The notes under the pieces: generated by a model
Database searches by the model: none
What the model saw: only the letters and a program-made list of their open reading frames with translations
What the model was told of the DNA's origin: nothing
DNA from: Ophiosphaerella korrae
Taxonomy: Eukaryota > Ascomycota > Dothideomycetes > Pleosporales > Phaeosphaeriaceae
Length of the DNA stretch: 64,000 nucleotides
Reading direction: 5' to 3'
Assembly (NCBI GenBank): GCA_028456385.1
Contig: JALNQF010000058.1
Coordinates: 158,032-222,031 of the forward strand
Part shown: positions 1 through 64,000 of the stretch, in pieces
How positions within the stretch are numbered: position 1 is the stretch's first letter
How the letters are laid out: the number at the start of each line of letters is the position of its first letter
Program-made: the position numbers and the translations under genes

Positions 1-1166
1 TGTGGGATGTCAATAGAGCATCCAATCCAATCACTTACCTGCTGTAATCTCGAAAGCTGATTTTATCTTGTACTGGCGCCCACGCAGTGTCTCCCCATCT
101 GTAAGAGCGCAACTCGACAACTCGACACCACTGCGCCAGCCCAACCACAAGAGAAGAATCGATTCAATCAGCAGCGTTGACTGCTGAGAGTACAACAGCC
201 TATATTGTTGCAATCCATCGCAGTCTCACAAGCACTTTACAAAAAGTAAACGTAGGACTCCCTTGGAATCCTACAAGCCTCAAACAGCCTCTAGGGGTAC
301 CACAACAGGAATGAGGTGCTCATGTTGTCAAGACGAGGTGTGACGTCCAGCATGGCTGGTCCGGGCTAGGTGCATTTGCTGCGCCGGGATGCCGAAGAAG
401 CGCGAACCCTGCCAATATGGCTATCGTACCTCACCACCAGCCCAGTGGCTATCTTGCTTTCCCTGCATCGAGAAATTGCGCCTGCCCATGGAGACGCAGC
501 TTCTACCGCTACAGAAGCTGGTATTGACGCAGGGAGGTGCATTGCCCGCAATCAGTAAGCAGGGAAAGGCAAGAAGGTAGGTACTCCCTCCGCTCCACCA
601 ACTTCGATGCCCGTGTCGCCCGCCGACCTGAGCATACTCCACTTCCCAAAGCCGAACACCATGTCGCACCGTACCTGCGATTCCGGCGCCTGTCTCTGAG
701 GAATTTATTCTCTAACACCTGCCCAGCAACACGCGACTCCTACAATAGATGCAAGTTGCCCACCATTCAGCCCGCGACGCCAAACAAGGGCGCGCTCCTG
801 CAGACGCCGACCCCTACACATGCGAATGCATTTACGAGCTCAGGCTCTTCCACCGCCGAATCTCTTTCAGAGTTGACGTCGTCATCGTCCCGGGACTCTC
901 TCCCGGTTGCCTATAGCCACGGCGGTGTCAATACCACCCCTCAGAAGCAGTCACGGAACTATCGACGCACCAAATCTGCAAAGTCAACTCCCAAATGGAG
1001 TAGAGGAGGCGGCTCGATAGACGAAACTGGCTCGGACCGCAAGCCGTCAACACTACAGCCTGCAGAGGTTGCGTTGAACACGTCTCCAACGCCACAGCCA
1101 CCGGCGTATAAGCAACGTCTGCCTCATACTGCTACCAGGAACCCCGCTCTCAGCCAAGGACGATTG
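1..1166. other. 5' flank and probable leader of PAN3
   Basis: No gene was recognised here. On the + strand one frame stays open from an ATG at 537 straight into the PAN3 start at 1167 (210 codons, rich in Ser, Thr and Pro). I read this as a long leader or promoter, because the known PAN3 family start matches the ATG at 1167. Short ORFs on the other strand overlap it and show no recognisable family. Confidence 0.5.
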
Positions 1167-3434
1167 ATGGCAACAACTTTTGGCAGCCCTTCGGGTGATT
1201 CGCGACGAGGAGTGGCTTCTCCTCGACCAAAAGGTCGCGGTATGATTTTTCTTTAATTGGACACGGCGCTGGACTGACCACATGGCGCCACAGAAGCCAA
1301 AAATACCTTTTGTCGCAATGTCACCATTTATGGCCATTGTCGGTATGAGAACAGTAAGTGCTTAACGTCGCACCTGTCCGATCCAGGGGTGACACCTTCT
1401 AGCTTGTCCATACATCCATGATCATGCGAAAACGAACCAAAACGAAAATGCGAAGAAGAGATTCAACGTCGACTCTCCTTCCTTTACTCCCCTGCAAGCT
1501 GCTACTAATGGCTCTATAACTCCCTCGACCCGCAACGCTGCGATTTCACCCAAGGCCGCCAATGCTGCAGTTTTTACCCCAAAGTCGCAACGGTCAAGTG
1601 AGTTCGAAGGTTTGGTTACTATACAACAGCTACGTGCTAACGAATCCAGCTACAAGCACTCCGAGTATGCACCATAAGGAGCCCGCCATTGATTGGCACG
1701 CGCAGGAGTTCCAAGAATTTGTTCCTGAGACGTTTGGTGGTCCAATGGTGCGTATTGACAGTTTACATGTCGTTCACTCAAACACAACTTTCTGGTTCCT
1801 AAATTCATTTTTACCTTGCGTTTGGTTGTATCGCAGGAGTAACTGAGAATCCACAGGTCGATACAAATGCTTCCGCATCATACACAAACTATGACCCTTA
1901 CACTTCGAACACAACCCTATCGTCGATTGCTGGAACTGGTCATCAAGCATCAACAATTAATCCATATGCACAGGGCCCTTCCGGCCTTGACCCAACGTTC
2001 TATCAGAACCCAAATGGGTTCCAAACAACGCCAGCCTACCATTTGTATTGGCCTGTCGGCCCTCAGCCTACCGGTCTGCTCGCCTATCAGCGAACCGCGC
2101 ACGACTTTTTCATACCCGACTCCATTCGCGAAGATCTACAAAAGAAGGCTGAGGTCGCTCGCCAGGTTCTGCCAAACACAACACTGCCACCCATCGAGCA
2201 GTTCCACTCCCTGTTCTGTTTGGACACATCCCCACAAAAGAACACCGTGCCATTCGGTTACGCTAGTTGGATATATAAAGCTATCTCTGGCAAAGATGGA
2301 AAGACATATGCGCTTCGTCGGCTCGAGAATTTCCGCCTCACTAATGAGACCGCAATTCGCTCCGCTCAGCCATGGAAACGTATCCTAAATGGCAGTGTTG
2401 TCACAATCCACGAAGCCTTTACCACAAGAGCGTTTGGGGATAGCTCTCTCATCCTAGTAACCGATTACCACCCGAACTCGAAGTCCCTTGCAGATGAACA
2501 TTTCAAACAGATGCAGCGGTTCCATGGCCGGCAAACTGCTTCCTCTCATGTCCCAGAGCAGGTGTTGTGGGGTTACATTGTTCAAATCGCATCTGCGCTC
2601 AAAGCTATACATGGGTCTGGCCTGGCCGCGAGACTAATATCTCCTTCCAAAATCTTACTAACAGCTAAAAACCGTATCCGTTTGAATGCCTGCGCAATCA
2701 TGGATATTGTCCAGTTCGAGAATGCGCGCCCAGTTGCCGAGGCACAAGCGGATGATTTTGTCCAGCTCGGGCGTTTAGTACTTTGCATTGCCAACAACAG
2801 CCCTACGGCTCATCTTCAGATGCAAAAATCTATGGACTACATTTCACGCAGCTACACCGCCCGCCTGAAGGAATGCGTCCAATGGCTACTCAGCCCAGCT
2901 CCATCAGCTGGAACACCTTCATCGCCCACTGCGCAAGTGGCTATGCAGAAGGATATTGACACTTTCTTGGGGGGCATTGCAGATCAATTAGCATCTGTGT
3001 TTGACAGTGAGCTGCATTCGCAAGACACTCTAACCAATACCCTTGGTCGCGAGCTCGAGTCTTCAAGAATCGCACGTCTGCTGATCAAGCTGAATATGAT
3101 AAATGAACGTCCTGAGCTAGATGCATCACAGCAAATGCCTGGGAGCAACACTACGAACCCGTCATCGGTGTGGGCAGAAACAGGCGAGCGATATTATCTC
3201 AAGCTATTTCGAGACTATGTCTTTCATCAAGTGGATGCAAATGGACATCCAGTTACCGATCTGGCGCATGTTCTCGAATGCCTCAACAAACTTGACGCTG
3301 GAACGGACGAGAAGCTGGCGCTCATAAGCCGAGACGAACAAAACGTTTTGATCGTGAGCTATCGGGAGTTGAAGCGCGGCGTAGAGTCAGCGTTCCAGGA
3401 TTTGGTCCGGGCGGGACGTGGTTCGGGCAAATAG
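1167..3434 (+). CDS. pan3: PAN2-PAN3 deadenylation complex subunit PAN3
   Basis: Exons 1167-1239, 1294-1353, 1403-1597, 1650-1747 and 1857-3434 give 667 aa, normal for fungal PAN3. PAN3 recruits the PAN2 nuclease to poly(A)-binding protein and starts cytoplasmic mRNA poly(A) trimming. Visible features are a CCCH zinc finger at about residues 30-50 (spacing C-X8-C-X5-C-X3-H, split by intron 2), a PAM2-like motif SPSFTPLQAA just after it, a low-complexity Asn/Thr/Pro linker, a pseudokinase domain in the middle of exon 5 (from about the YKAISGKDGKTYALRRLENF stretch), and the C-terminal knob domain ending in LVRAGRGSGK. The start MATTFGSPSGDSRRG matches the family N-terminus. The frame is also open upstream, so an N-terminal extension cannot be excluded. 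All splice sites are GT-AG and keep the frame. Confidence 0.95.
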
Positions 3435-3911
3435 AAGAAGCCCAGCTTCAGTTCTCCCGGCTAGCAGTGTAAACTAGGATAGGGACATAGATGCAAACAC
3501 AGAACAAGAAGAAGCCTAAGTGCTTCTGAGGAAGTTCGGAAACAACACTGTACTGGGTTTGTTCAGGGGTGATACACAGGGTATGAGCGTGTATTGGGTT
3601 AACGATAAGACGATGGATAGGCTAGGTAGAACAGGGCAGAGTCGAGAGCGCCCTCATGATAGGCACATCCACAACACAGGCAAAATTGCTTGCGGTTTCC
3701 AGACTGCTATGCTAATGACTAACCTTCTTTCAACCTCTCCTCGATCGTTGCGGCATGTTCTCGGCTACACTTTCCCGACAAACTCCGCTTACTGTGATAA
3801 TCGCTCGGACAATTGCCCCTCGCTCTCCGACACTTCTTCTCTGCCCCACCACTTTCAGAACAGAACAACACTACTTCGCACCCCTACTCGCGCTACATAC
3901 CCTCTTTCGCA
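3435..3911. other. PAN3 3' end and adenosine kinase promoter
   Basis: Intergenic, with no conserved ORF. It includes a pyrimidine-rich stretch just before the adenosine kinase start (about 3815-3910), common in fungal core promoters. Confidence 0.5.
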
Positions 3912-5075
3912 ATGCCTGGCAATTTCGAACTTCTGTGCCTGGAGAATCCGCTATTGGACATTCAGGGTGTTGGGTGCGTCATTTCTGCTGCAACAAGCCC
4001 ATGAGTTCCGCGCGAACCTCTTGCTGACGAAGAAATAGAGACCAAGCGCTGCTCGACAAGTATGGCCTCAAGGCCAACGATGCAATCCTCGCTGATCCCG
4101 AGAAACACATGGGTCTATACGAGGACCTAATCCAGAACTACAAGGCCGTGCTGATTGCCGGAGGTGCGGCGCAGAACACGGCGAGAGGTGCACAGTACAT
4201 CCTCGAGCCCAACTCGACCGTCTACATTGGCTGCATTGGCAAGGATAAGTATGGCGAGACGCTTGAGAAGATCTCTGGAGAGGCCGGCGTCAAGACCGAG
4301 TACCTTTACGACGAGAAGACGCCCACCGGTCGCTGCGGTGTCGTTATTACTGGCCACAACCGCTCGCTTTGCACTGATCTTGCAGCCGCGAACGAGTACA
4401 AGGTCGAGCACTTGAAGCAGGAGCGTATCTGGAAGCAGGTTGAGAATGCTCAGGTATTCTATGTTGGTGGCTTCCATTTGACTGTCTGTGTGCCAGCCAT
4501 CAAGGCACTCGCAGAGGAGGCTGCCGCAAAGAATAAGGTGGGCATTGTCGCTAAGTTCCATCACCAGGGTACTGACGTTTTTGTAGACCTTCATTCTCAA
4601 CCTCTCCGCACCCTTCATTTCCCAATTCTTCAAGGACCCTCTTGATGAAGTCTTGCCCTACGTTGACATTTTGATCGGCAACGAAACCGAAGCAGCGGCA
4701 TTTGCTGAGTCACATAACATTGAGTCCAAGGATATCAAAAAGATTGCCGAGGCAATTGCGAAGGGTCCCAAGAAGAATAGCAAGCGCACAAGGACAGTTG
4801 TGTTCACACAAGGCACCGACGCTACCATTGCCGTTAGTGCGAAGGAAGACGGCCAAGTGGATGTCAAGGAAGTTGCTGTACACGCTATTGGTGAGGATAA
4901 GATCAATGACACCAACGGTGCCGGTGATGCTTTCGCCGGAGGATTTGTTGCTGGTATTGTCCAAGGCAAATCGCTTGAGACATCAATCGACATGGGACAA
5001 TGGCTCGCCAAGTTGAGCATTCAGGAGCTGGGCCCATCATACCCGCAACCCAAGCAGACTTACACTGCTAGCTAA
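3912..5075 (+). CDS. ado1: Adenosine kinase
   Basis: Exons 3912-3973, 4039-4537 and 4587-5075 give 349 aa, the usual length. The enzyme phosphorylates adenosine to AMP with ATP; it salvages adenosine and clears what is released from S-adenosylhomocysteine in the methyl cycle. It belongs to the PfkB/ribokinase family. The N-terminus MPGNFELLCLENPLLDIQGVG is typical, PfkB signature 1 is seen at AGGAAQNTARGAQ, and signature 2 at NDTNGAGDAFAGG with the catalytic base Asp301. Both introns are short (65 and 49 nt) and GT-AG. Intron 1 falls inside the codon for the second Gly of GVG, intron 2 between codons. Nothing is missing and the gene looks intact. Confidence 0.95.
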
Positions 5076-5604
5076 GCGCCACTCCTCGTGAGCGCTGATG
5101 CTCGTGATTTCAACAATATACGAGAACCAGCCCGACCCTTAGAGTCGAGCTGCGGTCTGAACCACCTAGACGTGGAATAAGCTGAGGCATTGAAAAGGCG
5201 TTTTGGCGCCCAAAATAAATAGGGATATGGCCATTCAACAGCCATTCAACAGATACCCTGAATAGCATCATATCGCACAGCTGCGGGGATGAATGAAATT
5301 AACAACGCATGAAATGTACTTAGACACATGCCATCTAAACTTTCCCACTTGAGCTGACCTTGATTTAATACTTTCCCAAACAAAATCACGGCATTGATGG
5401 CCAACAGTTGAAGACGAGAGCAATCACGTGTCAATTATAGGATTACCCCTCACCTGAGTCTCTTCCCTAAAATAGAACTAGCTTTTACGGATCCTGTATT
5501 TGTGAGTCGGGGCTAAAGTTCCCCATGGGGCATAAGACTATATGGTTGCGTTTATAAATGTGAAAAATCTCTGAGATTTCACCTTGCAGACAATTTCAGA
5601 TCGA
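5076..5604. other. Intergenic between adenosine kinase and tRNA-Thr
   Basis: No ORF or RNA gene was recognised. It contains a small direct repeat of ccattcaacag around 5231-5251. Confidence 0.45.
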
Positions 5605-5747
5605 GCCCGTTTGGCGCAGTGGTAACGTACGTCCACTCTGATTCCTCCATTGTCTGTTCCAGCATAGGTCTAACTTGTGATCCAGGCGTCGCACTTGTAC
5701 CTTGTACAGAAATGCGAAGATCCGCGGTTCAATTCCGCGAGTGGGCA
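5605..5747 (+). tRNA. tRNA-Thr(UGU) with two introns
   Basis: Removing 5627-5685 and 5700-5711 leaves a 72-nt tRNA including discriminator A (position 17 absent). Acceptor GCCCGTT pairs with AGTGGGC (5740-5746). T8, A14, G15 with C48, G18G19, A21, G26, T33, A37, TTC(54-56), A58 and C61 are all present. The D stem has three Watson-Crick pairs (10-25, 11-24, 12-23) and a C13-A22 mismatch. The anticodon stem TCGCA/TGCGA is perfect, with anticodon TGT. The T stem CGCGG/CCGCG is perfect. The A box (TGGCGCAGTGG) and B box (GGTTCAATTCC) are good Pol III promoter elements. The 12-nt intron lies after position 37, the canonical site, and can pair with the anticodon. The other interruption, between 23 and 24 in the D arm, is not canonical. 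The gene may be functional with a novel intron, or a disrupted copy. Confidence 0.85.
5627..5685 (+). other. Spliceosomal-type intron or introner-like insertion in the tRNA D arm
   Basis: This 59-nt segment begins GTACGT, has CTAAC at 5670-5674 (branch A 12 nt before the end) and ends CCAG. Length and signals match the spliceosomal introns of neighbouring protein genes. It separates tRNA positions 23 and 24; the break could be slid by one base because both sides start with G. Pol III transcripts are not normally spliced by the spliceosome, so how or whether it is removed is unknown. Confidence 0.75.
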
Positions 5748-5753
5748 TAAATC

Positions 5754-5759
5754 TTTTTT
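5754..5759 (+). terminator. Pol III terminator of tRNA-Thr
   Basis: A run of six T residues lies 6 nt after the tRNA discriminator base, as expected for RNA polymerase III termination. It supports the mapped 3' end of the tRNA gene. Confidence 0.8.
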
Positions 5760-6509
5760 GGCACTTTTTCCCTACACTTTTCGGCCTATCCTATCGGATT
5801 AAATTAAAAACTTGTCGCAAACTTTTGTCAATACAGGGAATCTTCATCTGTTCGTTATCTTTTGGTGTGGCAGGCCTGCACTTTACTTTTGTGCTGTACA
5901 CATGATTTGGTATAGAGATGTATTGAGATTGTACATGGTTCAGCGAGTGGTAAATTATGGTGTCCTCAAAGAAAACGAATGGGATCATCACAATACTCAT
6001 ACTAGCTGCCTAGTTTGTTGTATCGAAGATGACAAGATATCTGGCATCCACTCGGTGCTCAAAGGAGCCTGCGGATAGCCGCTAGCTATTGTTAAGCTTC
6101 CGCAGGATAAAGATTAACTACAGTCATCACTTTTTTATTGAAGCAGCCGCTTGATAGAGTTGGCAGATAGGACCACAATGGAGAAGAATGACGCTGAACT
6201 TTCAGCTTGCGTATGGGCACAAAAGGTTGAGTTTGCCAGATATGCCAATGCGAACTATGAATGTACCCAGCTATATTTCAATGAGGTCTGTCTGTTGCGA
6301 TGTGCTTTGTAGATGAATAACGATGATGGTAGAGTGTTAGAGTGGGCAATGAGATAGCGGATGGAAATGTCACGTCTTGGCGGCCGACGCTCACGGACCA
6401 TATCAATTTTAAGCGAGAGGACACGGACCACCGCACGAAGCGCACACAGCTCGACCGACGTCCAACTTCGATCTCTCCAACGACAACCTATACCAACACA
6501 AACGTCGCC
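5760..6509. other. Intergenic with uL2 promoter
   Basis: No convincing gene. The distal part is AT-rich. The last 100 bases before the uL2 start carry CGACC- and ACAACC-rich sequence, as often seen before ribosomal protein genes. Short ORFs here lack family similarity. Confidence 0.45.
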
Positions 6510-7551
6510 ATGGGTAGGGTCATTCGCAACCAGAGGAAGGGTCGCGGCTCTATCTTCACGGCCAACACTCGCCTGAACAAGGCCCCCGCCCAATTCCGCA
6601 CGCTCGACTACGTATGTTGGCGCCGCCCAACCTCGAAATTGAACATGTCAAGAGCACGCAGCTAACTGGCACAGGCTGAGCGCAATGGATACATCCGGGG
6701 TGTCGTAAAGGAGATTGTCCACGATTCTGGTCGTGGTGAGTACTCGGCCTGATATCGACCATTGTGCACACGACTGACAATTTCTCTACAGGCGCTCCTC
6801 TCGCCAGGGTCACCTTCCGCAACGTGCGAAATTCACACCTCCCGCTCAACTAGACGCAACGCTCACAATTCTGTAGCCATACCGGTTCAAGCACAACACC
6901 GAGACCTTCATCGCAAACGAGGGCGTGTACACTGGCCAGGTCAGTTGGAGAACAGCATGTGCACAACATGGGAATATATGGCCTAACATCTCACAGTTCA
7001 TCTACGCCGGCAAGAACGCTGCTCTCACCGTCGGAAACGTCCTACCTCTCCACTCCGTACCCGAAGGTACCGTTCTCACCAACGTCGAGGACAAGTCTGG
7101 TGACCGTGGTGCGCTCGGTCGTACCTCTGGTAACTACGTTACTGTCATCGGTCACAACCCTGATGAGGGCAAGACCCGTGTCAAGCTTCCATCTGGCGCC
7201 AAGAAGGTTCTCCCCAGCTCGTGCCGTGGTATGGTTGGTATCGTTGCTGGCGGTGGCCGAACAGACAAGCCCCTCATGAAGGCTTCGCGAGCTAAGCATA
7301 AGGTGAGCATCTTAACACCACTAGCACAAGTATCCCACTAACCGTCACAGTTCGCTGCCAAGCGCAACAGCTGGCCCAGGACTCGTGGTGTTGCCATGAA
7401 CCCCGTCGACCATCCTCACGGTGGTGGTAATCATCAGCATATTGGTAAAGCCTCGACAATCTCCCGATACGCCGTCCAGGGTCAAAAGGCCGGTCTCATT
7501 GCCGCGCGGAGGACAGGTCTGCTCCGTGGTACCCAGAAGACCAAGGATTAG
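6510..7551 (+). CDS. rpl2: 60S ribosomal protein uL2 (L2/L8)
   Basis: Six exons (6510-6611, 6675-6735, 6792-6823, 6877-6939, 6997-7302, 7351-7551) give 254 aa, exactly the eukaryotic uL2 length. uL2 sits at the peptidyl-transferase region of the large subunit and is needed for subunit joining. The start [16 protein letters not shown] and the signature [19 protein letters not shown] near the C-terminus are diagnostic. The protein is strongly basic. Five short introns crowd the first 60% of the gene and exon 3 is only 32 nt, a dense pattern common in fungal ribosomal protein genes. All sites are GT-AG and phases agree. The gene appears intact. Confidence 0.97.
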
Positions 7552-7840
7552 AGTGCATGATACAATGGCGTCGATATGGGTCAACGACAAGGATGCGGAC
7601 GGTTATTCTCTCCATACCTCTCTGTCCGGGTGGCTGGGCGTTATAACGAAACTTTTCGGCAGGCTGGGCTTATATGGCTTGCATGCATGATAGGTTAGGG
7701 AATGTGATTCCGAAAAATGCATCCTCTCTGTATTCTGGCAATGTGAACGATTTCATCATGATGTCTGTTGGCTTATGCAGTGCTCACACGTGTCATGTTT
7801 GTGCCTGTTGATACAGTGATACCCTCTTGGGCCTTTGTCC

Positions 7841-10452
7841 TCACGCCCCATCCATGTCAACATCCTTGTCATCATCTTCCTCGCCACTACCATCATCCCC
7901 TTCACTGTCATCCCTGGTACCCCTCTTCTTAAAATCCATGTCCAGTATTCTATAATGCTTCCTATCATCACTCAGCACCACAACAACTCTCCTCCCTTTC
8001 CTGCCATTGACAATAAGTTTGAGCGGCGTAAACCTGCCTTCAAACACATGTCTCGTATACGTCCTCACAAGCTCAGATGATATTTCCACCTTGACGCGAC
8101 CAGACTCTGGAACCTGTGTGCCATCCGGCAGCAACGCGCCCTGTGTCGCGACAGCTGCGTACTCCGTGTCGGATTGTGTGTAAGGAATGCGAAGTATCAG
8201 ATTTTGTTTGTCTGGCTGGAGGTGTATGAGGACGAGGAGGGAAGTATCGTCTGCGAATTTTGCGTCGAGGACGCGGGACTGAGGGGGGAAGGATAGCGAT
8301 GCGATGGCGTGTGTTGCGAGTGTGTTGGGGAGGCGGTGAATGTGGAGTGTTGCTGGGGAATCTGGGGTTGATACCACGACGAAGGAGTGTGTTGTGGAGG
8401 TTGAGGGCTGTTGTGATTTAGTACATGATATGATATGATACGATATGTTTGAGAAAAAAGGGGAGGGGAGGGGGGATGATGTGAATGCAAACTTACCTCG
8501 AACACCAGCCGCATATCAACTACCAAGTCCTCGTGCACCCTGTCCTCCAGCACAATGCCGTTCTCTATCTGGATATTCGCCTCTTGCCACGCACTCACCT
8601 GCCTTAACAGCGCCGCAACCCCCCCCTTCAAATGCACCAGCACGCGCTCCAAACACACTGCCCCAGGCCTAAACACGCCGCCCTCCCTACCTAACTCAAC
8701 CGCCTTCTTCGTATCCTCGTAACTACTCGCCTCCTCCCCCTGGACCTCCGCCTCCCCCCTTAAAAACGGCTCCACATCCGAGCCCACGAGCGAATACCGT
8801 ATGTACTCCAGCACCAGCCCTATATCGACGCCAGCATCCCTAGCCTCCATTTCCGCGCGGCTCTGCGACTCGGGCTCCGTGGCCTCGAAATCAATCGCAA
8901 AGCGCAGCCAGCGAGTAAACGCCGCGAAGCCGCGCTTCTCATCGGCAAGATGCAGCAGGACCGTGTGCGCGAGAAATCGCATGTTGCGCAGGAGTTCGAG
9001 CGAGGCGGCGAAGTCGGCGAGTGGGGAGGAAAAGATCCAGTCTGTGTCGTGGAAGTGGGCGAGGCCGCGGAGGCGCGAGAGGACGATGGCCGTGTGATCG
9101 AGGGCTGGGATGAGGTTTTCGTGGACGAGGGCGAGGAGCGTGGTTAGAGAGGTTGTTACCGTTGTGTCCCAGCGCTTGTGGCCTTGTTCGGCGAGGTCGT
9201 CGACGAGCCATTCGTGGAGTAAAGGGGGGCAGTTGCCCGTGCAGGCGAGGTGGTAGAGTTGGGTGACGAGGTCGTCTTGGTTTTTTGAGGCGAGTGTTTC
9301 GGAGATGGAGGACATGAATTTGGAGGGGAGGTCGCGTGCGTGTTTGAAGAAGGTGCGAATGCGTTGGAGCGTTTGGGTGATGTAGAGGAGGAGGTTTTGG
9401 AGCTGCGAGGTTTTGGAGGCGATGATGTGGAGGTAGATTCCGGCTGAGGGGATGAAGTTTAGGGTGAGGGGGATGAAGGCGAGTTTGGGGTTGCGAGTGG
9501 TGGGTGAGGTGGTGCGCATGAGGAGACTGTGGGAACAGCTGTATGGGTGGCTTGCGTGGAGTAATGGGGCGCTTTGGATGCCCCAGCTATCTGGCAGATG
9601 TATGTTGACAGTTTCCATGGAGTCGTAGAGAGAAGGATGGATGGTGCCACTATCGGAACATCGGATGAATATGTCGACAGAATTGTGATCTTTTAGATGA
9701 TGCGAATGCAGCAGTGAATCGACATCAACTTGGGAACTAAAAGCACCCGAGTCCGCCTGCGATATACGCATAAAAGGTAACGCAGGTGGCAGTGGTATCG
9801 CAGGTAACTTGGGCAACAGCGTCTCCATATCCATCATGGCGAGTTGGTCCGGTAGATCAGGCGCAATATCCAAGCTCTTGAAGTCAGGCTGCCGTTGTAA
9901 AAAGTCTTCAATCGTAGTTTCGTCCTTGAAAGCATTCCAATCCTCCGTCACAGGCTGTCCAAAAGCATCTGTTTCCACAGATTCCACCCCATTCGTCTTG
10001 GATTTGAGCTTGAGCCCCGTCCGCCTCTTGACAGCATCCACATCGATGAAATTGAGACCCCAGCCTATGCACTTGACTCGCGGCGGTCTTTCATCTTCTT
10101 GCATACTGTCGCCTTCCTTCGCGGGAGAGGGCAGCATCCAGTCCTTGTGGCTGACTTTCCCCGTCTCGGCATTGACTAGGTCCGTAGAGCCATCACTCCA
10201 ACTGATTGCAATGCTTTTACCATTAAACTCCCATTGCAACGCATCAACGCTGACTTCCTCGCTCTTTCTCTTCAATCCGAATGCTCTTTGGCCATTGATT
10301 CGATAGACGTCTAAGTTTTCCTCGTCGGTGACTACGGCAATCAAGTCCATGGTTGGGCAGTACGTGATCAGATGTGGGTGAATTGGATGTAGCAATATCT
10401 TCTCAGCCTGCAGAAGCAGCTGGCGCTGCTTCTTGGACTCTGCGGCTGGCAT
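7841..10452 (-). CDS. apc4: Anaphase-promoting complex subunit 4
   Basis: Two exons, 10452-8497 and 8407-7841, give 840 aa. APC4 is a scaffold of the platform of the APC/C ubiquitin ligase that triggers anaphase and mitotic exit. The N-terminal half has the APC4 WD40-like propeller (for example LITYCPTMDLIAVVTDEENL at about residues 28-47 and LQWEFNGKSIAISWSDG). The middle is the long helical domain. The C-terminal exon adds further beta strands and ends in a very acidic tail (SEGDDGSGEEDDDKDVDMDG). The intron (8496-8408) has a GTAAGT donor and an acceptor after tcacaacag, with phase 0. Reading on without splicing gives a low-quality Pro/Ser/Thr tail, which favours the intron. The gene is convergent with uL2 and only 289 bp from it. 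Confidence 0.88.
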
Positions 10453-10963
10453 CCTTGAAGCCGGAAAGTCTCCAAAGCCTTTGAATCACTTAGGCGACTT
10501 TGGTTGTGGCTTATGGGTGGATGTGTTTGGAGCTGCACGTCTGGCCAAATTTACTTAGCGTCGTCGCGCGATCACGTTTCTCAATTCACGGCTCTGAACC
10601 ATTGCAAGTGCATGCGCGCATGGATTTCCATGATATATCAATTTCGGCATAGGCTAAGCTGCTCAAGGAAATGAGGCATTTGATAGAGTATCATATCATT
10701 TCGCTACAAAAACAAAGGAGATGCACATATGCAGACCTCTGCATACCATCTGGGTATACAAGCCATGCCTCATCGTACAAGTACAGGACATCTGTTCCTC
10801 AGACATCTTCTCGTACCCAATGCCACCAATAGTACGCCAAACGCCGTGGTGCGTTGCAGAACCCAAAGTCAAACCGCACAGACCAGCCATGCGGTGATTG
10901 CTCATGCCATAATGCAGTTCAATACTTCGTCTCGACCAGTCTCGATGCTGAATTGTCGAAAGA
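10453..10963. other. Intergenic, APC4 upstream region
   Basis: This lies upstream of APC4 (minus strand) and downstream of the NIPA gene. ORFs on both strands overlap each other and match no known family. Nothing else was recognised. Confidence 0.45.
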
Positions 10964-12434
10964 TTATCGTAACGAACTATTCCTCTTCGGCTGAACAACC
11001 TCTTTTTGTATTTGTGCCCTCCCTCGCCCCGCGCCGCTCAGCCTGCCATGCGACCTCTGGTCGTCGTCAAAGCTTGTCCGCTTCCCGTTATCTAGCCCTT
11101 CGTTGTCATCCGACAGTTCGGCCAGTTCGAATTGGTTTTCAACATCGTAGTCATGCATGAGCGCGCCTCGGTCTCCTGTGTCTCCTCTCCTAGCATGTCC
11201 GCCATCGAGGAACGGGCTTTGGAGCTCCATGCTTCGTCGCGCTTGCATGCTGCGTCTTGTAGGAAATCCTGAAATCGCGTCTGAAGGAGCGCCATCTGTG
11301 AATTGAGAGCCGAGCGATCGGTTGCCATTGGGGTCATCGCGCGAGAGATTGAGAAGGTAGACGCCAGAGAAGATGATGAGAAAACCGCAAAGAAGTGAAA
11401 TCGTGTTGACAGCGGATGTGGTGTTGAAGCCCTGGAAAAGGAGGAAGGATGCAGCAAGTGTGCAGGTTGTGAAGGTTACGTAGTAGAGCGGGTTGACACT
11501 GCTTAACATTAGAGTTGCGCTTCAAAAGTGTCAAAAGTATCCTTACATGTTGGTCGAGAATTGACTCAGCGCCTTGTTGAAATAATTCATCTGGGTAAGG
11601 ATGCATCCCACAATCATGATAACAAAGACATAAGTAGAGGGATGTGTGAACTGGTTTTTGCCCGCAAAGGTCATCTTCAGCGCAAGGCCGAATGCCTTGA
11701 TGAACATGATAGAGACTGAGCCAGTCGTGGAGCAAATGGAGAGGTAAATGAGCGGGTTCTTGCGGCCGTACTTGGGTGCGATCTTGTAGATCATGAAGAT
11801 GGAGAAGATGGTAACGAAGAGGCAGTAAAAGAGGAATCCTGGCTTAAGAGCAAGCTCCAAGATCTCATCGACCGACTTGACTTCCTTGTCTGGCGGAGCA
11901 TGAAGAACGATGATGACTGATCCAATCAAACATATCGCGCAGCCAATCTTGCCAAGTAGACCGAGTTGTTCGTCGAGAAAGTACGAGCCCAGGACGGCGC
12001 CGATGAGAACAGAGAGGGCGCCCAAGGGAGTGACCAGAATGGCGGGGGCAAAAGCATAAGCGGCGAAGTTGAAGATCTCGCCCAGGACCACTACAGACGG
12101 TTAGTTGGGGGCGCTCAGATATGGCGTGGGGTGTGCGCTCACTTGTGGTTATGCCAAACCACCAGGTAGGGTTGCGCAGATAGCTGAAGCCGTCGCCGTC
12201 GAAACCGTTGTTTTCCTTGGAGGCATTGAGGCCCTTTTTGGTGATAACAAAACTGGCGCCTGGTCCGTCATGGTTAGTGTTGTTGTTTGCGGGCGGTGGT
12301 GGAGAGGAGCGTACCGATGGCGAGCGACGAGCTCACGGCCAGCATGAGACCGATATATCTGTCCGCAGTATTAGCCTTGAGTCGTTGCCTCGGCGCACCC
12401 GTACAGGTGCAGCGACGTACTTGTCTTCCACCAT
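10964..12434 (-). CDS. NIPA/DUF803-family magnesium transporter
   Basis: Five exons (12434-12421, 12358-12315, 12259-12143, 12090-11547, 11498-10964) give 417 aa. NIPA proteins resemble the drug/metabolite transporter fold and are linked to Mg2+ transport in endosomal and plasma membranes. The translated N-terminus MVEDKYIGLMLAVSSSLAIG and the following WWFGITTMVLGEIFNFAAYA are strong family matches. About nine hydrophobic segments cover residues 6-310. The last ~110 residues are a soluble Arg/Ser/Asp-rich cytosolic tail (for example RRSMQARRSMELQSPFLDGG). The first exon is only 14 nt, and phases 2, 1, 1 and 2 all join in frame. Transport substrate is inferred from the family. Confidence 0.9.
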
Positions 12435-14263
12435 GTTTGCCTGTCAAGGGTCTGCGACCCGGTTGGCGAAAGGCGTGTGAATAAGAGAGGCGGGCGGTCG
12501 CTGTGGGTGTTGTGGTGCAAGTGCGTGGCCGTGGTGGAGGAAGTCGCGCGCGGTTCAGCTGGTGGTGCGGTCGGTCACAAGCACAGCGAGATTCGAGAAG
12601 ACGAGGTGCAGTGCGATGCGACGGCAAGCAGGCACAACCCACGACCTAATCCCTTGGGCGATGCGACCAGAAGAAGGATTTCGCTAATCCGGCACAACGG
12701 CCTGCGGAATGCGTTGCCAGAACCGATTCACGTTTCACCAAACGCCTGCTTGCTATGGCCGGTTCCTGGCAAGCGTTTCTGCCGAGCGGCCAATGTCGAA
12801 CGAATGTGGGACGACTCGTGTGCGCGCTGCAAGGACAGCGAATCGACGTCACAAGGACAGGCAATAAGGAGTGTGCTGTGTTATACAAGTCTATCGATCG
12901 AACGGGCAAACGAGCGAAGAACTGTGGGCAGCCAATCTACCTATCTACCGCCCTGCCTATTATCGATTGCAGCTCCAGCCGAAGTGGCGCTCCCCAACTT
13001 TCTGACAGTTTCCCCGTCCCGGCGGGCCTTGAAGAGGCCCAGCTTGCGCCAACGCAGGGGCGCCTGCTCAGCCTCGAAACCGTCTGCTTCCAGATGCCAC
13101 GCTAGCAAGGCCTCCACGGCCTCCTCCTCGTAGCTGGCTGGCCCGTCCCCTGACACGCGGCACAGGAACGCGTCACAGAGCCCTGCAATTCCCACACGAT
13201 AGAAACATCGCACGCCTCGCAATACTCTGTAAGCCTGTGTAAGGCTTGAGCCGCTGGGCAAAGTCAAACATGCCTGGGTAGCCAAAAGCACAAAATTAGG
13301 CTGATGGGCTTCCCGAACGTCTACTTGCACCACTTCAGCTCTCTGCCAGACTTGACACGAGCTCTGCAACCAGAAACATGGAGCTGCGTCGCAAATCGGC
13401 CTTTCTGCCCCTGGCCGCTGTCCCGGCGACGGAAGAGCCTATCAAACGTTATCGATATCGCGTACCTAGCTTACCATTCGGCTCCATTAATAGATTGCCC
13501 TTTGACTCGATGCAGCAGGCAGTAATGACACGCTGACCGAACGAGTACGAGTGACATGTAGCAAGCACATGATACCATCATCATCAGATAGCTTGCTTAC
13601 TGTCAATGTTCCATCCATTGAATCGTATTCATACGAGATTTCCATACTAGGTTACCAAATCGGGCACTTTCTTACTGTCGTAACAGCAAATATTGGCCTA
13701 GGAACCCTTGCATCCACCCCCACCATCTCTCTCCATCGCTGACAGCCCATAAACGCCTGCGGACATGTGTTCATGTCGAGATATCGGGTATTGTAATTCA
13801 ATAAACACACTCCGTTCGCCCCTACCCTCATGTTTGCCATCTTATCACCAAACCACAAACGCCCACCATGAATTTCGCCCTCCAAAAGCCCCTAAAGTCC
13901 CCAAATCCCCCAAACAAGCAAAAAAGAAAATCCGCTCGCATGACAACGAACAGTGAGACGAACTTACTACGAGTGTTGAGCTTCAGGTGAAGACTCGCCA
14001 AGTGATTTGCGTGGGTTGCCAAATGTAGCAGCGTGAATCTGATATCAGTATTACAATCACCTTCAATTAGTAAATTTAGTCCATGGAGGCGGGCGACGGT
14101 TGACGCGGGTGCGAATCGGAGGTCCAGAAATAGGCCGAGACGAGGGAAATTGCAAAATTCAGAAGTCCAAGTTAGAAGATGTCGAAGTTGGAAAGTCATT
14201 AAACCGGAAAGGGGCTATTGTTAGTATTCATCGACCTGAGCAAGGTTCGGAAGACGGGGGCGT
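12435..14263. other. Long intergenic region between two minus-strand genes
   Basis: 1.8 kb without a recognisable gene. Overlapping ORFs on both strands (for example 12477-13133 and 12941-13369) show no family features and look like chance frames in GC-balanced DNA. It should hold the NIPA promoter at its left end. Confidence 0.45.
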
Positions 14264-16774
14264 TCACACCCTGGGTCGCTTTATGTCTGGACCAATGTCA
14301 GCGCAAGCAGGATGGACGTAGGACAAAGGGTCCCATAACATACCTGAAAGGTCGAGTGCATCGCCAGCCGAATCGCCAACCTCGTCAATCGACCTCTTCA
14401 GTCCTTGGACAGGGCTTTTTTGCAGATCTCCTGACGAGGCAGCAACAGGATCTGCAGCCGAAGACGCTGCGACCGCAGGTTGCTCCACCACGCCGTCCTC
14501 CTCTTCCTCGAGCTGAATCGTGTCGGTGACCACATCTTGTACAAGGCCTGCATCTACAGGTACCTTGGATGTTGGCTCTTGGTCGATCAACCATTCGGTC
14601 GCATTCTCTAGGTCTAGGAAATCATCTCCGTCGGCAAGGGTGATACTGGCATTTGCAGAGCCATCGGCACTAGCGTCGTCATCGAACTCAGCGCCACTGA
14701 TGAAGTCATTCTCAGCCTCTTGGTCCGGATCCTGGTATTCATAGCCAGTATACGTATACTCTTCGTTAGTATAGACCTCGAGATCAGTCTCTGTAGGATA
14801 AGCTTCCGTTGTATTCGTTTCAAAATTTTGGTATGGGTCCTCTCGGTCTAGGGCCTCTTGGATCGCTATATACTCTCCGGAAGAGGTTGCGTTTTCCTCT
14901 TGGCCGGGCTGTTCTTTGGTATCAGGATGAGTACCAGCTTTGATCTCTGCGTCAGAAACCACATCCTCCTCAGCGCCATCGTGGAAGTCTTCATGCTTAG
15001 TAGATCCTACAGTATGTGTAGATATCTCACCTGCCACATTATCATCACCTTGTACAGTAGACGAGGATGGCGAAGGGGTATTGTGAGTCGCAGTGTGCGG
15101 TTCTTCGTCGTCTTCAGCGTCACTGTAATCAATGAAATCATCGTTTTCCTCTTCCCTTCGTACTTCGACGATTCCCTGAGCTCCTTGCTCAACTACTTCA
15201 TCTTCACCTGCATCTGAATCATGCTGGCCAACCTCTTCGCTATGGTCAGCATGCTCTGGTGCAGCTGCATTGTTGTCAATTCGCGCAACTTGCTCTACAT
15301 GGGTGACACCTTCAGATGCAGTGCCATTTTGAGACTTATTGTCATCATCCTCTTTTTCATACTCTGCGACCTTAGTGTTAGGCCCTGCTTTGGTTGTGGC
15401 CCCTTCTGTAACCGCTTCTACAACGTCCTCTGTAACCTCGTGCTGTTCGGCCTCGTCATTTTCCCACTCCGTCACATCGTGATCAGTTGAGTGGCCAGAA
15501 TGCGTAACTTCGAAGTTGGTTTCACCTGCAGCTATGGCTGCGGCCAGCCCGGAGAAGCCACTGCCTTGCTCTGCATATTTTGCAACATCGCCGAGCAGGC
15601 TTGCGAACCGTGGCCGAAATAGTAAGCTCACGTAGAACGACTCAGGGTCGTAAACCTCATCTTGCGCATTAAGGGTGTGATACAAATCAACTAAACGTTC
15701 CAGTGATACCGCAACACAGGCGGTGTTGTCTTCGTAAAGCTCCATGTTGTGGAAGTTGTCGAAGCGAAATCCTAATTCGGTCTCATGCGTTAGGGAGTCT
15801 TCAAGAAACTCTCTACATTGCCGAAAAATCTCTGAAAGACTGGAGCGAAGAAGCGAAATGTCTGGCAAGATCCACTCGCCGCTATTGTCAGTATCATGTA
15901 GCTCGAATAGCCAAAGCTCATTGCCTGAAATGTTGATAGTGATAGGGCGCATGTCGGAATTGTGCTGGTCATCGTGAGCTTCAGGGACGGGCTCTTTGTC
16001 ATCAGCTGGGACCTCGACATCTTGCAATGGAACCCTGCCCTGTTCACCATCTGAACGGCCGTCTGCTTCATGAAGCGCATCGAAATCAGGTGCATATTGT
16101 TCTTCTTGATCATTTGTCGTATTCTCAACCGTATTGTCATATTCGACGTCGTGCTCGTGCGCGTCGTTGTTGCTATCGTGGACCGAGCCAGGCGTGTGTG
16201 CCGTATCTTGAGTCTGTTCTTGTTGTGGGACTTGGTCTTCATTCACAGCAACATGGATTTCATCAATTTGTTGACCGGTAGATGTGGGCTGCAAGGTGGT
16301 AGTATCTTCCTCTTCATCAGAGTAGTCGATCAAATCGTCTTCTTCGAGTGCTGGCACAGCTTCCTGTGTTGCGATAGTGTTGGTTGGTGATGATTTACCC
16401 GCATTTACTTGATCACCATACTGAACATCTTCCTCGTAGGTAAACTCATCATCGAATGCTGCCACAGCTTCCTGTGTCGCAACGGTATTACTAGGTGATA
16501 CTTTATCCACATTTGCTTCATCATCATGCTGAGCATTTTCTTCTTCCCAGGTGAAGTCAGGCTCTGTCATTTCATCATCCTCGTCTCCATACGCAGTGAC
16601 GGCATCTTCAGGTGCGTCTTTGATGGAGATGTCATCGTCTTGGGCATCTGCGGGAGGTGCGAGATCGAGCTCGATATCACCATCTCCAAGATCAATGTCG
16701 ATGTCGGATTGAAGATCCATCTCGTCAGGCTCGGTGATGTGGAGGCTGGGTATGGCGTGTGCGGTCGTGGCCAT
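14264..16774 (-). CDS. Large acidic protein, function unknown
   Basis: Two exons, 16774-14344 and 14286-14264, give 817 aa; I do not recognise a named family. The protein is dominated by Asp/Glu-rich, probably disordered sequence. One stretch (about residues 275-420, from RPITINISGNELWLFELHD to SGFSGLAAAIAAGE) looks globular. The motif D(L/F)IDYSD occurs twice, and a ~25-residue unit around NT(V/I)ATQEAV is tandemly repeated near residues 95-150. The C-terminus DALDLSDIKRPRV carries a short basic cluster that could be a nuclear signal. The 57-nt intron 14343-14287 has GTATGT and a CTGAC-like branch; it is in frame and stop-free, so retention would add 19 residues. An in-frame ATG at 16903 would add 43 residues; I prefer 16774 (MATTAHAIPSLHITEPDEMD). 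A chromatin or nuclear role is only a guess. Confidence 0.75.
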   Translation of the reverse strand: MATTAHAIPSLHITEPDEMDLQSDIDIDLGDGDIELDLAPPADAQDDDISIKDAPEDAVTAYGDEDDEMTEPDFTWEEENAQHDDEANVDKVSPSNTVATQEAVAAFDDEFTYEEDVQYGDQVNAGKSSPTNTIATQEAVPALEEDDLIDYSDEEEDTTTLQPTSTGQQIDEIHVAVNEDQVPQQEQTQDTAHTPGSVHDSNNDAHEHDVEYDNTVENTTNDQEEQYAPDFDALHEADGRSDGEQGRVPLQDVEVPADDKEPVPEAHDDQHNSDMRPITINISGNELWLFELHDTDNSGEWILPDISLLRSSLSEIFRQCREFLEDSLTHETELGFRFDNFHNMELYEDNTACVAVSLERLVDLYHTLNAQDEVYDPESFYVSLLFRPRFASLLGDVAKYAEQGSGFSGLAAAIAAGETNFEVTHSGHSTDHDVTEWENDEAEQHEVTEDVVEAVTEGATTKAGPNTKVAEYEKEDDDNKSQNGTASEGVTHVEQVARIDNNAAAPEHADHSEEVGQHDSDAGEDEVVEQGAQGIVEVRREEENDDFIDYSDAEDDEEPHTATHNTPSPSSSTVQGDDNVAGEISTHTVGSTKHEDFHDGAEEDVVSDAEIKAGTHPDTKEQPGQEENATSSGEYIAIQEALDREDPYQNFETNTTEAYPTETDLEVYTNEEYTYTGYEYQDPDQEAENDFISGAEFDDDASADGSANASITLADGDDFLDLENATEWLIDQEPTSKVPVDAGLVQDVVTDTIQLEEEEDGVVEQPAVAASSAADPVAASSGDLQKSPVQGLKRSIDEVGDSAGDALDLSGMLWDPLSYVHPACADIGPDIKRPRV

Positions 16775-17536
16775 GCCGTTGGTTTCAGTATGGCAGGTAG
16801 TTTGAGAAGTGTTAGGTAAGGAGCGTGGCGAGTACGACAGCGCGCAACTCAAGGTGGCGACGTGCAAACGGAGGCCCGCGTAGGTTTGTGCTTTCAGGCG
16901 CAAGTGTTATGAGCACATGCTGCAGTGAATGAGTATGCCCGGCGAATACTTGCGATGAATGAGTAGGTGAGAGGCAAAACAAAGAAGGGTGCGAGTGAGT
17001 CGCGCCAAGAGCACGGATAGGGAGGTTGCGCGCCTGGAGCTTTGACGTGTCCTAGACTCAAACAGGATATCCAGGGACTGGGGAGAGAAGGACTGGTCTA
17101 CGAGTTGAAGTCTGCAGTCGAAAAGCAAGATGCTCAAGGTGGAGGTGAGAGTTTGTCGGATGTCAGGGTTTGGAAGTGACTTGGGGCGGGGTGAAGATGT
17201 GACATGGTTGGAACGTGTAGGCAATGGCAGGCACGTGATCTACAAGTGTCCACATCGACTCCAGGAACACCAACATACCGTAGATTGCGCAAGTGGCCAC
17301 AGAGGAGCTGTTTGTCCGTCCAAGACAAGAAATATCGCGCGACATCGCTTGACGAGTGCAGTGTCTTCTCATAGCAAGATATCCGAATTCCTCCACTCGT
17401 GAAGAATCAGGGTGGTGCTTCTCGAAATTAGATTCGACAATATCCCCTCCATCCCACTCCTCGTCCACGGCCGCAGCTACCAGCCACCACCTACTGACCT
17501 GTTGATATATAGAGGTATTCAATTGGGTTCGTTATA
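16775..17536. other. Divergent promoter region, acidic protein and delta-COP
   Basis: The two flanking genes diverge from this 762-bp gap. ORFs on both strands are short and overlapping. No RNA gene was seen. Confidence 0.5.
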
Positions 17537-19214
17537 ATGGTACGAAAACCTAGAACCACCACGGCCCTACACACCGCAATATAGCTGACGAAAGCTAGGT
17601 TGTCCTCGCAGCATCGATATGCACAAGAGGCGGCAAGGCCGTTCTCTCGCGTCAGTTCCGAGAAATGCAACGCTCTCGAATCGAAGCTCTACTTGCCTCC
17701 TTCCCGAAGCTGGCAGATAGCGGTACCCAGCACACCATCGCCGAGCAGGACAATGTGCGCTACGTATACCAACCCCTCGACGAGCTGTACATGGTCCTGG
17801 TCACCAACCTACAATCAAACATCCTGCAAGACATCAACTCACTCCACCTATTCGCCCAGGTTGTCTCTTCGATATGCAAATCCATTGACGAGCGCGAAAT
17901 CTTGAAGAATGCCTTTGAGCTTCTGACTGCCTTTGACGAAATTGTTACACTAGGATATAGGGAGAACCTGACCATGAGCCAGATTAAGACATTTCTGGAC
18001 ATGGAGTCGCATGAAGAACGCATCCAGGAAATTATTGCGCGGAACAAGGAGCTCGAGGCTTCAGAAGAACGCAAGCGCCGAGCCAAGCAGCTCGAGATGC
18101 AACGCAAAGAGATGTCAAGATCTCAGCGAGCCGGAGGCGGTATGGGTGGTGGCATGGGCAGTGGCAGCATGGGGCGCTCTCCATCCTATCCTGCATTTAC
18201 ACCCAGCGTGCCCACCACCAATGTCACCGACGCATACGACTCATATGAAAAGGAAAAGAAGGCCGCAAGTAAGCCGCTGGCTCTAGGCAAGAAGGGCATG
18301 CAGCTCGGCAAGAAGAAGCAGGGAAATAATCTGTTCGAACAAGTAACCGGAGGCCTACCGCAAGAGGAGGAACCGCTCGTCTCGCCCAAACCTCCTGCGC
18401 CAGCTGTAGCTGCTCCTGTCAGCGCGCGCCAATCGACCTCCATCGATCGACAAGCCATACACATCACTACAACTGAGACCATCTCCGCCAGATTAGATCG
18501 TGAGGGTCTTCTCAAATCTTTTGAAGTCAAGGGAGAGATGCAGTTAAAGATTTCTGACCCGTCCTTGACACAAGTCAAGCTAGACCTCGCAACTGGCGAC
18601 ACCCGCGGCGCCCAACTTATGACACATCCCAAAGTTGACAAGACTGTCTTCCGCAATGACAAAGTCATCCAACTCTCTGATACAAGCAAAGGTTTCCCTT
18701 CGAATATGGGCATTGGTGTCATGAAGTGGAAGCTTGCACCACGGCCCGACGATGTGTCTGACCCACCCATCACCTTCCGCGTCTGGGTCGAAGAATCAGG
18801 CAACTCGTTCAACATTACTGTCGAATATGAGCTCACAGGCAGCGGCCCATTGAAAGATGTCACCGTCGCCATACCATATGAAACGGACGAGCCCAGCATT
18901 TCCTCTTTCGACGCCGTCTATGAAGTTAGTGGTGACAGCATCGAGTGGAACATCGGTACCGTGGACGAAGCAAACAGCTCTGGTAGCTTCGAATTCGAGG
19001 CACACTCCGGCAGCGACACCGAGTTTTTCCCTATGCGTGTTCGCTTCTCCAAGAGCACGCCATTCGTCGATGTCGATGTAAGTCAATTCGTCATGTTTAT
19101 GTCTCGGGCTAATTTGCGTCATAGGTATCGTCTGTCACACTGCTGTCTATGGGACAAGGTATTGGATTCTCAAAGGACGTCAAGTGTACGGCAGACGTAT
19201 ATGAAATCGCATGA
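17537..19214 (+). CDS. ret2: Coatomer subunit delta (delta-COP)
   Basis: Exons 17537-17539, 17599-19077 and 19125-19214 give 523 aa. Delta-COP is part of the COPI coat that carries vesicles from Golgi to ER. The N-terminal longin domain (MVVLAASICTRGGKAVLSRQ) is followed by a charged helical linker (NKELEASEERKRRAKQLEMQ), a Gly/Met-rich spacer (GGGMGGGMGSGSMG) and the C-terminal mu-homology domain, which ends in TLLSMGQGIGFSKDVKCTAD with stop at 19212. The first exon is just the ATG codon, followed at once by a 59-nt intron; the alternative ATG at 17665 would delete the conserved longin start. The last intron (19078-19124) is needed to reach the conserved C-terminus; unspliced reading gives an unrelated tail. 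Confidence 0.95.
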
Positions 19215-20227
19215 GTGGGAGAAGTGTAGGCATGGCACTAGACAAGCGCAACAAACATATCATTCAACAACCGTAACTTTGAATGTCTTCTATTTGATTG
19301 ATCGTATCTATTTGTGATGTATCATTCGATTATGCCTCACCACAGCCATTAGTTCAACACCTTCGTCTTGGGCGAAAAGAAATCCAGGAGTAATGTTGAA
19401 GCACACAGTATCAGATTAACATTGAGAAAAGTCTCACGACACCGGATCACATTCTCTCTCAGACGCAACCGACATCCTAGCTCCCGGAAGTACAATTCTT
19501 CTGCAAGCATCATAGTCAGCGCGAAGTAGCACCATTAACCTTTGCCCCATGTTTCTGATTCCCCATCTCGGACCACAAGTGGATCATGTTAATACTCAAG
19601 GTTTGATATATCCCATCACTCGCCGATCCCACACTGGGGTCGATGCTGGCTACATAACGCCAGGAACCGAGACAAGGGAACAGCAGAGATGACGTCGTGC
19701 ACATCCCAAAAAGCTGCATCAGCTCAGCATGTGAAACGAAAAGGTAAGCCGCATACTTTAATCTACTCAACCAACCACCAATAACACCGAGGAGGCCAGC
19801 GATATTTCAGACACCCGCATCATGATAGTATCACGCCATAGCAAGTGGGAAAAGGAGAGTTCGTAGAAATTCATGATTCATTATGATTTAGCGGCTATCG
19901 CTGGCAAGTCTGATTCCATGCCCATAGCAAGGGGGAGGCCGTAGTGCGCTCCCTGCAGTTCCCATCAGAACTGTTTGCATACAACTCTATATCCAGTTGC
20001 AAAAAAAAAAAAAAAAGGCAAAAACTAAGAACTCGCTAATGTTCGCGTGACTGGTATCCGAGGATGCAAAGATGAGAAAAGGGAGAAAAAAGCGGCAAAG
20101 TTATACATGAAAGATCTTTGAGCGAAAATGTGTCGCGTAAGTCGATTGAGAAATGTATCGGCTCGTAATATAAGGGTATCGCGGGAGTAAATGTTGGTGG
20201 GAAGGTGGAGTACGAGATGCTTTTGGT
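19215..20227. other. Convergent 3' intergenic region
   Basis: This lies between the 3' ends of delta-COP and the next minus-strand gene. It contains a run of 16 A at 20001-20016. No gene was recognised. Confidence 0.5.
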
Positions 20228-22282
20228 TTAATGGACGGAGTCGCCGAGGTATCCAAAGTCATCCATCAGCCTAGTAAGCTGGCTGACAGAGTTCTCGCGC
20301 TGTACGCTGGGCTCGACGCGCAGGGCTGAGTTGGTGATGGTGGTCTTAGATGTGGTCTCGTCTTCAGGAAGGCTGTAGTGGAAACCCAGGCCAAAGCACG
20401 CGGCTTGTCGGCGAGGAGCTGAGTCGGCGTGCTGGATGTCGAGATTGAATAGATCTGAGCCGAATGTAGAAATGCGAAGGTCATCTAGTTGTGGTGGGGA
20501 TGCTGAAAGAAAATCGATTGTTGACTCTTCTTCTTGCGTCGTAATGCTGGTCTCCGTCAATGTTGAGCCACGCTTCGAATCGAATTCGGGCTCGGTGAAC
20601 GAGTGGCGCAGGGACAGCCTTTGGGGGGATCCCATGTCACTGCAGCAGTCGCTCGTCAGAGCAGAAAATGTGGGCGAGTTGGCCTCTTCTGCATCAGGTG
20701 TTGAACAGGTATGTGCCATTGATTCATTGCTCCATGTGGAGAAATGACTCTGGGGCTTGTCTTCGTATTCCCTGATGATATCATGTAGTACTTCGTCGTC
20801 TTCCTCATCTTCCAACTCTTCGTCATGTAAAAATTCTTCGATTGACGGCTCGACCGGAGATGAGTTGTTACATGCAAATAATGGAGCCGGTGTTAGGTAC
20901 CGAGGGAGTGCCGGAAGATCCTTGTCTATTGGCAACTGCCGGAGAGATGGGCTTCCTCCGTGGCTAGACGTTGGCCTTTGACCTTCAGATGGAGGTATAA
21001 GCGAACGTGAGGGGCGTTTCAGTTCCGGCATAGCAGGGACATTTTCAACCACGTTCTGGACGTCTGATTCCAAGGGTTTCTGGAATCTCGGAGAAGAAAG
21101 CCAAGGGTCATTGGAGAAGAGATAGTGTCGCGTTCTCCGCGTATCCGAAGAGTTAGCACGCATGCGGCCCTGCGTCAAATGAACCTCACTCGTTACAATT
21201 GTGGACGGAATATGAGACCGGCGCCGCTTGAGAGATGCTTTCCTCTTTACTGGTTCAGCGTGAGCGAAGACAGGGTCTCGGACAGGATCAACTGGATGAG
21301 ACCCAAGTGGCGAGAACTCCTTCCTGATTGATGGTATCGAACGGACCACGGGAGGAACATCTGTAGTATCGCGTGGTGCAGATATAGGCGCAGGCCGATA
21401 TGAATTCAAGGGAACTAGATTGAGGTCGTCGGCTGTAGTACTGATCAATATCGGTGTGCCAATCTCCAATTCGTGAGGCTTAGATGAGCTGCGTGTTCTG
21501 GATGCGGACCGTTTCGACGCCAGCTTTTCCTTCAAGCTTCTAAAGTCGGCAAAAAGCGGCGTTGAAGGCATTCGTGGCGATGCGGATGCACTGCGTGCGT
21601 GGCGTACTACATTTGGAGACAGGAACGCACTTGATGGAGGGTAGGTAGCGGATCTTGGTGTCCACAAGGACGGCTGTGGCACGGAATTTGCATTCGGATT
21701 TGGGCTTGGGGCACCTGAACGTGGTGATGACAATGGCTTTGGAAGCACAGGCGGCACTGGATTCAGATATCGGTCACTTGGGTTGCGAGTAAAGCCGTCA
21801 GTCGACTCAGGATAACTATGTATGGGCGCCTCGCTGGGAAGCTCCAAAACATTGAGGCGCTGTCCTGGCAATAGCGGGCAGAATGTGGTCGATGGTTCTG
21901 CGGGATTATGGATTTCATCATCACCGTCAACCTTGTACTGTAGCAGGTCAGTATTGTCGGTAAATTGGTAGGTAAGCTGACCTACATAGTACCAATATGT
22001 GCCACCCATTTTCAAAAGCCCGTTTCGTTTCGGGCTCAATGCGGCCAAGTCACCGTCGCAAATGATATCTGAGAAGGTAAAGCAACCTCGCCAATAGTTA
22101 CGCCCGCGCCGTGTGTCAAGCTCGAGGTGATATGAACTAGCGAAGTTGTCCCAACTTCCAAACAAGACTACTGTGCGCTGTGCAGTAGGGCACTGACTGT
22201 TTGGCAAAGTTAGTGGCAGCCTTGAATGGGGCAGTAAAGGGTAGACATACAACAAAAAAGTATGTAGGGTTGTGTTTTCCAT
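20228..22282 (-). CDS. Conserved fungal protein with CBM-like N-terminal domain
   Basis: Three exons (22282-22251, 22196-21986, 21937-20228) give 650 aa. The first ~110 residues read as a beta-sandwich like the glycogen-binding (AMPK/CBM48-type) domains: TVVLFGSWDNF, GRNYWRGCFTFSDI, MGGTYWYYYKVDGDDEIHNP, then STTFCPLLPGQRLNVLELP. This pattern is familiar from uncharacterised fungal proteins. The rest is long and disordered, rich in Ser/Pro/Arg, with several RS-type stretches (SKRSASRTRSSSKP), an acidic patch (EEFLHDEELEDEEDDEV) and a conserved-looking C-terminus (LTRLMDDFGYLGDSVH). Both introns are GT-AG; the second restores the YYYKVDG strand that unspliced reading breaks. No enzyme motif was seen; carbohydrate binding is inferred from fold similarity only. 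Confidence 0.82.
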   Translation of the reverse strand: MENTTLHTFLLYVYPLLPHSRLPLTLPNSQCPTAQRTVVLFGSWDNFASSYHLELDTRRGRNYWRGCFTFSDIICDGDLAALSPKRNGLLKMGGTYWYYVGQLTYQFTDNTDLLQYKVDGDDEIHNPAEPSTTFCPLLPGQRLNVLELPSEAPIHSYPESTDGFTRNPSDRYLNPVPPVLPKPLSSPRSGAPSPNPNANSVPQPSLWTPRSATYPPSSAFLSPNVVRHARSASASPRMPSTPLFADFRSLKEKLASKRSASRTRSSSKPHELEIGTPILISTTADDLNLVPLNSYRPAPISAPRDTTDVPPVVRSIPSIRKEFSPLGSHPVDPVRDPVFAHAEPVKRKASLKRRRSHIPSTIVTSEVHLTQGRMRANSSDTRRTRHYLFSNDPWLSSPRFQKPLESDVQNVVENVPAMPELKRPSRSLIPPSEGQRPTSSHGGSPSLRQLPIDKDLPALPRYLTPAPLFACNNSSPVEPSIEEFLHDEELEDEEDDEVLHDIIREYEDKPQSHFSTWSNESMAHTCSTPDAEEANSPTFSALTSDCCSDMGSPQRLSLRHSFTEPEFDSKRGSTLTETSITTQEEESTIDFLSASPPQLDDLRISTFGSDLFNLDIQHADSAPRRQAACFGLGFHYSLPEDETTSKTTITNSALRVEPSVQRENSVSQLTRLMDDFGYLGDSVH

Positions 22283-23804
22283 GACCGCGGTTCTGGATCT
22301 ACTAAGCTGATAACAGCAAGGAGTGTCAATTTGAAGCGCGTGCGCGTCTAAGCTCTGGGCAGCTCTGATGTGTGCATAGACTTGGGTGTATCAAAAATAG
22401 ATATCCATGCCAATAACTATTTTAGCTGGCTGTTGCTGTTGGTCCAGTCTCTGAAACGTCCGAGATCAGGCTCGTAATTGGTGGACAACAAGGCGTTTGG
22501 GAGAATACTGAAACTGCACCCAGGCTTACTGATGTATGCTTATGGCGAAGCTGACAGGGTAAGATGCAGGTTCCAGGAGCAGGTCGACTCGGAGAAAATA
22601 GAGAAGAAACAGAAGGACGGTGTTTCATTCAAGTGGTTCGTACTGTTGGAAGTCTTGTTGTGGGAGAGGAAAGATTGGTTGAATTGGCGCTGTTGATGAT
22701 GTTGGGGCTGAGCGATGCAGCCTGGCGGCCTGGGTGGGCGCTTATGGCAAGTGCAGATGGTGGAGTAAGTGAAACACAGTGGCAGAAAAGCATCTATGTC
22801 GTGTAAGTGTGCATGTTGCTATGCAAGTGAAGCCCTGAATGTCGTGGGAAAAGAAAAGGGACAGAATGAAAAAGACGGCGATGGTCGGGGCCAAAGCTAA
22901 AGGAAGCCACAATGGCGTTCGTTGCTAAGAGGGAAGGGAACGGCATGAGCGAGGCTTCAGTGGAGCTGAGGCACCCATGAACGAGGGCTCCTCGTTGGCT
23001 GGTGAGAAGCCGAAGCCGTCGCTCATCTCCTGAATGTTTGGTGAAATGATTGCACCAAGACCCTAATATTAAGTGGGGTCAGGACAGAAGCTGAAACCAT
23101 CGCATTTCTTCAGCTGCCCACGGGCAATGGAGAGTTCCTAGGTGCTAGTAGACTAGTAGGCTAGACAAAGGAAAGGATCGCTCGGGAGCTGAGCAGATCA
23201 AATCGATCTCACATCATCCGAGAAGTGCGAGCGGTTAGATACCACGCTTCGGCTGGTGCCCCCCTGTGCGCAGGGTGCAGGGTGCACCCACGCGGTCGCC
23301 AGCATTGAAAACTCTCCACAACGCATAATAACAAGAGACCTGACCAGTGCCTGACACTGCCTGCTCATTTTCGCTCAGGACCCTCAGGCATTGACGCTAC
23401 AGTATGGCATAATTACTCCGTCATGATCATCGCCGTCGTCGGCCCACTGGCCCTTTTTCTCTCTTTTGCGCCGCTACCAGTCTATGGCCGACTTGATGGC
23501 CACGCACGCCAGCGCAACGGCCCCGAAGCGCCCATTGTGTGGCACAGTCTTGTCGCAGAGTGCGCCGGCCCTGAATATAGATTATGACACCTCGCTGCAC
23601 GGGCCACATAGTATCTGATAGAGATGGCACTGGCATAGTCAACATGGAGCAGCTCTGTGACACAGTCATTTATGAACGACTGGTTGTTTCGCATGACAAC
23701 GCTTCGATGTATTACGTGGTACAACACTAGGTACCTAAACCAAGCACCACATGCAGTCATGTAACAAGTGGATCATGCCACTATCATCACTTTCCTCTCC
23801 TGTC
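22283..23804. other. Intergenic, promoter side of the CBM-like gene
   Basis: No recognisable gene in 1.5 kb. It includes the 5' flank of the CBM-like gene and the 3' flank of the GH125 gene. Small ORFs at 22478-22806 and 23427-23760 lack family features. Confidence 0.45.
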
Positions 23805-25444
23805 TCACTGGAAGCTCGTTGCCAAAATTTCTGGCTTTCTGGCCTCCAAGTCAAGGATCATCTGTCCAAACAGCCCATTCGCCCACGAGAACCACTGCCT
23901 CGTCCACTTACTGGCGTTGAAGCTATTGATACTCTCGTGGATCAAACCAAGCCCGTCTGTGCTACTCAGAATCTGTCGCAACTCATTAATAATCTCAGTG
24001 TCGTTGTTACTAGTGAGAATCCTCATAATGGATGCCTGTACAAACATTCAGCGTCTTCTTCATATCAATAATATCTTTGTACCACCTACCATAGGCCACG
24101 CATTTCCAGGACCAGCATGAGGGCCACCCACCGCGTTGATTACGGGACCGCGCATAAAATACGGATTGGACGCGCCAAGCACAAGGGCTCGTGTGTTAGC
24201 ATACGTCTCTTGGTTGACCTGGTATCCTAGGAACGGCGCAGATAGGAGTGATGGGATATTGGCATCATCCATGATGGTGGAGGAACCATAACCGTCGACC
24301 TCAAAGGCATAGATCCTGCCGTACTTTGGATGGTTCACAGTCCCGTGATTTTCGATCGCTTCATGAAGGTCCTTGGAGAGAGTCGACATTCGCTGAGCCA
24401 GCGATGCTGAATTGCTAGTATTAAGCTGACGCATTATTTCAGAAGTTGAGGCGAGTGACGCGCTCAGCATCATGTTTGCTGGAATGTAGAACTGGAAGAT
24501 GGTTGAGTCGTCGCTAGGTCGAAATCCTGACCTGATGAGGCCTGTACCCTTTGCAATTGGATTACCAATTCCGTCGTTACTGAATGTTTCCGTGGATCTT
24601 GTTGTAAGACGAGTGAAGGTGTATGGACTTTGCAATACGGCTCCGTCATCGCCATATGTTGGCAAAGTCATGTCCTGGGCCACCTTGAGAACAGCTTCCA
24701 CGGCCTGGGTCCACTTGAATTTGCCGAAGAACGTGGAGTCACCTGTCGCCTTATAATAGTCGGCCGATATCTGGAGAAAGGCTGCCAGCGAGTCAAGCTC
24801 GTATTTGCACTCGAACACTGAACTATTCGAATAGGGTGGATGTACATTGTCTTGGGACGAGGCATCATTCGGCTGTGCCTGCAAGCCTGACTCACGTGGC
24901 GGCTGAAAGGAATTACAGTATGGAGAAGTGAGCAGATAGCGCGCTTGTAGGTTAATCACGCCTCGGAAAAGGCTTGCTAGAGAATCTGTACCATTGCTCG
25001 CTTTTAGTAAAGGAAGGTAGCTCTGCATCTGATTTGCGGAGTCCCTTAACCACGTCGCGTCTATGTCACCAGTGACCAGAAATGCCTTGCCAATTGGTGA
25101 GTGGTTTGACCAACTTCTGTTACCAGGTAACTTACTAGCTCCGCCCCATCGTCCGCGGCATTACCATTCCATTTGATGGCAGTATCTAGGGTATTGGGAA
25201 ATGTATTCTGAAAAAGTCTGTAGAGGTCTGGATCGGCAATGACCGATTTCATGCGTAGTATCGTGTCTTCAAGCACCTGGGACTTGTAGGTGCGGCAGTT
25301 TTCGACAGGCCGTTGGTAGGCGAGCTTGTATTTGCCGGAGCTGAGAGGGCCATGGACTTCTTTTGCGTAGTCGATGTACTTTGGGCATTCCTGTGTCAAT
25401 ACCAATTGAGGTAAGAGTACTGCCGTAATGGCGGATACCCACAT
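23805..25444 (-). CDS. Secreted GH125 exo-alpha-1,6-mannosidase
   Basis: Exons 25444-25136, 25085-24090 and 24035-23805 give 511 aa. GH125 (former DUF1237) enzymes are metal-independent exo-alpha-1,6-mannosidases. Residues 1-18 ([18 protein letters not shown]) form a signal peptide. Family landmarks are [113 protein letters not shown] and, in the last exon, [15 protein letters not shown] then [16 protein letters not shown]. The family's catalytic acidic residues are expected in the NDG and HES segments, both present. Both introns are short; skipping either breaks conserved sequence. Probable role is trimming mannan or glycoprotein mannose outside the cell or in the secretory pathway. Confidence 0.92.
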
Positions 25445-27313
25445 GTTGTTGCTTGGATGTGTGTAGTTTGCAAAAGAGGCAGAAATGAGCAGCGAGATTC
25501 TTAGATATATTCACGTTATGAAGATTCTCACCCGGCCTCGCAAGATCTTTGAAGTAAACGAGATTCACTTGAGGATATGAGGAGAATTCTCACCCGGCTT
25601 GGTCGGGTGGCAGCAAATGCCAATCGGCGCTTTCCATTGCAAATTACTACCCAGGTATACCCCGCTGATGATCCCATGAGCATCTGCCCCTGAGCGGATG
25701 TCATTGTGACCATGAGTGTAGAATCGTCCAGCTAGGTATGCATGATGCACGGGAACAGGGGAGCCGCTTTCAAAAACAGAAGGTGCTTGCCTAATAAGCA
25801 CGTGGATGCGGAGATGGCGGGGGTTGAGACAGCAGGTATTTAGCACGCGACGCTTAGTTGCATAGCGCGTGCATAGCTACTCGCTGCACCGACCACCACA
25901 AACAAATAGACTAGTAGAATTATCTCCATGATGATCAACACCATCCGACAAGTACATCAATAATTGAAGGAATCTGCACACTATGTTTGCACCAGCTATT
26001 CAGCATGTTGGCCAAGCCTCACGAAGCATACAAATTTCGTGTCAGGCAAGTCAAGAGTGGCAACACGGAGCCGATGTTCTTATGAACAGCCTTCACCAAT
26101 CTTAAACCCAACCAAACTCATTACCTACCGAAACCGGCACTGTGACACCTAGCTCATTTTCTTCCTTACTCATGTGGCTCCAGCACGATGGTCGGGTGTG
26201 GTGATGCATCGCAGCGTTGAGCAAAATTGATGTGCATAAGATCGGTCACCACCTTTATGCAAACTGAGTTTGTCTGGCTTGCAGATGTACATACGGACGC
26301 GTCTGACGGTGAAAGGTCTCGAGCACCCCCGTTTATCAGCACTCGGCAATCAGGCTGGTGTTTGCCTCTCCATAAACAAAAAAAGTGGGATATTCATTCT
26401 CCTCACAATAATGCCAAGCGCATAAACAGGGCATGCACTGCATAACTATCTTTCTAGGAACCTTGTACTACTCCCGTCAGACTCGTAACTATCGAGAAAA
26501 AGATCCTAGATAGTACCGATAGCTTTTGGCTGCCGCGCCTTAGGTCACCTATATCCAAATTGTTTAGACAGATGAAGAGACGGAAAGGCGGAAATATGGA
26601 GAGCTATGGGGTTCAAGAGCCAGGGAGCCGGAGTCGGGGCTGTGGGCTTGAGAGCTGGGGAGCTAGAAACCTTGAGCCAGACAATCATTGCTGTTTTCGA
26701 AGTTGCTGTGGGGGATCGGAGGTTTGGAAGGCGTCGGACGCTATGAGAAATTAGAGATTAGACGTTTTGTAGGAGCTCGGAGGCTTTGGATGCTTTCGAG
26801 TCGAGTTGGGCGTTGTGGGAGGCTATGAAGGCATTGTGGGGATTTTGTGAGAGGCTGTAAGCTTTGCAGGCTTTGGAGGCGCAGATGCGAGGCTTCATGT
26901 AATTCAGAGTCTCAAGCTATGCACTAGTAACAAGCTTGTGAGACTGGGAAACCAGTTCCTAAAGCGTCCCTGGATGGTAAGACATCCAGATGTTTCCTGT
27001 GCGTTGAGATTCATTTGTGTTGGGTTCGCGGAATTCCGAAGGAGCATACTTGACATGTCGGAGTCTCTAGAGGCTTTGGAGGTTTTGGAGGTGTTATGGG
27101 AAAGTTGGAGGTTTCGTGAGAGAAGATCGGAGGTGGGGAACCTGGGTGCCACGTGCTAGGCCACCAGCATCGCAACACAGGCATCTCGCCATCGACAACC
27201 ACATAACCAACAGTGTATCACATCTTTTTCTGGCGCGGTTTATTCTCTAGACATAAGCAGTTGCTCCGAATGGATCAGCTTCATCTCTATGCTACGTCAG
27301 CTTCCGTGCAACC
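25445..27313. other. Intergenic between GH125 and Zn2Cys6 gene
   Basis: 1.9 kb without a supported gene. Left part: upstream region of the GH125 gene, with a short direct repeat (ctcacccggc at 25530 and 25590). Right part: the purine-rich repeat listed separately. Confidence 0.45.
26560..27140. repeat. Degenerate GGAGGCTTTGGA-type repeat tract
   Basis: Many imperfect copies of a unit like ggaggctttgga or ggaggttttgga occur (for example around 26716, 26778, 26868 and 27068), giving a G/T- and purine-skewed + strand. Copies vary in spacing and sequence, so this is a decayed minisatellite-like tract, not a clean tandem array. It ends ~170 bp before the Zn2Cys6 gene. Confidence 0.5.
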
Positions 27314-28738
27314 ATGTCTTCAAATTTTGCTACAGTCCCAGCACGAAGGGCTCATCCAAAGTCGCGACTAGGATGTGCAGACTGTAAACGTAGGCGGGTC
27401 AAGGTACGTACTGGACGTCTGTTATATATACACAGCCCATGCAACGGGTCCCCTTGCACCACTAATTAGTCTAGTTAGTGTGATGAAAGTCGACCAGAGT
27501 GTAGCAATTGCCAAAAACGCGGTGTGAAGTGCAGTTATTTGGACTTCGACCCGTCTCCTCAAAGCAGAGCCTCAGCTTCGGATGAATGCTCGCAAGGGCC
27601 TGTCGCGCCGATGGTTCATGTGTTTCCCGTCAAGCAAGTAGAGAGCGCCAACACATTTTTACAAGAAGAGATCCAGGATGTGCTGCTTCGAGATTTCTCA
27701 GTGTCAGACCGCCCGAAGCTGAAGATCATACTAAATCATTTCGCAAGCAAAACTATCCCGACTCTTTCCCCGGGCGCACTATCAAGGCTAGCATGGTGCG
27801 AAGCGTTGCCAAAGCTAGCAATGCAACAGCGTTATGTGCTTCATGGCATTTTGGCTGTTGGAGGCTTACATCTATCCATGTTGGTTGATTCAGCACAAGA
27901 GAGAGACGACTTCCAAAACCAAGCTGCCACTCAGATGAACATCGGAATGGCCAACTACCGCGAAGACGTCAAAGAAGTGAAACTTAGCAATGCTGAACCG
28001 CTATTCGCATTTTCCACGATGATTACTACATTTGTTCTCGGTACCGCAGGCAGCAAATGCAAGACTGTTCTAGAATCTTGCAAAAAATCGATACCTCAAA
28101 CTGATCGCCATGAAGATTATTTATCATCTTTAGTACAATCTATCAGTAGGGTATTTCGAGCCATACGTGGGGTACTTGTCATTCTGGTTCCATGTTACCA
28201 TTTCCTTCGCAGAGGAAAGTTCGAGGCCATCCTGGAGCGGTCTTGGTGGCCACTACCAGTTCCAAAGACCACCGAAGAATTCGAAAACGATCGAAAGTTG
28301 CAACAATTGGAAGTGATGTGGTCTCAGCCAGGAAAGCCATACGAGTACTCCTTCGATACGTTTCGAAGTGCGCTGAAGAGTCTACGCGAAGACTTTGCTC
28401 TTCTATCGCGGCTTGCCCATTGCTCATTTCCAGGCGACTCCGAAGGCGCGAAGACATTCGATTGGACCGCAGCATTAAACTGGCCAGTCCAGTTGAACCT
28501 GGAATTTCTCTCACTACTCGAACAACGCCGTATGGAATGCTGGGTTCTTTTAGCGCATTATGCACTTTTACCATCTAAGGCTTCGATGAATCCTTGGCTG
28601 GACGGCTTTGCTACCAACATCGTCGCAACTGCAGCACTTGTGATAGGGGAAGAAAACTGGCACTGGATCGTATGGCCTGCTGATGCTCTTGGGATTGACC
28701 TGAAGGTGTACTCTTCAAGACTGTGCTTAATTCAGTAA
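27314..28738 (+). CDS. Zn2Cys6 fungal transcription factor
   Basis: Exons 27314-27403 and 27479-28738 give 449 aa. The N-terminal binuclear zinc cluster is clear: six cysteines in LGCADCKRRRVK (exon 1) then CDESRPECSNCQKRGVKC (exon 2), so the intron splits the DNA-binding domain at the usual place. The remainder resembles the fungal transcription factor tail of sterol-uptake-type regulators (UPC2/ECM22-like architecture: short cluster, helical C-terminal region with LHGILAVGGLHLSML). These act in the nucleus on GC-rich palindromes. The stop overlaps a good donor (cagtaagta at 28733), so a further 3' exon of a few codons is possible. The protein is somewhat short for the class. Target genes are unknown. 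Confidence 0.85.
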
Positions 28739-29189
28739 GTACAGTCACGAGTATCGTTCCTGTCTTATCGCTGGGTATAGCTGCATTCACTGTCAGATGG
28801 GGAGTGACGAGAGAGAGAGAGAGTGGGGAAGTGGTTGGTTAGTTGGCTTTGTTTACCATGGTCTGAGCTCACTCTCTTACTTTTGTGTTTGAACGACTCC
28901 CTCGATTTGAAATTCATCACCAACTCTTATTACAAAGCCCTTGGATCTATCCGAAATCACAAATCGTTTTTTCTCTAAGCTCTTCTTCGAGTGGCAATGC
29001 CTGTCGTATGGGGCTTCAGCCCAGAGACACGTTGGGCCACCAACCAGGTCACCAGCAGCAACAGCAACAGCACCCACACGAACTATTTCGTTTCATTCAA
29101 CTTCAAATCGATTCTTAATTTAGAAAATAAATCTCTTCATTCAACATGTAAAGAGTTCAGCAACCATGCCAACAAAGCATGCTGACTAT
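28739..29189. other. Intergenic with GA microsatellite
   Basis: It contains a (GA)n stretch near 28809-28824 and a CAGCAACAG-rich segment at about 29050-29070. No gene was recognised. Confidence 0.45.
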
Positions 29190-31093
29190 GTGCCTCAGCG
29201 TAGATCAGTGAGAATTGACGCGGTCTCGATCCGTCAATGCCATCGAAGAAGGCTCGGACGTCGAACACGAACCTTGATTCCGTTTGAAATTCGTATACCC
29301 AAAAGGAATCGACTCCGATGACAAATTTCCCGTGCCGGCGAAATATACACAGATTGCACAAGCGGACGGTGAGGAATACGATGAAGAAGTATCGTCGACC
29401 TAGGCTTTCATCACAGTTCTCGAACCCGAGTTGCCAACTAACTACCATCTGACGACTCACCCTGGTATAAGCACTACGAGCAGAATTATCGCACCATCGT
29501 TGTGAGCAGTTACGAGACCTATGCTTCTCGCATGGGTCCAAATGCTATGAAAGCCTGGTACAAGACTACGCAAGGCCAGAACTTGGAATTTATGTCTGGC
29601 ACCTTCATTCAACAGTTGGCGAATTTCCCTTCTAGCCCTAAGGGTCGTTTCCGTGGAATCATCTGTGATGAAATACAGTATGGTCTTTGGAACCTTTCGG
29701 ACTTTTGGAACGCTATATCATGGGCATGTGCAGACAGATCTTTCTCTTTTCCTGTACCCTAGCTTCTAGAGCTCAGTTCTCGAGTCATGATTCGAGACGC
29801 ATCACACAACTACACTCGAGAAACCAATCCGTATGAGGTAGACAACTCAAACCCTGCCGCGGCGTATCGATTTACACGTCGTTATTTCGAATATTTGATC
29901 CTGCAATCAGAATTATACGATAATATCGACAAAGCTCGTATCGCTCGCAAGATACTCAAACATTTTATATTACGACGGGAGTACAGCTCTGCATATCTAA
30001 TAGGGTCCGATCGAACCATTGCGCGAAACTTGAAGCCTCTGAATCATTTTACAGTAGAGTGGGCGTTCAGTCCTAATATATAGGAACAATAGGACATAGC
30101 CTTCGAACCATAGTCCCGCCGCATGATTATCAAGCGTCTGGATGGCAGCCTCAATAACAAGCCGATGCCCAACCCTCGACTCTCTCGTTCAGTTTCGCTA
30201 CTACAGATCTTCCCACTACTAGGGCACCTATACCCTCCTAATCCATATTATATCCAACCGTTGAAAGAAGAGAGGCTCGACATTAACGCAATAGATAAGC
30301 CGCCGGAGAAGACCAAGGAAAATAACTAGGACTTTATTCTTGGCTCAATGATAAGAGTAAGCTGTACGAGGAGATGCCTAATATTAGTCCCAATCTTCGA
30401 CGATGGTGATAGTTAATGCGTAGGTCTAGGGAGTATAGGGGCGAAGCATCAGGCCTAGCTAACGTTAATTAAACGGATTGCGTCGCTGTTCCCAACTCCC
30501 AAGTCCTCGAGACGATACTTCGAATGTCACCAAAGATCGAAGCCCTAATCTACCTCTACCTCAAGCATGTTATCATTAGGGACGAGAAGGTTATTACCTA
30601 GTTCTCTTACCCGGACTCCCTTTCGCTTGTTGAAGAGGTTTTTATGGATATTCCGTACCTGAAAGGCGAAGACCGCGTTGCTACCCTTACGCATAATACC
30701 AGTCCGCTCGATCGTTTGAGGGTGTAGAAGAGGACCAACAAGCCGAGTTCTAAGCTGCGAGCGCTCCTCGCTTCTAATCACATTGGCGGAGTAGGGCTCA
30801 ATTTTCAACACGACTCACATGTGCAAATACACGTTGAGCTCGCAGACACGTTTGATATGGAGGCACAAATCATTGGACGACAGCATCGACTAGGCCGGCT
30901 GGCAGGCGTTTTTGTCTATTCTCTCACCAACTTTCCTGACAGTTTTGAAGAGAATTTAGATGAGCTGGAACAGTTCGATGACGCTTCCGATGGTGAGGGC
31001 TCGGAGTGCATCTGCTTCCCTCGAGAATTCCTCGACTCTCGATGCGATTCATTCGATTTTCGAATGGGATTCACACTAGTGGAAGCAAGCTAA
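29190..31093 (+). pseudogene. Decayed SNF2-family helicase-like gene
   Basis: Pieces of a Swi2/Snf2-type ATPase are readable but broken. At 29460-29700 one frame shows PWYKHYEQNYRTIVVSSYET, like the SNF2 region before the DEAH box, then GRFRGIICDEIQ in the DEAH position. The same frame continues after a TAG at 29760 with a segment typical of these fungal proteins (NPYEVDNSNPAAAYRFTRRY, ARKILKHFILRREYSSAYL), stops at 30081, and resumes at 30123. A different frame at 30750-31090 gives ASNHIGGVGLNFQHDSHVQI and AQIIGRQHRLGRLAGVFVYS, equivalent to helicase motifs V-VI (usual core: GR-RLGQ). An upstream piece at 29285-29400 looks coding but ends in TAG. At least three stops plus one frameshift mean no full protein. 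The exact 5' end is uncertain. Confidence 0.7.
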
Positions 31094-33391
31094 GCAAGCT
31101 CTAGATGAGAACATTTCAAAGTCAATTCCGTCTTTAAGGGCAATTTCATGACTAACGATCTTCTACGGCTCCCACGCTTTTCTAATTCCATGGAAGTACC
31201 ATTCTCCTCCTACCCCAGGAGTATTAGGTGGCCAAGGATTACTTCCATTCAGAACATGCTCTACCCATACATTCACCCAGAAACTTCTCAGAAATTGCCG
31301 GAGGACCCTGATACCAAACCACTCGAACCCCAGGCCACTAATGGATCAATTCTTTGGGGCAATGTCCCTTGCGGGCTTCGGCGCAGAACCCGCCCGTCCA
31401 GAGGCCTACCATCAGCAGGCCCACCAGAATACACTAGAACGCACCCGGCCACCACCGCCGCTCTGCGAGGGGTGGCATATCATCTCAACAATGACCGATG
31501 GAGCCTTGGGGATAAGGAGGGGCGATAGAGCTTTAGTTGATTGAACTTTGAGTTGTGTTTGCCACCGCTTGCTTTTATGTGAAAAGAATTCACGTTATAT
31601 CGATGCTAGATGTACACAATAGGCAGTATTCAATCGAATCATTTAGTCAGAGATCTTGTGTACCTCCAGCTTTACCAGCACTTGCACTGAAAAGAAGTTC
31701 TGGGCAGTCTAAAGTCGTCTGGCTGCTACGCCATTCCCAGTATTATGGTCCTGTCTCATCTCATCGCAATTCTGATTGACGAAGTAAGTACCATCGTATA
31801 ACGCTGTCGGTGCATCTCTACTAACTTTTATCCGCTTCTGAGGCTCCAAATTTAGGGGTTAAAGGATATGACTAATAGTTAAATAAACGAAGCGACCAGT
31901 GGAAAGAATGGCTGACAGATGAGAATGCGTATAAAGAACCAACCTGCCTCATATGATGATTTGGATCTTGGATATCATAGCAGGGGGATGAACAAGCCTA
32001 ACACAACAGCAGCTAAACTATACTATGAACTAGGCTGATATCTCAAACTTTGTTACCCCAAAACTTGTAGAATATATTATTGATTGTAAACGTCTTACGT
32101 TAGCATCGGTAGGAGCAATCTGATTCAATCCTGCCTTGATGCGCAACGGACGGAACTGAACCACCTTGGTATCCTCCTTTTTCGTCACCCCGCGACCTAT
32201 TCAACCTCCCTCTCCTTCGACTCCTCCACCGGCGAGTCTTGAGGTAGGGGCCCTTGCAATTGATCAAGACTAAGGCGGTTTTGCTAGACATCCAGGACTG
32301 CAGAATCATGGGCAAAAACCCCATCTCTGCATACAGGGAATTGCGCAAGCGAGAAAAAGTCATCATTGAGTTGACTACAGGCGCAAGATATCCCGAGATC
32401 CAGCAATTACTGGTGCATTGCCTGAACGAGCACCAAGAGATGATACGGCTCACACTAGCTGATCCGAAGAACAAAGAGCTGATGAAGAAGTTTGCTGATC
32501 GCGCAAAGATAGCAAAGGAACAAGCGGACTCGCCAATATCATATGGCTGCTGCAAAGGATTGTGATCGCCCCAAAGGAACACCATTGTGTGTGAATCGGC
32601 ACGGGCGCTGGTGCTAAACTCGACTGAGCGAACCTCGAAGTCCATCCATCTCTACTTTAGCGGACAAGCGGAGAGAGAGTCACGTGGCGTCGCATTTCGC
32701 CTTGATCGTGGCGTTCTCGCAGAGTCTCATTAACTCGTTCTTCGAGGCATAGTACTCCTCATGTACCTCTGTAATTGCCTGCCTGTTATAGTTAACAACC
32801 TCCGCCGAAGCAATGACATGTTCGGAGGGCTATAATTACAGGAAATAAGTCTTCAGAAATAGACTCAAGAGCTGGTTTGTGGTTCGTCGGGTATTGGCAC
32901 ACCACCCGTTAACCACAGACGATTCAGATATTCTCGATTTGTGGGGTGCATAGCGGGATCGACCTTGCTGAGATATATCTGCTTAGTATGTGATGAGCCC
33001 AATGCCCTATTTATGATATTGCTGTACGTGGCTTCGACTATGGCATCGGCGATACTCTAGAAGGGCGGTTTATTACACGCTAGCAAGTATACACCAAACC
33101 GAAGCAACAGGGCTAGACATGCCGGCTTGCATGTCAATCTAACATGGACTCGGGTAATGCAGCATAAAATTCTGCCCGAGGGACCTCCTCCTCCTCCTCA
33201 ACCACCGCTGGTGGACCTTGCGGCGGGGAACGGTGTATGTAGTTAAGAGAGGACATTTGTTTTCCGATACAACTCGTAAAAAGAGAAAATATCATTCTGA
33301 TTGATGTGAGTGTTCAAGTTATGAGCTGACTGCCTAACAAGAAAAGATTTGGACGCGCCACTTGACGAGATGGAATCATCAGCGATCTCAA
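31094..33391. other. Gene-poor stretch after the SNF2 pseudogene
   Basis: 2.3 kb with only fragments. Two offset frames at 31148-31545 may be further decayed coding DNA (Pro-rich, LWGNVPCGLRRRTRPSRG / FFGAMSLAGFGAEPARPEAY). One short ORF at 32308-32565 is listed separately. A GGTGG/CCTCCT-rich patch sits at 33183-33215. No RNA gene was seen. Confidence 0.4.
32308..32565 (+). CDS. Possible small protein or gene fragment, unknown
   Basis: An 85-codon ORF from ATG 32308 encodes a charged, helix-prone peptide (AYRELRKREKVIIELTTGAR, NKELMKKFADRAKIAKEQAD) ending GCCKGL. The same frame is open upstream to about 32254 without an ATG. The adjacent upstream 150 bp is also open in another frame, so it may be the remnant of a larger split gene. 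An overlapping minus-strand ORF (32100-32645) is equally long but has poorer composition. No family was recognised. Confidence 0.25.
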   Translation: MGKNPISAYRELRKREKVIIELTTGARYPEIQQLLVHCLNEHQEMIRLTLADPKNKELMKKFADRAKIAKEQADSPISYGCCKGL

Positions 33392-34592
33392 TTACTCGGC
33401 CGCAAAGAAGGCCCTCAGCTTTTCATCCAACCATTTCACATCCTCTGTGCTCTGTCCAGGTCCCTACACCAGTTAGCAAAATCCATCAAAAAGTACAAGC
33501 CGACTCACCCCCGCCCAATGCCCCCAAATCGACGGAAATACCTCTAACTTTCCCACACCCTCCTTCATCCTCGCGACCTCAATCTCCGAATCCTCGGGCG
33601 GAAAATACAAATCCGTCGCTGACGGACATATCAAAGCTTTCGCCTGAATCCCCCTCATGGCCGCCCCAAAGTCACCTCCATACGGCTCCTGCTTTGACAC
33701 ATCCCCGCTCTGCCACGTGTGTGCCATGACCAACATATTCTCTGGATCCTTGCTCAGTGCCCACGTCTCCCAGAAGCCCGTCATGAAGGACTCGAGCGTG
33801 GGGAAGCCGAGCGTAGTGTACAGCCGCTTCCGGTAGAATGTCTGGCTGAAGCCCCACCCGGCGTACACGCGGCCCAACGCGCGTAGTCCGACCTCGCGCG
33901 GCGCGCGGACAAGTCCTGTGGAGGAAAATGCGGACGGGGGAAGGCTTGTAGGCTGACAGATGCCCGCGGAGCTTGTCCCCACTGCTGAGTACAAGGCGCT
34001 CTTGACACCTTCAAGCATCACCTGATTGTGCTCCGATGTCTTTGCCGCGCCACAGAAGGGCACAATGAAGCGCATGAAGGTGGGGTACTGCGTTGCCCAC
34101 TGGTATGTTTGCGCGGCGCCCATGGACCAGCCGAGGACGGCGTGCGCACAGGTAATGCCTAGGTGCTGTGTGACAAGCTGATACTGTGCGCGTACGTTGT
34201 CAAAAAAAGAAATATTTGGAAATGGCCGGTGGGACGTGTTGGAGGGCGAGGTCGATTGGGAGTTGCCGAACAGCGCCGGGATGATGATGTAGTAGGTGGC
34301 TGGGGACAGGGTGTGTGTTGGACCCGTGAGCCAGAGGTTGTCGGATATCACTAGGGGTGTAAGTGGAGATGGAAAAGAGGGATGGGTATGAAAGGCAAGG
34401 GGACGTACGACCGGAGTACCATGTGGGGTAGATAATGGCGGGGAGCTTGGGGTCGCCGATTGCTTTGTAGGCGATGAAAGCGTTGGGGAGGCTTTCGCCG
34501 GATTGGAGAGCGAAGTCGCCTAGTTGGTATGTTTCGTAGTCATTGTCTAACTTGAGGTCTTCGACCTTGGGCATGTCTTCAGTGGGGGACAT
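33392..34592 (-). CDS. Alpha/beta hydrolase, homoserine acetyltransferase (MetX)-like
   Basis: Exons 34592-34409, 34350-33509 and 33463-33392 give 365 aa. The fold is that of MetX-type acyltransferases, but many fungal members are uncharacterised hydrolases. The nucleophile elbow is GWSMGAAQ with Ser137. The acid is probably the Asp in ATDLYFPPEDSE, and the catalytic His339 lies in IWGHWAG. Start MSPTEDMPKVEDLKLDNDYE and the early YPTWYSGLISDNLWL segment fit the family; the intron (34408-34351) joins G to L there. The last exon gives GPGQSTEDVKWLDEKLRAFF, the usual C-terminal helix. A TATATAAA-like box on the minus strand at about 34664-34671 lies ~75 bp upstream. True substrate is unknown; a methionine-pathway role should not be assumed. 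Confidence 0.88.
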
Positions 34593-35276
34593 GACTTTAC
34601 TGGCAGAGTCTGCTGACCCTTCTACCTATTGATTGATTCTGAATTTGCCTCCCTAAGCTCTTTTTATATAACAATCGAAACTTGGAATACGATCAGAAAC
34701 ACTGAAATAAGAGAATGATTGAATTAATTGCGAGCATTAAAGGATGTGAGCAGATTTGATGTGGACAGAATGTGGTGCTACATGAGATGATAACGGAGGC
34801 TACGACGCAGAAATATTGTACTCGACAAGATAGAGATGATGTGTCTAAAGACAGGCCAGTTGGTATTACGGGGGTAATGTAGTCATATATGTGCTATGGC
34901 GGGGTAGCCCAAAGTCAATGTACCCCGCCACCCCGCCATGGAGGCGAGAAGGATGCCGCATGTAACCGTAGAAACAGGGCAAACCAAACGAATTACAAAA
35001 CATATCTTGAAGGATATAGAGGCTATTGAATAAAAGAGGGCTCCGCTCGACTTCATGCTGCTTGTACGAATACAGCCCCTGGTCGTAAAGGCCTGGAGAC
35101 ATTCCGCGTCGTCATTTGTAGACTTGCGGAATTGATCCGCAATGGGCCTTGCAAATTTACGACATCACCTCCGGTTATTTGAGGGGCATATAGTAGTCAA
35201 CAAAGTTCACATCAAAAACATCAACACCCACTCTATACCCTTCCCCAAGCCGCAGTGTGGTGACAACTCCTTCAAG
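34593..35276. promoter_or_regulatory. Divergent promoter, hydrolase and flavin reductase-like gene
   Basis: 684 bp between two outward-facing starts. A TATA-like element (minus strand, ~34664-34671) points to the hydrolase. The frame of the flavin-reductase-like gene is open back to 35142 but the better start is 35277. A minus-strand ORF at 34866-35102 has no family match. Confidence 0.45.
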
Positions 35277-36211
35277 ATGGCCTCGGACAAGACAGATGCC
35301 GAGAAAGAAATCAAACGCAACCCCCATAGTGACTTCAAAGCTGCCGAAGCATCGCGCCCCCCCTTCGAAAAAGCCAACTTCCACTACACCCAAACACCCA
35401 AGCCCGATTGGCAACCTGGCTCCGGCCCCAACGAGCCCTCATGTCTCGAAAAGCCCCATCGCCAAATCAACCCTTATGCCGATGGCCGGCCTGTCGCCCA
35501 CAACTACAAGATGCTCATCTCGGCCGTGGTCCCGCGCCCCGTCGGATTCACCTCGACCATCAGCGCAGACGGCAAGAGCACCAATCTCGCGCCCTTTAGT
35601 TACTTCAACCTCGTAAACCATGACCCGCCCATGTTCATTCTCGGCTTTGCGGGCGGCCGCGACCGGGCCAAGGATACGCTGAAGAACCTGCTCGACACCA
35701 AGGAATGCACCATCAACATCATTTCCGAGGAGTACGTCGAAGCCGCAAACTACACCTCCATCAATGCCCCTCAGGGTATATCCGAGTGGGCGTTTAGCGG
35801 CTTGCATCCTGCGAAGAGCGCGGTTGTTCGGCCGGATCGCGTACAGGAGGCGGTATTCAGTATTGAGGGGAAGCTCGTGAGCACCCATGAGTGGACGTCC
35901 AAGAACCCCGAGACCCCGGACAAGAAGACGGGTGTCACGGCGTTCATCGAGGGCGTCAATTTCTGGGCTAGGGAGGACGCGATTGATGAGCAGGGCGTGC
36001 TGGTTGATCCTGCTGTGAGTATTGTTTTCGTGATGTGCAGACTAGTGCTGATTTTCGGTAGATTCTGAAGCCCATTTCGAGATTGGGTGGCATCACATAT
36101 GCACGTGTTACTCAGGCTTTTGAGTTACTGAGACCCGAGTATAGTGAGGTGGTTAAGGATCCGGAAGTTGGGAAGTTGGCGAAGGCGAAGGGTGAGGGTC
36201 AGTTAGAGTAG
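35277..36211 (+). CDS. Flavin reductase-like (FMN-binding split-barrel) protein
   Basis: Exons 35277-36014 and 36062-36211 give 295 aa. The domain is the flavin reductase-like split barrel: MLISAVVPRPVGFTSTISAD, TNLAPFSYFNLVNHDPPMFI, ECTINIISEEYVEAANYTS and the C-terminal exon ILKPISRLGGITYARV. Such fungal proteins bind FMN and may reduce flavin or act on small substrates; the reaction here is unknown. The first ~75 residues are a charged leader (PFEKANFHYTQTPKPDWQPG) common in fungal members. The intron (GTGAGT, 36015-36061) is phase 0, and without it the reading frame ends in an unrelated tail. An ATG at 35142 would add 45 residues with no conserved look. Confidence 0.9.
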
Positions 36212-37475
36212 CGAGTCCCATTTACTAGAGTATGGATGATGTCTGACTTTTCGAAGGAAGCGAGGAAAGTTATAGAGCGTAGAATTAGGTGTGCATAGAG
36301 TTGGGTATATTTAGACAAGAATATATTGTGGTTGTCGAATTATAACTTCGTTCCTCTAAAACTGGTAGCTGTACGGTGCCTCGATTCGTCGCATCTACAC
36401 ACCATGAATTCAAAGCATTCCGACGAAAGAACTCGGCTGTCCCAATGGTTTTCAGTGTGACCACACTTGTCGGTAGCTCCCGACTAACCAAGACTTAGGC
36501 CTCTGGAGTAAAAACAACTAAACCCTTGCTAGATTAGCTAGAATCTCTCTTTTGCCTCAATTAGTGCATAAGACAGAACTCACTTGGCACTTTACAAAAT
36601 TGACCCTGTTACAAATCAGCTGTTGTGCAATTAGTATTGTGAGTAGGATGGGCAATTTCCCTTTTTGTTCATTGCTTGGAAATATGCTAATTAAATCGTA
36701 CAATGACTGAGTTGCTCTCGCAAACCTGTGTGACTATTGCCAAATTATCAATCTCGCGAGGTGAAAGGCAACGCTGGCTGCTCATGAGATATTGACATTG
36801 TCGTAATGCTCCCGTTTCGTTTTTAATTTATCGAGTCAACAATAATCTGCTATCACCTTGAAAATTATTGGCTTCAACATAATTCACCGTTTGAGATGGA
36901 TTTGAACTCTGATCGGTCAGCGGAAACGGAAATCTTCCGACCTTGTTCGGCTACGAAGCACACACACTCGGGCCGAAATTATCACAACAGACATACATCT
37001 TTGGCACCTAGAATCACGAACTGCGCTACTGACACTCTTCCCGGAGCCCCATGTGCCCATTTACGCAGCTCGTTGAGCTAGACCGGCAGTAGCGCAGTGC
37101 GCAAGACCGGTGAGCCTAGTGATCAGCGATGAAATGCATGCATGAACGTCTCCCGTCGAATCGGCTCGCTCTCAATTGCAGCAACAACTGCAACGGGTAC
37201 TAATCCTTCTCGGATACCTTGCTTTTCATCGCACACGCGTCAATTCGCAGCTGCTCTTATCATACGTCTCTAGCAGTGAGCCAGCAGCTGCTTCCGTGCG
37301 CCGTGAATAAAGAATGCACCCACGTTCCAAGCGCAGAACATCATTTCAAGCCAACAAATGCATGGGCCGCCCCGACTGGCCATGATCTCCATTCGCTGAG
37401 CCACCGAGCATATCCACTGCCCCATACTTGTTTTCTTCTAGCCTCTATGCGCCGTTACCGGGATACGCAATCCAG
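36212..37475. other. Intergenic, MATE promoter side
   Basis: 1.26 kb, AT-rich in its first half. No gene was recognised. An A-box-like string (tagcgcagtg at 37090) has no matching tRNA fold. ORFs at 36896-37081 and 37219-37599 show no family features. Confidence 0.45.
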
Positions 37476-39202
37476 ATGCGGAACGCCACACATGTCAGCG
37501 CCCCGCTGCTTCTTGCCAGCGACTACCTATCAACAGCAAGCTTCATCAACGACCTCGACGAGGAAGAGAAGCCGTTTGAGCATGACATTTCATCGTTAGC
37601 TTTGGTCTTTGTTCCCTTTCCTTTTACTGCGGGATACATCATGGACAGTCCGGTGACACGGAGGTTCTCAGCGAGCACTGAGGAGCGTGTGGGTTTGTTG
37701 GCTGCGCATCGTGATGGCATTGCGAAGACTCAGCAGTATGGCACTGTTATGGACACAGCTGAGGTTGCGGCCCTGTTAGGCGAGGAGGGGACGGTGGAAG
37801 AGTTGCAAACGACGGCGGGCAAGGAAGCGAGGCTGCTTGTCAGATATTCTGTCCCGTTGATGTTGACCTATCTTCTTCAGTATAATTTTAGTTTGGTCAC
37901 GATTTTTGTTGTTGGGCATATTGGGACAGGCGAATTGGGAGCAGTAAGTCTTGCGAGTATGACTGCGAATATCACTGGGCTGGCGGTGTATGAGGGTTTG
38001 GCCACGAGTCTGGATACCCTTTGCGCCCAAGCATATGGATCTGGCAAGAAAGAGTTGGTTGGGCTTCATTTACAACGCATGGTCATGTTTATGATGCTGG
38101 TAACGATTCCCATTGGAGCTGTCTGGTTATCCTCAGGCTGGATTCTCGCTGCACTGGTACCAGAGAAGGAATTGGCCCATCTTGCTGGACGATATCTTTC
38201 TATCCTCTTAGCTGGAGCCCCAGGCTACGCAATATTCGAAGCCGGAAAAAGATTTACGCAAGCTCAGGGACTCTTCAATGCAAGTCTCTTCGTCTTGCTC
38301 ATTGCCACACCTGTCAATATCTTACTCAACTACCTATTCGTATTCACACTCAAATGGAATCTGGAGGGCGCTGCGCTCGCAACCGTACTGTCCCATAACC
38401 TTCTACCAATCCTTCTGTGGGTGTACGTATACTTTGTAAACCCACACTCGCTGGAGTGCTGGGCAGGCTTTACCCGCGACGCTTTCAAAAATTGGGGCCC
38501 AATGGCCAAACTCGCTATACCCGGTATCGTCATGGTGGAGACGGAATGGCTGGTGAGTAGAATTCATCCTTGGGAAATGGGCAATCTAACAGATTGATCT
38601 AGGCTTTCGACATCCTCACCTTTTCAACAAGCTACCTAAGCACAGCCCACCTTGCCGCGCAAAGTATCGTTATGAGTCTTGCAGTTTCAATCTACCACAT
38701 CCCCTTTTCCGTTGGTGTAGCGGTCAGCACACGACTCGGCAACTTAATCGGCGCTGGTTCTCTGTCCGCCGCCCGAACCGCTACGCGCACATATATACTG
38801 ATATTCGTCGTCATTGGCGTGATCGATTTTACTATCCTGACCGCCTTCCACAACGTCCTTCCAAAGGCCTTCAGCACCGATCCTGAAGTCATAGCCATTG
38901 CCGCTACCGTTCTTCCGCTTCTCGCAGTATTCCAATTCTGCGACAGCGGTACAGCATTGGCAAATGCCATCCTGCGCGGCCTGGGCCTTCAAGCAATCGG
39001 CGGATGGGCAAACCTCTTCGTCTATTACACCATTGCCGTACCCCTAGCCCTATTCCTATGCTTCTCCAAGGACTTGAAATTGGTAGGCTTGTGGGCTGGG
39101 TGTGCCGTCGGTAGCAGCTGCATCACCATGTCCGAAGGTATCTACATGTATTGCTACGATTGGAAGCGTGCCATCGACGACGCCAAGTCGAGAGAAGAGT
39201 AA
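37476..39202 (+). CDS. MATE-family multidrug/toxin extrusion transporter
   Basis: Exons 37476-38552 and 38603-39202 give 558 aa from the first in-frame ATG; a second candidate ATG at 37641 (MDSPVTRRFSASTEERVGLL) gives 503 aa. Two MatE repeats are present. The first runs from about YSVPLMLTYLLQYNFSLVTI through VVGHIGTGELGAVSLASMTA, GLATSLDTLCAQAYGSG and LHLQRMVMFMMLVTIPIGAV; the second follows the intron (AFDILTFSTSYLSTAHLAAQ, FSVGVAVSTRLGNLIGAGS, ILRGLGLQAIGGWANLFVYY). About 12 membrane helices are visible. It should export organic cations, drugs or metabolites at the plasma or vacuolar membrane using an ion gradient. The frame is also open upstream to 37428 without an ATG, so a 5' exon is possible. 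The substrate cannot be told. Confidence 0.9.
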
Positions 39203-39704
39203 AAGCATCTACACAAGCGTAATGATTGTCTTTCATTGAACTCAGGATTGCACATAATGATCATTGATTACGACGGATAGGTTAGGCAAAAGGGTAACGG
39301 CCGTAGACAATAAGCGCATTAGCTAGCTACAATTACTGAAACATAGGTATCTCACAGGACACGCACATGCACCATTCCACACTTCAGTTACCGCATCCAT
39401 TGAGTAACAAGATTATATAGCGTACTAACAAAGTCTAGGAAATTCGTTATTGTTAACGTATAAAAGATATTCATCATAAATTATGTCCCCGCTTACTACC
39501 CCCCCAATTACCTAATATCCGCTTTGATATCATATCCCTTTGCTCCTCCGACTCATGAAAAAGCCATTCATTCATACCAGCGGGCCCACTGCCCCGCTCT
39601 CCTGTGACTGCAGCGTCGATCTCGGCACCCTACTACTTCGCGCAGAGACGCCGTAATTGTTCCACAATACCAGTTATGTCGTCCAAGTGCTTCTTGTCCG
39701 CGAT
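39203..39704. other. Convergent 3' intergenic region
   Basis: 502 bp between the 3' ends of the MATE gene and the aminopeptidase gene. Nothing was recognised. Confidence 0.5.
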
Positions 39705-42637
39705 TCAGGGCTTGGTGTGATGTTTTGAGGCTGCCGTGTGTGTGTGCTGTGAGCTCAGCTTTGAGTTCGGGGGTGCCGACTGCAATTTGGTGAATTCGGC
39801 TCCTCTGGACCTGGGAGCGAAAGAGCGGTTTTTGAAACGCTCGGGTAAATCGTAGGTTGCATGAGGTGGCTCTTGCGTGCTGGTGATGGGTTGTGCGGGT
39901 TGTTTTGAGTTGAGGTATTGGTGTTCCACAATGGCGAGCGGCGGGTTACCTCGCGCTTGGTAGTAGTCATCTAGTGTCCGATGTGGTCGCTGTGTACTAT
40001 TGCGGTGAGGCTTTCTTGACGTGTTGGCCTGGGGTTGTACATGGAAGGAGTCTGCAGACGCCATCCTAGGCTGAGTGTGAGGCGGTGGTGTTGCAATGCT
40101 TGGGTGGGGAATGAGTGGCAGTTCTGTTGATGATGGGTTGGATGTGAGGATTTGCCGTGCTGAGTTTTGATGGTAGGGTGAGAAACCCTGAGGCGATCTC
40201 TGATCATTTGTGGAGTAAGCGGCCGAGCTTGACGTTTGATTCGAACTCTGGTTCGAACGACAAGTCGCCTCATTTCTGATAGTCCATTCTCTTCGCTCAC
40301 CGTATGTGTGTTCTTTCAACGGCTCTTTTGCTTGGTGCATTGATGATTGCGCATTGTTGTACCGATTGATTACATCTTCTTTCTTGGTCTCACGCACAGG
40401 GACTGGCTGTACACTTGACTTAGGCAAATTCTGCTCAGACAAGGAAAGGTTCTGCCGTAGCCGACCTAATGTCTCGCATAGAATCGTGCATTTATTGCAG
40501 GCAGGTTGCACATTTCCAGAACTGCTACGGGCAGCGTGGTATGATCCAGATGTCATATAAACATGTTTTACCTCTTTGGTACAGTCACCACATACTGAGG
40601 TAACAAGTTGGTTCTGTGATGACATTGCAATTTCCCGATTCTGTTGCCAGAGATGAATTCTCTCGTCGGTAGTCATTGAGCGTTTGAAGTTGGAAAATAA
40701 AGATGGACCTTCGAATGGCTCAAAGTCGACTGATCTTCGTTTGTATAGTTCCGCCGGCATTGTGGATGCTCTTGCAATCGGTCTCAGTATTGATTTTGGT
40801 CTCTCAGTTGATATTCCTGGGGCACGCAGGAGCGGTCGTTGCTCTTGGTGATTTCTTCTCTCTGGTGAACGTCTAGGGACTGTGAACAGATTCTCGCCCT
40901 TCTGTCCTGACCGAATAATCTCCAGCATTGCATCGCCCTTGGGTGCAGTGGTGAGATTCTCGTAACCAGTTGATGTGATCAATAGATCATCTTCAATACG
41001 AACACCACCAACCGGGAGATAGTGTTGCAGTACCTCCAAATTGATGTACTTAGAGTGAATGGGCGAAGGTAGATAGACATGTTGAAGGGCATACGCAGAA
41101 AAGTAGCTGTATCAATATGAGTGTGGCCCATCGCGTGCATCATAGGTTCACTCACATTCCAGGTTCTACTGTAACGATCATACCTTCTTCCAGGTGGCTG
41201 CTCTGTGGATCTGTTGGGGCATGGCAGGTTTGGTCGTCGTAAACTGGAAGATGGAAGTTCTCCGGATATAGCGAAGGTATCTGTCTTTGGTCAGCACTTG
41301 TGGTCATCGAGACGCGGCGAAGTATGTCTTCATACCTGTTCAAGAATTGGTTTGCCTTTTCGGACACTCATCAACTCTGCCTGGCCTACATCATGCACAT
41401 CCAAGCCCACATGATGGCCAAGACCATGGGGAAAAAATGCTCTGCTCGTACCGGATTTATAGATCTCTTCTCTCGTTCCGTTATGCAATATCCCAAGCGC
41501 CAACAAACCATCAATTGCGACTTGGTGCGCTAATATATGAATGTCAAGATATCTTACTCCAGGGGCTAGTCGCTTGATACAAGATTCCTGCATGCGTTCT
41601 ACAAGCTTGTAGATGTTCTCCGCCTCTTGAGTTGGCCAGGAACATGAAAGCGGAAAAGTTCGTGTGATATCGCTCGCATACATTTTGTACTCACAGCCAG
41701 CATCTAAACACATGAGTTGACGGTCCTCAAAATCTTCATTATTAGCTCTGTAGTGTAACGTTCCAGCGTTGGGTCCTGAAGCAGCAATAGGGTCATAAGC
41801 TTGTTGTTTCGCCTGTTGCGACACACAGACATCGAGAAAAATACCCTCAGCCTGAGCTTCGTTCTTGAACTTCAAGATGTTCGCTAGGACCTCCCGGTGT
41901 GCTGCAGAGCTAATGTCATTCGCCTTGCGGACGAGGCTAATTTCATGCTCATCTTTGATCATCCGCGCGACTTTCATAGCAGGCTGCAAAGATGTTGTGT
42001 CTAAGTCGTAACAATGTTTTCGGCATTTTGACTTATGTTGGGGCGATTGTGAATCATGAAGAGAATAGAGGTTGCCTCGATTGCGGCTAGGGCTGAACCA
42101 GTCCAGAATAAAACCCGAAACCTCGTCAGAATAATAGACTTCATCAACATCATACTTGACAAGCGCTTCTGCAAGCGTTAAGCCGCGGCCATCGTAGATG
42201 ATGCGACTTTCATCTATCCTTGGAATAAAGAGGGTCAATGTGTCGTGCTGGATGTCATAAGTTAGGTGGCAATTTGGCTCGTCGCACCTTCATCTCATCA
42301 GCATGCACTCAAGCTTACTAGAAATTTTCGACGAACCCGCTCATATAATAAAAGTAACGTCGCTGATGGAAAGGCGCAGGCATATCGCTGTCCTCAAAAT
42401 TCTTCCCTGGTTGGCCTGGGAGGTAAATGAGGCCCTGCTCAACACCCAATTTTTCCTGTACACGTCTTGCATGTTGCTTCGCTGCAAGATTATCAGCTCA
42501 AAATCATCCTATCTTGCGACGATTAATCCATTACCTGGATATTTTTCAAAGGGAGTCTCAGCCTCAATGTGCAGCCAGTACTCTTTCGCCTCCCACTTCA
42601 ACCGCTCAGCGAGACTTGTTGCGTCAAGTACTTCCAT
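39705..42637 (-). CDS. Xaa-Pro aminopeptidase (aminopeptidase P / prolidase type) with long C-terminal extension
   Basis: Five exons (42637-42535, 42481-42337, 42287-41336, 41280-41156, 41106-39705) give 908 aa. Residues ~30-460 form an AMP_N plus M24 creatinase-fold peptidase that cleaves an N-terminal residue before proline. All five metal ligands are visible: Asp in [10 protein letters not shown], Asp in ASDITRTF, His in [15 protein letters not shown], Glu in VTVEPGIYF and Glu in [12 protein letters not shown]. The catalytic core ends near [15 protein letters not shown]. After this come ~450 residues of disordered Ser/Pro/Gln/Arg-rich sequence with a CxxC pair ([18 protein letters not shown]), unusual for a family of ~470-500 aa. 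One donor is GTTCGT, weaker than the others. The tail is in frame with the last core exon with no stop, so it is a real extension unless an unseen intron or stop change intervenes. Confidence 0.82.
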
Positions 42638-44805
42638 CCTAACACTCTCACCGAACGTCCAGAAAACGGGATTCGAAAATATAAGCTCCTGTAGAGCAAG
42701 ATGCGGTGGACTGTTTAAAACGATGTTGACAGTTCTCACCACCTCTTCACCGGTGAGGAGCGTGCACCAAGCGACCCGTGGACTAGTAACCAAGCTAAGC
42801 TCCGGTCAGCACCCTTACCGGCCTGACAAAGTCACAGCGGCTCAAGCTACTTGCGGCCCCCGCGCTTTATTTGCCCTTCGCGACATAATAACGCCCTTAT
42901 AAATAGTTCTACAGCGGCTGAAGGTTGAAAGAGTAGGGGGATTGCGGCGAGGCAAGCAGAATTTGAGCTACCCAGAGTTCTCTTCAGCCCCGCACTCGTG
43001 GCCCCCCATTCATGCAGCCTTGTGCGACATATGGTGTCTGCACCGTACCCTCTGTATAGAGTCTCGCATCCGTAAAATGCTTTTTATTGGCAACCCAGGG
43101 ACAATATGTTTCGTTGTCTACGGATCGGTGAACAACAGTGGCAACCTTGCCGCGTTTGGAAGTACCCAATTGGTCAAGGCGTTCACCGGTCAAAAGAATC
43201 GACTAGCACGGCGAGCTACCACATCCATCCCATCTTGAATCAAACTAATTTTTTTCACCCATCAGCCCCGCCAGCAAGTCATCTCCTATGTGCAGCCACG
43301 CCGTGAAGTCACATGTTGTATTACTGTCAACACGGGCTATCTGACTTCCATAACGACTACATGGGCTGCGGCGCGACACGGCCCCAACAAATTGCCAATA
43401 TTATTGTGAACAGCAGCAAGGTGCCCTCTGCTCCCGGACCGGCATGAGGAAGTCGCACACCGCATATGAATCGTTTCGTGCTGCTGAGCATTCCCCTGCG
43501 GATCACCTAACCGACGCCACAAAGATAGCAGCCCGACGCCGCACAAGTACGCTCGCTACCCCTTCCCACTAGTTACACATGGTCGAACATTACGCCACGA
43601 ATTTCGCGAACACGCTGATACGCATGGTGGCTTCACCAAGTCTTCAATCAATTCTGGTGTTCACTTTATAGTACTGTCTTATAACAAGGATAACCTTTCC
43701 ACAGCGCGTGGCCACGGTACAGTTACTCTAGGATATTTGGCCGTCGGCATGTGACCTATTCACAAAACTTGGAACTGCAGTGGTCCACGTAGTATCCTTC
43801 TAACCGCCTTTGGCCGAGTAGGACCGCAAAGAATAGGAACCCCGCTCTATTACAGACTTGCCGACGACGTGGTTAGTTACCAGTTGACAGGCTATTACCA
43901 TGATGCGTTGAGCTATAAAGCATCGAAATTTTCCATCCTGTTTCCGTTGTCCCATTATATTTCTGATGTGAGAGGTACGACAAAGCCGAAAGCTCCAGTC
44001 AAACTGGTGAATACTAGGATGTTCATTGAACTGGGTGGGAGATTGGGAACTGGTTGGGCCAGGCATACAACCAATCGATAGGGTGTGCAAGGAATCATGA
44101 TCTTTGATTTTAAGGGTAGGGGAAAAAGAATAAACAGATGACACTGGGATTGCTAGGCCAAAAAGGTGGCTAAATTGACCATTGCCCTCGTTGTTCTGGG
44201 GCTCGTGCAAGACACTTTATTTTGGCTAAGAGGGGCATGAGAATCAAACATAAAGAGCCCGTCTATCGTTCCATCCTAGTCTATAGTGGTGACATCCTGT
44301 CGCAAAACCAAAGAGCTATCAGCGTACAACCCCAGGGCCAAGGTTAAAATGAACTTGATCGGAAACATGGAATTCTTGGTCAATGCCCAAGACCTTACTC
44401 GTTTACGACCTTTTTCCTAATAGCCTGCTCAACATTGCCCTGTCATGGCCCAGAGTTCTTAGTGTATATTGGTACATATTCTTATCTATTGTTCATATAT
44501 TGGAGTGTAAAAGTTGGTCAGAAATGCTCTTTCAAGGCTGTATAACTTCATAGTATTTACAACATCCCGTGATGTCGATCAACAAACTAGCTTCGGCTTT
44601 CGCGCATTTAAAAGGCAAACTGCACCGCTAAGCTCTGATGAAAATTGATTGGGTTATCTCCTATTATCTAATGCATGAGAGGCGTATTTGATGCATTTCA
44701 ACGTTTAGCCGAGTTGGTCAAGCTCATGCGGAACCTACCTTTTTTGCAACTTTCTTGAGGATGAAACTACAATACCTTTGAACTTGAATTGATCAAGTCA
44801 CCATA
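42638..44805. other. Intergenic, start of accessory region
   Basis: 2.2 kb without a supported gene; coding-like frames fade after 42.8 kb. A tRNA-like A-box string (tagccgagttggtcaag at 44706) is followed by a T-run at about 44740 but has no B box or fold, so it is at most a tRNA remnant. Confidence 0.4.
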
Positions 44806-46941
44806 ATGCCGTTTTGGAATTTCATTAGGAATACTGTTGTCGAAGTTATCGACAAGGCTGTCACAAGACTAGAGCCATATGAATATGGACTCCTTTCGAC
44901 GAAAAGATCGATCTGACTTCTATCCTTTGAGGAAGTTGAAGAGTGGACGTGCTCCCTGTTTATGACTGTATTTGGGCTCGATGAAGCACCGCCATTCAGT
45001 GCATTGTCATATACTTGGGACACATCATATCAATTTCCTCACTTGGAGGAGGACTCACCATCATCAGCTTGGGGTAGTTACAAATACTGGCGCGACACAT
45101 ACTCGGTCTCAAAAGCTTTCAAGTGCAATAACAAACGCATCGTTGTTCGACCAGGGCAAAACCTAATCAACGTATTCTAGCGCATCTGGAATGCTACAGA
45201 GCCCTTGAAAAAGCACAAATACTTATAGGCGGATGCCATATGTATTAACTAGGTGGATTTAGGCGAACGAAAGGCTCAAGTCCTCTTAATGAGTGACATT
45301 TACCTACGCGCGAAATCAGTAATTGCCTGGCTCGGCAAGGATCTCCTAAACACAGCTTTGGCGATCGAAGGAACTCCAAATATTGGCTAAAATACCCTTT
45401 CAAAACCATATAGAAATGCAGGGTGTGAATTTGGAAGATCCCGATACATACAAAGCACTGGGTGTGGATACCATTGACGCCAAACAATTGTGCTGCGTAA
45501 TGGGGCTTCTGGGCCGCAAGTGAGTCGAATTTCGTCATCGTTAAGCTAAAATATTTGCCCTAATGAATGAGTCTAGGTGGTTCAATCGATTGTGGATCGT
45601 CCAAGAAGCCGTCTTCGCAAGAGAAATTCTCTTTCTATGAGGTGAGTACATGATCGAGCTAGTGATGCTCTTCAACGTGGGCAAACTGCTCACACTAAAC
45701 GGCTGGTCACAGCAGATCATTGATCGTATGCCAATTTACCACGAGGTTCACATGCCGCCTCCTGGTAGCGCCGCAACGCTGGCTCTTATGCGCGAAAATA
45801 TGAGCGGCGCACGAGAGAGTCGTCTGCTTGACATGATGGCTTCCACGCGGGGCCGCCAGACCACCAATCCTTTAGACAACGCTTATGGTATGCTCAATGT
45901 GCTTGCTCTCGCAATTGGTAAAGAACCGACTGAGCTTGACGTCCAACCAGACTATAAACGGTGTGTGTCAGACGTGATGGAAGATACAACGAGAATGCTC
46001 ATCCGTTACGATGGGAGCTTGGACGTCCTCCACCAGGTACAAAATCGCTCCATCGTCTCGCTAGATCATAATAGCACGGAATCTGCTTCGTGGACTGTAT
46101 ACTGGGGTATGCGCATGAAGCCAATGCCCTTGATGGTACTCAACCGGTTCGCTGCTGCCTGGAATCCTTCAGGATCGCTCATGTCGAAAGAAGTACCCGA
46201 CACCCGCATTTTACATCAGCTTACCTTCCGTGCGGCCCACGTTGGTACTGTCATTCACGTTTCTGAATAATATCACTCTACCATGCTGCCACAAATCGAG
46301 CTTGTGATTCGGCTGTGTGACGAACCTTATGGTGTGTACACAACGCAAGGCCTTAGTGAGATTCTCTGGCGCATCACACTCGCAGATCGTGCCGGGCCAC
46401 ACCGCTCCGCGCCTAAAAAGCTAAGCGATGCTTGGGTAGCTCTCATGATCAACGGACATGATGATTATACCAGAGACACAATAGGTAATGGCACTAGGAG
46501 TACATGGCGTAGCCATCAAGACAACGCTTTTCGGCGGGTCATTGACCGGCTGCGAGCTTCAGATTTGAACTGCCCGTTTCCAAGTGTAGAGAAACTGGAA
46601 AACTTGTTCGAGATTTTGAGGGGAGAGGAAATCGCTCCAGGAACAGAGCCAGAGTATTTGAAACTGGAGTTGCTCACGGTTTGCTCGTGCTGTTGACTCA
46701 TTCATAAGTGCGGCAATGAAATGTCGACGGCTCACAAGAACAGAAAAATCTCCTTGCGCTGGTTCCAGAGTCGGCAGAACCTTTGGACGGTATTTGGGTT
46801 ATTCCTGGACTATCAACGCTGTTTGTGCTTCGCAATTACCAGGGTGAATACTATGGACTTATAGCGGAGGCGTATGTGCATGGCATCATGCAAGGGGAGT
46901 TGGCTGAAGCACTCCAATTTGATACGATCACTTTACGCTAA
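44806..46941 (+). pseudogene. HET-domain (heterokaryon incompatibility) gene, inactivated
   Basis: A HET-domain gene can be followed from ATG 44806 (MPFWNFIRNTVVEVIDKAVT) to TAA 46939-46941. Hallmarks: YEYGLLSTKRSI before the first stop, PPFSALSYTWDT, KYL-ADAICIN-VDLGERKA and SDIYLRAKSVIAWLG, then RLWIVQEAVFA and a C-terminal part with NPLDNAYGMLNVLALAIG and LIAEAYVHGIMQGELAEAL. In the first frame, stops lie at 44914 (TGA), 45178, 45226 and 45250 (TAG). Where the family residue is known (Arg, Trp, Gln) the stop equals a C-to-T or G-to-A change. Further frame changes occur near 45390, 45640, 46270 and 46700; some may be introns. HET proteins trigger cell death after fusion of unlike hyphae. 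This copy cannot make a full protein. Confidence 0.85.
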
Positions 46942-47558
46942 ATGAATCAAACCTTGTCGTGCTTTGAGAGTGCTTGATAGAAAGGGTTGTGACCATCAGA
47001 CCTGTAGCTATACAAAGTCTAAGCAAGTGAGCCTACCAAAGCTCCACAGCCTTGTGATCAAACTCGGCTATCTTTCTGGCGGTCCGTCAACCAGCTCACT
47101 TCTTGTAGATTCACCACTTCGCAACCCTCTGGTCGGTGCGGGTCAGCCATCCTCCCTGTTAGCGGTGGCAAGTACTTAGAGCTTTTATCGCCAGCCGCAA
47201 ATATCCGAACATTAGTAAACCATTTATATGGGCTATTGCCTAGGAATCTCAATATTCACTAGCCTATCATCTTGCTCCTGTCCTTAATTTCAAAGTCGCT
47301 GGATTTCTAATCCAACACAAATTATAAATCGAGTTATGCCCGGCTTAGAGAGAAGTACTAAAGAGAATTGTCAGTAACGGAGGTGGGCGAGGAGGCCAAG
47401 TGAAGCTTCAGAAAACGAACTCTATAAACAACGCATCGAAGAATTTAAGGGTTACAAATTGAGTATTGAGATTTTCGCATTTGGAATTACGTTCCGTGCA
47501 TGGAATACCTCCGCTCCACAAGGCTCCGTACATCAAGTTTCGATTTACAACGGATTTC
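46942..47558. other. Spacer between two HET-type pseudogenes
   Basis: 617 bp between the two inactivated genes, whose 3' ends face each other. No ORF or RNA gene was recognised. Confidence 0.45.
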
Positions 47559-48912
47559 TCAACTCACCCCAAGCATCAGCTTCACCACCGCCTTGTTCCC
47601 TTTCTTTACAGCACGCGATAGCGGCGTCTGACCATACATGTCTTTAGACTCGGGATCAGAGCCCTTCTCAAGCAGCAGCTTCACCACCTCCTCGTTTCCC
47701 TTTTCTACAGCCCGTAGTAGTGGCGTCTGATTATATAAATCTTTGGACTCGAGATCAGCACCCTTCTCAAGTAATAGCTTTACTATCTCCTTATTTCCTT
47801 CCTCTACAACTAGTAATAGTGGCATCCGATCATATAGGTCTTTAGACTTGAGATTAGCACCCTTCTCAAGCAGCAGCTTCACCACTTCCTCGTTTCCCTC
47901 CTCTACGGCCAGCGATAGTGGCGTCTGACCATATAGGTCTTTAGACTCGAGATCAGCGCCTTTCTGAAGTAGCAGTTTCACCACTGTCACATTCCCATAT
48001 TTCACCGCCTTCAGTAGCAATGACTGGTTCTTTTGTGTCTGATGCTCGTGTCGGACACATATATTTTTTTTCAGGGTATTTTGACTGGCTAAAATCATTT
48101 AGGTTGATCAATTCGAGTGCCTCACTATATATTCTCTCAAAATACTCTTTAGTCTCTGACATAGCTCTCACATAGATTCCAAGCTTTCCCCCTAATTCCC
48201 CTTGTACCGCACAGGGAAGGATGCCAAGCCCAACGTGGTCAAATGACGCTCTCTCGATATCCATAAAGCGGAGTTTCAGATGAATTCCTTTGTTGTTCAC
48301 GGTCATGGCTCCGCTTAAGGTGCTGGACGAATCCAATGCGATGATCTTGCTAGAATTAACGAATGCAGTTGGGGAAGTTGCTAGAAGGCTGCTACGGGGA
48401 CTAGATGATTCCCAGGCGAAGAGGCTATAATCATCTGAGATCTTCATAATTTCTTCCTGGAGCCTAATGAAAGCTCGCTCCCCTTCTCCTTAGAGCATGG
48501 GCATGTTAACACCAAATATGCCCATTAAGCAATAGGCGAGATATTTCAGCCTTTTTGTCTTCCTCTTCGAAGCCCATGACATTATTTGTGCGACACTGGC
48601 AGATTTAAGGTCAGCTCCTTGGAGGTTAGTGTCAAGTATCCCGGTGATCTCTGATATTGTCAATTACAGGCTTGAATTAGTACCGACTTCTTGCCATTCC
48701 TGGTCAAGAAATATTACTATCGAAGGGGCGATGAGCTCTTGAAGAGTCCATCCTCTGGTAAAACACTTGCCCTTTGAGAGTTCAGAGCTTATGGTCCCAG
48801 TTTGGCGATCAACAGCGTCGGATGGCACATCAGCAAGATAGACGTAGCACGCTGCGAATCCTTGGTACCATTGGCATCCCTATGGCCAGATAGTCCAGGC
48901 CCAGATCTTAAT
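47559..48912 (-). pseudogene. HET-E-like HET plus ankyrin-repeat gene, truncated
   Basis: Reading the minus strand from 48912 gives the second half of a HET-E/NWD-type HET domain: WYQGFAACYVYLADVPSDAV, then GKCFTRGWTLQELIAPSIVI, SVAQIMSWASKRKTKRLKYL, AYCLMGIFGVNMPML, a TAA, GEGERAFIRLQEEIMKISDD and SLFAWES. After a frame change near 48080, four to five ankyrin repeats of 33 residues follow (VVKLLLEKGADLESKDLYGQ type) to the stop at 47559. Two in-frame stops (near 48660 and 48490), the frame change and the missing N-terminal third mean it is not functional. The STAND NTPase that normally links HET to repeats is absent. The ankyrin repeats are nearly identical to each other (for example KSKDLY, ESKDLY), which suggests recent repeat turnover before decay. 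Confidence 0.8.
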
Positions 48913-50549
48913 CAATAGGTCACTGCCAACAGAGCACAGTTAGTGTCAGGAACACCATCCCTAAAACCTCTTTCACCGACGAGGCGCGACAAATAGGCAC
49001 AAGAAAGGACTTGTTGAAAGAGAGGGAGGGCAGTTAGCATTGTTAACATAATTTTGAACATTTCGTTTGCGCATTTAGCTTACTCAACTCACTTCCTGCT
49101 CTGCAGCGCTACAAGTGCTCTGACAGATTTAGATAATGTCTCATATAGATGTTGATATCAACTAGAGCAAGATTATTGACGTTCTCACTTCGCATTAGCG
49201 ATGTCTTTTGTATGGTCTGACGAATTACTCTTGATCTGTACAAGTCGCTAAAAGTATTTCGCTGATACCGATTATACCGTGCGTGGACCACAGAACGTGC
49301 CAGACTTCAACACCAAGAAAGGCAAATTCCGCACGCCCGTCCATGTCATCGACAACCACATACAAACTAATGATAGAGTTCAAAATTCAGCACTGGCAGG
49401 CTGTGATATCTGGCTCCCTATCATTCTCCTTTATCACTAACTCTGTCCGCAGTCTTCCAGTGCTCTCTAACTTACCCCTAGCAGCGCCTCGCTGCTGGCA
49501 TCGTACCGTTGCTGGCATGCCCTTGGTTCTAGCAGCCCTGTGCTGCTAACAACTCCTCGCTGCTGGGATTTACTAATCTCTGGCAGCCTGCTGCTGCTGA
49601 TCCTGTGGTCGTAATACTTACTTTAGCTTACTTTGCATGATTAAGAATATACGAGACCAAAGGTTCTGCCCTATAATTATGCAATATATACTACATAGTT
49701 CTAGAGCTAATGAGTATCGCCCGCCATAAAGGCTATGAGGTCCGTTGCTAAGCCGCCCATTACAGCCTCTCTGCAGCTGAGATCCTAGGAACGGATGTGC
49801 TCCCCTACCGTAGGACGCACTTCTGTTGGAGTATGGTAAGCGAGGAGGATTATAAACCTTCACGAGTGCTACGTTATCGCAAGGGGAAGCGCCGGTGCTC
49901 TACATCACTGGTCGTAATATAATGTTCTTACTAGGGATCTTTATAGTATATTCCTATCCTAGGTGTAATGTGATTTCCTTACCCCGTATCTCTACAGTGT
50001 GCGCGTTTCGCTCGTAGATCTGCTGTTTGCATTTAAGCAGTTCGAGATCTAGTAAAATTTGCTAGTCCTGGCCATTAGTCAACTTGGCTAACAGCACCCC
50101 GGCTGGTATAAGCGCTGGCGGTCTTAGCTGTAGCTCTCTAGGCTTAGGGATGTTGTGTGGACTAAGTCGCTGCTTGCCGTGCTAGATCGTTCTTAGTAAG
50201 GTGACCGCGTCTTCTTGGCGATCGTTCCCGTTTTAGTTCCTACTCAAGCGTGGCGGATCAGGAATGGGAGCTTCCCCAGATCAAGCCCTTTCTGGAAGCT
50301 GCTAACCCTGATTGGGTTCTAGTGGTCTTTGCCGCCTAACGAACCTCTAATCGATGTTGTAGTGCATGCTGATGCTATCACTACACTCCTTCCTCTTGCT
50401 GCCTGCGGAACACAGTACGTCTTATACCTGTCTCCGAACACGAAAGAATTTAATTCAACCATGTGTCACTTTAGAGCCTGGGGATAGGCGGTGAGACACA
50501 GCATAGAGTACGGGAAGGATATGGGGTTTTCTTTTTGCACGGGACTGCA
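48913..50549. other. Decayed sequence left of the foldback element
   Basis: No intact ORF. GCTGCTGG-type direct repeats occur at 49485-49605. The string ggtcgtaata recurs at about 49609 and 49910, hinting at remnants of a mobile element. No clear protein similarity was found. Confidence 0.35.
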
Positions 50550-50551
50550 TA

Positions 50552-51852
50552 GTGTAGCTTATCACCTGACGCCCAGCCTCACCTAACGCCTGTTTTTTCC
50601 CCTTAGCCCCCCCCCTCTATCTTAATAACTACTTTTTCTATTAACTCTAGATTTTAGTATAGGTTATAAATTAGTATTAGAAATTACTCTATTAATTTAT
50701 TTTTAAAATATATATATATATATATATATATAAATATTAAACCTTAAAATATTTAAGTATATTTTACTTAATTATAATTAATTATATAATAGAGAGTAAT
50801 AAAAAGCTATAAATCTAAATTTTGATTATTTATATATATAGTTAAAAGTTATAAATATTACTAATATCTAATACTATATACTTAATTAGTTATTTAAAGC
50901 TAAACTTTCTCTATAAGCTTTATAAAAAAATTATTAATATAATAATAATTTTTCTAATTAATATATAGAAAAAATTACTAATATAAGTTATATTAAAGTC
51001 TACTTACTTAATATTTAGTTAAATAAGTAAATTATTGCTATAAAGTAATAATTTTTTAATATATTTAGTAAAATTAATAAACAATTTATATATTTTATAT
51101 ATATATATTAATACTATAATTATATATACGAATAGTTAAAACTATACATCTTAAAATAATAATACTATTTATATATTCTTTTATAGAATTTACTAGAAAT
51201 TTAATTAAAATAATAGGATTTTATATAGTTTTTAAACTTTTAGAATATATCTAATAAATATAAGAAATTTTTTATACTAATTACTTTTTAGAAATAAATC
51301 TAAAATTAAATAAATAATAGAATATACGTTATATTTATAGTTTTATATATATTTTATATAAATTTAGCTAAATATAAAGTAAGTAGACTTTAATATAACT
51401 TATATTAGTAATTATATATATATATATATTAATTAGAAAAATTATTATTATTATATAAAATACCTATTATATTAATAATATTTTTATAGAGCTTTATAGA
51501 GAAAGTTTAGCTTTAAATAACTAATTAAGTATATAGTATTATATATTAGTAATATTTATAACTTTTAACTATATATATAGATAATCTAAATTTAGATTTA
51601 TAGCTTATTATTACACTCTATTATATAATTATTTATAATTAAGTAAAATTTACATAAATATTTTAAAGTTTAATATTTATACTAATATTAATTTTTTTAT
51701 AAAAAATAAATACCTAGAGTAATTTTTAATACAAATTTATAATATATACTAAAATTTAGAGTTAATAGAAAAAGTAGTTATTAAGATAGAGGGGGGGCTA
51801 AGGGGAAAAAACGGGCGTTAGGTGAGGCTGGGCGTCAGGTGATAAGCCACAC
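50552..51852. mobile_element. AT-rich foldback DNA element with long terminal inverted repeats (mariner-type TA target)
   Basis: Both ends read inward as GTGTRGCTTATCACCTGACG, continuing through a shared GC-rich block to a C8/G7 run (left 50605-50612, right 51790-51796). The element is flanked by TA on both sides (50550-50551 and 51853-51854), fitting a Tc1/mariner-like TA target-site duplication. Inside the GC-rich ends the sequence is almost pure A/T. The arms stay complementary far inward: a block at about 50970-51025 is the inverse of one at about 51362-51412. Arms are therefore ~475-490 bp around a ~335-bp AT-rich loop. No transposase ORF is present, so it is non-autonomous (MITE/foldback type), perhaps driven AT-rich by RIP. 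A (TA)n run lies at 50708-50731. Confidence 0.85.
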
Positions 51853-51854
51853 TA

Positions 51855-52341
51855 CAAGCTAGTCCTTATGCGACTAGGAGGCGGCCAATCTCCATGCAGC
51901 GACGGTGAAAGAGACGCGCTACCCACATTTGATGTTACTATATTTAGGGTGGCTCAAACCTCGTAATTGCTGCCTAAAAATTATGGGCAGCGCCTCCCTG
52001 CCGTATACATTGGGTATTTCTCAGACACCTCGCCTCGTGAGAGTTTCTCGAACCCAAGACGACACGACACGTCCTGGGCAATAAATTGAGAGCTTCAAAG
52101 AATTATTTTATACCTGCAAGGGGTTAAATCCTGGTAAGTCCTCGGTGAATACCTCAGAGGCTACTACCTATTGTGCCCTTTTAGCATAGCGTACTTAGCA
52201 ACTAAGCTATTTTATCTGTTACCACTAATTAAACCCTCAGGTTATTCTATCGCTGACTCTCCGACCATTACGTTTCGATCCAAGCTTTTCTGTAACAGTG
52301 GGACTTAACTGGAAATCTGAATACTAGTCTCTGCTGCGATA
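51855..52341. other. Spacer right of the foldback element
   Basis: 487 bp of mixed composition with no gene recognised. It would hold the promoter of the membrane-protein gene that starts at 52342. Confidence 0.4.
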
Positions 52342-53373
52342 ATGCCAGAAATTCATAGCGAAAGTAATAGAACGATTGCGCCCGGAGAATTTTACTGGTC
52401 ACTCTTCAGTATCGCTCTTAACACAACGATTCAGCCATGCGGAAGCATCTGTGGTTTCGAGCCTTCACGGAGCATATATCTTAGAAGCTCACCGTTTGTT
52501 TGTATCGCCGATACCTCGATGCTTATAATACGGTTCATGAACTACATCTGTCAAGGCCAATTACCGTTTAGTGCGGCTCGGGCTGTTCTAAGGGATAGAC
52601 GATATGACTTCAGCACCATGCCCAGAACTGCTAGGGGCCCTGAATCCCCCCAAATCTTTCGCTTTGGTGTTTTCATCGTCGGTATCGCCTATTCCTTTGT
52701 CAAGCTATCAGTATCTTCCGGGATTCTGTGGTCAAAGATATGGGCCTGTTGTTATTTCGCGTCATTCCTGACCTGGTTTGTGCTAGGCCACTTAGCCAAG
52801 AATGCTCCAGCAGATCCAATATTACCTAGCATTGGTCGGCTAGATAGTTTCTCGGTAAGACTAGACCAAGGAATAGGGTACATTGCAGTCTTTTTGCAGT
52901 TCATCCCCTTGGCCTGGGTTGATTTTGCTGCGAAAGAGCCTGATCGAGACCTTAGCAAACGATACAGGTATCGTGGGTTTCGACTAGGAGGACATATTAT
53001 CGCCCTTTTCATCCATGCAATTTTTATATCCATAGAAGGACAGACGTTAAGGCTTTCGTCCTATTCACGTAAGACCCTCCCTATTGTATTAGTTCTACTT
53101 ATCTTGGGTATCCTCCTCATTCTACATGGGTTGGATTATAGGTATACGCTGTACAGCTTCTTTTACTCTATAATTACAGCTATTGCCTCCTGGCTGCTGT
53201 ATATTTTTCCATTCAGCCGAGAACTTGTCTGTATCTTTGGTGAGGGTGATTACAAAAATGTTCTTGTGTTCGATTTCTTCTGGCGAATATTTGTCCTTTC
53301 ATTATTCTGGTATTTCAAGTGTTATCAACCATTTGGGACCTCAAAACCGGAGTGGGCCTCGTTTTTCGGTTAG
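52342..53373 (+). CDS. Orphan multi-pass membrane protein
   Basis: A single-exon, uninterrupted ORF of 343 aa lies between decayed elements. I do not recognise the family. Seven to eight hydrophobic segments are visible, for example FVCIADTSMLIIRFMNYI, FGVFIVGIAYSFVKLSV, ACCYFASFLTWFVLG, GYIAVFLQFIPLAWVDF, GHIIALFIHAIFISI, LPIVLVLLILGILLILHGL, LYSFFYSIITAIASWLLYIF and VFDFFWRIFVLSLFWYF. There is no cleavable-signal pattern at the start. The open frame, balanced composition and lack of stop codons in this otherwise ruined stretch suggest it is still under selection or arrived recently. No catalytic motif was seen. Confidence 0.6.
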   Translation: MPEIHSESNRTIAPGEFYWSLFSIALNTTIQPCGSICGFEPSRSIYLRSSPFVCIADTSMLIIRFMNYICQGQLPFSAARAVLRDRRYDFSTMPRTARGPESPQIFRFGVFIVGIAYSFVKLSVSSGILWSKIWACCYFASFLTWFVLGHLAKNAPADPILPSIGRLDSFSVRLDQGIGYIAVFLQFIPLAWVDFAAKEPDRDLSKRYRYRGFRLGGHIIALFIHAIFISIEGQTLRLSSYSRKTLPIVLVLLILGILLILHGLDYRYTLYSFFYSIITAIASWLLYIFPFSRELVCIFGEGDYKNVLVFDFFWRIFVLSLFWYFKCYQPFGTSKPEWASFFG

Positions 53374-53947
53374 GAGAGCCTGAAACCTAACTTATTTAAC
53401 TCAATTATAATTTGTACTGTAACGAGTCCTTTAACTTAATTTAAGTATGCCTGTGCGGTTGGTGTGTTGCGTGTAGCTTAGATAATAACACGCTAACATA
53501 ATAGGGATCTGCTCCCAAGTGCCGGACTATGTCTGGTGCTTGCTTTTTTATACTAACGAATAATTCTTTGTGATGCCAAAGTCTGGCAAATACATGTGCA
53601 AGACAGTACACGCTCGTCAGCATGACAGGATACTCACGCCCCTAGCCCACAGCTGCCTTCCATCCTAGCTTAGCCCGTAGTCGCTAGGCTGAGGTTTAGC
53701 TGGCGCTTTACTGTGGCGGCAGCGCTGTCGTAGATGCGTGCTCCGCTTTATCAGGAACATGGCATCTGTCATAACTTTTGGTAATAGCAATGCTAGTTTT
53801 TAGGCTGGCATCGTCTACAACCCTGTCTACGCCGAGTTCCGCCTTCCTGCTTGGCAGGTCAGAAAGGATCTGGGTGACCTGACGCTGCACTAATCACACT
53901 CTGGTGCACAGAAAGCCTAGTTTATCCAGCCGCAGCCCTCGCGCTTC
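53374..53947. other. Spacer before NB-ARC pseudogene
   Basis: No supported gene. Small minus-strand ORFs at 53441-53623 and 53708-53890 have no family features. The right end may contain the ruined 5' part of the NB-ARC gene. Confidence 0.4.
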
Positions 53948-54635
53948 GTGCCGTTCCGCCGCAACCTAGGTTTCATCGCTCGTGCAACGCTGCTCAACTA
54001 AATACGCGAACGATGCGCGGCGCCAGCATCTCAAGTCGCGCTGGTGGGCTAGGTGCAGGTTAGCAACACCGCTCGATTGGAGCAGAGCTTCTGCGAGATA
54101 GCTGAGCAGGTCAAGGTTCGCAGCCGCAAGGAACTGTAGGCGGATGTGTTCAAGCTGGTGCACGACTAGCTGTGCGATCAAAGGAACGGGCCCTAGCTGT
54201 TAGTGCTAGACGACGCTAACGACACAGCGGTGTTTGAGAGTGTAGCGGCGAAGCATGGCAGCAACGGCGGTCGCGGCGCTCTCCAGCAGAACTTATCAAG
54301 TTACTTGCGTCCAAGCAGGAACGGTTCAGTGCTAGTGATAAGCCGGACACGGTACGTAGTAACGCAGCTCGTCGAAGACAGCGATATTATAGCGATGGAG
54401 CTGATGGATATTGCGGCTTCACATATACTTCTAAACAGGAAGCCGGGAGACAAGTTCAATAGGGATGACGGCATTACCGAGCTAGCGGCAGCGCTGAACT
54501 ACATGCTGCTCGCGCTCGTGCAAGCGGCAGCATACATTTGAGACTGGGCGCCGCGATGCTCGGTGCAGCAGTACCTCGAGGAGTATCGCCAGAGTGACAG
54601 CCGAAAGAAGAGCTTTTTCAATTCTAATACCTAAG
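53948..54635 (+). pseudogene. NB-ARC/STAND NTPase gene remnant (NLR-like)
   Basis: One continuous frame from VPFRRNLGFIARATLL resembles fungal NB-ARC-TPR proteins: ERCAAPASQVALVG, then SNTARLEQSFCEIAEQVKVR, ADVFKLVHD, LLVLDDANDTAVFESV, SSYLRPSRNGSVLVISRTRY, GITELAAALNYMLLALVQAA, APRCSVQQYLEEYRQSDSRK. In-frame stops are at 53999 (TAA), 54050, 54137, 54167, 54194 (TAG) and 54539 (TGA), with no frameshift between them. Where the ancestral residue is clear (Trp or Gln or Arg) each stop equals a C-to-T or G-to-A change. Compared with the family, about 50 residues holding the Walker A P-loop are missing after VALVG. NB-ARC proteins are fungal immune or allorecognition receptors. This copy is dead, and the repeat domain downstream is not readable. 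Confidence 0.75.
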
Positions 54636-56024
54636 TAGCTGCTGACCGGACGAGACATGGGATCGTTACAATTCAAGGGGTTTTCAGTGATATGCTTGCT
54701 ATTTGCCTCGCAAAACCTCAATTGCTTCAGCTCTCGGCGGTTTGAGAACATTCTACGTGTCCACGGGTGTTTGGACATACCTAGTCATACACTTCTCGTG
54801 ATGAGCCTTCTCATGGAAGTTTTGCCCATTGGATTAGACGCGCTCAAGCAATCCCAAATGCCGACCATCCTCTGGCGAGTTGGTGTCAGAGCACAGAAGG
54901 TGGCATGTTGGTGGATGGCCCGTGCGCTGATAATCACCTGAAGGGTGAATCAATGAGCGGAATAATCGTTCCGGATCCTATGACACTACAAACACGTCGA
55001 TTACATCATAGTGAAAAATTGAGTCATAATATCTCTCATAGAGTGTGTTTCATTGGCTGTTTTGATGAGCGGCATCGTCCTTCGCCTACATGTGACCTTC
55101 TATTCACCCCAATGACTGGGCACTAGCTGCTATTAGGCAACAGCCGTGGGTGACCATTAGCGAGCCTCGATAGCACTAGCCTCCTCCGCGTGGATATATA
55201 AACCCCCCTCCCCCCAACCCAAGGCTTCCTTCCTTCGCTATTAGTATCATAAATTGTGGCTCAGGGGATTTGTGACTCGGGGGCGCCACCAAAATAGCTT
55301 GGCCTGATCCAATGCTCTAATAAAGATAGGGAGTATAGGCCCGTTTAGCTCCTATACCTTGGCTGTCTGCTTGCAGGCGGCCTCGTACTCAGAACTTTCA
55401 ATACTTTGCTGTTCTCGAGCCTTTTTCATTGAGCCACTGTCCTTTGGATAGTACTTGAGGAAGAAACACCATCACTTTTCCAGCACATTTGACTAATGTA
55501 CTCCATTGATTACTGCCATACATATTTGGGAAGGGTTTATATACATATACTGCGGCCTACATCTACGGCAAATGGTCAAGAGATTGTAACAGGCTTTCTA
55601 GTGGCTGTTCTAGCGACGATATCAGTCCACCTGTTATCTGAGAAGCGTATATAAGTGCCTTTGCCACGCAGCACATGATATATGCTCATTTTTGCCACCT
55701 CTCATCATGGCGGATGCACTATCAATACCTGGCGCGACTCTAAAGTGACATGAAGGGCACTTCCGCTCTTTCAGTACTGATACATAAAACGAAGGTGATG
55801 AGTGACCTAAAGCTCCTCGCTCCAATCCCAGCATCGGGCATTTCACTCGGCGCGAGAGAATACTGCAAAGCGGAAAATTGAGATGCGCATGCAATTGACA
55901 GTCACCACGGCATGTAGGGCCTTGAAGAGAAGCAATCGTGATATTTCCAAACAAGTTTGACGCAATGTAGATTACTGCCCCAGGAACGGAAAGTAAGAAA
56001 ACACGCAACGCCTCTCCCATCTGT
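54636..56024. other. Decayed or intergenic sequence
   Basis: 1.4 kb with no supported gene. A TATA-like tatataaa followed by a C-rich tract is at about 55195-55215. ORFs at 54657-54941 and 54905-55126 lack family features. The right end is the 3' flank of the F-box-like gene. Confidence 0.4.
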
Positions 56025-57500
56025 TCATCCTTCATTTTCCTCATCTTCGTCATCATCCTCATCTTCTTCATCGCCTTCATCGCCTTCATCGTCTTCATCT
56101 CCATCCTCAAAATCTTCGTCATCGTCGTCGTCGGCCATGTCTTGATCCTCATTTGGGATCGGTGCAGGCCAATTGACAAAAACTTCTCTCTCAAACTCCT
56201 CCAAAAGCGCTAATGTATCCTTTCCTGTACATTCTTTGATGCTGAACTGTGGAGCGCCCTCAATATCTGGATCCCGGAAGCTGACATGGAGGTCGCCTTG
56301 GCTAATAACCCCTACCTTCAAGTATTGTAATTGTAGTTGAGGTACATTTGCAAGCGCTTTGAAGAAACTGGCCCATGTATTGGGTTTGAGGTCCCAGGCC
56401 AAGTTGGCCGCAGTTAAGCCTGCACCGTCGTTCAATTTCACCTTCCACAAACTGAGATCTTGGAGGGTGGGGGCTAGTTTCGCGATGATATCGAGTAACC
56501 TCGTCGGACTAATTTCGACTTGTCCGATATCGAATGTCGTTAGATGCGGGAAGTCAACCGGAGGAGGATCAAAGAAGCCTGTCACTTGTGGTCCTGATGT
56601 GGGGAGGCTCAGCCAATCTATGAACTTTCTGTTGTTGGTAAACTGGTGTCTTTGAAAGTTTAAACGCAGATGTGTAAGCTGTGATGTGTATTGTAGAAAC
56701 CGACAAAGTGAGCGAGATGCTTGGACATCCACAGCGTCCCCGTTGGGGAGGTTGTGACGTATAATGGAAAGGTCTGAATTGATGTTCAGGAAAAGTGTCT
56801 TCAGGTTGTGGAGAAGGGGCATAACGGTGGGGAGAACGTATTCCGGAATGCGGAAGGCGTTACCCGGAAGTGCTTGATGGCGGAGCAGGACTTCTATAGC
56901 GGGCGGAGTCTGATTTGCCTTTCCTAATGCGTAGATAACGTTCTGGAAGACAGTGGAAGCAAAGGTAACTGCTGGTGAAGCAGGGTGGCATAAATACTGG
57001 AGCTGAACGCCAGTTTCTGAATGCACTGTAGTTGCACCCCAAGAAGTCCAGCTGGTGCCATCCCTGAAGCGTCGATTGCTGCCAAAGTCGCGAATGCCGA
57101 CAGTGTGAAGATTCTGCAAGTTCTGGAAGGCTTCAGTGAGCATTTCTCGACCAACCCCAATGGCAAGTAGAGATTCTTGGTCTTCCCCGCCATCAATATA
57201 CTGAGCAGCCAGGTCAGAGTCTTGAAAGCAGTGGGGAGATTTATCATAAGCATTGGTTGCAATGATAACGTGCGTCAGCTTCTTTGAAAAACTGACGTGT
57301 TTCGAGATGTCGATCAATGCTTGCAGACTCTTGAACGTGAGCATGAACTGCTTTTTGGAGAAGAATTCTTTGGAGAACCATTCATAGAGGGACTTCTCGA
57401 TTTGCTTGCATGTGAGACGAAGAGAGCCAAGGTCTTCCGTCGAAAGGAAGGCCGAGACTGAAACCAACAGCTCAAGAGGAATAGTGAGAAGAGACGCCAT
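56025..57500 (-). CDS. F-box-like protein with acidic C-terminus
   Basis: A single exon encodes 491 aa. The N-terminus MASLLTIPLELLVSVSAFLS, then TEDLGSLRLTCKQIEKSLYE, matches the F-box motif (residues ~3-45) that binds SKP1 in SCF ubiquitin ligases. The middle has irregular Leu-rich stretches (LHNLKTLFLNINSDLSIIRH, QLTHLRLNFQRHQF, TLQDLSLWKVKLND), suggesting a degenerate LRR-like substrate domain, common in large Dothideomycete F-box families. The last ~45 residues are nearly all Asp/Glu with Gly (starting about NEDQDMADDDDD), an unstable trinucleotide-repeat-rich tract. The gene is complete with no intron. Target unknown. Confidence 0.85.
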   Translation of the reverse strand: MASLLTIPLELLVSVSAFLSTEDLGSLRLTCKQIEKSLYEWFSKEFFSKKQFMLTFKSLQALIDISKHVSFSKKLTHVIIATNAYDKSPHCFQDSDLAAQYIDGGEDQESLLAIGVGREMLTEAFQNLQNLHTVGIRDFGSNRRFRDGTSWTSWGATTVHSETGVQLQYLCHPASPAVTFASTVFQNVIYALGKANQTPPAIEVLLRHQALPGNAFRIPEYVLPTVMPLLHNLKTLFLNINSDLSIIRHNLPNGDAVDVQASRSLCRFLQYTSQLTHLRLNFQRHQFTNNRKFIDWLSLPTSGPQVTGFFDPPPVDFPHLTTFDIGQVEISPTRLLDIIAKLAPTLQDLSLWKVKLNDGAGLTAANLAWDLKPNTWASFFKALANVPQLQLQYLKVGVISQGDLHVSFRDPDIEGAPQFSIKECTGKDTLALLEEFEREVFVNWPAPIPNEDQDMADDDDDEDFEDGDEDDEGDEGDEEDEDDDEDEENEG

Positions 57501-57742
57501 GTCAATGTTGATCTGAATGAGATTGAATAAGTCTTGAAACTGGAAGATGGAGGTGCCATCTTATCAGGTGCCTTCGCGAGTGCGACGCGAAAGGCAGCAG
57601 GGGCGTACTAGCCTCTTTGGGACTGCTGCCTGCGTCGTGCCTGACCAGCGGCACGCTGACCTCACTCCAGCCGCGTTATTCAAATAGCTGTCGTTTCTCC
57701 AATTGTGCAGTATCAGCGTTTTCAATAACTACAATCGCAACC
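57501..57742. promoter_or_regulatory. Bidirectional promoter, F-box-like gene and PARP
   Basis: 242 bp between two diverging start codons, so regulatory elements are probably shared. No specific operator was identified. Confidence 0.5.
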
Positions 57743-60020
57743 ATGGCCCGCAAAGCGGCCCAAAAGAAGGCCGTCCAGGCTTCACCCCTGGATGGATGCT
57801 CAATTGCCACGTCAGGAAAGTTCCCCGGCACCACCCAAGCAGCCCTCGCAGAGCGCGTCACATCACTTGGTGCTACTATTGCAGCGAAAGTCACATCAGA
57901 CACCACCTTTCTGATCGCGACGGAAAAAGACTATGAAGCGAATTCGACTAAAGTCAAGGCTGCCGCTGCCAATGGTGTTCCCGTCGTCACGCTTGAATGG
58001 TTGGACGAGTGCGAATCTACAAGTAAACACCCATCTCAACCAATCATGGCATATGCAATGACTAAACTTGGGGATAGACACGAAGGCAGATGAGACGCAG
58101 TATCTTCTATCGTCATCTGGGACGGCTGTAGCTGCCCCTGCGAAGAATCAGGCCAATGGCTCGAAGAAGCGCGCTGCACCAACATCTAACGCTTCACCTT
58201 CTGCGACTCAAGACGCGTCGCAGGCCAAGAAGGCAAAGATTGCAGAAAACGCCAAAGTTGGTGATGGCCAAAACGCAAAATCCAAGACGGTTGCGGTCTC
58301 CGTAGATGAGCATTGCCCTCTAGCTACTTACAAAGTTTGGATCGATCCAGATGGTTTGATTTGGGATGCATCGTTGAATCAAACCAATGCTTCCCACAAC
58401 AACAATAAATTCTACAAAGTTCAGGTGCGCAAATTAATCAGCCTTGTTCTCTGATTCATACTGATTGACGCCAGATGCTCCACGATGGTACTGGTACTAC
58501 CTTCAGGACATGGACACGCTGGGGGCGGGTTGGTGAACGCGGTCAATCCGCCATGCTTGGCAGCGGATCCTATGGTGAGGCGCAAAGCAATTTCCAAAAG
58601 AAATTTAAAGATAAGTCTGGCCTCAGATGGGAAGATCGTGGCGAGCAGCCTAAAGCTGGCAAGTATGCGTACGTCGAGCGGTCATACAACCCAGACTCAG
58701 ACGAGGAGGAAGAAGATGACGAGGCCGCCGCTGAAGCAGACGGAGAAAAGAAAAAGGCCGGCAAAGCCCCAGTTGCAGAATGCACCCTCGAGCCACAGGT
58801 GCAAGACTTGATGAAGCTCATTTTCAATCAATCCTACTTCGATGCTACCATGTCCGAACTCAACTACGATGCTAACAAACTGCCTCTGGGGAAGCTTAGC
58901 AAAGGAACCATTGCCCGAGGGTTCCAAGCGCTCAAAGATCTTTCGGTCAGGCTGGACAGTAACGATGCAGCCTCCAGGGCCGAAGTAGAGCACCTTTCCA
59001 ACCTCTTCTACTCGGTCATTCCCCACGCCTTTGGCCGCAACCGCCCCCCAGTCATCCACACCAAAGATCTCCTTAAGAAGGAAATCGAACTCCTCGAGAG
59101 TCTTTCAGACATGAAGGAAGCCGCGGCCATGCTCAAAAACAGCCTCAAAGACGACGGCGGCATCCACCAACTCGACCGCCAATTCCAAGGCCTCAACATG
59201 GCCGAAATGTCGCCCCTCGACCAAAACAGCAAAGAGTTCACCCTCCTCTCCACCTACCTCCACGACTCTAAGGGCGCCACCCACCACCTCAACTACAAAG
59301 TCGAATCCATCTTCCGCATCGAGCGCGCCGGCGAATTCGACCGCTTCGCCCAATCCGACTTCTCAGCCGTCAAGAAAAGCAACCGCCGCCTTCTCTGGCA
59401 CGGCTCGCGCGTCACCAACTTCGGCGGCATCCTCGGCCAGGGCCTGCGCATCGCGCCCCCAGAGGCCCCCGTCTCGGGCTACATGTTCGGCAAGGGCATC
59501 TACCTCGCCGACATGTCGTCCAAGTCGGCCAACTACTGCTGCCCGTATACCTCGGGCGGCACAGCGCTGCTGCTGCTGTGCGAGGCGGAGCTGGGCAACC
59601 CCATGCACGAACTTACGGATGCGTCGTATACGGCGGGCGAGGACGCGAGGGCGAAGGGCATGTGTGCGACGTGGGGCAAGGGCTTGACGGGGCCGAGTAA
59701 GTGGAAGGATGCAAAGTGCGTGAATCCCGCGCTGAAGGGGTGCATGATGGTATGTTTTCTTTCTCTTTTTTTTTCTTCTTTTGTTCCCCCCTTGTTTGGG
59801 GGTTGGTTGTTGCACAATTGCTAATGGGCATTAGCCTGATGTTTCTGTTGCGCCGGGCCCGACGAATGTGCCGAATGCGTATCTGCAGTATAACGAGTTC
59901 ATCGCGTATGATGTCGCGCAGATTCGCCTGCGGTACTTGTTCCGCGTGAATATGAGTTGAGGACTGGAGGACCGGAGGACCGGGGAGGGGGGGGGGGGGG
60001 GGGCTGGGGTTGGGGGATAG
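57743..60020 (+). CDS. Poly(ADP-ribose) polymerase (BRCT-WGR-PARP)
   Basis: Exons 57743-58022, 58078-58424, 58475-59749 and 59835 onward. The enzyme attaches ADP-ribose chains from NAD+ to proteins during DNA-damage response in the nucleus. Domain order: BRCT (about residues 15-95; PLDGCSIATSGKFPGTTQAA, VPVVTLEWLDECE), basic linker with KKRAAPTSN, WGR (TYKVWIDPDGLIWDASLNQT, FRTWTRWGRVGERGQSAMLG), PARP regulatory helical domain, and catalytic domain. The H-Y-E triad is complete: His518 in LLWHGSR, Tyr552 in GKGIYLADM and Glu655 in LQYNEFIAYD. No zinc fingers, as in other fungal PARPs. Read literally, the last exon runs to TAG at 60018-60020. One extra T at about 59940-59942 throws the normal ending (LRYLFRVNMS, stop 59959) out of frame and adds a tail read from a poly-G tract. 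This is either a base-call error or a real terminal frameshift. Confidence 0.92.
59988..60003 (+). repeat. 16-nt poly-G run
   Basis: A homopolymer of 16 G lies just after the expected PARP stop, followed by more G-rich sequence (ctggggttggggga). It is able to form a G-quadruplex and is prone to sequencing error. Confidence 0.9.
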
Positions 60021-60213
60021 GATAAAAAGGGGTTTACGAATGTATCGGGTGGGGCGTAGGCAATGACTGATTTACAAGAGAGTTTTTAACTCGGTGACGT
60101 GGGCGTGGCATGCTTGATGGCTTCTACTTTGTGTCTATCACTAACCGAGTTTTTGTTCTTGTTCTCTCGTCGAAACCACTCGTGTCAACAGCAAAGACAT
60201 GGCCTCTACCCAC

Positions 60214-62022
60214 CTACTCCCCTACCCCCTCCTTCCCCTCCTCTCCCTCATCCCCCTCATCCCCCTCCTCCCCAAGCCCATCATCCCCCATACTAAAGCG
60301 CATAAACTTCTCGCCCTTCGCATCCGCTACACAAGTTAGCACAACAGCAACAGCAACAGCAACAGCAAAAGCGACAAGGAAACAAACAAACTTACTCCCC
60401 CACTCAACAACCTGTCCATCCTGGACCTCACAATTCTTCAAACTCGTCTTCTCCCCGTCCTTGGCTGCGCCGCCGTCGACCCGACACCTGCGTCCCAGTA
60501 TACAATCCGTAAGCTGGACATTCGGCCCAACATGCACGCCATCCATGAGCAAGCAGCGCAGCAGGCGGGCGCCCTCGCTGATCTTGCAATTATAGCCGAT
60601 GACGCATTCCTTGATGTTGGTCTTCTCCTCTACAATGACGTTGTCGGCGAGCAAGGAGTTTTCAGCTTCGACACGGCATTTGCGGGGGATGGAGTCCTTG
60701 TGGGCGATTTTGGAGGCGTGGGAGAAGGGGGAGGGGAGAGTAGGGGAGTCCTCGAGGGCGGGGAGTTTGGCGAGGCGGAGGGAGATGGTGAGGAGGAGGT
60801 GGGCGGTGTCGACGCGGCGGATGAGAGGGGCGGTGGGGGATGCGGGTTGGATATATGCGAGGAGAGGGGGGATGGTTAGGAGGGGGGTTTTTTGGGAGAG
60901 AGATTTTGCGGCAGGGGGGATGCTGGTTGAGGTGAGGACGCGGGAGGCGAGGGGCTGGGTGGTGGTGGTGGTGGTGGTGTCGAGTGAGGGGGCGGGGGCG
61001 GAGGCGTAGGTGGTGCTGAATTTTGAGACGTCGATTTCTTCATCGAGGACTTGGGAGCCGTGGTCAGATTCCTCGTCGTCGCCCTGGAGAATTTGGCGGA
61101 GGCCGAGTTTGTCGCCCAGGCCGTCCTGCCAGCCGGCTTTTGCCCACCAGCCCAGGACGTCCTCGCTGATGCTCTCAAAGGCTTCGTTCTTGGCCATCAT
61201 TTCGGCGGCCCAGTATGGGAAGAAGTAGATGTGCGCGTCACGATAAGTTGTCAGCATTCGTATGCGAGCATGCTTCCGGAGCAGAGAGTGTCTTATTGGG
61301 AGTGTTTTGTTCTGGGCGGTGATGTCGTTGAGGGTGTCGGTGGGCACAGAGTAGACGAGATTGGACATGTGCCGCCGCGCCGAGTCTACGGGAGGCGGGA
61401 CGGTTGGCGTGGGCAGAGGGACGGTTGCGATGAAGTCGGTCTCGTCCCCCTTGGTGCTGCCTTCGCCTTTTGCCTGATACCACACACCGAGCCCGCCTCT
61501 TCTACCAAGCTTCTCGCCTCCAGGGCCAAATGCAATCCTGGCGCCATTGCTGTCCAGCCCGCCTGTTGCAGCTCCCAAGCCCGCCTGCTCCACCATCCAG
61601 GCATCGGCCAGCGCTGTGCCGTCCAGCTCGCACACGAGATCGCAGGGCAGCACGATGAAGTCGCCCTTGATGGCGCTCTGCACGGCGGGCAGGCGGAAGA
61701 TGTCGCCGGTGGCGGTCTCGTGGGTCAGCGACTGTGGGGCGAGGATGGCGGGCCGCGGGGCGGGGAGGGAGGTGAGGTGGGGGTTCTGGGACATGGCGGC
61801 CTCGATGGCCTCGAGCGACTCTGGCGGGGTGATGATTGTGATGTCCGAGACGCCCATGCGGTAGCACCATTCCAGCGGATACCAGACCATGGGCCTGTTC
61901 GCCACGGGCAGCAGGGCCTTGGGGATGTGCCTGGGGGTGGAGGTGAAGGTGCTGAAGGAGGCGCCGGGCCCGCAGAGCACGAGGGCCTGGAAGCCCGGGG
62001 CGGGCAGCACGGCGTGAGGCAT
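60214..62022 (-). CDS. gcd1: Translation initiation factor eIF2B subunit gamma
   Basis: Exons 62022-60396 and 60326-60214 give 579 aa. eIF2B is the guanine-nucleotide exchange factor for eIF2; gamma works with epsilon in the catalytic subcomplex. The N-terminus is a nucleotidyltransferase-like fold (FQALVLCGPGASFSTF, IPKALLPVANRPMVWYPLEW, GDFIVLPCDLVCEL) and the C-terminus a left-handed beta-helix of hexapeptide repeats (NSLLADNVIVEEKTNIKECV, IGYNCKISEGARLLRCLLMD, GVHVGPNVQLTDCILG). The middle is long and Thr/Pro-rich (TTTTTTQPLASRVLTSTSIP). A 69-nt intron with CTAAC branch point precedes the last exon, which ends in an acidic Gly/Glu tail. Start 62022 (MPHAVLPAPGFQALV) fits the family; the frame is open upstream to 62271 but that stretch is low-complexity leader overlapping the shared promoter. 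Confidence 0.93.
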   Translation of the reverse strand: MPHAVLPAPGFQALVLCGPGASFSTFTSTPRHIPKALLPVANRPMVWYPLEWCYRMGVSDITIITPPESLEAIEAAMSQNPHLTSLPAPRPAILAPQSLTHETATGDIFRLPAVQSAIKGDFIVLPCDLVCELDGTALADAWMVEQAGLGAATGGLDSNGARIAFGPGGEKLGRRGGLGVWYQAKGEGSTKGDETDFIATVPLPTPTVPPPVDSARRHMSNLVYSVPTDTLNDITAQNKTLPIRHSLLRKHARIRMLTTYRDAHIYFFPYWAAEMMAKNEAFESISEDVLGWWAKAGWQDGLGDKLGLRQILQGDDEESDHGSQVLDEEIDVSKFSTTYASAPAPSLDTTTTTTTQPLASRVLTSTSIPPAAKSLSQKTPLLTIPPLLAYIQPASPTAPLIRRVDTAHLLLTISLRLAKLPALEDSPTLPSPFSHASKIAHKDSIPRKCRVEAENSLLADNVIVEEKTNIKECVIGYNCKISEGARLLRCLLMDGVHVGPNVQLTDCILGRRCRVDGGAAKDGEKTSLKNCEVQDGQVVEWGSKFVCFLVAFAVAVAVAVVLTCVADAKGEKFMRFSMGDDGLGEEGDEGDEGEEGKEGVGE

Positions 62023-62270
62023 GGCGACGGGGTGGCCGGTCAGCCAGGAAGCATGAAGCATGCAGGTGCAGGCAGCAAGAGAGAGCCGCCCCGCGCAAAA
62101 GTGGTGGGCATGACTCGCGGGCCGTGGCCGAGGCTGCTGCACATGCCTCGCGCCCCAGCCCCCGGCCAGGATTGGCAGGGCAGAGGCACAACAACACACC
62201 GCATCCTGCCAACCCGCCCAACCTGCCCACCACACGATACACGATACCATGAGATAGACGCCCGCACGCA
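62023..62270. promoter_or_regulatory. Bidirectional promoter, eIF2B gamma and PEX22-like gene
   Basis: 248 bp between two divergent start codons, GC-rich. No TATA box is obvious. Long open frames cross it on both strands because of its GC content. Confidence 0.55.
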
Positions 62271-63758
62271 ATGTCCTTCAACTACGACCGCTACGACCGC
62301 CGCCAATCGTCGCCCGGCCGCCGCAGCACGCTCGGCTACTGGGTGCCGCTGACCGTCACCGTTGTTGCTGCGACGGCTGGGCTCGCCGCCTGGGTGTGGT
62401 CGGCACGCGAAGACCACGAGGACGCGCCGTCCGACGACGACGACCTGAGCTATGGCGAGGACAGCAGCAGCAGAGAGAAGGCGCCTGGCCGCCCGCCGGG
62501 GCCCCGGGGCGCGCGCGCTGCCACGGCCTCGGGCGTGATCCGCGAGGGCGACAGGGACCTCCTGTCGCGCGCCCAGGGCATCATCCGCCGCACGCCCAGC
62601 CCGCAGCAGCTCTACGACACGGTCAGCAAGAAGACGGCCGCAGGATGGGCGGCTGCGGGCGCGGCGCTGGCCAGCATCCGCGAGGAGGACAGGGACGACG
62701 CGTACGGCGACCACAGCAGGTGGAGCGAAGAAGCGGCCATCCGCCGCAGCGTCGACGCCCCGTCTTCGCAGAGCGCTGCAGCAGCAGCAGCAGCAGCCGA
62801 CACCACCGCCCAGACGCGCTCCTTCGCCGCCGCGGCCAAGAACCCGCCTGCGCCCAGCGGCAAGCGGAAGACGGTCGTGCTGGTCGTCTCCGCCGAGTCG
62901 CCCACGGACAGCCACGACCACGACGGCTCCTACCGCTCGGAAAACGCCGTGAGTTGCCTCTTCTTGCGTCTCTTCTTCCACCTGCCTATCTACCTATCTG
63001 TCTGCCTATCTACCTACCTGCCTGCCTACCTACCTACCTGCCTGCCTACCTACCTACCTGCCTGCCTACCTACCTACCTGCCTACCTGTCCACCCCGCTG
63101 ACCGCCCCAGACCATCCTCTCCCACCTCCCCGACACCGACTTCAGCCGCACCAAGCTCTTCGTCCTCATCTACTCGCCCGCCCTGCGCTCCCGCCCCCAG
63201 TCGCGCGCCGGCACCTCCTCCCTCGGCGACTCGTACTCGCACATCCCCGCCCCCCCCGCCCGCCCCCCCGGCGAGGAGCCCTCCAGCACCGACCCCCATC
63301 CCGAAGACTTTGTCTACAGCCCCACCCACTCCGCCCGCAGCTCCGACAACCTCCTCTGGAACACGCTGCACGCCCAGGCCCTGCGCCTCGTCGAAAACGC
63401 CGCCATGGTCATGCCCTTTAGCACCACCACCGGCTTCGTCCACATGCTGCGCCACATCGGCCCCGAGCTCGTCTACGTCGTCGACGCCCTGAGCGGCGAC
63501 CGCGGCGCCAACATCGAGGACATCAAGCGCTGGGTCGGCCAGACCATTGTCGTTGTCGGCAGCGACGGCATGGGCCTCAGTGGCCTTGTCGACACCGACG
63601 ACGAGGGCCCTCCTGCCTCCAAGGGCAAGGGCACCGAACACGCCGTGTCTCGGTGGTGGGAGAGCGCTGATATGGTCGGCCTTGGCAAGGGCGTCGAGGT
63701 CGTGGATGCGTCGCGGCTGACGGACGATTATGAGAGGAGGGTTGGTGGCCGCGAGTAA
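62271..63758 (+). CDS. pex22: PEX22-like peroxisome biogenesis protein
   Basis: Exons 62271-62948 and 63111-63758 give 441 aa. PEX22 anchors the ubiquitin-conjugating enzyme PEX4 on the peroxisome membrane, so that the PEX5 receptor can be recycled. A single N-terminal membrane helix (LGYWVPLTVTVVAATAGLAA, residues ~21-43) follows a short basic start (MSFNYDRYDRRQSSPGRRS), the layout of filamentous-fungal PEX22-like proteins. Next is a Ser/Asp/Ala-rich disordered part with an Ala8 run, then a Rossmann-like domain split by the intron: KTVVLVVSAESPT before it and TKLFVLIYSPALRS, RHIGPELVYVVDALSGDRG and IVVVGSDGMGLSGL after it. The assignment rests on architecture and is less certain than for the neighbours. 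The intron (62949-63110) is filled by a TACC/TGCC microsatellite. Confidence 0.75.
62981..63089 (+). repeat. TACC/TGCC tetranucleotide microsatellite within the PEX22-like intron
   Basis: About 27 copies of a 4-bp unit alternating tacc, tgcc and tatc fill most of the 162-nt intron. Blocks of three tacc plus two tgcc repeat regularly, giving a higher-order 20-bp period. Confidence 0.9.
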
Positions 63759-63887
63759 ATATCGTCTATACTATTCCCTGCATGGCAGTACTGTTGGTCT
63801 TTGGAATCGACATGTTCGGCGGCACCGTTTGCTCTGTTCAGTTCACCCTGTGGTTCTCTTGCGTGCATGCACTTGGTAATGAGATAT

Positions 63888-63940
<53 letters not shown>

Positions 63941-64000
63941 TTTTGTTTTTTTTTTTTTTTTTTATATTTATTAATAGTTCTGGTTTTTTTGATTTGATTG
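63759..64000. other. 3' flank ending in a 75-nt poly-T tract
   Basis: After the PEX22-like stop there is short 3' sequence, then T51, G, T4, G, T18 (63889-63963) and AT-rich DNA to the window end. It could be a poly(A) tail of a reverse-strand retroposed sequence or an unstable homopolymer. No gene was recognised. Confidence 0.6.

What the first reader, a model, noticed from the sequence alone, without database searches (positions are those of the whole stretch)
5605..5747. Nuclear tRNA-Thr(UGU) split in the D arm by a spliceosomal-type intron
Seen: the acceptor, D, anticodon and T arms of a tRNA-Thr are all present in order, but a 59-nt segment (5627-5685) lies between positions 23 and 24. 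It has GTACGT, CTAAC and CCAG signals like the local mRNA introns. Removing it together with a canonical 12-nt intron restores nearly every invariant tRNA base and a Pol III terminator follows. Known: nuclear eukaryotic tRNA introns normally sit at 37/38 and are cut by the tRNA endonuclease, not the spliceosome; D-arm introns are known in a few algae and archaea. Inference: a novel tRNA intron, a spliceosome-processed Pol III transcript, or a recent introner-like element landing in the gene.
Basis: partly seen in the sequence, partly recalled or inferred. Interest (0 to 1): 0.92.

Follow-up and report, generated by a model that had tools for sequence, protein, structure and literature searches.

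The report
Spliceosome-type introns inside fungal tRNA genes
In this fungus several nuclear transfer-RNA genes, including the only intact ones found for tryptophan and for one lysine tRNA, are interrupted by introns that look just like messenger-RNA introns, so the messenger-RNA splicing machinery may be needed to make some of the cell's tRNAs.

Summary
Window 5605-5747 is a tRNA-Thr(UGU) gene with a 59-nt GTACGT...CTAAC...CCAG insert between positions 23 and 24 and a 12-nt ordinary intron at 37/38; with both out, ARAGORN reads tRNA-Thr(TGT). It is not a lone oddity. Among 62 nuclear tRNA sequences collected from the same 63-Mb Pleosporales-like assembly, 8 carry such inserts (48-59 nt): Thr(UGU), Lys(CUU), Lys(UUU), Cys(GCA), Gln(CUG), Leu(CAA), Trp(CCA), Pro(UGG). 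The intron motif is in these 8 and in 0 of the other 54. Cys, Gln and Lys(CUU) have insert-free paralogs fitting the junction. The only nuclear Lys(UUU) gene and the only intact Trp gene found are split; a second, insert-free Trp-like sequence has broken stems. No bulge-helix-bulge fits. Best explanation: spliceosomal introns in Pol III tRNA genes, removed by the spliceosome. Splicing is inferred; no RNA data were available. Ten open-library searches listed no earlier report; a 2017 paper names U3 and U6 as the only small structured RNAs often interrupted by an intron. A second, insert-free Thr(UGU) gene exists, so this copy may be dispensable.

The parts
5605..5747 (+). tRNA-Thr(UGU) gene, whole, with two introns
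5605..5626 (+). 5' exon (positions 1-23)
   Evidence: acceptor 7/7
5612..5622 (+). A box TGGCGCAGTGG, intact (11/11 to TRGYNNARNNG, consensus recalled)
5627..5685 (+). 59-nt spliceosomal-type intron at 23/24
5627..5632 (+). 5' splice site GTACGT
5670..5674 (+). branch-site motif CTAAC; branch A (5673) 12 nt from the intron end
5683..5685 (+). 3' splice site CAG
5686..5699 (+). middle exon up to position 37; anticodon TGT at 5696-5698
5700..5711 (+). canonical 12-nt tRNA intron at 37/38
5712..5747 (+). 3' exon with T arm and discriminator A; B box GGTTCAATTCC at 5726-5736
5754..5759 (+). T6 Pol III terminator

Best explanation
The 59-nt insert is a spliceosomal (U2-type) intron in an RNA-polymerase-III-transcribed nuclear tRNA gene, one of at least eight such tRNA introns in this fungal genome. 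Pol III transcribes the gene from its A and B boxes to the T run. The spliceosome recognises the GT donor, the CTAAC branch site and YAG and removes the insert as a lariat; only then can the D arm (or anticodon or variable arm) take its mature form, after which the tRNA endonuclease and ligase remove the 37/38 intron where there is one and RNase P, RNase Z and the CCA enzyme finish. Shown: anatomy, signals, recurrence, insert-free paralogs, largely intact exons, no unsplit nuclear Lys(UUU) gene and no unsplit intact Trp gene found. Inferred: Pol III transcription, removal by the spliceosome, and the order of steps.
For: 8 tRNA genes with inserts of 48-59 nt; donors GTAAGT (6), GTACGT, GTTAGT; CTAAC (7) or CTAAT (1) with the A 9-13 nt from a YAG end. 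The scan that found them asked for T-arm and acceptor pairing and T8/R9, with a small bonus for an A-box-like start, not for splice signals. The motif occurs in exactly these 8 of 62 tRNA sequences, 0 of 54 others. Lengths match mRNA introns of the window (48-85 nt, n=10 from three genes). Insert-free paralogs: Cys L065/L050 align with one 53-nt gap and 36 of 36 exon letters around it are equal; Gln L072/L102 and Lys(CUU) L058/L039 fit by eye (sequences; the aligner misplaced these two). With inserts and, in four genes, the 37/38 intron out, ARAGORN names 7 of 8 with the anticodon read by hand; Gln, whose 37/38 intron was left in, is misnamed. Acceptor stems pair 7/7 in seven genes and 6/7 in Pro, T stems 5/5 in all 8. 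No TTTT in the 8 inserts. Lys(UUU): only the split nuclear gene found. Trp: the split gene is the only intact one found. No bulge-helix-bulge; no group I or II match.
Against: No RNA evidence at all. Thr(UGU), Cys, Gln(CUG) and Lys(CUU) have insert-free copies, so those split genes could be dispensable or silent. A second Trp-like sequence without insert exists at about C223:404200-404285 (L114): T stem 5/5 and a TTCCA anticodon loop, but acceptor 5/7, no clear D stem, T5 in its 5' part, and no ARAGORN call at default; if it works, Trp does not need splicing. It was missed, which shows the limits of those searches. The split Trp gene has an A-C mismatch atop its anticodon stem, Pro one acceptor mismatch. 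In one search other GT..AG deletions also gave ARAGORN calls (for example two more Lys(UUU) choices with the right anticodon and one more Cys), so ARAGORN alone does not fix the junctions. The tRNA inventory is incomplete (no Phe, His or Gly(GCC) found). No related genome could be examined. The one U6 gene over the cut-off has no intron. TTTT is absent from 8 of 10 mRNA introns too.
Confidence: 0.86

Rival explanations
1. The split genes are dead: introns (or intron-like DNA) landed in spare tRNA copies that are no longer expressed.
For: Thr(UGU), Cys, Gln and Lys(CUU) have insert-free copies; a truncated 54-nt copy of the Thr gene at C208 and a Trp-like relic in L114 show that damaged tRNA copies exist.
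Against: Acceptor and T stems, A and B boxes and terminators are largely intact in the 8, unlike in the L114 relic. In the Cys pair exons are near identical while the segment after the anticodon, which I take for the 37/38 intron, has diverged. The only nuclear Lys(UUU) gene and the only intact Trp gene found are split.
Confidence: 0.08
2. The inserts are tRNA-endonuclease (bulge-helix-bulge) introns at unusual positions, as in Cyanidioschyzon, and the GT-AG look is coincidence.
For: Introns scattered along the cloverleaf and interrupting A and B boxes exist in that red alga (PMC3978253, passages).
Against: 0 of 8 junctions have a 4-bp central helix with 3-bp flanking helices; the central helix reaches at most 3 of 4 (one strict register, no positive control run). 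8 of 8 have donor, branch and acceptor signals, 0 of 200,000 shuffles do.
Confidence: 0.03
3. Recent introner-like mobile elements spread one sequence into tRNA genes.
For: Several genes hit in one genome; some insert-free paralogs.
Against: The longest match between any two inserts is 9 nt, at the donor end; the Thr insert matches only itself and one truncated copy in the genome at E<=0.001; junction repeats are 0-3 nt and inconsistent (read). Such inserts would still be spliceosomal introns.
Confidence: 0.05
4. Assembly artefact.
For: None seen; reads not available.
Against: Eight separate contigs, one architecture, splice-site junctions.
Confidence: 0.01

Closest known systems
mRNA-type introns in fungal U6 snRNA and U3 snoRNA genes
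   Same: Short structured RNA gene interrupted by a GT-AG, CTRAY intron; fission-yeast U6 is a Pol III transcript whose intron is removed by the spliceosome (passage in PMC8917221; passages in PMC5832005).
   Different: Different RNA class; here at least 8 tRNA genes of one genome, at 7 different positions, about six of them with an endonuclease-type intron as well (four taken out; Cys and Gln judged by length). U6 in this genome has no intron.
Noncanonical and multiple tRNA introns of Cyanidioschyzon merolae
   Same: Nuclear tRNA genes interrupted outside 37/38 and missed by a standard tRNA finder (passages in PMC3978253).
   Different: Those rest on bulge-helix-bulge motifs cut by tRNA endonuclease; here no such motif but full spliceosomal signals.
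Canonical eukaryotic tRNA introns at 37/38
   Same: Also present in this gene (5700-5711) and, by ARAGORN, in many tRNA genes of this genome.
   Different: Position, signals and presumed enzyme differ from the 59-nt insert.
Spliceosomal introns in nuclear rDNA of fungi
   Same: Spliceosome-type introns in a non-coding RNA gene (named in PMC11782384 passages).
   Different: rRNA transcript, not tRNA.

Membership tests
Spliceosomal (U2-type) intron | GT..AG boundaries with extended donor GTRNGT | tested here: met
   8 of 8 GT-AG; 7 of 8 GTRNGT, Cys has GTTAGT
Spliceosomal (U2-type) intron | Branch-site CTRAY at a short distance from YAG | tested here: met
   8 of 8, branch A 9-13 nt from the intron end
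Spliceosomal (U2-type) intron | Length and signals like the host's mRNA introns | tested here: met
   48-59 nt vs 48-85 nt (n=10); signals stronger than in the mRNA set: GTAAGT 6/8 vs 0/10, Fisher p=0.0015; CTAAC 7/8 vs 3/10, p=0.025
Spliceosomal (U2-type) intron | Presence/absence at one junction between homologous genes | tested here: met
   Cys L065/L050 by alignment; Gln L072/L102 and Lys L058/L039 by eye; for Thr the second UGU gene is too diverged to prove it; not available for the rest
[quoted passage not shown]
   no RNA data
tRNA-endonuclease intron | Position 37/38 | tested here: not met
   positions 11/12 (twice), 14/15, 23/24, 24/25, 25/26, 34/35 and variable arm (numbered by hand)
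tRNA-endonuclease intron | Bulge-helix-bulge at the junctions | tested here: not met
   0 of 8 in one strict register, no positive control
Group I or group II intron | Match to Rfam intron models | tested here: not met
   none at E<=0.5 in loci of the 8 genes
Introner-like element | Many near-identical copies | tested here: inconclusive
   no similarity among the 8; Thr insert has one truncated relative; not compared with all introns of the genome

The most novel reading that the evidence does not exclude
A fungal lineage in which spliceosomal introns have invaded nuclear tRNA genes, including apparently the only working genes for Lys(UUU) and Trp(CCA), so that translation depends on the spliceosome acting on Pol III pre-tRNAs, with the tRNA endonuclease acting on some of the same precursors. 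In the three genes split inside the A box (Lys(CUU), Lys(UUU), Gln) the intron's own GTAAGT supplies A-box letters (10 of 11 consensus positions kept), so splice donor and Pol III promoter overlap.
Probability: 0.75. Interest if true: 0.95.

Novelty: new variant of a known kind. Interest (0 to 1): 0.93.

Why it matters
Eukaryotic tRNA splicing and mRNA splicing are normally treated as separate systems. Genes that need both would show that the spliceosome can process short, uncapped Pol III pre-tRNAs in several structural contexts, would tie decoding capacity to spliceosome activity, and would explain why standard tRNA finders miss or misname such genes. It also gives a clean setting for asking how new introns arise, because the target is short, structured and sometimes has an insert-free paralog.

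Tried and rejected
Self-splicing introns: no Rfam group I/II match. Bulge-helix-bulge: rejected on a strict-register test only. Introner family: not supported. Junction repeats are 0-3 nt, not consistent. A Trp candidate at C457 has no T stem or anticodon arm and was dropped. Intron in U6: not present. Searches for split tRNAs of this type in viral contigs and genome contigs: 0 matches, as expected since those hold no fungi by design. RNA folding of the Thr and Lys(UUU) genes with and without inserts was uninformative for Thr (z -0.54 spliced, -1.09 unspliced; the minimum-energy fold is not a cloverleaf) and better for Lys(UUU) (z -2.76 spliced, -0.91 unspliced). Long inserts in L094, L101 and L129 show no spliceosomal motif and are left unexplained; for L101 and L129 the Rfam alignment puts them in the anticodon arm.

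Re-reading fetched loci turned up a second Trp-like sequence in L114 without the insert but with broken stems; the claim now reads 'only intact Trp gene found', and the two confidence values were lowered a little for this.

Inventory limits: the 62 sequences come from Rfam tRNA matches (60 matches, 19 on C92; only the best candidates are scored) and four T-arm-plus-TTTT patterns (the listing was cut). I fetched the matches that looked tRNA-like by eye (8 regions, 20, 14, plus the 30 loci returned). Two of the 62 (L047, L059) were named by ARAGORN, not by my scanner. Dropped before the count: everything on the mitochondrial-looking contig C92, mitochondrial-like tRNAs L009, L040 and L041, six Rfam matches where ARAGORN found no gene (L053, L056, L057, L060, L061, L062), the second and third Ile copies on C46, the L114 Trp-like sequence, and pattern matches with no acceptable acceptor or T stem.

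Full report
WHAT THE WINDOW IS. The window is nuclear DNA of a filamentous ascomycete: contig C534 of an assembly of 63,029,884 bases in 974 contigs. The main open frame of a PARP gene (gene at 57743-59960) has its best database match, 83% identity, in Phaeosphaeriaceae sp. PMI808; most of the next named matches are Pleosporales (taxonomy recalled), with a few exceptions such as a Talaromyces entry. The species is unknown. Next to the finding lie a pfkB-family carbohydrate kinase gene, adenosine-kinase-like by recall (3912-5075), and the ribosomal protein uL2 gene (6510-7551, named by reading and recall); both give open reading frames after removing GT-AG introns.

THE OBSERVATION. The tRNA-Thr(UGU) at 5605-5747 is as described. 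The 59-nt insert starts GTACGT, has CTAAC with its A 12 nt from the end, and ends CCAG. It lies between positions 23 and 24; a 12-nt ordinary intron lies at 37/38. ARAGORN without introns finds nothing in the raw gene, calls tRNA-Ser when only the 59 nt are out, and tRNA-Thr(TGT) when both are out.

THE DECISIVE STEP: LOOKING AT THE OTHER tRNA GENES. I collected tRNA genes of the same assembly with the Rfam tRNA model (60 matches, 19 of them on the mitochondrial-looking contig C92) and with T-arm-plus-terminator patterns that do not care what lies upstream. I fetched the tRNA-like ones and scanned them for a 5' acceptor strand up to 320 nt upstream that pairs with the 3' strand, followed by T8 and R9. 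Splice signals played no part in this scan. Seven further genes came out with inserts outside 37/38: Lys(CUU) L058, Lys(UUU) L055, Cys(GCA) L065, Gln(CUG) L072, Leu(CAA) L092, Trp(CCA) L130 and Pro(UGG) L054. Each of the 8, Thr included, starts GTNNGT, ends YAG, and has CTAAC or CTAAT with the A 9-13 nt from the end; lengths are 48-59 nt. In the list of 62 nuclear tRNA sequences the loose motif occurs in these 8 and in none of the other 54, among them 15 longer than 95 nt. Shuffling the inserts gave 0 fits in 200,000. A caution: I tried every GT..AG deletion of 35-79 nt, and several other deletions also gave ARAGORN calls, mostly with wrong anticodons but a few with the right one; the junctions therefore rest on the signals and the paralogs, not on ARAGORN.

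INSERT-FREE PARALOGS. Cys L065 and L050 align with one 53-nt gap in the D arm; the segment after the anticodon, which I take for the 37/38 intron, has diverged while the exons are nearly the same, so both copies look old and constrained. The 36 exon letters around the insert are identical. Gln L072 minus its 50-nt insert begins GGTTTTGTAGTGTAGCGGTTATC, the same as L102 (by eye; the aligner placed the gap elsewhere). Lys L058 minus its insert differs from L039 by one letter over the first 37 (by eye). For Thr, the second UGU gene (L038) has a different D arm, so it shows that an insert-free UGU gene exists but not the exact empty site.

SOLE COPIES. For Lys(UUU), the gene search found the split gene and one Lys(CUU) gene at 85%, and the anticodon-to-T-arm pattern found the split gene and one on C92. 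The gene search missed two Lys(CUU) genes known from other calls, so its reach ends near 85% identity. For Trp, the gene search found only the two halves of the split gene, and a pattern found it and one non-tRNA. But a Trp-like sequence without insert turned up in a fetched locus (L114, minus strand 577-661, 85 nt). It has a 5/5 T stem and a TTCCA anticodon loop, but only 5/7 acceptor pairs, no clear D stem, TTTTT in its 5' part, and no ARAGORN call at default settings; I take it for a decayed copy, which is a judgement. AAA and UGG codons need these tRNAs by standard decoding rules (recalled). If the assembly is complete and the L114 sequence is dead, the split genes must work.

COMPARISON WITH THE HOST'S mRNA INTRONS. 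Ten introns of three genes (uL2, pfkB kinase, PARP) were placed by continuous reading frames and, for PARP, by alignment to homologs. They are 48-85 nt long. None has the full donor GTAAGT, whereas 6 of 8 tRNA inserts do (Fisher p=0.0015); CTAAC is in 7 of 8 against 3 of 10 (p=0.025). The tRNA introns thus carry unusually strong signals. A plausible reason (inference) is that an uncapped, structured Pol III precursor tolerates only the best splice sites. The mRNA sample is small.

PROMOTER AND TERMINATOR. The 8 genes have TTTT starting within 13 nt of the 3' end and none has TTTT inside the insert, though 8 of 10 mRNA introns also lack it. In the three genes split within the A box, the genomic sequence still matches TRGYNNARNNG at 10 of 11 positions, because the intron's GTAAGT supplies the missing letters. 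TATA-like stretches lie upstream of these and of many unsplit tRNA genes, so they do not discriminate.

ALTERNATIVES. Junctions do not form the bulge-helix-bulge of archaeal or Cyanidioschyzon type (strict register, no positive control). There is no group I or II match. The inserts are not copies of each other. A 54-nt copy of the Thr gene's 5' exon plus the first 32 nt of its intron, with two T-to-C differences, sits alone at C208:29581-29634 between unrelated flanks. It shows that unspliced sequence of this gene was copied once, not that the intron is mobile.

WHAT IS KNOWN. [quoted passage not shown] Noncanonical tRNA introns of C. merolae are handled through bulge-helix-bulge motifs (PMC3978253, passages). 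Passages seen of PMC11782384, PMC4605306, PMC4494063, PMC4035089 and PMC8393795 mention no spliceosomal intron in a nuclear tRNA gene. Ten full-text searches of an open-licence library listed no such report; some lists were cut (one search showed 20 of 1,801, 15 of 749, 15 of 19), and subscription papers are not covered, so priority cannot be claimed firmly.

VERDICT. Real, recurrent and best explained as spliceosomal introns in Pol III tRNA genes. The parts are known kinds; the combination appears new. The missing piece is RNA.

Noticed in passing
L002 1501-1554 (G000:C208:29581-29634, - strand): Isolated 54-nt copy of the Thr gene's 5' exon plus the first 32 nt of its intron, two T-to-C differences, unrelated flanks; a captured fragment of unspliced sequence.
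   Followed up: partly
L114 minus strand 577-661 (about G000:C223:404200-404285): Second Trp-like tRNA sequence without the spliceosomal insert: good T arm, TTCCA anticodon loop, but 5/7 acceptor pairs, no clear D stem and TTTTT in its 5' part; probably decayed.
   Followed up: partly
L094 273-503; L101 120-259; L129 123-269: Three tRNA-like genes with long inserts (total 231, 140 and 147 nt) that lack spliceosomal signals; for L101 and L129 the insert falls in the anticodon arm. Anticodons not settled.
   Followed up: partly
G000:C92 (L014, L015, L016) and G000:C2:113942-114013 (L009): Several copies of a tRNA-Val(UAC) gene scattered on the mitochondrial-looking 88-kb contig, and a similar tRNA-Val on contig C2.
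   Followed up: no
G000:C46:423852-426835: Three tRNA-Ile(AAU) copies with the same model score within 3 kb, one on the opposite strand.
   Followed up: no
window 50001-52000: AT-rich island (28% GC against about 46% on either side), as in repeat-induced-mutation-degraded repeats of filamentous ascomycetes.
   Followed up: no
G000:C185:41983-42081 (L135): U6 snRNA gene over the Rfam cut-off, matched end to end in 99 nt, so without intron.
   Followed up: yes
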